NCBI GenBank assembly: GCA_019456305.1 | Contig: VRUD01000001.1 | Location: 73,717-110,598, forward strand | DNA from: Cytophagales bacterium | GTDB lineage: Bacteria > Bacteroidota > Bacteroidia > Cytophagales > VRUD01 | Direction of reading: 5' to 3' | Length of the DNA stretch: 36,882 nt | Shown here: piece after piece, positions 1 to 36,882 of the stretch | How the letters are laid out: each line of letters begins with the position of its first letter | How positions within the stretch are numbered: the first letter of the stretch is position 1 | Position numbers and translations under genes: made by a program | Notes under the pieces: model-generated | Database searches by the model: none | What the model was told of the DNA's origin: nothing | Seen by the model: the letters and a program-made list of their open reading frames with translations, nothing else

Positions 1-935
1 GTTATATCCTTAATGAAACGGGTACAGAAAACATATTTCAACAGATTGGGATTTTGGAACCTAATTTAGTAATAATTGATTCCATTCAAACCCTCCATGT
101 TTCCTTTATTGAATCGGGGGCTGGAAGCATTTCCCAGGTACGGGCTTGTGCGGCTGAACTTTTAAAATATGCAAAAGAGAGTGGAACTCCCGTTTTCCTG
201 ATCGGGCATATCACAAAAGAAGGTACTTTGGCTGGCCCCAAGGTATTGGAGCACATGGTTGATACGGTGATTCAGTTTGAGGGAGACAGGCACCATGCTT
301 ATCGTATATTGAGAACTATCAAAAACCGTTTTGGCTCCACTTCAGAGCTTGGTATTTACGAAATGCTGAGCACGGGTTTGAGAGAGGTAAGCAATCCCTC
401 CGAGATACTTTTATCGCAAAGGGAAGAGAACCTGAGCGGTATTACCATTGGCGCCACACTGGAAGGAAACAGGCCGCTGCTCATTGAAGTGCAGTCGTTG
501 GTAAGCCCTGCTGCTTATGGAACACCTCAGCGTTCTTCTACCGGTTTTGATGCCAAAAGACTTAACATGCTGCTTGCTGTTTTGGAAAAAAGAGGTGGGT
601 TCAGATTGGGTGTGCAAGATGTATTTTTGAATATTGCCGGTGGTATAAAGACAGTAGACCCGGCAATAGACCTGGCAGTATGTATATCCATTCTTTCCTC
701 TTTTGAAGATATTGCCATACCAAATACCACCTGTTTTGCCGCTGAGGTAGGACTTGGCGGAGAAATACGTGCTGTAAACAGGATTGAAAACCGTATTTCA
801 GAAGCACAAAAATTAGGTTTTAAAGAGATGTTTATTTCTAAATATAACAAGAAAGGGATGGATTTGAAGAAATTCAATATAAAGATCAATGCGGTTAGTA
901 AGTTGGATGAAGTTGTAGAGAAAATAATGGTTTAG
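1..935 (+). CDS. radA: DNA repair protein RadA, 3' part (start lies outside the window)
   Basis: RadA (Sms) is a RecA-like ATPase that helps branch migration in recombinational repair. The reading frame is already open at base 3, well before the first ATG at 54, so this is the 3' part of a gene that begins outside the window. The visible part has the Walker B segment NLVIIDSIQTL, then the RadA-specific KNRFG motif (KNRFGSTSELGIYEM), and then the Lon-protease-like C-terminal domain (from SLVSPAAYGTPQRS through AIDLAVCISILSS and AAEVGLGGEIRAV). The N-terminal zinc finger and Walker A are off the left edge. The stop is 4 bp before the next gene, which suggests co-transcription. Confidence 0.95.
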   Translation, partial: YILNETGTENIFQQIGILEPNLVIIDSIQTLHVSFIESGAGSISQVRACAAELLKYAKESGTPVFLIGHITKEGTLAGPKVLEHMVDTVIQFEGDRHHAYRILRTIKNRFGSTSELGIYEMLSTGLREVSNPSEILLSQREENLSGITIGATLEGNRPLLIEVQSLVSPAAYGTPQRSSTGFDAKRLNMLLAVLEKRGGFRLGVQDVFLNIAGGIKTVDPAIDLAVCISILSSFEDIAIPNTTCFAAEVGLGGEIRAVNRIENRISEAQKLGFKEMFISKYNKKGMDLKKFNIKINAVSKLDEVVEKIMV

Positions 936-939
936 AGTA

Positions 940-1473
940 ATGAAAAAACATATAAAAAAGCTAGTAATAAGTTTTTATATTATCAGTAACGTAGTTATAT
1001 CGATTGCTCAAACGGATACAACTTCTTTTAAAGCAGCTAAAGATCTATTCCAGGGCAGCCCTGCTCCGGATTTCACACTAAAAAGTAATCAAAGAGATAC
1101 TCTTTCGTTGAGCGATTTTCGTGGCAAAGTCGTTTATCTGCAATTCTGGGCAAGCTGGTGTGCGGTATGTAAGCAGCAGATCCCTTATGCCAAATTTTTA
1201 CAGAACGAACTGCAAGGTAAAGATGTCGTTTTTTTATATATTTCAGTAGATGAAAATGAACTGGGCTGGCTGAAAACGATCAAAAAACGAAACATGGAGG
1301 GTGTACATTTGTATAGCGGGGGATTTGACTCAGAGGTGGCACAAAGTTATGACCTGCAGGCCACACCTACCTGCATTTTGATTGATAAACAAGGGAATAT
1401 TGCTTTTAATCCGGCAAAGTATCCAAGCCAACGGGGATTGTTGGAGGATATTGAAAGGTTGCTGGAAGAATAG
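940..1473 (+). CDS. TlpA/ResA-like thioredoxin-fold protein, exported
   Basis: This is a 177-residue thiol-disulfide oxidoreductase of the TlpA/AhpC-TSA group. The N terminus (MKKHIKKLVISFYIISNV) is a signal peptide or membrane anchor, so the enzyme should act in the periplasm, where such proteins reduce disulfides of exported or haem-binding partners. The active site WCAVC is at about residues 73-77 (Cys74 and Cys77). The segment PAPDFTLKSNQRDTLSLSDF before it is the usual redoxin entry strand, and the cis-Pro loop (QATPTCILID) is near residue 148. The gene starts 4 bp after radA. The partner protein cannot be told from this context. Confidence 0.88.
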   Translation: MKKHIKKLVISFYIISNVVISIAQTDTTSFKAAKDLFQGSPAPDFTLKSNQRDTLSLSDFRGKVVYLQFWASWCAVCKQQIPYAKFLQNELQGKDVVFLYISVDENELGWLKTIKKRNMEGVHLYSGGFDSEVAQSYDLQATPTCILIDKQGNIAFNPAKYPSQRGLLEDIERLLEE

Positions 1474-1625
1474 AATTAAATGATTATGAATTTTCTGTTA
1501 AATAACATCAATATTGTCCGAAATACTGTCCGAAAAAAACGAATAGTTTATTTATCTTCTTTCACAATATCAACAACTTCTTCAATAACTTTTTCAAGAT
1601 TCATCAGTTTAATTTTTTTGAATTG

Positions 1626-1992
1626 TGGAGCCGGAGGGAATCGAACCCTCGTCCAGACAAGGAAACTGATGCGCTTTCTACATGCTTAGCTTCAATTAAT
1701 TTTCGGGAATAAAGAAGGTCAGAAGCTTACCTGTACTTAATTCCTTAGATGCTAAATCTCACTGATATACCGCATCAAATACATCAGCCAGTCCTGCATG
1801 ATGATGTCTCAAATGTAAACCCGGCAGCACGAAGGGTTTACGAGACACATGCTGCGAAATCCTTGATTAGGCAGCAATGGCGTAGTTAAAATCGCCAGTT
1901 AAAAAGTTGAGCGCTTTATTTTACGGGTAATACCCACAAAACCCGGCATGCTTACACACAGCTCGACCATGCTGTCAATTCCAGTCGGCCCC
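1626..1992 (-). ncRNA. ssrA: tmRNA (transfer-messenger RNA)
   Basis: tmRNA rescues stalled ribosomes and tags the unfinished protein for proteolysis. Read on the minus strand, the 5' end GGGGCCG (from 1992) pairs over 7 bp, including one G-U, with CGGCTCC at the 3' end, followed by discriminator A at 1626. CCA is not encoded. The T arm has GGTTCGATTCCCTCC. The tag frame is at 1896-1867: GGC GAT TTT AAC TAC GCC ATT GCT GCC TAA, giving GDFNYAIAA after the alanine loaded on the RNA. This matches Bacteroidota tags, which end in YALAA or YAMAA. Length is about 367 nt and appears one-piece, not permuted. Confidence 0.95.
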
Positions 1993-2000
1993 ATTTCTCT

Positions 2001-2008
2001 CAAATATA
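2001..2008 (-). promoter_or_regulatory. Putative ssrA -7 promoter box
   Basis: On the minus strand this reads TATATTTG, a match to the Bacteroidota -7 consensus TAnnTTTG. It ends 8 nt before the mature tmRNA 5' end, the expected promoter-to-start distance. No clear -33 TTG lies at the ideal spacing. Confidence 0.6.
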
Positions 2009-2020
2009 TGATATGTTTAG

Positions 2021-2227
2021 TTAAAAATATAGCAATATAAAACAAATATTAGAAAGTGATAATATTTCACGGTGTTTAATATTATGATCTTTGTGACTAT
2101 AATTATCCCAAATATGCTCTGCATCCTTTGCTCTAAACCTTACACGATACTCTTTCCCTTTAATTTCTACAATATTTTCCACATCTTTGACCCTTTTAAT
2201 GATATTGTATTCTTTGCTTCCTAACAC
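2021..2227 (-). CDS. Small hypothetical protein (GTG start) or gene remnant
   Basis: This is an open frame of about 68 codons from a possible GTG at 2227. It encodes a charged, plausible protein segment (GSKEYNIIKRVKDVENIVE, then KGKEYRVRFRAKDAEHIW). The frame stays open further upstream on the minus strand, but that part overlaps the opposite-strand start of tatD and looks non-coding. The stop falls just upstream of the ssrA promoter. I do not recognise a family. It may be a real small gene or the truncated end of a larger one. Confidence 0.3.
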   Translation of the reverse strand: MLGSKEYNIIKRVKDVENIVEIKGKEYRVRFRAKDAEHIWDNYSHKDHNIKHREILSLSNICFILLYF

Positions 2228-2263
2228 AGCACAAATGTACAAAATTAAAATGAAAATCACAAA

Positions 2264-3058
2264 ATGTTCATAGATTCTCACGCCCATATTTACAGCAAAG
2301 AATTCAAAGATGATATTGACGCAGTGGTAGCCAGAGCCATCGAACAGGATGTGCGCAAAATCTATATGCCCAATATAGATCACACATCCATAAATGACAT
2401 GCTTGAGCTGGAATTAAAATTTCCGGGACATTGTATTCCAATGATGGGATTGCACCCGTGTTCTGTCAGGAAGCGCTTTGAAAAGGAGCTCTACATCGTT
2501 GAAGAATGGCTCAATAAGCGTAAATTCTGTGGGGTAGGGGAGATAGGTATTGATCTGTACCGGGATAAAACTTTCCAGGCATACCAGGAAGAAGCATTCA
2601 AAATCCAGATCGGCTTTGCGAAAAAATATAACCTGCCCATTGTAATTCATTGCAGAAATTCTTTTGATGAAATTATCGCTATATTAGAGATCCTTGCAGG
2701 GGATGGGTCACAACAGAATCGGGATCAACATGCCCATCCCCTACAAGGTGTTTTCCACTGCTTTACCGGTACATTAGAAGAGGCACAAAAAGTTATAGAG
2801 ATGGGATTTTTCCTGGGCATTGGAGGTATAGTGACATTTAAAAATAGTGATCTTGAAAAAGTCATTCCCGAAATTGATCTAAAACATATTATATTAGAGA
2901 CTGACAGCCCGTATTTAGCCCCTGTGCCTCATAGAGGAAAAAGAAATGAACCTGCCTGGATACCTCTGATAGCTGAAAAGGTAGCTGAATTGAAGGGAAA
3001 AACGGTAGAGGAAGTTAAAAAAATTACCTCTGAAAATATATTGAGGATTTATAAGTAA
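2264..3058 (+). CDS. tatD: TatD-family metal-dependent hydrolase (DNase)
   Basis: TatD proteins are cytoplasmic metal-dependent TIM-barrel nucleases linked to DNA repair and turnover. The metal ligands are visible: HAH (His6, His8), Glu93 in VGEIGID, His129 in VIHC, His165 in GVFHCFTG and Asp214 in ETDSPYLAP. The 264-residue length is normal. Between the strand ending IAILEIL and the GVFHCFTG motif there is an extra, poorly conserved-looking stretch (about residues 145-163, AGDGSQQNRDQHAHPLQG). It is encoded by a 57-bp inverted repeat inserted in frame and described separately. Confidence 0.92.
   Translation: MFIDSHAHIYSKEFKDDIDAVVARAIEQDVRKIYMPNIDHTSINDMLELELKFPGHCIPMMGLHPCSVRKRFEKELYIVEEWLNKRKFCGVGEIGIDLYRDKTFQAYQEEAFKIQIGFAKKYNLPIVIHCRNSFDEIIAILEILAGDGSQQNRDQHAHPLQGVFHCFTGTLEEAQKVIEMGFFLGIGGIVTFKNSDLEKVIPEIDLKHIILETDSPYLAPVPHRGKRNEPAWIPLIAEKVAELKGKTVEEVKKITSENILRIYK
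2692..2748 (+). repeat. In-frame inverted-repeat insert inside tatD
   Basis: The left arm CCTTGCAGGGGATGGG (2692-2707) and right arm CCCATCCCCTACAAGG (2733-2748) are inverted copies matching at 15 of 16 positions around a 25-base loop. The whole unit is 57 bp, exactly 19 codons, and adds a loop before the GVFHCFTG motif without breaking the frame. Confidence 0.7.
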
Positions 3059-3123
3059 ATCTGATTTATTTAAAATCGTAATACAAATTATCATTTTTTT
3101 ATGCACATTACATCATATTTATT

Positions 3124-3131
3124 TATCTTTG
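3124..3131 (+). promoter_or_regulatory. msrB -7 promoter box
   Basis: TATCTTTG matches the Bacteroidota -7 consensus. It lies 20 bp before the ATG at 3152. This argues against the in-frame upstream ATG at 3101 being the start, because that codon lies upstream of the promoter box. Confidence 0.6.
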
Positions 3132-3151
3132 TAACCAAAAATCATACTGAA

Positions 3152-3637
3152 ATGAAAAATAAGCTATTGGCGTCAGTAATTTTATTTGCATCGCTTCCCG
3201 GGTGCTATGCACAGGAAGGTAGCCAAAGTAATAAAAATATAGTTATGGAAAAAGTGATTAAAAGTGACAAAGAATGGAAGCAGCTTCTTACTGCCGAACA
3301 ATACTATGTTACACGTCAGAAAGGTACTGAAGGAGCTTTTACCGGACAGTATTATAACTTTAAAGGGAATGGTATTTACCAGTGTGTATGCTGCGGGTTT
3401 GAACTTTTCGATTCCGAAACGAAGTTTGATTCCGGTACAGGATGGCCAAGCTTTTATGCACCGGTATCTGAAAAAAATATAAGATCAGAAAGCGATCAGG
3501 GTCTTGGTATGGTACGTAATGAAATACGCTGCAATCGCTGTGATGCCCATTTAGGCCATGTTTTCAATGACGGTCCTGAACCAACCGGGCTTAGATACTG
3601 TATTAATTCGGTTTCACTGAAATTTAAAGAAGAATAA
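3152..3637 (+). CDS. msrB: Peptide methionine (R)-S-oxide reductase MsrB, lipoprotein-type
   Basis: MsrB reduces the R epimer of methionine sulfoxide in oxidised proteins. From the chosen start the N terminus is MKNKLLASVILFASLPGCYA, a signal peptide with a possible lipobox cysteine, so the enzyme is probably exported and may be lipid-anchored. The MsrB core follows: GTEGAFTGQYYNFKGNGIY, the first zinc pair (CVCC), SGTGWPSFY, the second zinc pair (CNRC), LGHVFNDGPEPTGLRYC and INS. The cysteine in RYCINS is the catalytic residue. The upstream ATG at 3101 would add 17 residues but precedes the promoter box. Confidence 0.92.
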   Translation: MKNKLLASVILFASLPGCYAQEGSQSNKNIVMEKVIKSDKEWKQLLTAEQYYVTRQKGTEGAFTGQYYNFKGNGIYQCVCCGFELFDSETKFDSGTGWPSFYAPVSEKNIRSESDQGLGMVRNEIRCNRCDAHLGHVFNDGPEPTGLRYCINSVSLKFKEE

Positions 3638-3640
3638 AAC

Positions 3641-3665
3641 CACTAATTACACGAATTAATTAGTG
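3641..3665 (+). repeat. Small hairpin after msrB
   Basis: CACTAATT (3641-3648) and AATTAGTG (3658-3665) are perfect 8-bp inverted arms directly after the msrB stop. No strong U-run follows, so it is a weak terminator candidate or an mRNA-end structure. Confidence 0.35.
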
Positions 3666-3739
3666 ATTAATATATAGTAATTTATTTTTCCCCTTGTATC
3701 TATTTGATTATCAATTACTTACGTTTATAAGTATTTTCG

Positions 3740-4190
3740 TCAGGACATACTTATCCCATGTATTTCACATAGTAGACCTTTTTCAGCTAACACTTCATTG
3801 AATTTATCAAACATCGCCTCTACTTTACCAGCTTTGGTGAGTCGCTCCCTAAAATTCCATACCGTCTTGCTGTCAGGTACCTTGTCGCTGAGATTTAAGC
3901 TCAAAAACCGCATAAAGCTCAATCTATCCAGTATCTGATACGCTATCTGATCATCCGATAAATTGTAATAACGCTGTAAAATCAGGGTTTTAAACATCAT
4001 TACATAATCATAGGGAGTACGACCACCTTTGCCTTTCATTTCTTTTTTAAAAATGCGTTCCAAAATTGGACGGAACTGTTCCCATTCTATCATCTGTAAT
4101 AGCTTCACTAAAGGGTCTTTCTGTTTGCTAAGTTTTTCTAAACCCCGAGTGCTCGGGGTCAAAAAAACCTTTGGGATTGATATTCTTCAT
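3740..4190 (-). pseudogene. IS5-family transposase remnant (N-terminal DUF772 part only)
   Basis: Minus-strand codons encode the N-terminal domain of an IS5-type transposase: WEQFRPILERIFK, GRTPYDYVMMFKTLILQRYY, NLSDDQIAYQILDRLSFMRF and VPDSKTVWNFRERL. The catalytic DDE part is absent; similarity runs out near 3775 and a stop follows at 3740. The original start is probably the ATG at 4190 (MKNINPKGFFD). An imperfect CCCCGAG/CTCGGGG palindrome at 4142-4159 follows and puts the N terminus one frame out from the body. No terminal inverted repeats of a full IS are visible. The fragment cannot transpose itself. Confidence 0.8.
4142..4159. repeat. CCCGAG..CTCGGG palindrome, copy 1
   Basis: ACCCCGAG-TG-CTCGGGGT: 8-bp perfect arms around a 2-base centre. 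It lies in the transposase remnant between the start-codon part and the body, at the point where the frame is lost. It is related to the copies at 7031, 12771, 22526, 23799 and 36765. Confidence 0.7.
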
Positions 4191-4316
4191 AGTTTCATTG
4201 TATTTTTCCCGCTAATTTACCATTCTTTCCTCCATGGCCAATAGTATTAAATTTTTTTAAACTTTTTTGCTTTTTTTCTTGCATTTAATGAAGTAGTTAC
4301 TTAATTTTGAGTTTTT

Positions 4317-4412
4317 AGAGATGCCCTTAATATTCAACATCGCCTTGTATATGAAGTATTTGAAAAAGAAAAAATTGTTCGCATACTTAGAATGTGGACA
4401 CATTATGAATAA
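4317..4412 (+). pseudogene. Remnant of a YoeB/Txe-type toxin, C-terminal end
   Basis: A run of 31 codons plus stop encodes RDALNIQHRLVYEVF followed by EKEKIVRILRMWTHYE and TAA. This is the very characteristic C-terminal end of YoeB/Txe mRNA interferases (HRLVY and the final WTHYE). Everything upstream is non-coding AT-rich DNA, so only the tail survives and no antitoxin gene is present. It shows that a toxin-antitoxin module once sat here, next to the IS5 remnant. Confidence 0.65.
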
Positions 4413-4511
4413 ACAAGGAAAAAAACTCACTTAATTTAAAAAAGTTTTACAATATTTTTTTTATTAATAAAAGTGTTATAACCTTGCAGGTTCAAGTCAA
4501 AATTTAATTAC

Positions 4512-4519
4512 TATATTTG
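4512..4519 (+). promoter_or_regulatory. Putative -7 promoter box before the (ER)n micro-ORF
   Basis: TATATTTG matches TAnnTTTG. A TTG lies 25 bp upstream (4484-4486), which is longer than the usual spacing. Transcription from it would start at or near the ATG at 4524 and end at the terminator at 4661-4700. Confidence 0.4.
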
Positions 4520-4523
4520 CTTG

Positions 4524-4640
<117 letters not shown>

Positions 4641-4660
4641 AAGATTTTACATTAATTTTA

Positions 4661-4700
4661 AACCCGTTCCCCGGTATTATTATCGGGGTACGGGTTTTTT
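4661..4700 (+). terminator. Strong intrinsic terminator
   Basis: AACCCGTTCCCCG pairs with CGGGGTACGGGTT (12 of 13 positions) around an AT-rich loop, followed by a run of T interrupted once. It ends any transcript starting near 4520 and insulates the 4825 gene. Confidence 0.85.
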
Positions 4701-4824
4701 ATTTTCTTGTACCACAACTTTCAAGTTGTGTCTTAAGTAGGCATAAGGGTATATCTTACACCTATACTAAAACTCAATTTTAGAATGAATGTTACATTAT
4801 CAATAATTATAAACACTCACCATC

Positions 4825-7311
4825 ATGAAAAAAATTACATTTCATTTCGCAACAGCAATCATCTGTGTAATCTTTTTAAATCTGTGCCTGCCCCGATTTT
4901 TCGGTGGTAGTCTGTGTTTCTCACAAATAACCTTCCAAAAAACCTTTGGCGGACTGAATAGTGATGAAACCGGCAGATCATCAGTACAGCAAACTACCGA
5001 TAGTGGTTATGTAATACTAGGGCATACTAACAATTTTCAATTGGGAGGATCTAATGTTTATGTAATAAAAACAGATGCCGCAGGGGACACAATGTGGACA
5101 AAAATTTATGGAGGTGGCACTGAATTGGATTATGGCTATTCTGTTCAACAAACCACTGACGGGGGATATGTGATTGCAGGATATACACTGTGTCTTGGAG
5201 CATGCGGTGATGAATTTTATGTAATAAAAACAGATACCGCAGGAGATATAATGTGGACAAAAGCTTATGGAAATTCATGGAATGACCAAGGCTATTCCGT
5301 TCAGCAAACCGCTGACGGGGGATATGTGATTGCAGGACGTGGAAGTACTTTTGAAGGTGATGTTTATTTAATAAAAACAGATACTGCAGGAGATATAATG
5401 TGGACAAAAGCTTATGGAAATTTATGGGATGACCGGGGCTATTCCGTTCAACAAACTGCTGACGGGGGATATGTGATTGCAGGATATACACAGAGTTCTA
5501 TAGCAGGCGATTTTGATGTTTATGTAATAAAAACAGATGCCGCAGGAGATACCATGTGGACAAAAGTTTATGGAGGAACTGGCTTTAGTCAGAATGATCT
5601 GGGCTATTCCGTTCAGCAAACCACTGACGGGGGATATGTGATTGCAGGATATACAGAGAGTTTTGGAGCAGGCGCTGCTGATGTTTATATAATAAAAACA
5701 GACTCCTTGGGTGATACAATATGGACAAAAGCTTATGGAGGAAATGGCGATGACCGGGGCTATTCCGTTCAACAAACCGCTGATGGGGGATATGTGATTG
5801 CAGGATATACAACGAGTTTTGGAGGAGGTGGTCTATGTGACCTGCCACCATGTGCTGATGTTTATGTAATAAAAACAGATGCCGCAGGAGACACAATGTG
5901 GACAAAAGTTTATGGAGGAAATGGCGATGACCGGGGCTATTCCGTTCAACAAACCGCTGACGGGGGATATGTGATTGCAGGATATACAGAGAGTTCTGTA
6001 GATGGCGATTTTGATGTTTATGTAATAAAAACAGATGCCAATGGGAATACTTATGGTTGTAACTATCCTGGTACTGCAACGGTGGTCAGTAATACAGCAA
6101 CACAGGTGAGCAGCGGTGGTTCTGTTAGTTCAGTAGGAATTGTTAGTGCCAATATAACTATAGTATATAATACATCAACAGTTATTAGTGATCTAATTCC
6201 AACTCTTTCACTTTCTTTATCAGCTACCACCACCTACTGTGATGATGTTTGTGATGCGATGGCTATTGTAAATGCCATTGGTTCCTACCCGCCATTTTCT
6301 TATCAATGGAACGACCCATTATTTCAAACAGATTCCACCGCCTATGGTTTATGTGCAGAAACCTATACTGTAACTGTTACAGATGCTTATGCCTGCACCA
6401 CGGCAACAGATAGTATCACAATAATAACTGTACCATTTCCCCAAGACTCCATCTGCCTCATCACAGTAGACTCAACCTCCACAAAAAATGTCATCGTATG
6501 GAAAAAACCGGTAACTGCCGGTATTGACAGCTTCAGGATATACAGGGATATCATTGGTGTTTATACTTATATAGGCAGCGTAGATTACAATTCCCTGAGC
6601 CAATTCATTGATATTACTAATGGAGTGAATCCCCAGGTCACTTCTTACAGGTATAAAATTTCTACAGTAGATACCTGCGGTAATGAAAGTTTATTAAGCA
6701 GCTTTCATGAGACCATTCACCTTATCACGATCGATGGCGGCAACAAGGTTGACCTGATCTGGGATAATTACGAAGGCTTTAATTTCGGTTTTTACAGGAT
6801 ATTGAGGGACAGTACAGGAACAGGTAATTTTGAGCAAATAGATTCGGTTACCAATACGGTTAACCAGTGGACAGATCTTACCCCTCCCCAAACATTGAAT
6901 GTAGATTATGTAGTAGCAGTTGTACCTAATTCGGGAACCTGCACTGCCACCCTGCAAAAAGTACTGGTATACAATTCAGCCCGGTCTAACGTGACAAACA
7001 GGGTTACTACGGGCATTAATAATCAGTTGATCCCGAGTACTCGGGAACAATTACAGTTGACAATTTCCCCAAATCCATATACAAGCGCAACAAATATTGT
7101 CTATACAGTAGAAGAAAAAGCAGTTGTGCTCTTAGAAGTTTATAATGTCTTGGGCAAAAGAATACAAACCCTGGTTGATGCAGATCAGAATGTTGGGAAT
7201 TATCAGTATAGTTTTAGTGCCAGGCAGGTTGGTTATTCATCCGGGGTTTATATACTCAAATTTAGGGTAAATGATAAGGTTTATGCAAGGCAGTTGGTGG
7301 AAATGAAATAA
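4825..7311 (+). CDS. Secreted repeat (propeller-like) protein with T9SS sorting domain
   Basis: This is an 828-residue exported protein. After a signal peptide there are seven repeats of about 55 residues built on VYVIKTDAAGDTMWTKVYGG ... GYSVQQTADGGYVIAGYT (residues about 30-410), a beta-propeller-like array. Next comes an SprB/PKD-like segment (YPPFSYQWNDP, TYTVTVTDAYACTTATDS) and fibronectin-like strands (DSFRIYRDIIGVYTYIGS). The last 80 residues are a Por/T9SS C-terminal sorting domain (ISPNPYTSATNIVY, LEVYNVLGKRIQTLVD, SGVYILKF). The protein is therefore expected at the cell surface or outside the cell. The signal peptide region contains a dispersed repeat (4859-4891), and the hinge before the sorting domain contains a CCCGAGTACTCGGG palindrome (7031-7046). 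Confidence 0.85.
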   Translation: MKKITFHFATAIICVIFLNLCLPRFFGGSLCFSQITFQKTFGGLNSDETGRSSVQQTTDSGYVILGHTNNFQLGGSNVYVIKTDAAGDTMWTKIYGGGTELDYGYSVQQTTDGGYVIAGYTLCLGACGDEFYVIKTDTAGDIMWTKAYGNSWNDQGYSVQQTADGGYVIAGRGSTFEGDVYLIKTDTAGDIMWTKAYGNLWDDRGYSVQQTADGGYVIAGYTQSSIAGDFDVYVIKTDAAGDTMWTKVYGGTGFSQNDLGYSVQQTTDGGYVIAGYTESFGAGAADVYIIKTDSLGDTIWTKAYGGNGDDRGYSVQQTADGGYVIAGYTTSFGGGGLCDLPPCADVYVIKTDAAGDTMWTKVYGGNGDDRGYSVQQTADGGYVIAGYTESSVDGDFDVYVIKTDANGNTYGCNYPGTATVVSNTATQVSSGGSVSSVGIVSANITIVYNTSTVISDLIPTLSLSLSATTTYCDDVCDAMAIVNAIGSYPPFSYQWNDPLFQTDSTAYGLCAETYTVTVTDAYACTTATDSITIITVPFPQDSICLITVDSTSTKNVIVWKKPVTAGIDSFRIYRDIIGVYTYIGSVDYNSLSQFIDITNGVNPQVTSYRYKISTVDTCGNESLLSSFHETIHLITIDGGNKVDLIWDNYEGFNFGFYRILRDSTGTGNFEQIDSVTNTVNQWTDLTPPQTLNVDYVVAVVPNSGTCTATLQKVLVYNSARSNVTNRVTTGINNQLIPSTREQLQLTISPNPYTSATNIVYTVEEKAVVLLEVYNVLGKRIQTLVDADQNVGNYQYSFSARQVGYSSGVYILKFRVNDKVYARQLVEMK
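4859..4891 (+). repeat. TCATCTGTGTAATCT dispersed repeat, copy A (in the signal peptide)
   Basis: This 33-bp block is identical to 31188-31220 except for one base. It is followed by a small hairpin (CCGA-TTTT-TCGG, about 4894-4905) and then TCTGTGTTT, the same order of parts seen at 31188-31268. Here it is translated as part of the signal peptide of the T9SS protein (CVIFLNLCLP). Confidence 0.75.
7031..7046. repeat. CCCGAGTACTCGGG palindrome, copy 2 (in frame)
   Basis: TCCCGAGTACTCGGGA is a perfect 16-bp palindrome. It encodes part of LIPSTREQ in the linker just before the T9SS sorting domain. Confidence 0.8.
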
Positions 7312-7405
7312 TAAAACAATAATTTTGTTTTTACAAACTATTATATTAGCTTGCATTGTTGTTATTAACAATATTAAAAAAAATCACCTAATTTACTGAG
7401 TTCTG

Positions 7406-7423
7406 ATGCTCCATGCGCTTTTA
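7406..7423 (-). repeat. TAAAAGCGCATGGAGCAT repeat at the stop codon of the CHAT gene
   Basis: On the minus strand the 18-mer begins with the TAA stop codon of the CHAT gene. The identical 18-mer begins with the stop codon of the DUF35 gene at 36720-36737. Related arms are at 30308-30324 and 30386-30404. Confidence 0.75.
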
Positions 7424-10400
7424 CTCCCCAATCATCACAAAAGCTCCCCAATAATATGGAAATTTATATTTTTCTTTCAAGCTCAGTTGAGCCTTTTTAA
7501 AAGCATCTTGTTTGTTACCTGAAGATACCCAGTTTTTATAAAATGTGATCATAAGTTCCCTTGTTGTCACATCATTTACTTTCCAGAGGCTCATGATTAT
7601 TGCCTGGGCTCCTGCTATTATAAATGCTCTTTGCAAACCATACACACCTTCTCCGTTTCTCACTTCTCCAAGAGCTGTTTCACATGCAGACAATACGACC
7701 AAATCGGTTTTGTCCAGATTCAGGTTCATAGCTTCATAAGCCGTTAGAATACCATCTTCTAAATTATGAATGACGAATGACGAATGACGAATGCTACTGC
7801 CTGCCTGCACCAAGGATTCGGCAGGCAGGCTACTTTTATTAAGCGTAGTAGAAGCGCCTGCAAGCATCAAGCCCGCATTTAATAATGGGTTGTCTTGTGT
7901 TTCATCATCACTGTCCTTATTAAAAAATCCGTGTGTTGCAATATGTAATACTTTGGGATTCGTAACGGCTTTAAGGTTTTCTTCCAAAGCCTGGTTTTCA
8001 AGAAAAACTTGCTGCTTCCAGCCTTCCCGGGCCAGGATATTACTGATCTCTTCTACTTCCTGCCGGGTTCCGGGCAGCATTTGTAAATTTTCACCTCTTT
8101 CAATATTCAAAACATAATATTGTTGCGGGGTATTGTATTGTTTTTGGCTGATGATATCAATACGTTCCTGAGTACCCAATTCATAATTTGGATACCCGAA
8201 GAAGACTGACAGATTTTCGGGATTGGGGCTTTGCAAGGGACGGGCTTCTACAGTTATAATATCTTTGGTGTTCGTTACGATACGAATATCTGTATTTTCC
8301 AAAAGATATTTTCCGTTATCAGGGATTTGTAAAGTATTTAAATTTATTAAATTATAGACGCCATCCGGAGAAAACCAGACCTTATTAATTGCAGATTGAC
8401 TGAGCGTTTGTGCGATTTTGTACCAGTATTGCCGGTAGCTGATTTTGTCTGACATTTTAAATTTGATAGAGTTTCGATAATTAAACAGGTATTTTTTTTC
8501 TAACTCATTTCCGTTTTCAAGTACAACCAATTCAGGATGGTCTTTGGTTTCTTTGGTAATGATTAATGCTATATAATATACCGTATCGGTAAAACCATCA
8601 TTTTCAACTACAACAATACTGTCATTCATCCTCCCATATTTCCTGAATCGAATAATTTCAATTGCTGCTTCATTTTCTTTTAACTGTGCTTGTACATGCT
8701 GCCAGGTAATGGTTTGTTTTTCGTATGCCAGTTTAAATAATTCTGAACTTTTGGAAAGCGCTCTTTCCAAATTATTGGCTTCTTTTTCCAGGTCATCAAT
8801 ATTAACACCTTGTTTTTCAATTTCTGCTTTGCTCAAAGAATACAGCTTGCCCAGATAATTTCTTTTTGAACGCCATTGCTTGTATTTTTGGATGAGGACT
8901 GTGTCGTTACTGCTCATTATTCTCTGACGCACTTTATTCGTTGAATTGATGAGCAGGGCTTTGGTGGCTAACCTGTAATTATAAACTTTACCTTCTACAT
9001 TCAGTTTTCCGATATTTTTACCTGTAAATATAAAAGAATAATACTTCTCAAAATTCTCTTTGATTGTATTATAGAATTCCCCCTTTTCCTTTTCACTCAT
9101 AGATGGGAAATAAGCCTGGATCTGGTAAAGATAATTATCCATTGCTTGCTCAAAATATTTTTCAGCTTCAGCATATCTGCCCATTTTCACATATAAACCT
9201 GCGAGATTGTAGGTAGTAGTAGTGTATTCGGGATTATTAACACCTAATTGATTTTTTTCTATATTAATTGCTTCTAAGAATAACTCTTCGGATTCAATAT
9301 AGCGGCCTGTTATATAATAAAACGATGCCAAAGTGCTGATAAATTGAGCGTAGTCAGGATGATTTTCCCCTAATTCAGCTTTAACTATTTTTTTGGATCT
9401 TAAATATAATTTTTCAGCTTCAACATACCGACCTGTTTCCTTATAAAGTACTGCCAGATTGTTAAGGTATAAAGCATATACTACAGGTGCATTTACAATT
9501 ATGCGGTTTTTCCCTAATTGTTTTGTATAAATTTTTATTGCTTCTAAATAGAGTTTTTCGGCATCGCTATAGCGACCAATTTTATAGTAAAGCACACCCA
9601 GAGCATTGAGCGATTGGGCATATTCGGGATCATTTTCTTCTAACTGGGTTTTCCTTATTTTCATTGCTTCTAAATGTAAAGCTTCAGCTTTATAATAACG
9701 ACCAATTTTTTCATATAATGCCGCCAGATTATTGAGAGATTGAGCATAAAAGGGATGGTTTTCCCCTAACTGAGTTTTCCGGATATTAGTGGCTTCTAAA
9801 TATAATTCTTCCGCTTCAGGATAACGGCCAAGCTGTTTATAATGTAATGCCAGATTATTAAGATGAGAAGAATATCCCAGGTCATTTTCACCTAAAATGG
9901 ATTTATCTATATTTATTGCTTCTATGAATAATGCTTCAGCTTCAGAATAATTACCTAAAAAATCATAACATGAAGCAAGGTCATTTAATGTATAAGTATA
10001 ATTAGGATTATTTTTCCCGAATCCTTTTTCAATGGTTACTAAAGCCAATTTTAAGAATTCTATGGCTTTTTTATAATTTGCATTATTATAATACACAACA
10101 ACACTATCATAGAGAGATTCCCAAATTCCTGCGTACAACAGTTCCATAGCGCTGAGAATAGTTTCATATAAGGGATGGTTATTGCTTAATTGGGTTTCAA
10201 TAATTTCTATTGATCTTAAATAGTTTTCTTCAGCCTCTCTATTTCGTCCCACATTTTGATAAAGCACCGCCAGGCTGTATAGGAAATTGACATATTCAGG
10301 ATTGTTTTCGCCCAATCGCATTTTTATAATTTTCATGCCTTCTAAATATAATTTTTCAGATTCACTATAATTCTTCTTGGTTAGATACAGATATGCAAGC

Positions 10401-11293
10401 CAGCTAATAGTTTTGGCATATGATAAATTATTTTCACTTAGTATTTTCTTTCTAATACGTTGATCTTTCTCAAAATAATTAATGCTTTTGTCAACTTTTC
10501 CAAGATAATAGCATATTTCTCCCATGATAGTCAATGTGTTTGCATAATTCGTATCCAGCTTCCCAAACTCCTTATCTGCCTGTAACAGGGCTTTTTCACC
10601 ATACTGTAATGCTTTATAGTAATGTCCTTTTTGGAAGTATTGCTGCGTTAAGCTGTGGAGTTTTTGCCATTCCTCGTATAAACGATCAATATTCTCAATC
10701 TCTTGCTGCATCCATTCCAACACTTTCCGGCATGCCTCAACCTGCCAGCCATTTTTTATAAATAATAGAAAGTCTTCAGTAATCGCTTTAAATTGTTCTT
10801 TTGATTCTAATAATGATAAAGCTTTTCTGTAAAGCTCCTTAGCATTTGTTGAATCGCCTTTTAATAAGTATGCATGTGCTAAATTAAACCGGTGGGTCGC
10901 AGTGTGTGGGTTATACTTAACTGCTTTTTCGCAGGCTTGAATGGCTTGCGTAAATTCGCCTTGCAGGATAAAGCACCATCCCAGATTCCCATACTCACCT
11001 GTTTTTTCATTTATATCAATCGTTCTTTTATAGCTTTCTATGGCTTTATCTATTTCATTCAAATTATAATAAGCATGTCCAAGATAAGTATAAGCAAAAC
11101 TAAAATTGGGATTGATCTCAAGCGATTTTTTGTAGTATTCAATAGCATTTTCAAAAAAACCTGAATCATAATATTGACCAGCCTGCTTATAGAGTTTTTG
11201 TGCTTCTTCAGATATATTGGAAGATTGAGCGCATAGAGGCACACATTGCCTGAATATATTGAAGATTAACAGGTATAGGAATAAATTTTTCAT
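7421..11293 (-). CDS. TPR-repeat protein with C-terminal CHAT (caspase-like) protease domain
   Basis: This 1290-residue protein has a signal peptide (MKNLFLYLLIFNIF ... PLCAQ), about 20 TPR/kinesin-light-chain-type repeats (units such as YAQSLNNLAALYEKIGRYYK and AEALHLEAMKI) to about residue 720, a helical linker, and a CHAT domain at about 960-1290. The CHAT dyad is visible: His in HIATHGFF near 1120 and Cys in VVLSACETALG near 1202, with GEGVYGLQRAFIIAGA and SLWKVND following. CHAT proteins are caspase/separase relatives that cleave protein partners. In Bacteroidota many TPR-CHAT proteins are uncharacterised; some CHAT proteases act in defence or cell death. The export signal argues for an envelope role. 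A repeat-derived insert of about 23 residues (LPAESLVQAGSSIRHSSFVI) lies between the two catalytic motifs. Confidence 0.9.
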   Translation of the reverse strand: MKNLFLYLLIFNIFRQCVPLCAQSSNISEEAQKLYKQAGQYYDSGFFENAIEYYKKSLEINPNFSFAYTYLGHAYYNLNEIDKAIESYKRTIDINEKTGEYGNLGWCFILQGEFTQAIQACEKAVKYNPHTATHRFNLAHAYLLKGDSTNAKELYRKALSLLESKEQFKAITEDFLLFIKNGWQVEACRKVLEWMQQEIENIDRLYEEWQKLHSLTQQYFQKGHYYKALQYGEKALLQADKEFGKLDTNYANTLTIMGEICYYLGKVDKSINYFEKDQRIRKKILSENNLSYAKTISWLAYLYLTKKNYSESEKLYLEGMKIIKMRLGENNPEYVNFLYSLAVLYQNVGRNREAEENYLRSIEIIETQLSNNHPLYETILSAMELLYAGIWESLYDSVVVYYNNANYKKAIEFLKLALVTIEKGFGKNNPNYTYTLNDLASCYDFLGNYSEAEALFIEAINIDKSILGENDLGYSSHLNNLALHYKQLGRYPEAEELYLEATNIRKTQLGENHPFYAQSLNNLAALYEKIGRYYKAEALHLEAMKIRKTQLEENDPEYAQSLNALGVLYYKIGRYSDAEKLYLEAIKIYTKQLGKNRIIVNAPVVYALYLNNLAVLYKETGRYVEAEKLYLRSKKIVKAELGENHPDYAQFISTLASFYYITGRYIESEELFLEAINIEKNQLGVNNPEYTTTTYNLAGLYVKMGRYAEAEKYFEQAMDNYLYQIQAYFPSMSEKEKGEFYNTIKENFEKYYSFIFTGKNIGKLNVEGKVYNYRLATKALLINSTNKVRQRIMSSNDTVLIQKYKQWRSKRNYLGKLYSLSKAEIEKQGVNIDDLEKEANNLERALSKSSELFKLAYEKQTITWQHVQAQLKENEAAIEIIRFRKYGRMNDSIVVVENDGFTDTVYYIALIITKETKDHPELVVLENGNELEKKYLFNYRNSIKFKMSDKISYRQYWYKIAQTLSQSAINKVWFSPDGVYNLINLNTLQIPDNGKYLLENTDIRIVTNTKDIITVEARPLQSPNPENLSVFFGYPNYELGTQERIDIISQKQYNTPQQYYVLNIERGENLQMLPGTRQEVEEISNILAREGWKQQVFLENQALEENLKAVTNPKVLHIATHGFFNKDSDDETQDNPLLNAGLMLAGASTTLNKSSLPAESLVQAGSSIRHSSFVIHNLEDGILTAYEAMNLNLDKTDLVVLSACETALGEVRNGEGVYGLQRAFIIAGAQAIIMSLWKVNDVTTRELMITFYKNWVSSGNKQDAFKKAQLSLKEKYKFPYYWGAFVMIGE
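7768..7830. repeat. In-frame repeat insert inside the CHAT domain
   Basis: On the plus strand there are 3.7 copies of the 7-mer GAATGAC (7768-7793). A perfect 10-bp inverted repeat follows: GCCTGCCTGC at 7799-7808 and GCAGGCAGGC at 7821-7830, with a 12-base loop. In the protein this adds roughly residues 1154-1177 between the catalytic His and Cys motifs, in frame. Confidence 0.75.
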
Positions 11294-11303
11294 GTAATTA
11301 AAT

Positions 11304-11448
11304 AGTGGCTGTCCGAAAACTCACTACGCAAAGATTTTCAACGGCTTTTTACCCCAACCCTAAAGGGTGAAGCCGTTGAAAATCAGCCCACCCTTTAGGG
11401 CCGGGGTAAGGGCTGATTTTCAAAAGGCGGTGTTTTCGGACAGGCACT
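11304..11448. mobile_element. MITE-like element with terminal inverted repeats and AAAT duplication
   Basis: The outer ends AGTGGCTGTCCGAAAAC and GTTTTCGGACAGGCACT are inverted copies with one mismatch. The 145-bp unit is flanked on both sides by AAAT (11300-11303 and 11449-11452), a possible 4-bp target duplication. Inside are two more long stems: GATTTTCAACGGCTT with its exact complement, and AATCAGCCC with GGGCTGATT. It has no coding capacity. It lies between yebC and the CHAT gene and overlaps the last bases of the yebC stop codon. A 4-base AT match can arise by chance, so the duplication is only suggestive. Confidence 0.6.
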
Positions 11449-12190
11449 AAATAAGTTCCATTTGCCTGTCTTCAATTTCAATATTATGATAAACCTTCTG
11501 TACATCATCATCGTCTTCAAGTGCATCAATGAACTTCATTATTTTCAAAAAAGCTCCATCGTCTGATTTTACGGTTGTGTTGGGTATTCTCTGTAATCCG
11601 GCATTTTCGGGTTCCAGGTTCAGTACTTCAAGTTTTTTTTGCAAATTTCCAAACGCTTCCATCGCACAGGTAACAGTAATATAGCCATTATCGAACTCTA
11701 CATTTTCAGCTCCCGAGTCAAGCATGGCAAAAGTAAATTCCTCTTCATTAATAGCTTCTGAAACGGGAAGTTCAAATACACCTTTTCTTTCAAAAATATG
11801 TTCAAGTGATCCGTTTTTGCCTAAGCTTCCCCCATAATTGTTAAAAGCAGATTTAATATTAGAAAGCGTCCTGTTTAAGTTATCAGTGGTACATTCAACG
11901 ATCACAGCCACCCCGTTTACAGCATAACCTTCATAAGTGGTTTCAATATACCGGGCGCTATCAACCCCCGCCCCTTTTTTAATTGCTCTTTCAATAGTAT
12001 CTTTAGGCATATTTGAACCCTTGGCATTTTGGATTGCCAGCCTTAATCTTGAATTAGTATCCGGGTTCGGGCCGCTTTCTTTGCAGGCTATGGTGATCTC
12101 CCTGATGATCTTTGAGAATAATTTTGACCTTTTAGCGTCATTGACGCCTTTTTTTCGCTTTATAGTTGACCATTTGCTGTGTCCTGACAT
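11447..12190 (-). CDS. yebC: YebC/PmpR family protein
   Basis: This 247-residue protein of the YebC/TACO1 family begins with the invariant MSGHSKWSTIKRKKG and continues with SRLRLAIQNAKGSNMPKDTI and NLNRTLSNIKSAFNNYGGSL. Members have been described as transcriptional regulators. More recent work implicates the family in helping ribosomes through difficult (polyproline) sequences. The protein is cytoplasmic. The stop codon TAG overlaps the edge of the MITE-like element, so the C terminus (ending MELI) may have been set by that insertion. The CHAT gene lies downstream on the same strand, 153 bp away. Confidence 0.93.
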   Translation of the reverse strand: MSGHSKWSTIKRKKGVNDAKRSKLFSKIIREITIACKESGPNPDTNSRLRLAIQNAKGSNMPKDTIERAIKKGAGVDSARYIETTYEGYAVNGVAVIVECTTDNLNRTLSNIKSAFNNYGGSLGKNGSLEHIFERKGVFELPVSEAINEEEFTFAMLDSGAENVEFDNGYITVTCAMEAFGNLQKKLEVLNLEPENAGLQRIPNTTVKSDDGAFLKIMKFIDALEDDDDVQKVYHNIEIEDRQMELI

Positions 12191-12267
12191 AATATTTGAT
12201 TGTATTGGAATTTAGTTAGTTTTTAAAGATTTGTACTTCAATTTATCTTTCTTGCTTTTAATTTACA

Positions 12268-12465
12268 ACCTAAAAATCTAAATTAAAAAGAGGAAAAGTA
12301 CGCCCTATTGTGAATAAAGAGCTGCATTAAGACAATATGTTGCAAAAATTAATAATAATAGGGTCAACCAGCACCCAGTAACCAGCATCCAGTAACTGAT
12401 AATTTGATGCATGATGTTAATAATGATTACAATTTAAGTTGTTTATTTAATTTAGATTTTTAGGT
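12268..12465. repeat. 17-bp inverted repeat flanking a non-coding island
   Basis: ACCTAAAAATCTAAATT (12268-12284) is exactly inverted at 12449-12465, enclosing 164 bp with no gene. Inside are two 14-bp units, CCAGCACCCAGTAA and CCAGCATCCAGTAA (12368-12395), whose inverted relatives occur at 36820-36850. This accounts for most of the 327-bp gap between yebC and the GNAT gene. It could be a decayed mobile element. Confidence 0.55.
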
Positions 12466-12517
12466 ACAACGTTATGTTCTTGATTCGTTTGCAATTTAAT
12501 AATTTTTTCTATTAATA

Positions 12518-13066
12518 ATGAAATTTTTAATACGTTCGATCAGCGCTTCAGATACAAGACCATTACGCCAGCAATTATTGCGTCCGAATCAGCATATTGA
12601 TGAATTGGTTTATGAAGGTGATGATGCAAATGATACGCTACATGCAGGGGCGTTTCTCAAAGGTCAATTGGTTGGTATAGCATCTGTTTTTCGACAGCCA
12701 AGACCTGGTGATTTGGAAAGTACGAATGACGAAGTACGAAGTACGAATGACGAAGTACGAAGTACGAATGATCCCGAGACTCGGGATACTTCGTCATTCG
12801 TACTTCGTACTTCAATTACTTCCAATGCCTGGCGTCTGCGAGGCATGGCAACCATTCCGGAAGTACGAAACCAGGGATGCGGGAGTGCACTTTTAAGCGA
12901 ATGCATTAAACATATTAAAAGAAACGGAGGCGCTGAATTTTGGTGCAATGCAAGAATTGGAGCTGTTAAATTTTATGAAGCTCATGGTTTAGTGTGCATT
13001 GGTGAGGTTTTTGAAATTGCAGGGATTGGGGAGCATTTTGTGATGGTGAAAAGGATTTTAAAATAA
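12518..13066 (+). CDS. GNAT-family N-acetyltransferase with a repeat-derived insert
   Basis: The protein has 182 residues. The GNAT acetyl-CoA-binding motif A is RGMATIPEVRNQGCGSALLS (R/Q-x-x-G-x-A form: RNQGCGSAL), followed by the C-terminal fold WCNARIGAVKFYEAHGL. The substrate is unknown. The N-terminal part (MKFLIRSISASDTRPLRQQL) matches small GNATs. Between GIASVFRQPRPGD and SNAWRLRGM there is a low-complexity stretch with repeated STNDEVR (about residues 65-99). It is encoded by an inverted-repeat array in frame, where family members have only a short strand turn. The gene may still be functional, since the insert lies in a loop. Confidence 0.8.
   Translation: MKFLIRSISASDTRPLRQQLLRPNQHIDELVYEGDDANDTLHAGAFLKGQLVGIASVFRQPRPGDLESTNDEVRSTNDEVRSTNDPETRDTSSFVLRTSITSNAWRLRGMATIPEVRNQGCGSALLSECIKHIKRNGGAEFWCNARIGAVKFYEAHGLVCIGEVFEIAGIGEHFVMVKRILK
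12719..12813. repeat. In-frame GAAGTACGAATGAC array with central palindrome inside the GNAT gene
   Basis: Tandem units built on GAAGTACGAATGAC (12719-12770) are followed by the 17-bp palindrome ATCCCGAG-A-CTCGGGAT (12771-12787). The array is then mirrored: bases 12787-12813 are the exact reverse complement of 12731-12757 (27 bp). The reading frame is kept throughout. The 7-mer GAATGAC is the same unit as in the CHAT-gene insert at 7768. Confidence 0.85.
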
Positions 13067-13067
13067 T

Positions 13068-13127
13068 ATACCATTTTATGGTTGTAATCCACCCAAAAAT
13101 GACTGTATTGCAACCATAACGTGGTAT
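13068..13127. terminator. Large imperfect hairpin after the GNAT gene
   Basis: Bases 13068-13088 and 13107-13127 are inverted arms of 21 bp matching at 17 positions, with an 18-base loop, starting just after the GNAT stop. It may end transcription in either direction. No clear U-run follows, so a transposon-remnant origin is also possible. Confidence 0.4.
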
Positions 13128-13165
13128 CCATATAAAAAAGTACATAGAAATATCCGAATAAACAT

Positions 13166-13173
13166 TATCTTTG
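13166..13173 (+). promoter_or_regulatory. -7 promoter box of the RM leader transcript
   Basis: TATCTTTG is an exact match to the Bacteroidota -7 consensus. No good -33 TTG is visible at 19-21 bp. The expected transcription start is near 13180. Confidence 0.6.
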
Positions 13174-13253
13174 CACCCGACAATTAAGAACATATTATTA
13201 ACCCATAAAACATCGGTTAATTTAAAAACAGGGCAATAAATGTAGTTCTAAAG

Positions 13254-13283
13254 ATGAAAAATCTTGATTTAAAGGACAAATAA
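13254..13283 (+). CDS. Putative leader peptide MKNLDLKDK
   Basis: ATG AAA AAT CTT GAT TTA AAG GAC AAA TAA lies inside the leader RNA, and its stop codon touches the base of the terminator stem. A ribosome on this frame would be well placed to affect terminator folding. Translation is not proven. The peptide has no run of a single amino acid as in classical attenuators. Confidence 0.25.
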   Translation: MKNLDLKDK

Positions 13284-13285
13284 AG

Positions 13286-13308
13286 GCCCTGCAACAGCGG
13301 GGCTTTTT
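13286..13308 (+). terminator. Intrinsic terminator in the RM leader
   Basis: GCCCTGC pairs with GCGGGGC (one T-G pair) around the loop AACA, followed by TTTTT. Confidence 0.75.
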
Positions 13309-13374
13309 GGTTTTTGAACTTTAAAATCAGAAGGATAATAATATTTTTGACCGGTTTTTACTTAAATAATTGAT

Positions 13375-15525
13375 ATGAATTTAATTGAAACAGGAATAAA
13401 GAAAGGTCTTATAAGGTTTGATGAAGAACGAAACTTCATCACCTACATTCATCAGAATAAAAAGCGGAATTACAACGAACCCGAGGTAAAAGTTCAGGCA
13501 GAAACTTTTTTAAAGCTCATTATTCGTTATAACTATCCTGTTGAAAGAGTTAAAAACTATGTTTCCGTTCAAATGGGTTCGGAACCAAGAGAAGCGGATA
13601 TTATTGTTTATGAAGATGAGGAGTGCGAGAAAACGCACATTGTAGTTGAATGCAAAAAAGAAGAAATTACCGACCAAGCATTTAACAAAGCCGTTGACCA
13701 AGCATACAGTTATGCCGTTGCAGAAGGAGGGAAATTTGTTTGGACAACTTCAAAAATTAAGGATGAGTATTACGAAATTCCAGAAAAGAAACCAAAGAGC
13801 AGAATTGTTATTCCTGACATTCCCCAATTCGGAGTAAAAAAACTTGCACCATACAAATATGTGAAAGGCGGAATTTTACAAACCGACACAAGCCGAGTTG
13901 TAGAACCCGAAGTTGAATACATAGCAAAGCAAAAGTTTTTTGAACTGGAAGTTGTAAGCGAGAACGAACTCACAAAAATTTTCATTCAGGCACATCAGGC
14001 ACTTTGGGGAGGCGGACAAAGAAATCCAAGTGTTGCATTTGACGAATTGGACAAATTAATCTTCTGCAAAATTTGGGACGAGAAGCACCCAAGAAAATCT
14101 GGCGACCCCTACGATTTTCAGATTTTCAGAGATGAAACACCCGATGAACTTTTAAAACGAGTTCAAGAACTGTATTCACACGGCAGAAAGAAAGACCCGG
14201 AAGTTTTCAAAGAGGGTATCAATCTTTCAGCAGACGAAACACAGACCATTGTAAAATATCTTCAACGGATAAACCTCAATAAAACTGACCTTGACAGCAA
14301 GGGCAAGGCGTTTGAGACATTTATGGGCAGTTATTTTCGTGGCGACTTCGGACAATATTTTACGCCACGACCAATTGTAAAATTTATCGTGGATAGTTTG
14401 CCCATTGACAATTCAAAGAGGGTTTTAGATACAAGTTGCGGTAGCGGAGGTTTTCTCTTGTATGCCTTGGACAAAGTGAGAGAGCAAGCAAATGAATTTT
14501 ATGATAAGGACAAAGAAGAAAAAGACCATTTCCGCCATTGGCACGATTTCGCAGAAAAAAATCTTTTCGGAATTGAAATTAACGACCAGATTGCACGAAC
14601 AGCAAAAATGAATATGATTATTCACGATGACGGACACACAAATGTTATTGCGACAGACGGTCTTTTGAATGATGAAGAATTACAAATAAAATCCAGGAAT
14701 AAAGAATTTGAATACAGCACTTTTGATTTCATTGTTACCAATCCGCCTTTCGGAAGCATCATTAAGCAAACTGAAAAAGCATATATGCACCAATACAGTT
14801 TTGGAAAAAAAGAACAGGACTGGTTAAGCACAAACGGAACAACCAAAGAAACAATACGAGACAGCCAAAGCACAGAGATTTTATTTTTAGAACAATGTCA
14901 TAAATTTTTAACCGAGCAGGGATATTTAGCCATTGTTATTCCTGACGGCATTTTAACCAACAGCAGTTTACAATATGTAAGAGATAATCTTGAAGAACTC
15001 TATCGCATGGTTGCAGTGGTCTCAATGCCTCAAACCGCGTTCACTGCCACTGGTGCAGGAGTAAAAAGTTCCGTTTTGTTTTTGCGAAAGCATAAAGAAA
15101 AAGCAACCGAGAAAATTTCTAATCAGAAAGTAAGGTTGAAAGAACAGTTAAAGAAAGACAACAAGTTTATTGAAACCATTGAAAAGTGGGAGAAAGAAAA
15201 AAGCATTGCCATTAAAAAATTAGAAGAAGCAACCAAAAAGAAGAATCCCAATGCAGTAAAAAAAGAAATTTCCCAATTACTCAAAGAAGAAAAAAGCAAA
15301 TTACAATCAGCATTTACAGATAAAGTGAATTTGCTGAAAGAAGAAATGACTGGAAAATATTTTGAAGCCAAACAGCAGACACTTGACGACTATTCTATTT
15401 TTATGGCTATTACAGAGGACATCGGCTATGACGCTACTGGAAGAAACACGGGCAACAACGAACTGATTGAAATTGGAAAAGAACTTTCAAAGTTCATTAC
15501 TCACATCAACAAGACAGAAAAGTAA
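13375..15525 (+). CDS. Restriction-modification fusion protein: HsdR_N-type nuclease plus N6-adenine methyltransferase
   Basis: The protein has 716 residues. The N-terminal domain (about 1-160) looks like the HSDR_N nuclease module. It has Asp75 (READIIVYE), Glu92 and Lys94 (VVECKKEE), a PD-(D/E)xK-type triad. A type I HsdM-like methyltransferase follows: QYFTPRPIVKFIVDSL (about 325), SAM motif I LDTSCGSGGFL (about 350) and catalytic NPPF (about 455). The C terminus is a Lys/Glu-rich coiled coil (about 570-680). The order nuclease-methyltransferase with a separate specificity gene is that of BcgI-like (type IIB/IIG) systems. No HsdR helicase/translocase gene is present. It is the first gene of the island, with its S subunit 1.1 kb downstream beyond the ncRNA and abiF. 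Confidence 0.85.
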   Translation: MNLIETGIKKGLIRFDEERNFITYIHQNKKRNYNEPEVKVQAETFLKLIIRYNYPVERVKNYVSVQMGSEPREADIIVYEDEECEKTHIVVECKKEEITDQAFNKAVDQAYSYAVAEGGKFVWTTSKIKDEYYEIPEKKPKSRIVIPDIPQFGVKKLAPYKYVKGGILQTDTSRVVEPEVEYIAKQKFFELEVVSENELTKIFIQAHQALWGGGQRNPSVAFDELDKLIFCKIWDEKHPRKSGDPYDFQIFRDETPDELLKRVQELYSHGRKKDPEVFKEGINLSADETQTIVKYLQRINLNKTDLDSKGKAFETFMGSYFRGDFGQYFTPRPIVKFIVDSLPIDNSKRVLDTSCGSGGFLLYALDKVREQANEFYDKDKEEKDHFRHWHDFAEKNLFGIEINDQIARTAKMNMIIHDDGHTNVIATDGLLNDEELQIKSRNKEFEYSTFDFIVTNPPFGSIIKQTEKAYMHQYSFGKKEQDWLSTNGTTKETIRDSQSTEILFLEQCHKFLTEQGYLAIVIPDGILTNSSLQYVRDNLEELYRMVAVVSMPQTAFTATGAGVKSSVLFLRKHKEKATEKISNQKVRLKEQLKKDNKFIETIEKWEKEKSIAIKKLEEATKKKNPNAVKKEISQLLKEEKSKLQSAFTDKVNLLKEEMTGKYFEAKQQTLDDYSIFMAITEDIGYDATGRNTGNNELIEIGKELSKFITHINKTEK

Positions 15526-15563
15526 AATAATGATAGGATTTTTTAAAAATATGTTTTTATTAG

Positions 15564-15593
15564 TTGGTAGTTTAAAACTTTGTACTATCTTTG
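15564..15593 (+). promoter_or_regulatory. Promoter of the abiF-associated ncRNA
   Basis: TTG at 15564-15566, a 19-bp spacer, then TATCTTTG at 15586-15593. This is the best match to the Bacteroidota -33/-7 consensus in the window. The expected start is near 15600, 75 bp after the RM stop. Confidence 0.75.
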
Positions 15594-15599
15594 CGCCAA

Positions 15600-15732
15600 C
15601 AGTACTCGCCACGCTACCCATAAGAACAGCGTCCCAGGGCGAGTCTTTTGCTTTTATAACTTTTCTCTTTTCTAATAAATACACCTCCCATGCTTGCATT
15701 TTGTGCAGCACACTTGGGAGGTCTTTTCTTTT
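15600..15732 (+). ncRNA. Structured ncRNA upstream of abiF (candidate RNA antitoxin)
   Basis: This transcript of about 133 nt is bounded by its own promoter and an intrinsic terminator. Hairpin 1: ACTCGCC (15604-15610) pairs with GGCGAGT (15638-15644); stacked inside, ACGCT (15611-15615) pairs with AGCGT (15628-15632), leaving a 12-base loop and a one-sided CCCAG bulge. A U-rich, A-rich linker follows (15645-15682). Hairpin 2 is the terminator stem at 15683-15722. No reading frame longer than a few codons with a start fits the segment on the plus strand. It ends 15 bp before the abiF start codon. AbiF-type proteins are known to be accompanied by adjacent structured ncRNAs, so an antitoxin RNA role is proposed. 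The exact match to that RNA family was not tested. Confidence 0.6.
15683..15732 (+). terminator. Terminator of the ncRNA / attenuator before abiF
   Basis: ACCTCCCA (15683-15690) pairs with TGGGAGGT (15715-15722), with inner pairing TGC..TTGCA/TGCA..GCA, followed by CTTTTCTTTT. The abiF Shine-Dalgarno-like AAGGGGG begins just after the T-run, so abiF translation needs read-through or an upstream transcript. Confidence 0.75.
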
Positions 15733-15747
15733 ATAAGGGGGCTAATT

Positions 15748-16656
15748 ATGAAATATAACAAACCTACAATTACAATAGCCCAACAAATTGCTCAATTAAA
15801 AAGCAGAGATTTGATAATTGCCGATGAACCTGGCGCTGAATATTTTTTACAAAATGTTAGTTATTACCGTTTAGCGGGATATTGGTGGCCCATGCTGGCA
15901 GATAAAGTACTACACACTTTTAAGCCCAACAGCACATTTGAGAATATAATTGCCATTTACAATTTCGACCGTGAATTGCGATTGCTTTTATTTGGTGTAA
16001 TTGAGCGTATTGAAATAGCTTTCAGAACTAAACTTATTTATCATCTTTCACATGAAGTTTCGCCTTGGTGGTTTGAAGATGTTTTTCTTTTTAAGAATGC
16101 AGTAGAACATACAAAAACTTTGACTTCATTAGACAGAGAGCTACAACAAACAAGAGAAATTTTTATCACCGAACATTACAAAAAATATCATACCGACACC
16201 AGGCGGCCTCCATCGTGGAAAACATTAGAGGTAGTGAGCTTTGGTGTTATTTCAAAATTCTATGGCAATTTACTTTCAACCATAGCTTCAAAAGATGCTA
16301 TTGCCGCTGAATTAGGAACTGTAAATCATACTTTTTTACCAAGCTGGCTGCAAAGCATAGCACAGATAAGAAACATTTGTGCTCATCATGGACGATTATG
16401 GAATAAACACTTGCCCGGCAGACCCAAGCTATTGCCCAAACCCCCAAAACCATGGATTGCAAATGTACCCCCGGCAACAGAGTATTATATGCTTTATGTA
16501 CATTTATGCTGTATGAAATACCTGATGAACATAATAAACCCGGGCAACCGCTTTACAAAACATTTGGTTGACCTTATGACAAAATATCCGAACATTGACC
16601 CCAATGCCTTAGGATTAAAACCCAACTGGCAAAACGAACCATTATGGCTACAATGA
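15748..16656 (+). CDS. abiF: AbiF/AbiD-type abortive-infection protein (Abi_2, HEPN RNase)
   Basis: This 302-residue protein of the Abi_2 family starts MKYNKPTITIAQQIAQLKSR. Family blocks are YFLQNVSYYRLAGYWWP, IYNFDRELRLLLFGVIERIE, IAFRTKLIYHLS, and the HEPN catalytic motif R-N-I-C-A-H (IAQIRNICAHHGRLWN, RxxxxH) near residue 210. Abi_2 proteins stop phage growth by killing or arresting the host. HEPN members act as RNases, and AbiF-like proteins are regarded as relatives of the Cas13 ancestor. The start at 15748 is preferred to the ATG at 15694, because it has AAGGGGG 7 nt upstream while 15694 lies inside the terminator hairpin. The stop overlaps the next gene as ATGA. Confidence 0.88.
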   Translation: MKYNKPTITIAQQIAQLKSRDLIIADEPGAEYFLQNVSYYRLAGYWWPMLADKVLHTFKPNSTFENIIAIYNFDRELRLLLFGVIERIEIAFRTKLIYHLSHEVSPWWFEDVFLFKNAVEHTKTLTSLDRELQQTREIFITEHYKKYHTDTRRPPSWKTLEVVSFGVISKFYGNLLSTIASKDAIAAELGTVNHTFLPSWLQSIAQIRNICAHHGRLWNKHLPGRPKLLPKPPKPWIANVPPATEYYMLYVHLCCMKYLMNIINPGNRFTKHLVDLMTKYPNIDPNALGLKPNWQNEPLWLQ

Positions 16657-18059
16657 GCAGTTTTACCATATCACCAACATTCAATAAGAACAAAGTTTTT
16701 TTACTTCAAAAAAGCGAAGTAGAAAAACGGCTTGACCCTGATTATTATCATTTGGAAAGAAGATTTGAAATTGATAGATTAAAAAAATCCAAGCATCTTT
16801 TAAAGAGTTTGAAATCAACGGCATCATTTCCTAAAATAATTCTGTCAGAAAATCCTGATAATCTACCTTACATTGGGTTAGAAGATATTGAAAGTAACAC
16901 AGGAACATATTTTAACAATTCAGAGAAAGAAAATTTTGGAACTGCACTTTATTTCAAAACTGGAAATGTTCTCTTTCCTAAGCTTCGTCCATATTTAAAC
17001 AAAGTTCATCTTGCAGATTTTGATGGTATATGTTCAACAGAATTTGTAATTCTTGATAGCAAAAAAGTATCAGCGAAATTTCTTTCCGCATTTCTTAGAA
17101 GTTCCATTGTTGTTAATCAAACAAAGCATATGATGTCTGGTAACACGTTGCCAAGACTTCAAACAGAGGACATTGAAAATATTCTTGTTCCTATTCCTGA
17201 TGAAACAACTCAAAATAAAGTTGTTTCAATAATGGAAATTGCTTTTAAACAGAAAAAACAAAACGAAGCACAAGCCGAAAAACTTTTGGCAAGCATTGAT
17301 GATTACTTGCTGAAAGAATTGGGAATTACTTTGCCTACTCTACCTGAAAATATTTTGAAGAATAGGATTTATAAAATTTTTCGTAGTGAAATTTCAGGTA
17401 GCAGATTAGACCCTTACTATTTCAGCAAATACTTTTTTGAAGTTTACAAATCAATTAAAGCAGGAAAATATCCTGCAAATTCTATTTCATCAATAACTGT
17501 AAACATTGATACTGGAAGAACACCATCAAGAGACAGTTATGTTGAAGATGAAAGAGAAAATAAAATTCCAATCGTTAAAGCAGGCAGCTACACTGGTGAT
17601 TTTATTGATTTTTCTAAATGTGATTATACTGCAATGGATTTTAAAGGCAATGAAATATTTAAAGGTGATATTTTCATTTTGGGTGCTGCACATCAGGCGG
17701 AGTATGTCGGCAAAAAAGTTTATTATATGAATGAAATACCAAAGACAAAGACATTTTTTGTCGGTGAACTTGTTCGTATTTCCGCAAATCCACTGAAATA
17801 TGATAGTTCTCTTCTTTTCTCAATACTCAAAACAAAAATCTATTCTTTATTATTGAATAGAGAAAAAAGAGGACAGACATCTCATTTATATCCAGATGAT
17901 GTAAAACATATTATTATTCCGGTTCCCCTGCTTGCCAAGCAAAAAGAAATTGCCGAGCATATAACTGACATCAGAAAACAAGCACAACAACTAAAGGACA
18001 AAACAAAAGAAGCATTAAAAAAAGCGAGTGAGGAAATTGAAAAGATTTTACTCGATTAA
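16653..18059 (+). CDS. hsdS: Type I-like restriction specificity subunit (HsdS)
   Basis: This protein of about 468 residues has two target-recognition domains. The halves start with similar signatures (EKRLDPDYYHLERRF near residue 25, SGSRLDPYYFSKYFF near residue 250), each followed by a variable DNA-reading region and a helical spacer (TTQNKVVSIMEIAFKQKKQN; KQKEIAEHITDIRKQAQQLK). This is the classical HsdS pseudo-dimer. It gives sequence specificity to the nuclease-methyltransferase at 13375. The ATG at 16653 forms ATGA with the abiF stop; an in-frame ATG at 16644 is also possible. The overlap implies that hsdS translation depends on abiF translation. Confidence 0.85.
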   Translation: MSSFTISPTFNKNKVFLLQKSEVEKRLDPDYYHLERRFEIDRLKKSKHLLKSLKSTASFPKIILSENPDNLPYIGLEDIESNTGTYFNNSEKENFGTALYFKTGNVLFPKLRPYLNKVHLADFDGICSTEFVILDSKKVSAKFLSAFLRSSIVVNQTKHMMSGNTLPRLQTEDIENILVPIPDETTQNKVVSIMEIAFKQKKQNEAQAEKLLASIDDYLLKELGITLPTLPENILKNRIYKIFRSEISGSRLDPYYFSKYFFEVYKSIKAGKYPANSISSITVNIDTGRTPSRDSYVEDERENKIPIVKAGSYTGDFIDFSKCDYTAMDFKGNEIFKGDIFILGAAHQAEYVGKKVYYMNEIPKTKTFFVGELVRISANPLKYDSSLLFSILKTKIYSLLLNREKRGQTSHLYPDDVKHIIIPVPLLAKQKEIAEHITDIRKQAQQLKDKTKEALKKASEEIEKILLD

Positions 18060-18063
18060 TTCG

Positions 18064-18091
18064 TTGGAATTCTAATGAAATACTATTTTTG
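18064..18091 (+). promoter_or_regulatory. Promoter of the ABC-3C operon
   Basis: TTG (18064-18066), a 17-bp spacer, then TATTTTTG (18084-18091), close to the Bacteroidota consensus. The ATG at 18118 is 27 bp further on, so the three-gene system can be expressed separately from the RM/abiF unit. Confidence 0.5.
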
Positions 18092-18117
18092 TTTTGTTCT
18101 TAAAAAGTAAAATTATT

Positions 18118-19059
18118 ATGGCTCGTAAACAGCCTACACCGACAATCATTAAAAGATTATTTGCTTTATCAGGCAATATTTGTGCTTTTAATAATCCTGT
18201 TTGTTCTGAAAATATGGTGGATAAAAAAGGAAATGTCATAGGTCGTATATGCCATATCGAAGCTGCGAATAAAAAGGGCGAGCGATTCAACGATAATTCA
18301 AATGATGAAGCCAGACGGGATTTTGACAATTTAATTTTACTTTGTGATAAGCACCACACTATAACAAATGATGTAAATTCTTATACAGTTCCTGTTCTTC
18401 AAAAAATGAAGGCAGACCACGAACAGAATTTCTTAAATAATAAATTTAAAGTTTCAGAAGATACAATTGCTGATGCCATAATAAAGTACGAAAAAAATTA
18501 TTCGCAAATTAACACAAACAGCAGTGGTGTACAAGTAAATCTACAGGGCGAAAATCTATATCCTAAAATTGAGATTCATAACTATCCTCAAAACGAAAAG
18601 CAAGAACTAACAGTTATTGATGAATTGTTTTTGTATGTGTTAAATCAGATAAAAGACGGGGTAGGAAAAGATTATAAACCTGAAGAAAGCATTAATTTAC
18701 ATGATAAAATAGTTTTAAATTTTAAAACGAAAAAAGAACAGATAATTGTTTCAGAATATATAAAATCAGCGTTGCTGAAAACAGATTTAATCAGAAGAAG
18801 GTATGAAATATTAGATACTGAATCCCAAAAAGACATTCACTCTCATATTTTTGGTCGTTATCAGGAATTGAAACTTGAATTATCTAAAAATATTGAAATT
18901 CTGAATACTTTGTTTCATGAATTTACCCCATCAACAAAAAAGCATGATTCAGCATTTATAAACTTAGCAAAAGCATTTGTGCTATTTTTCTTTGAAGATT
19001 GTACAATCTTCGAGAAAACTAAAACAGAGAAAGCCAAACAAACAAAAATAAATTTTTAA
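18118..19059 (+). CDS. HNH-domain effector of an ABC-3C-type defence system
   Basis: This 313-residue protein has an N-terminal HNH nuclease-like domain: paired cysteines (CAFNNPVC), ICHIEAANKKGERFN and FDNLILLCDKHHTITND, a zinc-supported beta-beta-alpha-metal fold with the catalytic His in CHIEA. After about residue 110 there is a separate C-terminal region (TVIDELFLYVLNQIKD to the end) that resembles the ABC-3C partner domains. In ABC-3C systems this domain is thought to couple the effector to the ATPase. An earlier in-frame TTG (18094) overlaps the promoter, so ATG 18118 was chosen. The next gene starts 2 bp after the stop. Confidence 0.75.
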   Translation: MARKQPTPTIIKRLFALSGNICAFNNPVCSENMVDKKGNVIGRICHIEAANKKGERFNDNSNDEARRDFDNLILLCDKHHTITNDVNSYTVPVLQKMKADHEQNFLNNKFKVSEDTIADAIIKYEKNYSQINTNSSGVQVNLQGENLYPKIEIHNYPQNEKQELTVIDELFLYVLNQIKDGVGKDYKPEESINLHDKIVLNFKTKKEQIIVSEYIKSALLKTDLIRRRYEILDTESQKDIHSHIFGRYQELKLELSKNIEILNTLFHEFTPSTKKHDSAFINLAKAFVLFFFEDCTIFEKTKTEKAKQTKINF

Positions 19060-19061
19060 TT

Positions 19062-19286
19062 ATGCTCATTCCAACAAAACACGAGAATTTGCAGCAAAAT
19101 ATCCTTGTTGTTGGCGCAGAGATACTGGCTATCCTAAAAAAACGCAGTTTCAATATAGAAGTATTATTTCAAAAAGTCAAAAACGAAAAACCTGTAAACC
19201 TTGAACAGTTTTATAATACACTTGTATTTCTTTGGCTTTCTGAGTTAATAGAACTTGACGAATATTTTATAAAAATTAAAAAGTAA
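19062..19286 (+). CDS. ABC-3C middle component (small protein)
   Basis: This 74-residue all-helical protein (MLIPTKHENLQQNILVVGAE, then ILAILKKRSFNIEVLFQKVK) sits tightly between the HNH and ATPase genes. Size, position and pattern fit the 'middle component' of ABC three-component systems, which bridges effector and ATPase. Its stop overlaps the next start (TAATG), so translation is coupled. The subfamily number was not determined. Confidence 0.7.
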   Translation: MLIPTKHENLQQNILVVGAEILAILKKRSFNIEVLFQKVKNEKPVNLEQFYNTLVFLWLSELIELDEYFIKIKK

Positions 19287-21076
19287 TGTTTCTAACAAAA
19301 ATATATTCCGAGCCTAAAGGTTTATTCAATAAATCTGTTTGTAAAAATGGAACTATTGAATTTAAAAATGGAATCAATTATATTTTCGGGAAAAAAAACC
19401 CTGCTAATCCTGTAGAATCTCTCAATGGCATTGGCAAGTCTTTATTATTGGATTTGATTGATTTTTGTTTTCTTTCGTCTTTTAGAAAACTGGATAATCC
19501 TCGATTATTTGAAGCTAAAGAATATTTATCGGGCTATAAAATTGTTTTAGAATTTAAGGTAAACAATAAAGATTATATCATTAAAAGAAGTGTTGACAAT
19601 CCTAATAAAATTGAATTTGGTAAATCCGATAAAATTATTCTCTACGAAAGTAAAACAGAAGTAAGTGAGCGTTTGTGCGACTTAATATTTAAAAACATCA
19701 AGTATAAAGGCTATTACGAAAGTAATTTGCTTAGAAAATTGTTGCCTTTCTTTTTGAAAATTCACAAACATAAGTCGCAAAAATTTATTGACCCAATAGA
19801 GTATATCAAAAATTGTACTGCCACCGAATTAAATCAATATCACTTATTTTTGATGGGTATTGATAACACTTTAATTAATAAAAATTATCTCTTACAAACA
19901 GAATTAAAAGATAAAGACCCCGCTATAAGAGAGATAAAACGGTTTATAGAGACAACCTTTGGCATTAAGAAAATTTCTGATATTGATAGCGAAATAGATA
20001 ACTTAAACAGAGAAATAAAGCAACTTGATAAAGCAGTAAAAGCATACAAACTTGCAGATAAATATAAAGACACAGAAACACAAGCAAATAATTTAACCGC
20101 AGAAATAAAAGAAAATGTTTATTTGAATTTTACCGACCAAAGCAAAATAAAATTATACAAAGAAAGCATAAAGCTAAAAGACGAAGTAAAGAATTTACGA
20201 CAAATAGAAAATATATATTCAGAGCTAAATGCTTTACTTGCTAAATCTATTAGGAAGACACTAAATGATGCAATTAAATTCAGAACTCAACTTTCTGTTT
20301 CACGTCAAAAATTTTTAGATGATGAAATTCAGGAATTAGAGGAGAATGTCAGGGTAAGAGAAAAAATTATTAATATAAAAGAAGAAGAAAGGGCAAAACT
20401 TTTTTCTTTTTTGGAAGCAAAAGAAGCGATTAAAGATTTAACGGAGGCTTTTTATATTATTAATGAAAAAAAGAAAAAAGTTAGTGATTTAGAAAGCAGA
20501 ATAAATCTTTTTAATGACCTGTCAAAAGAAAAAGCAGAATTAGGAGTAAAAGAAAAGCAGCTTGAACAAGAGGTTTTTAATTATCTTGCCAATATTCGGG
20601 AAGAAATCACTAATTTCAGAGATACATTTTCGGAAGTTTACAACAAGGTATATCCAGAAAACAAAAACAGATCTAATTTTTCAATTGCATCAGACCTTGA
20701 ATCGAAATCAAAAATTATTATTGATATTAATTTTCCCGCAATGCGTTCCGAAGGTAAAAATCAAGGTAGAACCCTAATCTATGATATAGCAATACTTTTA
20801 AACGCTATTGAGAAAAATATTAATTGCCCGAGATTTTTAGTTCATGATGGTATTTTTGATGGAATGGATAAAGCTCATTTTGTTGCTGTTTGTAATCTTT
20901 TATACGACCTCGCTAAGTTTGGTAAAGAGTTTCAATATATAATCCCTATTAATGAAGAAGGCACATTAAACGAGAAATTTGGAAAAGTTGATGAAGTGAA
21001 TGTTGAGAAAATTGAATCTGAAGCAATTGTAATATTAACACCAACAAATAAACTTTTAGGTAAAAGTTGGAATTAA
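19286..21076 (+). CDS. ABC-3C/DUF2326-type SMC-like ABC ATPase
   Basis: The protein has 596 residues. Walker A is NGIGKS (47-52) after YIFGKKNPANPVESL. A long coiled coil covers about residues 200-450 (e.g. IDSEIDNLNREIKQLDKAVK). The C-terminal part has RFLVHDGIFDGMDKAHF near 515-530, the DUF2326/Walker B-like segment. SMC/Rad50-like ATPases of this group act as sensors or motors in anti-phage systems, working here with the HNH nuclease and the middle component. The Walker A lacks the usual leading Gly spacing (LNGIGKSLLL), as is common in DUF2326 proteins. Confidence 0.8.
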   Translation: MFLTKIYSEPKGLFNKSVCKNGTIEFKNGINYIFGKKNPANPVESLNGIGKSLLLDLIDFCFLSSFRKLDNPRLFEAKEYLSGYKIVLEFKVNNKDYIIKRSVDNPNKIEFGKSDKIILYESKTEVSERLCDLIFKNIKYKGYYESNLLRKLLPFFLKIHKHKSQKFIDPIEYIKNCTATELNQYHLFLMGIDNTLINKNYLLQTELKDKDPAIREIKRFIETTFGIKKISDIDSEIDNLNREIKQLDKAVKAYKLADKYKDTETQANNLTAEIKENVYLNFTDQSKIKLYKESIKLKDEVKNLRQIENIYSELNALLAKSIRKTLNDAIKFRTQLSVSRQKFLDDEIQELEENVRVREKIINIKEEERAKLFSFLEAKEAIKDLTEAFYIINEKKKKVSDLESRINLFNDLSKEKAELGVKEKQLEQEVFNYLANIREEITNFRDTFSEVYNKVYPENKNRSNFSIASDLESKSKIIIDINFPAMRSEGKNQGRTLIYDIAILLNAIEKNINCPRFLVHDGIFDGMDKAHFVAVCNLLYDLAKFGKEFQYIIPINEEGTLNEKFGKVDEVNVEKIESEAIVILTPTNKLLGKSWN

Positions 21077-21122
21077 TATTAATTACCAACGCATTTACAA
21101 GCACATTTCCAATGAAATAAAT

Positions 21123-21914
21123 ATGGCTCAATCCTCCATAGAATGGACGGAAATGACATGGAACCCCACAACAGGTTGTTCCAAAGTTTCTGCGGGTTGT
21201 AAATTCTGTTATGCAGAAGTAATGTCCAAGCGTTTAAAAGCAATGGGGCAAGAGAAATATAAAAACGGATTTAAACTTACCATACATCCCGAAGCACTTA
21301 AAGTTCCTTACGAATGGAAAAAACCGAAAACTGTTTTTGTCAATTCAATGAGTGACTTGTTTCACAAAGACATTCCTTTGACATATCTGAAAAAAGTTTT
21401 CAAAGTAATGAATGAAACACCAAAACATACTTACCAAATCCTTACTAAAAGAGCAGATGTTTTGGCAAAATATGACACTATGGGAGTTTTAAATTGGACA
21501 GCGAATATTTGGATGGGCGTTTCAGTAGAAGATGAAAGAGTGATGGAAAGAATTGATTATTTAAGAAACATTGGAGCACACATAAAATTCCTTTCCTTAG
21601 AACCATTAATAGGGGCATTACCTAATCTCAATTTAACTAATATTAACTGGGTAATCGTGGGCGGAGAATCAGGACACAATGCAAGACCAATGAAAAAAGA
21701 ATGGGTAGTAGAAATAAAAAAAGAATGTGACCGAGCGGAAGTTGCTTTCTTTTTTAAGCAATGGGGAAAAACTGAATTTAACTCAAATCCTAACGACCCA
21801 ACAATTAGTACAGACCATCCTAAACACGCAAAAGGCGGTTGCAGTTTAAACGGAAAAATATACAGGAGAATACCTGACAAAGCAAAAACAGGAATGGAAT
21901 TAGAATTTGCTTGA
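21123..21914 (+). CDS. DUF5131 family protein (phage Gp37/Gp68-like, radical-SAM-like)
   Basis: The protein has 263 residues. The N terminus SIEWTEMTWNPTTGCSKVSA and the cysteine set C-x6-C-x2-C (CSKVSAGCKFC, residues about 19-29) are those of DUF5131, which resembles radical-SAM iron-sulfur enzymes. The motifs VFVNSMSDLFHKDIP, ILTKRAD, WMGVSVEDE and WVIVGGESGHNARPM follow. Members are found in phages and defence islands, commonly beside a 'three-Cys-motif partner' (TcmP) gene. No such partner is present here. The biochemical role is not established. It starts 46 bp after the ATPase gene and may belong to its operon. Confidence 0.85.
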   Translation: MAQSSIEWTEMTWNPTTGCSKVSAGCKFCYAEVMSKRLKAMGQEKYKNGFKLTIHPEALKVPYEWKKPKTVFVNSMSDLFHKDIPLTYLKKVFKVMNETPKHTYQILTKRADVLAKYDTMGVLNWTANIWMGVSVEDERVMERIDYLRNIGAHIKFLSLEPLIGALPNLNLTNINWVIVGGESGHNARPMKKEWVVEIKKECDRAEVAFFFKQWGKTEFNSNPNDPTISTDHPKHAKGGCSLNGKIYRRIPDKAKTGMELEFA

Positions 21915-21947
21915 CTTTAAAAATTAGAATATTTTTTCAGGAAGGTT

Positions 21948-22056
21948 CAATTCTTCACCGCCAGACCCAATTCGGAAACCGCCAGATGCAATTATGGCAG
22001 AGCAAGATTCAATTCTACCACAGAAAGCTGTAATTATGACATAGCCGGGCATAATT
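21948..22056. repeat. Array of AATT motifs phased at 21 bp
   Basis: CAATT or TAATT occurs at 21948, 21968, 21989, 22010, 22031 and 22052, with steps of 20, 21, 21, 21 and 21 bp. The bases between are only loosely similar (CCGCCAGA, GGCAGAGCA, ACATAGCC). Twenty-one bp equals two helical turns, or seven codons. One frame reads xxDxIxx heptads but is closed by TAG. This lies in the 747-bp gene-poor gap after the DUF5131 gene. Confidence 0.6.
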
Positions 22057-22070
22057 CAACAACAAACAGC

Positions 22071-22193
22071 ATGAAAAAAGAAGCCCACGCAGCAGCCACA
22101 TACATTTGCAATTTTCGCTCATCCCATCCCACAATCCCTAAAATTGCAAAAGAATGCGGCTGCCCCACCAAAAAAAGAAAAAAGACCCCCTAA
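22071..22193 (+). CDS. Small hypothetical ORF, 40 residues
   Basis: MKKEAHAAATYICNFRSSHP and onward ends in a lysine-rich tail (CGCPTKKRKKTP). No family was recognised. The C-x-C and basic tail could bind nucleic acid, but the frame is short and lies in decayed DNA, so it may be non-coding. Confidence 0.2.
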   Translation: MKKEAHAAATYICNFRSSHPTIPKIAKECGCPTKKRKKTP

Positions 22194-22273
22194 AAAACAA
22201 AACATTTTTGGTCTGTAGCATTAAAATACCGTCATTGCGTTGGACAGAAATTTGCCCTACTGTTTATAACATA

Positions 22274-22381
22274 TGCTATATGCCATTGCGGTTAACGAGA
22301 ATATTCGTACTTTAGTGTTTTCAACAAACAGTTTGTTTCGGGGACGGTGACGTAGTTCTTGAACCGCAACAGCACATAGCA
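22274..22381. repeat. Long imperfect inverted repeat
   Basis: TGCTATATGCCATTGCGGTT (from 22274) is mirrored by AACCGCAACAGCACATAGCA (ending 22381). About 18 of 23 positions of the full arms match, enclosing 62 bp without genes. It looks like a folded recombination site or the scar of a mobile element. It does not fit attC consensus core sites well enough to call it one. Confidence 0.4.
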
Positions 22382-22491
22382 TTGTCCGTTGTGCCTCGTG
22401 CTTAAAAAGACCTGAAGTGACAGAAAACATCGAATCAATATAAAATCAAAATATTATTAGAAATGATAACACATGACTATCTTTCTATAAT

Positions 22492-22524
22492 TTGCAGGAT
22501 TTATAATTCATCTTCGTAACTTTG
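22492..22524 (+). promoter_or_regulatory. prfB promoter
   Basis: TTG at 22492-22494 and TAACTTTG at 22517-22524, with a 22-bp spacer. The perfect palindrome 22526-22553 lies right at the expected start point, so the 5' end of the transcript would fold on itself. Confidence 0.5.
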
Positions 22525-22525
22525 T

Positions 22526-22553
22526 CCCGCACCCCGAGTACTCGGGGTGCGGG
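22526..22553. repeat. CCCGAGTACTCGGG palindrome, copy 4 (28 bp)
   Basis: This is a perfect 28-bp palindrome, CCCGCACCCCGAGT and its complement, with the ScaI-like AGTACT centre. It begins 1 bp after the prfB -7 box. Confidence 0.85.
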
Positions 22554-22661
22554 GCTTTGCACAATTGAAACATTGTATTTATAGAATAAAAAATAATAAA
22601 AGAATGGTTGCCAAAAAATGGTAATTTACCAGTAATACTAGTAACAAAAATTTAAAATCCA

Positions 22662-23739
22662 ATGACCACCGACCAGCTCAAAGATTTAAAGGCAAGAATA
22701 GACGCCTTGAGGAGGTTTCTTTGACTACGATGAGAAGTTAAAGAGTATCCAGGAAGAAGAAAAGATCACTACTCAACCCGGATTCTGGGATAACGCGCAG
22801 GAGGCCGAGAAGATCTTAAGGACTATTAAATCCAAAAAGGCAGCTACGGGCAGCTTCGCTAAAGTCCAGGCCATCTTTGATGACCTGGAGACTTTATTTG
22901 AATTTTTCCAGGAGGGGGAAGTAAAGGAAGAAGAGATAGAGGCAGAATACCGGAAATCGCTTGCTGCCATTGAGGCGCTGGAATTTAAAAAAATGCTCAG
23001 CAATGATGAAGATCAGCTCAGCGCCATCCTGGAGATCAATCCGGGAGCTGGCGGAACTGAGAGCCAGGATTGGGCAGAGATGCTGATGCGTATGTACATC
23101 AGGTGGGCTGAAAAAAGTGATTTCCAGGTAACACAGCTCAATTATCTGCCGGATGATGTGGCAGGTATCAAATCGGTAACCCTGGAGATTGATGGTGAAT
23201 TTGCCTATGGCTATCTAAAATCAGAAATTGGTGTGCACCGGCTTGTACGTATATCACCCTTTGACTCATCAGCCAAAAGACATACTTCTTTCGCTTCTGT
23301 TTTTGCCTACCCCGTTGTGGATGAGAGTATTAATATTGAAATAAATCCTGCCGACATTGAGTGGGACACTTTCAGGGCATCCGGAGCAGGCGGCCAGCAT
23401 GTGAATAAAGTAGAATCTGCTGTACGTTTAAAGCATATTCCTACCGGTATTGTGGTAGAATGTCAGCAGCAGCGTTCACAATTGCAGAACAGGGATAAAG
23501 CCATGCAAATGCTGAAGTCAAAGCTTTATCAGAAGGAAATTGATAAACGCAATGAAGAGATGGCAAAAATTGAAAGTTCCAAAAAGAAAATTGAATGGGG
23601 CTCACAGATCAGGAACTACGTGATGCATCCGTATAAAATGGTAAAAGATTTACGCACGGGCATGGAACGATCAGATGTGAAAAATGTAATGGATGGTGAC
23701 CTGGACGGATTTATGAAGGCGTATTTGTTGGAGCAATAA
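22662..23739 (+). CDS. prfB: Peptide chain release factor 2 (programmed +1 frameshift)
   Basis: RF2 ends translation at UGA and UAA. The gene is join(22662..22721, 22723..23739): twenty codons ([20 protein letters not shown]) run into an in-frame TGA, and translation continues in the +1 frame ([16 protein letters not shown]). The product is about 358 residues. The second part has the RF2-type codon-recognition motif SPF ([16 protein letters not shown]) and the peptidyl-hydrolysis motif GGQ ([13 protein letters not shown]). A frame starting at 22993 covers only the C-terminal two thirds. A palindrome-bearing repeat cluster follows the stop. Confidence 0.95.
22710..22725 (+). promoter_or_regulatory. 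prfB programmed frameshift site
   Basis: AGGAGG (22710-22715), three bases, then CTT TGA C. This is the classic RF2 autoregulation signal: the internal Shine-Dalgarno and slippery CTT shift the ribosome +1 at the TGA when RF2 is scarce. Confidence 0.93.
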
Positions 23740-23787
23740 ACAAGTTGGCAGTCTCCAGTCTACAGTCGGCAAAAAAATCAGTCGGCA

Positions 23788-23827
23788 GTCGGCAGTCCAT
23801 CCCGAGTACTCGGGATGGACTGCCGAC
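23788..23827. repeat. CCCGAGTACTCGGG palindrome, copy 5 (40 bp) within GTCGGCAGT repeats
   Basis: This is a perfect 40-bp palindrome centred on AGTACT (23805-23810), with arms GTCGGCAGTCCATCCCGAGT and complement. It is flanked by further GTCGGCAGT / ACTGCCGAC units (23765-23850). It sits 48 bp after prfB. There is no T-run, so it is not a typical terminator. Confidence 0.85.
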
Positions 23828-23951
23828 TGTGGACTGCCGACTGCCGACTTAAAGGTATTCAATGTGATTTTGAAAAATTATGCATTTTGCAACGTTAGAT
23901 AGTATTTAAAAAGTTGAAAGTATGCAGGTGACAAAAATTGTCTGATGTTAA

Positions 23952-23983
23952 TTGTCAGTTGTTAATTTTTAATTTTAAATTTG
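23952..23983 (+). promoter_or_regulatory. nqr operon promoter
   Basis: TTG at 23952-23954, a 21-bp spacer, then TAAATTTG at 23976-23983. It is 34 bp before the GTG start of nqrA. Confidence 0.55.
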
Positions 23984-24017
23984 CCCGTCTGAATTAATTT
24001 CATTCAAAAAAAGAATT

Positions 24018-25406
24018 GTGTCGAAAACAATAAGGATCAAACGGGGTTTTAATATTAACCTTGCAGGAAAAGCAGAAAAAAGTTTTTCTGAATGCGGACA
24101 ACCTGATATCTTTGCTGTAAAGCCAACAGATTTCCAGGGAATTGACCGGCCAAAACTTTTGGTTAATGAGGGGGATGAAGTAAAAGCCGGTACGCCTGTT
24201 TTTTACGACAAAAAAAATGAAAAAATAAAGTTTACCACCCCGGTAAGCGGAGAAATTGTTGAGATAAAAAGAGGTGAAAAAAGAAAGCTTCTTGAGATCA
24301 GGATACTTGCTGACAAAAAAAATCAATACGTAGCGTTTCCTAAATGTACCGTTTCGGATATAGCAAATCTTTCCCGTGAACAGGTTGTTGAAGGGCTGCT
24401 GAATAGCGGTATTTGGCCGAACTTGATACAAAGGCCGTTTGCTATTGTAGCAAATCCTGATGACACGCCCAAATCTATCTTTGTATCTTGTTTTGATAGC
24501 CATCCCTTAGCGCCTGATTACGATTTTTTATTCAAAGGGGAAGAGCAGTATTTTCAGTCAGGCATAGCTCTTTTAATGAAATTAACCGAGGGAAAGGTGC
24601 ATTTGAATATTAATGCGGATGCTGAAGTATCTTCTATTTTTTCTCATATAGAGGAAATAGAAATAAATAAATTTTCAGGGCCGCATCCTGCTGGTAATGT
24701 AGGTATTCAAATACACCATATAGATCCTGTAAATAAAGGCGATATTGTGTGGACCATCAAACCTTTTGGAGTTATACAGATTGGTAAACTATTTTTAGAA
24801 GGTAAATATGATGCTGCGAGGGTTGTAGCTGTTGCGGGTTCTGAAGTTATTAATCCGCAATACCATCAAACCTATACCGGTGCATGCATTAATAAATTTG
24901 TAGAAAAAAATCTGAATCCCGATCTTATCGCAACAGGTGATGGAAATATCAGGTTTATTTCAGGGAATGTACTTACTGGTGAAAAAATTGAACCTGATGG
25001 CTACCTCGGATTTTATGATGACCTGTTAACAGTGATCCCTGAAGGCAATCATTATGAATTTTTCGGATGGCTATTGCCAAGCTTTAAAAAATTAAGCATG
25101 CAAAGAGCATTAGGCCTTTTATCATTCCTCAATTCTAAAAAAAAGGAATACATAGTTGATACCAATTTTCATGGTGAGGAGCGGCCTTTTGTACAAACAG
25201 GCGCTTTGGAAAGAGTGCTGCCGATGGATATTTATCCTACTCATTTGTTAAAAGCCATTATTGCAAATGATTATGATGGAATGGAAGCATTAGGGATTTT
25301 TGAGGTTGCTGAAGAAGATTTTGCCCTTTGTGAATTTATTGATGTTTCTAAAAATGATATTCAGGCTATTATTAGAGAAGGGATTGAGGTAATAAGAGCG
25401 GGATGA
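24018..25406 (+). CDS. nqrA: Na+-translocating NADH:quinone reductase subunit A
   Basis: This is a 462-residue peripheral subunit of the sodium-pumping NADH dehydrogenase, on the cytoplasmic side. It starts with GTG (product SKTIRIKRGFNINLAGKAEK), the typical NqrA beginning, and shows AVKPTDFQGIDRPKLLVNEG, IEEIEINKFSGPHPAGNVG and ERVLPMDIYPTHLLKAII. It is the first gene of an operon A-B-C-D-E. The usual tight link to nqrB is broken by a 329-bp gap filled with simple repeats and a gene remnant. Confidence 0.95.
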   Translation: MSKTIRIKRGFNINLAGKAEKSFSECGQPDIFAVKPTDFQGIDRPKLLVNEGDEVKAGTPVFYDKKNEKIKFTTPVSGEIVEIKRGEKRKLLEIRILADKKNQYVAFPKCTVSDIANLSREQVVEGLLNSGIWPNLIQRPFAIVANPDDTPKSIFVSCFDSHPLAPDYDFLFKGEEQYFQSGIALLMKLTEGKVHLNINADAEVSSIFSHIEEIEINKFSGPHPAGNVGIQIHHIDPVNKGDIVWTIKPFGVIQIGKLFLEGKYDAARVVAVAGSEVINPQYHQTYTGACINKFVEKNLNPDLIATGDGNIRFISGNVLTGEKIEPDGYLGFYDDLLTVIPEGNHYEFFGWLLPSFKKLSMQRALGLLSFLNSKKKEYIVDTNFHGEERPFVQTGALERVLPMDIYPTHLLKAIIANDYDGMEALGIFEVAEEDFALCEFIDVSKNDIQAIIREGIEVIRAG

Positions 25407-25435
25407 ACTTTTAGATGCAGTACAGTAGATAAGTT

Positions 25436-25519
25436 GCAGTGGCAGTAGCAGTAGCAGTTGGAGAAGCAGAAGCAGTAGCAGAAGCAGAAGCAGTTGGAGA
25501 AGCAGTAGCAGTAGCAGTT
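25436..25519. repeat. GCAGTA/GCAGAA hexamer array
   Basis: This tandem simple repeat of GCAGTA, GCAGTT and GCAGAA units occupies the first part of the nqrA-nqrB gap. An inverted relative (ACTGCCACAGCTACTGCCAC) occurs at about 25704-25727, at the end of the four-helix-bundle remnant, so the pair brackets that remnant. Confidence 0.7.
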
Positions 25520-25568
25520 AAGAGTGTCAGTTATTAGAGTTAAATTAAAATAGTATTATTAATTTTCA

Positions 25569-25739
25569 TTGATATTGCTGGATTTTGCAAACGACTGTGA
25601 CTATATTACTTTAAAAGTTCACGAATCATTATATACAAGATATGAAGAAGTTGGGAGGATGTTAGGCAGTATGGCTGATAATCCAGAACGGTTTCTGCCA
25701 AAGACTGCCACAGCTACTGCCACTGCTCCTATATCATGA
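25569..25739 (+). pseudogene. Four-helix-bundle (S23-like) protein remnant
   Basis: The 56 open codons encode LILLDFANDCDYITLKVHES, then LYTRYEEVGRMLGSMADNPE, RFLPK and a repeat-derived TATATATAPIS. The EEVGRMLGSMxxNPExF tail is typical of the 'four helix bundle protein' family (23S rRNA intervening-sequence type). The N-terminal half and start codon are missing, replaced by simple repeats. Its TGA overlaps the nqrB ATG (ATGA). Confidence 0.6.
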
Positions 25740-26923
25740 AGGCAATTCGAAATATTTTAGATAAAATAAAGCCTCATTTTGAAAAAGGAGGTAAATACGA
25801 AAAGTTCTACTACCTTTTCGAAGCACAGGATACTTTTTTATTTGCACCCAACCATACTACAAAGGTTAAAGGTACGCAGATAAAAGATGCTATTGACATG
25901 AAGCGGATGATGGTTACCGTAATAATTGCCATGATCCCTGCCTTGATCTTTGGGATCTGGAATGTGGGCCATCAGCACTTCTTAGCATCCGGCATCTCTG
26001 CTGAATTTTTGGATAAGTTCTTATTTGGCGCCCAAAAGGTCTTACCGATTATTATTGTTTCTTATGCATCAGGGTTATTCGTAGAGGGAATTTTTGCAGT
26101 TGTTCGTAAACACCCTGTAAGTGAAGGATTCCTGGTTACAGGTTTGCTTATTCCCCTGATCATGCCGGTGACCATCCCATTATGGCAGGTTGCATTAGGA
26201 ACAATCTTTGCCGTTGTCATTGGTAAAGAGGTATTCGGAGGTACAGGATTTAACATATTAAATCCAGCGCTCACTGCCCGTGCATTCGTATTTTTTTCAT
26301 ATCCGTCCCAGATGTCAGGCGATGTATGGACACAGCTTGGTGAGTCCACCGTAGAAGGATATTCAGGGGCAACACCTTTAGCTATTGCCGCTGATACTAC
26401 GGTTGGAGAAACCGGTACTGCTGTTTTAGAACTTTTTCAAAACAACTGGCTTAGCTACACGTTTGAAAGTCTCTTTTACGGAACGATCCCAGGCTCAATC
26501 GGAGAAACTTCTACACTGATGTCCCTGATCGGAGCGTTTATCCTGATAGGTACAGGCGTTGGAAGCTGGAGAATTATTTTAAGTATGTTCGTTGGTGGTT
26601 TGGCAATGGGTTATATTTTTAATATATTTGGGGCAAATCCATTTATGCAAATCCCCCCCTATTATCACTTGGTGATGGGTGGATTTGCATTTGGAGCGGT
26701 ATTTATGGCTACCGATCCCGTATCAGCAGCCCAAACAAACACCGGCAAATGGATCTATGGCTTTTTGATAGGGATATTGGCAATATTGATAAGGGTTACG
26801 AATCCTGCCTATCCTGAAGGTGTGATGCTTTCAATTTTATTAATGAATGTATTTGCACCTTTAATAGATTTTTATGTAATTGAAGCAAATAAAAAAAGGA
26901 GGTTAAAACGTGCAAAAATCTAA
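25736..26923 (+). CDS. nqrB: Na+-NQR subunit B
   Basis: This 395-residue integral membrane subunit starts MKAIRNILDKIKPHFEKGGK, as in NqrB homologues. It has about ten hydrophobic segments and the covalent FMN site Thr in GYSGATPLA (near residue 218). It carries electrons across the membrane together with C, D, E and F and takes part in the sodium path. nqrC overlaps its end by 14 bp. Its start codon overlaps the stop of the upstream gene remnant. Confidence 0.95.
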   Translation: MKAIRNILDKIKPHFEKGGKYEKFYYLFEAQDTFLFAPNHTTKVKGTQIKDAIDMKRMMVTVIIAMIPALIFGIWNVGHQHFLASGISAEFLDKFLFGAQKVLPIIIVSYASGLFVEGIFAVVRKHPVSEGFLVTGLLIPLIMPVTIPLWQVALGTIFAVVIGKEVFGGTGFNILNPALTARAFVFFSYPSQMSGDVWTQLGESTVEGYSGATPLAIAADTTVGETGTAVLELFQNNWLSYTFESLFYGTIPGSIGETSTLMSLIGAFILIGTGVGSWRIILSMFVGGLAMGYIFNIFGANPFMQIPPYYHLVMGGFAFGAVFMATDPVSAAQTNTGKWIYGFLIGILAILIRVTNPAYPEGVMLSILLMNVFAPLIDFYVIEANKKRRLKRAKI

Positions 26924-27719
26924 TTTATACGTTATCGTTTTTACTGCTATTGTAACAGTAGTTTTTGGAGGACTGCTGGCGCTTGCTGCTGTTGGATTGG
27001 GCCCTGCACAGAAAAAAAACAGGGAACTTGACGCTAAAAAGAAAATCCTGGGCGCTGTGATGGAACTACAACCAACAGATGATGTGATATCTATTTATAA
27101 AAAAAGAATAAAGTCTTTGGTGGTAGATATTAACGGGAACGAAAAAGGAGAAGATATAATTGCCGAAGAGGTAAATATAGGTAAGGAGTTTAAGAAACCT
27201 CCCGAAGAAAGACTCTTCCCGGTTTTTAAGTACTACAGTGAGAATAACCCTGATAAAGTTGAAGCCTATATAATTAATGTATATGGCAACGGCCTGTGGG
27301 ACAGGATATGGGCCTATTTGGCTTTGGAAAATGACCTGAATACGATTAGAGGGATTGTATTTGATCATAAAGGAGAAACTCCCGGACTGGGTGCAAGAAT
27401 TACGGATAAGGAAGTACAGCAAAGATTTATCGGAAAAAAATTATACGATGACCTTTCCTCTACCTTTAATAAGACCGGGATAAAAAGGAAATTGGTTTCG
27501 GTAAAAGTCTTAAAGGGAGAAGGCCGTAAAATCCCCGAAGACAATTACCATGAAGTGGATGGACTTTCAGGAGCTACCATGACCACCAAAGGGGTGAATA
27601 AGATGATGATGAAATATCCCGGCTATTATGAAAATTATTTTAATAAAGTGCTGGAAATGCAAAAAGAACAGGAAAGAACAGAACCTGAGCCTGTTTCTGC
27701 CGATACATTGCAATTGTAG
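26910..27719 (+). CDS. nqrC: Na+-NQR subunit C
   Basis: The 269-residue subunit has one N-terminal membrane helix (VIVFTAIVTVVFGGLLALAA) and a periplasmic domain that carries covalent FMN on the second Thr of SGATMTT (in VDGLSGATMTTKGVNKM, near residue 227). GTG start at 26910 with an unusually good Shine-Dalgarno AAGGAGG (26896-26902) 7 nt upstream. The start overlaps nqrB. Downstream, nqrD is displaced by a 450-bp insert carrying two tiny genes. Confidence 0.94.
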   Translation: MQKSNLYVIVFTAIVTVVFGGLLALAAVGLGPAQKKNRELDAKKKILGAVMELQPTDDVISIYKKRIKSLVVDINGNEKGEDIIAEEVNIGKEFKKPPEERLFPVFKYYSENNPDKVEAYIINVYGNGLWDRIWAYLALENDLNTIRGIVFDHKGETPGLGARITDKEVQQRFIGKKLYDDLSSTFNKTGIKRKLVSVKVLKGEGRKIPEDNYHEVDGLSGATMTTKGVNKMMMKYPGYYENYFNKVLEMQKEQERTEPEPVSADTLQL

Positions 27720-27733
27720 AATAAAAAGATCAA

Positions 27734-27988
27734 TTGAGTATGTTAATGGATAAAGAAATTATAGATAAACAGATTAAAAACGAAATTGAGCTTGTAAAGA
27801 TTAAATCTGCATTTGTAATAGGTTTAGTTACAGCAATAGTTTCATTTGTAATCAGATACCTTGAAAAAAATGAAAAGTTCATATTAATTTTGTTAATAGC
27901 GAGTTGTATATTTCTTTTTTTTGTATTAATATTACTTATTAATTCTTATATAAAAATAATTAATCTAACTAAAAAGTTAAAAAAATGA
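27734..27988 (+). CDS. Small two-helix membrane protein inserted in the nqr operon
   Basis: This 84-residue protein has a charged N terminus (MDKEIIDKQIKNEIELVKIK) and two hydrophobic helices (AFVIGLVTAIVSFVI; FILILLIASCIFLFFVLILL). It is not a known Nqr subunit and no family is recognised with confidence. Its stop overlaps the next small gene (ATGA), so the two form a pair. Met4 (27743) is an alternative start. Similar pairs of tiny membrane proteins occur scattered in MAGs of several phyla; that is recalled, not tested. Confidence 0.55.
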   Translation: MSMLMDKEIIDKQIKNEIELVKIKSAFVIGLVTAIVSFVIRYLEKNEKFILILLIASCIFLFFVLILLINSYIKIINLTKKLKK

Positions 27989-28113
27989 CACCGGAAACTA
28001 TTGCGATAATATTTATTTTAATAACGGGTGTAATGGTATGTACAGCTTTTGGTATAATGGCATTCGTTTCAATTAAAGACCATTTAGAAGATAGAAAAAA
28101 TGGGCTGTTATGA
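27985..28113 (+). CDS. Tiny single-helix membrane protein (42 residues)
   Basis: MTPETIAIIFILITGVMVCT continues as one long membrane helix with a charged tail (SIKDHLEDRKNGLL). It is coupled to the upstream 84-residue gene by a 4-bp ATGA overlap, which supports real translation. It lies between nqrC and nqrD. Function unknown; a toxin-like or accessory membrane peptide is possible. Confidence 0.5.
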   Translation: MTPETIAIIFILITGVMVCTAFGIMAFVSIKDHLEDRKNGLL

Positions 28114-28170
28114 GTTTGTATTATTATTAAATTATTTTCCCGATCCCCATACGAATTAACAAATAACATC

Positions 28171-28866
28171 ATGAGCGCTGAAACTGAAACCATCGAACAA
28201 GCGGAAGTCCAGGAAGTCAAAGTCAAAAAGAAAGCCGAGCCCCTTTTCTCAAAAAGGAGAAAGCGGCTTGTAACTGACCCGTTGGATGAAAGCAACCCGG
28301 TCACCGTACAGGTGCTGGGCATCTGCTCTGCCCTGGCAATCACAACGCAGATGAAACCAACGATAGTGATGGCTATATCAGTGGTTGCGGTGATTGTATT
28401 TTCTAACCTGTTAATATCGCTGATCAGAAATCTGATCCCGATGCGGGTAAGAATGATCGTTGAACTGGCAGTTGTTGCCACTTTCGTGATCCTGGTTGAC
28501 CAGGTATTAAAGGCTTATTTATACGATATTTCCAAAACGCTGAGCGTTTTCGTAGGATTGATCATCACAAATTGTATCGTAATGGGACGGCTGGAAGCAT
28601 TTGCCATGGGTAACAAACCATGGGAGTCAATCCTGGATGGATTCGGCAGCGGTTTCGGATATGCGTGGCTCATTCTCGCTGTTGCTTTTTTCAGGGAAGT
28701 AGGTGGTTCGGGAGCCCTTTTTGGTTTTAAGATCATCCCCGAGTTTATCTATAACTTAGGATTTGTAAATAATGGTTTAATGGTGACACCGGTCGGAGCA
28801 TTTATAATACTGGGTATAATAATATGGGTTCAAAGAGCGAGGAATGGATATGTGGAACAGAATTAA
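28171..28866 (+). CDS. nqrD: Na+-NQR subunit D
   Basis: The 231-residue integral membrane subunit has the NqrD start region PLFSKRRKRLVTDPLDESNP, VQVLGICSALAITTQMKP and the cysteine in ITNCIVMGRLEAFAMGN. NqrD and NqrE together hold an iron centre between them in the membrane. It has a slightly extended charged N terminus (AETETIEQAEVQEVKVKKKA). It is followed 22 bp later by nqrE. Confidence 0.94.
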   Translation: MSAETETIEQAEVQEVKVKKKAEPLFSKRRKRLVTDPLDESNPVTVQVLGICSALAITTQMKPTIVMAISVVAVIVFSNLLISLIRNLIPMRVRMIVELAVVATFVILVDQVLKAYLYDISKTLSVFVGLIITNCIVMGRLEAFAMGNKPWESILDGFGSGFGYAWLILAVAFFREVGGSGALFGFKIIPEFIYNLGFVNNGLMVTPVGAFIILGIIIWVQRARNGYVEQN

Positions 28867-28888
28867 CAACTAATAAATTACAAGTAAA

Positions 28889-29509
28889 ATGGATCTATTA
28901 AATCTTGGAATAAAATCTATTTTCATTGAAAATATGATCTTCGCATACTTTCTGGGTATGTGTTCATACTTGGCGGTTTCAAAAACGGTTAAAACTTCTG
29001 TGGGTTTAGGTGTAGCTGTAATATTTGTGTTAACCATCACAGTGCCTGCCAACTGGCTTTTACAAGAATACGTACTCAAGGAAGGCGCTTTAAGCTGGTT
29101 ATCATGGTTAAGTCCTCAGCTGGCTACAATAGATTTGAGCTTTCTTCAATTTATTATGTTTATAGCTGTGATCGCCTCCATTGTACAATTGGTAGAAATG
29201 GTAGTTGAATACTTTTTGCCAGCATTATATAATTCGTTAGGTATCTTTTTACCGCTTATTACTGTTAATTGTGCAATATTGGGTGCGGGTTTGTTTATGA
29301 TCCAAAGAGACTATACATTAGCAGAAGCTACCGTATTTGGTTTTACTTCAGGTATTGGCTGGTTCCTCGCAATTGTTGCCCTGGGCGCCATAAGGGAAAA
29401 ATTGAAGTATTCAAACGTACCTGACGGCTTAAAAGGTCTGGGAATTACCATGCTCATTACAGGATTAATGGGCATTGCATTTATGTCATTTATGGGGATC
29501 TCTTTATAA
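28889..29509 (+). CDS. nqrE: Na+-NQR subunit E
   Basis: The 206-residue integral membrane subunit shows the family blocks [30 protein letters not shown] and [13 protein letters not shown] (Cys for the shared iron site), and [19 protein letters not shown] at the end. nqrF, which carries the FAD and 2Fe-2S site and normally follows, is absent here; the next gene is unrelated. Confidence 0.94.
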
Positions 29510-29523
29510 TCATAAATTCAGCC

Positions 29524-29703
29524 ATGGGAGACAAAACTATAGACGAATTATTTGATGATTATAAAATGGCAAGAAAGATAACGATCACCAAAGATCAATT
29601 CGTTATCAAAAAGCCTGGCATTGTAATTGTAAATCTCATAATTTTATTGATATGTTTAATTTTTTATTTATTATATCCGGTGGAACAGATAAATTACTAT
29701 TGA
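29524..29703 (+). CDS. Membrane protein, N-terminal part (probably frameshifted from the next frame)
   Basis: The 59 codons (MGDKTIDELFDDYKMARKIT, then ITKDQFVIKKPG and the helix IVIVNLIILLICLIFYLLYP) end at TGA 29701. The following frame (29652-30233) continues with a soluble domain. The N-terminal charged part, one helix and outer domain would make one sensible protein if a single base were gained or lost near 29690-29750. Two overlapping genes are the alternative. Confidence 0.45.
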   Translation: MGDKTIDELFDDYKMARKITITKDQFVIKKPGIVIVNLIILLICLIFYLLYPVEQINYY

Positions 29704-30233
29704 TCACCTTTTTGTTCGAATTTGTTGGTTTACAGAATGTAAACTTCGTTACAGTGAAAATTACTGATTATATCAAAGTATCACTTCCGGAAGAATTTCT
29801 CCCAATGACCTTTGATGATTTGGTAGTAAAATATCCTTCCCCCAAAAAACCTACTGCAATGTACACAAACCCAGACAGGCTTGTAGATTTTGGATTGAAT
29901 GAAACCTCAAATAATTGGCCTGCTAATGATCTGGAATTATTGAAAAACCTTTATAGGTCCAGTATATTAAACCTTTACGATACAGTTTTTTTTATACAGC
30001 AGGTTGTACAAAAGATCAATAAAAGGGAATTTATTGTTCTTGAATTTGTGTCAGGATCAGAAGGGATAAGTATAAGAGGTAAACTTGCACCGCTCATAGG
30101 TACATATTCTTATATTCAGTACACTGTGTATAACGATAAAATTTTGGTTTTTAATTTTAGCTGCCCTGCATTTTTTAAAAAAGAATGGGAGCAATCGGCA
30201 AAAATGATCATGAATTCGATAAAGATAAAATAA
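29652..30233 (+). CDS. Hypothetical protein, C-terminal soluble domain
   Basis: From about 29745 the frame encodes a convincing soluble domain (VTVKITDYIKVSLPEEFLPM, DDLVVKYPSPKKPTAMY, LKNLYRSSILNLYDTVFFIQ, NKREFIVLEFVSG) resembling the extracytoplasmic part of small membrane-anchored hypothetical proteins. The first 30 codons read a shifted version of the upstream transmembrane helix and are probably not the true N terminus. No family name is recognised. See 29524-29703. Confidence 0.55.
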   Translation: MFNFLFIISGGTDKLLLITFLFEFVGLQNVNFVTVKITDYIKVSLPEEFLPMTFDDLVVKYPSPKKPTAMYTNPDRLVDFGLNETSNNWPANDLELLKNLYRSSILNLYDTVFFIQQVVQKINKREFIVLEFVSGSEGISIRGKLAPLIGTYSYIQYTVYNDKILVFNFSCPAFFKKEWEQSAKMIMNSIKIK

Positions 30234-30273
30234 GTACCCATTTTTAAAAACCGAATTGAAGTAGAAAATAACA

Positions 30274-30281
30274 TAACTTTG
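30274..30281 (+). promoter_or_regulatory. Amidase gene -7 promoter box
   Basis: TAACTTTG matches TAnnTTTG. The in-frame TTG at 30279 falls inside it, so translation must start later (30372 or 30393). Confidence 0.5.
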
Positions 30282-30302
30282 AAAATGGTTAAAAAAAATA
30301 CC

Positions 30303-30404
30303 AATAAAAAAGCGCATAGAGTATTGCCCCGCCAGTTGGCGGGGAAAGAGGGTTTGAGCGAGGGGGATATCATGCGTCATGCACCATACACCATGCGCTT
30401 TATT
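30303..30404. mobile_element. MITE-like inverted-repeat element before the amidase gene
   Basis: The left arm 30303-30324 (AATAAA, then AAAGCGCATAGAGTAT) and right arm 30386-30404 (ATACACCATGCGCTTTATT) are inverted copies with a 3-base length difference and one or two mismatches. In between is the hairpin CCCCGCCA-GT-TGGCGGGG (30327-30344). The right arm supplies the ATG (30393) of the amidase. Arms match the 18-mer at 7406 and 36720. Confidence 0.6.
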
Positions 30405-31169
30405 CTCATATCATTCCTTGCGTCAATTTTCGTGCTGACTTCGTTCACTAAGCTGGAATTAAGAGATTATAGACTAAAAACGATTGTGATTGATGCAGGT
30501 CACGGGGGAAAAGACCCCGGTTGTAAAGGCCAAAAATCCCTTGAAGCCAATATTGCATTAAGTGTTGCACTGGAGCTGGGAAAAATTATTAGCGAAAATT
30601 TGCCTGACGTAAATATCCTCTATACCCGGGATAGTGACAAATTTATTGAACTGCATGACAGGGCACGTTTGGCAAATAAAAATAATGCTCATCTGTTCAT
30701 CTCAATTCATTGCAATGCAGGACCTTCCTCCATATATGGCACTGAAACTTATACAATGGGATTACATACTTCTGAAAAAAATCTGGAAGTTGCTCAAAGG
30801 GAAAATTCGGTAATTCTTAAGGAAGAAAATTACCTGAAAAAATATGATGGATTTGACCCCAACTCACCTACAGCCTATATTTTATTTGCAAATTTTCAAA
30901 ACGCTTATCTTAAAAATTCTCTTAGTTTTGCCCAGAAAGTAGAAACACAATTTGAAACACTGGTCGGTAGAAAAAGCAGGGGAGTATTGCAGGCCGGATT
31001 CCTGGTATTATGGAAAACCACAATGCCAAGTGTATTAATAGAAATCGGGTATCTGACCAATAGTGATGAGGAGAATTTTTTAGGTAAGCCTATGGGACAA
31101 AATTATATAGCCTCAGGAATTTATAATGCGCTGAAAGAATATAAAGAAGAATTGGAATCAATGAATTAA
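30393..31169 (+). CDS. N-acetylmuramoyl-L-alanine amidase (Amidase_3)
   Basis: This zinc amidase of about 258 residues cuts the bond between MurNAc and the stem peptide of peptidoglycan, in cell separation or wall turnover. Zinc-site motifs are visible: IDAGHGGKDPG (His), EANIALSVAL (Glu), SIHCNAG (His) and VLIEIGYLTNSDE (catalytic Glu). The start at 30393 gives a clean signal peptide (MRFILISFLASIFVLTSFTK), so the enzyme works in the periplasm. ATG 30372 would add seven residues. Both lie at or inside a mobile-repeat arm, so the 5' end of the gene seems rebuilt by an insertion. Confidence 0.9.
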   Translation: MRFILISFLASIFVLTSFTKLELRDYRLKTIVIDAGHGGKDPGCKGQKSLEANIALSVALELGKIISENLPDVNILYTRDSDKFIELHDRARLANKNNAHLFISIHCNAGPSSIYGTETYTMGLHTSEKNLEVAQRENSVILKEENYLKKYDGFDPNSPTAYILFANFQNAYLKNSLSFAQKVETQFETLVGRKSRGVLQAGFLVLWKTTMPSVLIEIGYLTNSDEENFLGKPMGQNYIASGIYNALKEYKEELESMN

Positions 31170-31187
31170 TAGAATGTGTTCAAGTGT

Positions 31188-31268
31188 TCATCTGTGTAAT
31201 CTTTTAAAATCTGTGCCTGCGCACCGAAGTTCCGCATTTTGCGGCACACAGGTGTGTAATCTGTGTTC
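31188..31268 (+). repeat. TCATCTGTGTAATCT dispersed repeat, copy B (at the MCE start codon)
   Basis: The 33-bp block 31188-31220 differs from 4859-4891 by one base. A hairpin (CCGCA-TTT-TGCGG, 31232-31244) and AATCTGTGTTC follow, the last running straight into the ATG at 31269. The conserved flanks with a different hairpin in each copy suggest a modular element. Confidence 0.75.
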
Positions 31269-32207
31269 ATGAAAATCTCCAAAGAATCAAAAATTGCAAT
31301 CCTGGTAGTTGTCGCTTTTACGATGTTATACCTTGGTTTTAATTATCTCAAGGGAGTTGATTTTTTTACCCTAACCAAATATTACCATGTTGTGTATGAG
31401 GATATTGACGGCTTGACTGTGTCTAACCCGGTAATATTGAATGGCCTGGCAGTAGGGAGGGTATCTGAAATAGAGATCCTGCAAAAGAGAGACAATAAAA
31501 TCATGGTAACCATAACTGTTGAGGATGAAATTCTGGTGGGTGATTCAACGAGGGCAATTTTGATCAACAGCGACTTGTTTGGCGGCAAAGCAATTAAGCT
31601 AAATGTAGGCAAAAATCAACACATTTTTGATACCGGAGACACACTTATCGCTGATAGTGAGCAGAGTATTACCGCTCTGCTGGAAAAAACAGCCAGGCCT
31701 GTTTTAGCCAATCTGGATGAAACTATTGTTAAAATGAATTTAATGTTTGGTGAAGAAACCGATAGAAGTATAAAAGCAATACTTGCAAATTTCGAAACTT
31801 CCTCAAAAGAATTGAAGGACCTGATCAGGAAGAATAAAAGTAAAGTTGACAATATGGTTTCAGATTTTGAGTCCATTGCAGCTTCACTGAAAAGTACTGA
31901 AAAAAAAATGGCTGTTCTGCTGGATAACCTTAATACTATCAGTGATGATTTAAAAAATGCAGAGATTGCCAGCACTATAAACCATGCAAACAACCTGATC
32001 AAAGAAATGCAGGGGATCATGGCAAAGATCAATAAGGGAGAAGGGTCGATAGGGTTGCTGGTACATGACGATTCATTCTATAAAAATTTAAACAGTGTAG
32101 CCGAAGACCTGGACAAACTGATAGTTGATCTGAAAAAACGGCCAAAGCGATACGTGCACATTTCCGTTTTTGGTGGGGGTCGGAAGAAGATTGAGAAAGA
32201 TTCATGA
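31269..32207 (+). CDS. MCE/MlaD-family lipid transport protein
   Basis: The protein has 312 residues. It has one N-terminal membrane anchor (KIAILVVVAFTMLYLGFNYL), then the MCE domain (YYHVVYEDIDGLTVSNPVIL, NGLAVGRVSEIEIL, SDLFGGKAIKLNVG) and a C-terminal helical part (about 150-290). MlaD-like proteins form periplasmic rings that move phospholipids between the membranes. The permease and ATPase genes are not in this window. GTG 31263 was rejected as start because it belongs to the dispersed repeat; ATG 31269 directly follows it. Confidence 0.85.
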   Translation: MKISKESKIAILVVVAFTMLYLGFNYLKGVDFFTLTKYYHVVYEDIDGLTVSNPVILNGLAVGRVSEIEILQKRDNKIMVTITVEDEILVGDSTRAILINSDLFGGKAIKLNVGKNQHIFDTGDTLIADSEQSITALLEKTARPVLANLDETIVKMNLMFGEETDRSIKAILANFETSSKELKDLIRKNKSKVDNMVSDFESIAASLKSTEKKMAVLLDNLNTISDDLKNAEIASTINHANNLIKEMQGIMAKINKGEGSIGLLVHDDSFYKNLNSVAEDLDKLIVDLKKRPKRYVHISVFGGGRKKIEKDS

Positions 32208-32246
32208 TGTGAGAATATATAATAATAATTAGGAAATAATGTAAAT

Positions 32247-32789
32247 ATGAAAAACGCATCACTATTAACATTAATTATTTTGGCTCTAGCTTGTAACGAA
32301 ACACCCGAAGATCAGACTATAGAAAAGAGTAGCCAATCTCAAACAATAACAAATAACCAAACAAACAATCAAATGAAAAAAGTAACAGGGATCGGAGGCG
32401 TTTTTTTTAAATGCAAAGACCCTGAAAAAATAAAAGAATGGTATCAAAAAAATTTAGGCCTGAAGACAAATGAGTACGGTTCTTTATTTGAGTTTAGAAG
32501 TACAGATCAGCCGGAAAGAAAAGGTTATTTGCAGTGGAGCCCTTTTTCAGAAAAGACCACCTATTTTGAACCTTCCCAAAAGGAATTTATGATCAATTAC
32601 CGTGTTGAGAATCTGGAGAAACTGCTTGAGGAATTAAAGAAAGAAGGCGTGCAAATAGTTGGAGAATTAGAATCTTATGAATACGGTAAATTTGCCCATA
32701 TCCTTGACCCGGAAGGCAATAAAATAGAACTATGGGAACCTGTTGACAGCGTTTTTACAGAAATGTATGAGGGGAAAACAACACATTAA
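32247..32789 (+). CDS. VOC (glyoxalase-like) domain lipoprotein
   Basis: The 180-residue protein has a lipoprotein signal (MKNASLLTLIILALACNETP, lipobox LALAC), a Gln/Asn/Thr-rich linker, then one VOC fold from about residue 44 (VTGIGGVFFKCKDPEKIKEW, YQKNLGLKTN; end EYGKFAHILDPEGNKIELWE). Such proteins often dimerise to form a metal site, with the C-terminal ELWEP Glu as a ligand. An internal ATG (32371 area) precedes the VOC fold and could be the start of a cytoplasmic form. Substrate unknown. Confidence 0.82.
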   Translation: MKNASLLTLIILALACNETPEDQTIEKSSQSQTITNNQTNNQMKKVTGIGGVFFKCKDPEKIKEWYQKNLGLKTNEYGSLFEFRSTDQPERKGYLQWSPFSEKTTYFEPSQKEFMINYRVENLEKLLEELKKEGVQIVGELESYEYGKFAHILDPEGNKIELWEPVDSVFTEMYEGKTTH

Positions 32790-32796
32790 AAAACTT

Positions 32797-33102
32797 TTAA
32801 AAAATCAAAATTGCCATCAATGAACAGATAAAACCTAAAACGATACCAAAAAGCCATCGCATTTCAGTCTTAAAGCTCCTGAATTCTTCTTTAGTTACCA
32901 TGTTCTCTCTAATGTCAGGTAACTCAATCTCTCTAATATGAGACAAATCATTATCCAAATGAGCAATATGATTAAACTGAGTTTTTAAAATGAGCGGGAT
33001 AGCATTTTTTTCCGATAACTTCCCTTCATTTTTAATCTCTTCCACCGCACTTTTGGAAGCGTTTTCTAAAAAACTTTGTAATATTTCGTCTTCTACACTC
33101 AT
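32797..33102 (-). CDS. Small hypothetical protein with coiled coil and C-terminal membrane helix
   Basis: The 101-residue protein starts MSVEDEILQSFLENASKSAV. The middle part is strongly helical and charged (HIAHLDNDLSHIREIELPDI, RENMVTKEEFRSFKTEM), and it ends in one membrane helix (LFGIVLGFICSLMAILIF). The layout recalls DUF1640-like coiled-coil anchors, but no family is certain. It converges on the VOC gene with 7 bp between stops. A -7 box for it lies at 33166-33173. Confidence 0.6.
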   Translation of the reverse strand: MSVEDEILQSFLENASKSAVEEIKNEGKLSEKNAIPLILKTQFNHIAHLDNDLSHIREIELPDIRENMVTKEEFRSFKTEMRWLFGIVLGFICSLMAILIF

Positions 33103-33129
33103 TATTTATTTTTTATGATTAGTTCCAGG

Positions 33130-33159
33130 TCTCTTTTAAAATCTGTGTAATCTGTGTTT
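33130..33159. repeat. TCTGTGTAATCTGTG dispersed repeat, copy C
   Basis: TTTTAAAATCTGTGTAATCTGTGTTT shares the core parts of copies A and B without the hairpin. It lies in the 5' leader of the minus-strand gene at 32797-33102. Confidence 0.6.
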
Positions 33160-33165
33160 ATAATA

Positions 33166-33173
33166 CAAAGATA
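33166..33173 (-). promoter_or_regulatory. -7 promoter box for the 101-residue gene
   Basis: Minus-strand TATCTTTG, about 63 bp before the ATG at 33102; the leader includes dispersed-repeat copy C. Confidence 0.5.
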
Positions 33174-33210
33174 CGACTTTTTCTATAACTAAACAATGTT
33201 TTTCATCTTT

Positions 33211-34464
33211 TTAGTTCCTGTGCGATATGACATAATTATAACGATCAACAGATTTATTTAGTTTTTTTTGCCCGAGATTTATCGTAATAATCCCAAAAGT
33301 AAATACTCCACTGCTAATTATCAAAACAGGAACTGCCGCTGCCGGTTTTAAAAAAGGTGCTTCAGTTTCAGGGTCAAGGAAAATAGCAATTTCAATAGCA
33401 CTATAGAAAATCATTAAATAACCTGTGTACGCAATTGTTAGACCAGCTACATGCATTTTTTTTGACTCTTTGAAAAGTTGTGTTGCTTCCTGATCATTAA
33501 TGGAACTAATAATTTTATCAAAACTTTTCCATCCCTGAATATTCACATTACCATACTTATAAAGCGGTGTCATACTTCTATTTTCAGCATCTATATACGC
33601 ACCAAAAGGTAAAAGCCAAATTGGAAACTTGAAAGTACAAAAATAATAATTAAAAAAACTTTTATCTCTTTTAACCATTACAAGCTGGTTAGGTTTTTCC
33701 TTTAAAGTATTTTTTTCCTGGCTTAAAGCTGCTGATTTTAATGTATCTATACTATGCTGAATGGAAGGTTTTAGAGTATCCCGGGCTTCAACATTTTTCT
33801 CTTTATACCACTGGTTATATTCATTTACAATTATTTCTATATCCCATGTTTTATACGCATTATTCAATATCCTGGAAGAAAGTTCCTCATAATCACTAAA
33901 ATATTCACTTGCATTGTAGTTAAATTTTTTAATTTTCCTCCCCCATGAATCAGTATTGATCATATTTTCATTCCCCTTTTGTAAAAGTGATGCTGAGTAC
34001 TTACTTCTATACCTTTGACCTGTTTTTTTATCATAGGCGATATAAGGTTTGTCATTAGGAAGATACCATTCATAAAATTTTACATACCCATTTTCAAGTC
34101 TTAATAAAAATGTAGCACTAGCCGGCCAGTTTTTGGTTTCGTAATTTTCAAGGTATCGTACTTTTTTCCATCGGATTTTTGGCCTTTGATTATATCGTTC
34201 TATAGTATCAAGCGTTGTATATTCAGCTTCAAATGAATATCCAATCAGTTCAAATGGCTTATAAACTCTTTTATTGTTTAAACTGTCATAAAATCTTACC
34301 TTCATTTGATTTATTATCTCATTACCTATCTTGATTATTCCTTTTAACGTATCACCAGAACGGGTAATTACAAACCCTTTGCGCTTCGAGCCGGTATATT
34401 GACAAAAAGCAATCTGGCTGGAAATAAACATTATTGAGCAAGTTATTACTACAAATCTTTTCAT
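33211..34464 (-). CDS. Exported hypothetical protein with C-terminal membrane helices
   Basis: The 417-residue protein has a signal peptide (MKRFVVITCSIMFISSQIAF, cut near CQYTG). A beta-rich N-terminal half (GFVITRSGDTLKGIIKIGNE, then RFYDSLNNKRVYKPFELIGY) resembles Bacteroidota proteins that begin with a short 'GDTLKG' strand pair. A charged middle follows, then hydrophobic segments near the end (GLTIAYTGYLMIFYSAIEIA; AAVPVLIISSGVFTFGIITI). It is likely in the cell envelope. No enzymatic motif seen and no function assigned. Confidence 0.65.
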   Translation of the reverse strand: MKRFVVITCSIMFISSQIAFCQYTGSKRKGFVITRSGDTLKGIIKIGNEIINQMKVRFYDSLNNKRVYKPFELIGYSFEAEYTTLDTIERYNQRPKIRWKKVRYLENYETKNWPASATFLLRLENGYVKFYEWYLPNDKPYIAYDKKTGQRYRSKYSASLLQKGNENMINTDSWGRKIKKFNYNASEYFSDYEELSSRILNNAYKTWDIEIIVNEYNQWYKEKNVEARDTLKPSIQHSIDTLKSAALSQEKNTLKEKPNQLVMVKRDKSFFNYYFCTFKFPIWLLPFGAYIDAENRSMTPLYKYGNVNIQGWKSFDKIISSINDQEATQLFKESKKMHVAGLTIAYTGYLMIFYSAIEIAIFLDPETEAPFLKPAAAVPVLIISSGVFTFGIITINLGQKKLNKSVDRYNYVISHRN

Positions 34465-34583
34465 TTACATTACTCATTAAGTTGCATGAAGATTAAATTC
34501 AATTGTATCATATTGTACAACGGGAATTTTAACCATTCTGCAATTAATTCTCTTTTTCTGAATATTGATGACGCCAATACTCA

Positions 34584-34591
34584 CAAAGATA
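34584..34591 (-). promoter_or_regulatory. -7 promoter box for the 417-residue gene
   Basis: Minus-strand TATCTTTG, about 120 bp before the ATG at 34464. The divergent thiolase gene starts at 34703. Confidence 0.45.
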
Positions 34592-34702
34592 AAAATTTAA
34601 TTTCAAATAATCTCCATTTCAAATATTTTTATTTACTTTGCAGCCATATTGAAAATATAAGATAAACGAATAACAATTTTTAAATAAATAATATCAGAGC
34701 CA

Positions 34703-36118
34703 ATGATCACATTTAGCGAGAAACAGTTAAAGATACCCCAGATGAGCCGCCCGGTGTATCTTGTTACCGGGGGTATGTCGAAATTTGCCCGTGCAATACC
34801 AGAAAAGCGTTCGGAAGAATTGTGTATTGACGCCTTAACAGAAGCAGCAGAATTTGCAGGTATGACTCCGGCTGAGTTAAAACGATTCATCCATTCATGT
34901 TATTACGGATATTTTGCAGATCATTTTGGCGATCAACTATTAGGTGAAGCAGTTATTCATGACCGGTTAGGGTTGGATCCGCTTGGAAATGTGGGGATAA
35001 AGACTGGTGGAGCAACAGGTGGCTCTGCTATGTGGGAAGCATTTAAGGCAGTGGCTTCGGGATATTCAGATTGCGTTCTCGCAATGGGATGGGAGCGTAT
35101 GGATGAGGTACCCACCGATGAAGGTAACAACTACATTGCCTGCGCTGCCGATAAGGACTGGGAGACCCCGCTGGGACATATCTATACCGGCTATTATGCG
35201 GTGATGGCACAAAAATACTGGCAGGTGTTCGGAAAAGAAGAAGATTCATTCCGTAATACCATGGCAGAAATTGCAGTTAAAAACAGGGGATATGCAAGGA
35301 TGAATCCCCATGCCCAGGGCCCGATGAAGATCACAGTTGAAGATGTATTGAACTCCCCTGTAGTCGCTTACCCCCTCCGTGCGCTCGACTGCTGCCTGAT
35401 GAGCGTAGGCGCTGCTTGTGCCATTCTTTGTGATGAAAAAACCGCATACGAAATTACTGATGATCCACTATTAATTTATGTAGGTGCTGGAACTCATACG
35501 CTGCGTGTCGCAGATAGAAGAAACATGGCAATTCCGCTTCTTCCCAACGAAGCGCCGGATTTATATAAAGATCTTGAGGAGAGGTTCCCCGGTGGTGGCC
35601 GTTATCCGGGATTTACCGGCTTTCTTGCAGCACGTATGGCTGCCCATTATGCTTATGGAATGGCGGGAGTTAAGGATCCAACTGAAGATTTTGACCTCGT
35701 TGAACTTCATGATGCTTTTACGATCAGTGATATTCAATCGTATGAAGATCTTGGCATACGGCCTTATGGCGAGGGCCGTACTTATGTAGAGTCGGGCGAT
35801 TGTTACCATACTAATCCACATACCGGGCAACCCGGGAAATTACCGGCAAATTTATGCGGTGGACTCATCGGATGTATGCATGCCGTTGGCGCCACGGGGA
35901 TCATGCAGACCGTTGAAATTGGCCATCACATCTGGGGGCGTTGGGCAGAGATGCACGGTGACGAGAAAAAATGGGAAAAATTCGGACGGCAAAAGCCGGA
36001 CGATTGGACAGACCTGCAGGTAAAGGATGCAAAAAGGGGACTGGCTATCAGTCATGCCGGGGTGGGTTCTCATGTAACAGCCACAGCAATAATTCATCCG
36101 GATCATCAATTAAAATAA
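34703..36118 (+). CDS. Thiolase-like protein (SCP2/archaeal type), without a clear nucleophilic Cys
   Basis: The 471-residue member of the thiolase superfamily pairs with a DUF35 protein downstream. Thiolase landmarks are CIDALTEAAEFAGMTPAELK, VASGYSDCVLAMGWERM, VELHDAFTISDIQSYEDLG (HDAF, near 335) and NLCGGLIGCMHAVGATGIMQ (catalytic His region, near 390). Where thiolases carry the acylated Cys (NxxCASG-type), this protein has KTGGATGGSAMW (100-111) with no Cys. Closest in arrangement are the thiolase/Zn-ribbon pairs of archaeal-type acetoacetyl-CoA thiolase and BbsA/BbsB-like enzymes. The substrate is not known. Confidence 0.82.
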   Translation: MITFSEKQLKIPQMSRPVYLVTGGMSKFARAIPEKRSEELCIDALTEAAEFAGMTPAELKRFIHSCYYGYFADHFGDQLLGEAVIHDRLGLDPLGNVGIKTGGATGGSAMWEAFKAVASGYSDCVLAMGWERMDEVPTDEGNNYIACAADKDWETPLGHIYTGYYAVMAQKYWQVFGKEEDSFRNTMAEIAVKNRGYARMNPHAQGPMKITVEDVLNSPVVAYPLRALDCCLMSVGAACAILCDEKTAYEITDDPLLIYVGAGTHTLRVADRRNMAIPLLPNEAPDLYKDLEERFPGGGRYPGFTGFLAARMAAHYAYGMAGVKDPTEDFDLVELHDAFTISDIQSYEDLGIRPYGEGRTYVESGDCYHTNPHTGQPGKLPANLCGGLIGCMHAVGATGIMQTVEIGHHIWGRWAEMHGDEKKWEKFGRQKPDDWTDLQVKDAKRGLAISHAGVGSHVTATAIIHPDHQLK

Positions 36119-36128
36119 TAAAATTAAT

Positions 36129-36722
36129 ATGAACTCCAAAGAAGAAAGAGGAACAGTTAAAGTTGTAAATGGAAGATATAAACCCACGGGGCATTTCCAT
36201 TTTACATATCCCAATTCACCAATATTCGATGAAGGGGGAAAACTTGTGGGTGTAACTAACCCGCGCGATTTAACCCATATTCACACCTATGGCGGGGAAG
36301 CATTGTTCTTTGAATCCCTCTGTAAAGGAAAGTTGCTGGCAACCCAGTGCAATAACCCCGATTGTGAGTGTAAAGGCACGGTTCATATCCCTTTTAGAAT
36401 TCACTGCCCCGACTGCCTCGGAAAAAATACGGTAAAGGACATTACCGACATTGCAAAAAAGGGTTCTACGGTGCATACCTTCATGATCACAGAGAGAACA
36501 GGCGCTTTCAACACGCTGCCGAAACCAATACGCTTTGTAAATGTAGAATTTGAAGGTGTTGAAACCATACTGATGGGTTATCTCTCGGTGGGTGAACCAA
36601 CGATAGGCATGAAAGTGGTGCCTATATTTAAAACAGAAAATCCCACTTTTACTATCCTCGATCTCTCATGGGTTCCGGAAGGCACCAGGGAATCTGAATT
36701 GCCAAAAGGCTTTAGCTATTAA
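36129..36722 (+). CDS. DUF35 Zn-ribbon/OB-fold acyl-CoA-associated protein
   Basis: This 197-residue partner of the thiolase starts 10 bp upstream-coupled after it. The zinc ribbon is visible as Cys74, Cys79, Cys81 (QCNNPDCECKG) and Cys93, Cys96 (CPDCLG), followed by an OB-fold (GSTVHTFMITERTGAFNTLP, FEGVETILMGYLSVGEP). In archaeal thiolase/HMG-CoA synthase complexes DUF35 bridges the enzymes and binds CoA intermediates. The stop codon TAA is the first three bases of the dispersed 18-mer TAAAAGCGCATGGAGCAT. Confidence 0.85.
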   Translation: MNSKEERGTVKVVNGRYKPTGHFHFTYPNSPIFDEGGKLVGVTNPRDLTHIHTYGGEALFFESLCKGKLLATQCNNPDCECKGTVHIPFRIHCPDCLGKNTVKDITDIAKKGSTVHTFMITERTGAFNTLPKPIRFVNVEFEGVETILMGYLSVGEPTIGMKVVPIFKTENPTFTILDLSWVPEGTRESELPKGFSY

Positions 36723-36737
36723 AAGCGCATGGAGCAT
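36720..36737 (+). repeat. TAAAAGCGCATGGAGCAT repeat at the stop of the DUF35 gene
   Basis: Exact 18-bp match to the minus-strand sequence at 7423-7406. In both places the first three bases are the stop codon of an unrelated gene. Confidence 0.8.
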
Positions 36738-36764
36738 AATGAAAGAACTTATCTTCGCAAATTA

Positions 36765-36782
36765 ATCCCGAGTACTCGGGAT
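36765..36782. repeat. CCCGAGTACTCGGG palindrome, copy 6
   Basis: ATCCCGAGTACTCGGGAT is a perfect 18-bp palindrome in the intergenic tail of the window. Confidence 0.85.
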
Positions 36783-36819
36783 GAAATCTCGATATATTGA
36801 AGTGCAATTAAGAAGTTAG

Positions 36820-36850
36820 TTGCTGGTTACTGGGTACTGGTTGCTGGGTA
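36820..36850. repeat. GTTGCTGGTTACTGGGTACTGG tandem units
   Basis: Units of TTGCTGG and TTACTGGGTACTGG are the inverted form of the CCAGCACCCAGTAA units at 12368-12395. No gene is seen from 36723 to the window end. Confidence 0.6.
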
Positions 36851-36882
36851 AAGGTAGTGATTACTGTCAGAAAGAATTACCA

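Follow-up and report, generated by a model that had tools for sequence, protein, structure and literature searches.

Positions 15564-16656 of the window (the whole stretch of DNA analysed here, 36,882 nucleotides of a Cytophagales genome) very probably carry an AbiF/AbiFr RNA toxin-antitoxin module of a type III-like kind, a reading to which we assign a probability of roughly 0.88. That the locus pairs an RNA antitoxin with a HEPN toxin had been proposed in a first-pass annotation of the sequence, and the proposal is now supported by covarying hairpins and by their linkage to abiF, function being ascribed by homology with tested relatives. Antitoxin action, RNP formation, termination with read-through, and RNase toxicity are likewise predicted from published relatives. 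The kind of system is itself already published, having appeared in 2025 as PbAbiF/AbiFr (8VZ6) and as RCd22/AbiF of C. difficile; new here are this member, the recognition of hairpin 2 as a second unit, an asymmetric decay of RNA and toxin, solo RNA units, and an RNA subtype undetected by the Rfam abiF model (RF03085, the only published model compared). A published account traces Cas13 back to AbiF/AbiFr, an RNA toxin-antitoxin system, and the locus adds to that system an intact member whose RNA the Rfam model misses.

Table 1. Features of the putative module and of its neighbourhood, in window coordinates.
Feature	Coordinates	Strand	Basis or context
hsdM-like methyltransferase, upstream gene of host operon	13375..15525	+	N6_Mtase 8.5e-37; HSDR_N_2 5.3e-13 (Pfam)
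Predicted Bacteroidota-type promoter of the RNA-abiF unit	15564..15593	+	Sequence; -33 TTG and -7 box
AbiFr unit 1, two-layer hairpin, 3' bulge, U-rich tail	15597..15656	+	R1 model, covariation, conservation
AbiFr unit 2, also terminator-like, without its own promoter	15675..15736	+	R1, R2, covariation in A5
abiF, Abi_2/AbiF-family HEPN ribonuclease toxin (by homology), 302 aa	15748..16656	+	Pfam, PADLOC, PDB; start ATG at 15748, stop at 16656
hsdS specificity subunit	16644..18059	+	Pfam Methylase_S 3.2e-19
PDC-M68A/SduA-like endonuclease candidate	18094-19059		Defence island
DUF2326 PDC-M68B/LmuB-like protein	19286-21076		Defence island
DUF5131 protein	21123-21914		Defence island

The identification of the protein as an AbiF bearing the HEPN motif RNICAH, already made from its translation, is borne out by a full-length Abi_2 domain (PF07751, E = 5.6e-54, 183.7 bits, profile positions 2-184 of 184) and by intact catalytic-motif residues R208 and H213, which align with the RNSCCH of 8vz6. 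The sole PDB sequence match is 8vz6_A (3.3e-59, residues 4-300), the structure of PbAbiF with its ncRNA (PMC12737573), and PADLOC labels the gene AbiD (2.1e-76). A scan of viral contigs with the AbiF protein found no relative.

Upstream of abiF, a promoter 5' of the RNA and a terminator-like end 5' of the gene are both present as sequence features. The -7 box TATCTTTG (15586-15593) lies 19 nucleotides downstream of a TTG at 15564-15566, and the corresponding TAnnTTTG motif, expected by chance roughly every 1,085 bases of the window, begins 11-12 nt 5' of nearly all first or only units among 45 units of related loci; at this spacing it was not seen 5' of second units in these loci. The promoter claimed earlier is thus upheld for its -7 box by recurrence at a fixed distance in relatives, the -33 TTG being a prediction from the sequence alone. 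For the region 15596-15735 the predicted folding energy is -38.6 kcal/mol (z = -5.3), a stability that none of 200 shuffled sequences matched. A generic terminator scan returned no sites, because its loop limit of 8 shuts out a two-layer hairpin. Relatives preserve the stems through compensating changes and differ in length in ways that break the frame, so that a coding role of the hairpin region, as in the mechanically called ORF 15467-15736, was rejected.

Hairpin 1, the first putative AbiFr unit, has an outer stem (15604-15610/15638-15644), an inner stem of five pairs, a 3' bulge and a terminal U-rich tract, its RNA being predicted to begin near 15597-15600. Among four relatives whose proteins are 69-81% identical, it forms the main conserved stretch 5' of abiF and contains invariant blocks. 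A covariance model (R1), built from ten hairpin-1 sequences, scores the window copy at 82.6 bits (this sequence being one of the ten) and finds matches directly 5' of nearly all related abiF genes. Conservation and covariation of the hairpins had been named beforehand as the check on the RNA, and both were found, for hairpin 1 in 34 sequences and for hairpin 2 in eight loci. In the 34 units of alignment A6, which was fitted to the model and whose counts should be read in that light, 94.1% of cells are paired and 11 of 12 pairs show two-sided changes; covariation scores 0.511, compared with 0.140 in shuffled alignments (0/500) and at most 0.084 when the pairing is slid, and covariation is present in alignment A4 as well. 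The tails of the units carry a mean of 8.5 U in 12 positions (45 units examined).

Hairpin 2 (stem 15683-15690/15715-15722, followed by the tail CTTTTCTTTTATA) had been taken for a terminator hairpin. Its U tract is indeed terminator-like, yet the element is more than a terminator: it is a second copy of the conserved AbiFr unit, since the models for the two hairpins cross-match and its stem covaries. R1, trained on first hairpins only, scores 15676-15734 at 31.0 bits (E 1.8e-6), a match that is persuasive only together with the R2 match and the fixed position, as R1 also gives about 30 bits to some ordinary hairpin-plus-U-tract sites among 395 genomes. R2, trained on the second hairpins of five other loci with the window left out, scores the window hairpin at 65.7 bits, and detects sole units elsewhere (L095, 50.2 bits; L067, 39.3; L066, 33.2). 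Covariation of the stem reaches 0.438 in alignment A5 (eight loci), against 0.257 in shuffled alignments (0/500). The cross-model matches and the covariation rule out a plain terminator. Both hairpins are therefore best described as putative AbiFr units that also resemble terminators, rather than as one antitoxin and one terminator; in the clade of the window the presumed antitoxin hairpin is itself terminator-like and can be doubled.

The RNA lies outside the reach of the published family model. An Rfam search of 15450-15850 at E <= 10 returned only eukaryotic chance matches, RF03085 being absent, and the window RNA falls below the RF03085 gathering threshold. The two share an outer stem, an inner stem and a 3' bulge, but differ in length, the RF03085 model spanning 37 nt and the window unit 60 nt. 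In a protein tree (in which the long branch of L105, a row translated in a wrong frame, was disregarded), the window AbiF falls outside the PbAbiF clade, in a sister clade; each of the five PbAbiF-clade members sampled (L070, L087, L092, L102, L103) has an RNA matched by RF03085, whereas the window RNA is unmatched, has a longer loop and comprises two tandem units. The RNA of phage phiC2 (L104) also matches RF03085. Window-type RNA and RF03085 nevertheless appear, on sequence grounds, to be one family, because an RNA on a B. fragilis plasmid (L105) is recognised by R1 (45.2 bits) and by RF03085 (40.1 bits, cutoff 37) at one and the same position, and AbiFr RNAs are best read as subtypes of that family that follow the protein tree.

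A separate line of evidence comes from the distribution of RNA and toxin across 395 Bacteroidia genomes. In these, every intact full-length AbiF gene (29 in total) is preceded by an AbiFr hairpin, detected by R1, R2 or RF03085 in 28 cases and by inspection only in one (L072). The converse does not hold: among 23 strong RNA units (at least 43 bits with R1), 15 precede an intact abiF, four a broken one (G283 C89, G152 C44, G183, G110), and four lack any abiF (G109, G219, G152 C33, G119). Intact toxin is thus missing at 8/23 strong units and RNA at 0/29 intact toxins (Fisher p = 0.0007, for two sets that overlap and loci that are related). Weak R1 matches (E 1e-4 to 1), found in many genomes, were left out; L060 and L063 proved to be hairpin-plus-U-tract sites without abiF. 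An RNA that outlasts its toxin, and an intact toxin not found without the RNA in these genomes, fit an antitoxin, since tolerated loss of toxin together with unseen loss of RNA is the pattern expected of one. The pattern provides an evolutionary argument separate from bench work.

How the module would work is suggested by its relatives. RCd22 belongs to C. difficile prophage phi027, a homologue of the system being carried by phage phiC2. It can neutralise AbiF whether acting in cis or in trans, the two are recovered together on purification, and toxicity is lost in R202/H207 mutants of the protein (PMC12373285); in PbAbiF, one AbiFr is bound per protomer (PMC12737573). By analogy, the private promoter would start a short RNA bearing two tandem AbiFr hairpins, with most transcripts ending in the U tract of one or other hairpin to yield abundant free AbiFr, and a minority of transcripts reading through into abiF and, via the gene overlap, hsdS. 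AbiF would act as a dimeric HEPN RNase binding one hairpin per protomer, so that a two-hairpin RNA could occupy a single dimer and shield its R208/H213 site. Were AbiFr lost or out-titrated, for instance on phage shutdown of host transcription, AbiF would be freed to cleave RNA, and growth would stop.

Several known systems resemble this arrangement. One is PbAbiF/PbAbiFr (8VZ6; Zilberzwige-Tal et al., Cell 2025, doi 10.1016/j.cell.2025.01.034), with a homologous protein over residues 4-300, a HEPN motif, an RNA antitoxin and an origin in Bacteroidota. Type III systems such as ToxIN likewise place an RNA antitoxin 5' of an RNase toxin gene with a terminator between the two; the fold of ToxN is unrelated to that of the HEPN RNase AbiF, and the ToxIN RNA is a pseudoknot repeat array, whereas the window has hairpins. 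RCd22/AbiFCd shares with the window a single promoter, a transcript carrying two abiF motifs, an AbiF gene reached by read-through (predicted for the window) and an intact HEPN motif (PMC12373285), but has a separate terminator after its two motifs and lies in a prophage lysis module, whereas the window units each end U-rich; the proteins are 33% identical, and RCd22-type RNA (phiC2) matches RF03085.

That the hairpins form only a cis leader, tandem attenuators or terminators that lower abiF and hsdS expression and play no protein-binding antitoxin role, is improbable, although the placement of the units at the start of the abiF transcript, their U-rich ends, and the short distance to the abiF start in single-unit loci would all suit such a leader, and RCd22 does reduce abiF transcription in cis (PMC12373285). 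A terminator has no need of the conserved loop and 3' bulge; solo units are retained with promoter and stems intact where abiF is missing downstream (L074, two in L076, and L075); and RCd22 binds AbiF and works in trans (PMC12373285). Cas13-like RNA targeting, with AbiFr as a guide, derives what appeal it has from the report of AbiF as the ancestor of Cas13 (PMC12737573), and we regard it as highly implausible: nothing resembling the spacer of a Cas13-type guide, variable but constant in length, follows the hairpin, and it is the stem that varies, with compensating changes, while the loop is conserved. Zilberzwige-Tal et al. are also said to have described AbiF in 2025 as a non-guided toxin-antitoxin system, which counts against a guide.

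The genomic context raises one more alternative, in which AbiF is mainly a second-line effector guarded by restriction-modification (R-M) in the manner of PrrC/EcoprrI, silenced by HsdMS and released by anti-restriction, with the RNA secondary. The upstream hsdM-like protein carries an N-terminal PD-(D/E)XK-like HSDR_N_2 domain (...DIIVYEDEECEKTHIVVECK), and the end of abiF overlaps the start of hsdS by 13 bp, or by 4 bp (ATGA) from an in-frame ATG at 16653. Such an arrangement has precedents, Abi2/AbiF proteins having been reported inside R-M operons and guarding having been proposed for them (PMC3710099), and abiF or the RNA lies within a type I-like hsd cluster at 8/42 loci. However, no hsd genes were found near about 80% of related RNA-toxin loci, which makes the RNA rather than R-M the constant partner, and a relative of the window R-M operon lacks the module entirely, so that we consider guarding very unlikely. 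PrrC/EcoprrI is also a HEPN toxin gene within an hsd cluster (PMC3710099), but the window AbiF lacks an ABC-ATPase domain and comes with a private promoter and an RNA partner. At the two closest relatives of the hsdM-like gene, in G148 and G185, neither RNA nor abiF is present, hsdS following the methyltransferase almost directly in G148 and an unrelated gene intervening in G185; the module is therefore most simply read as an insert in a pre-existing type of R-M operon. In an exploratory comparison, R-M embedding was found at 5/7 dual-unit and 3/35 single-unit loci (p = 0.001), where loci are related, L004, L071 and L073 were classed by judgement, and L004-L007 have only short flanks.

Under the favoured reading of AbiFr as an antitoxin, the solo and R-M-embedded forms turn trans action and the tuning of restriction genes into testable questions. 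Tentatively, and with the odds against it, promoter-bearing solo units (G152, G109, G219) might work in trans as anti-addiction or immunity RNAs against incoming AbiF, and tandem AbiFr terminators in R-M operons might set the amount of hsdS or hsdR, coupling toxin restraint to restriction. In G152, two solo units with promoters share one contig (L076, 6020-6083 and 11999-12059), and the only abiF detected (contig C44) carries interrupting stops. The solo unit of G109, where no abiF was found, scores 75.7 bits, has an intact promoter (L074, 6020-6079) and lies a few hundred bases from an apparent CRISPR array, judged by eye, and a cas2-like gene. In G219, a two-unit AbiFr that lacks abiF (L075, 5960-6096) immediately precedes hsdR; the type I R-M operon concerned is ordered hsdM-hsdS-...-AbiFr-hsdR, and a helix-turn-helix-like gene lies just before the AbiFr. 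On the cyanobacterial Picosynechococcus plasmid pAQ3 (L108), two AbiFr-like matches about 120 nt apart (1760-1816 and 1935-1990) lie 5' of an Abi family gene and adjoin a gene for a type I restriction subunit R.

Several other features of the surroundings were recorded. The interval 13375-21914 has the appearance of a defence island, in which the hsdM-like gene, AbiFr-abiF and hsdS are followed by three further candidates (Table 1). The window hsdM-like gene has two closest relatives, and in the hsd operon of each lies a similar-looking uncharacterised gene with the motif ...GGxxCxRGFAxxGDLA... (L113, 4524-5981; L114, 6679-8202; reverse-complement coordinates). Elsewhere in the window, a tmRNA gene (1623-1992, minus strand) encodes the tag GDFNYAIAA, and a TPR-CHAT protein of 1290 aa (7421-11293, minus strand) may have a caspase-like signalling or defence role.
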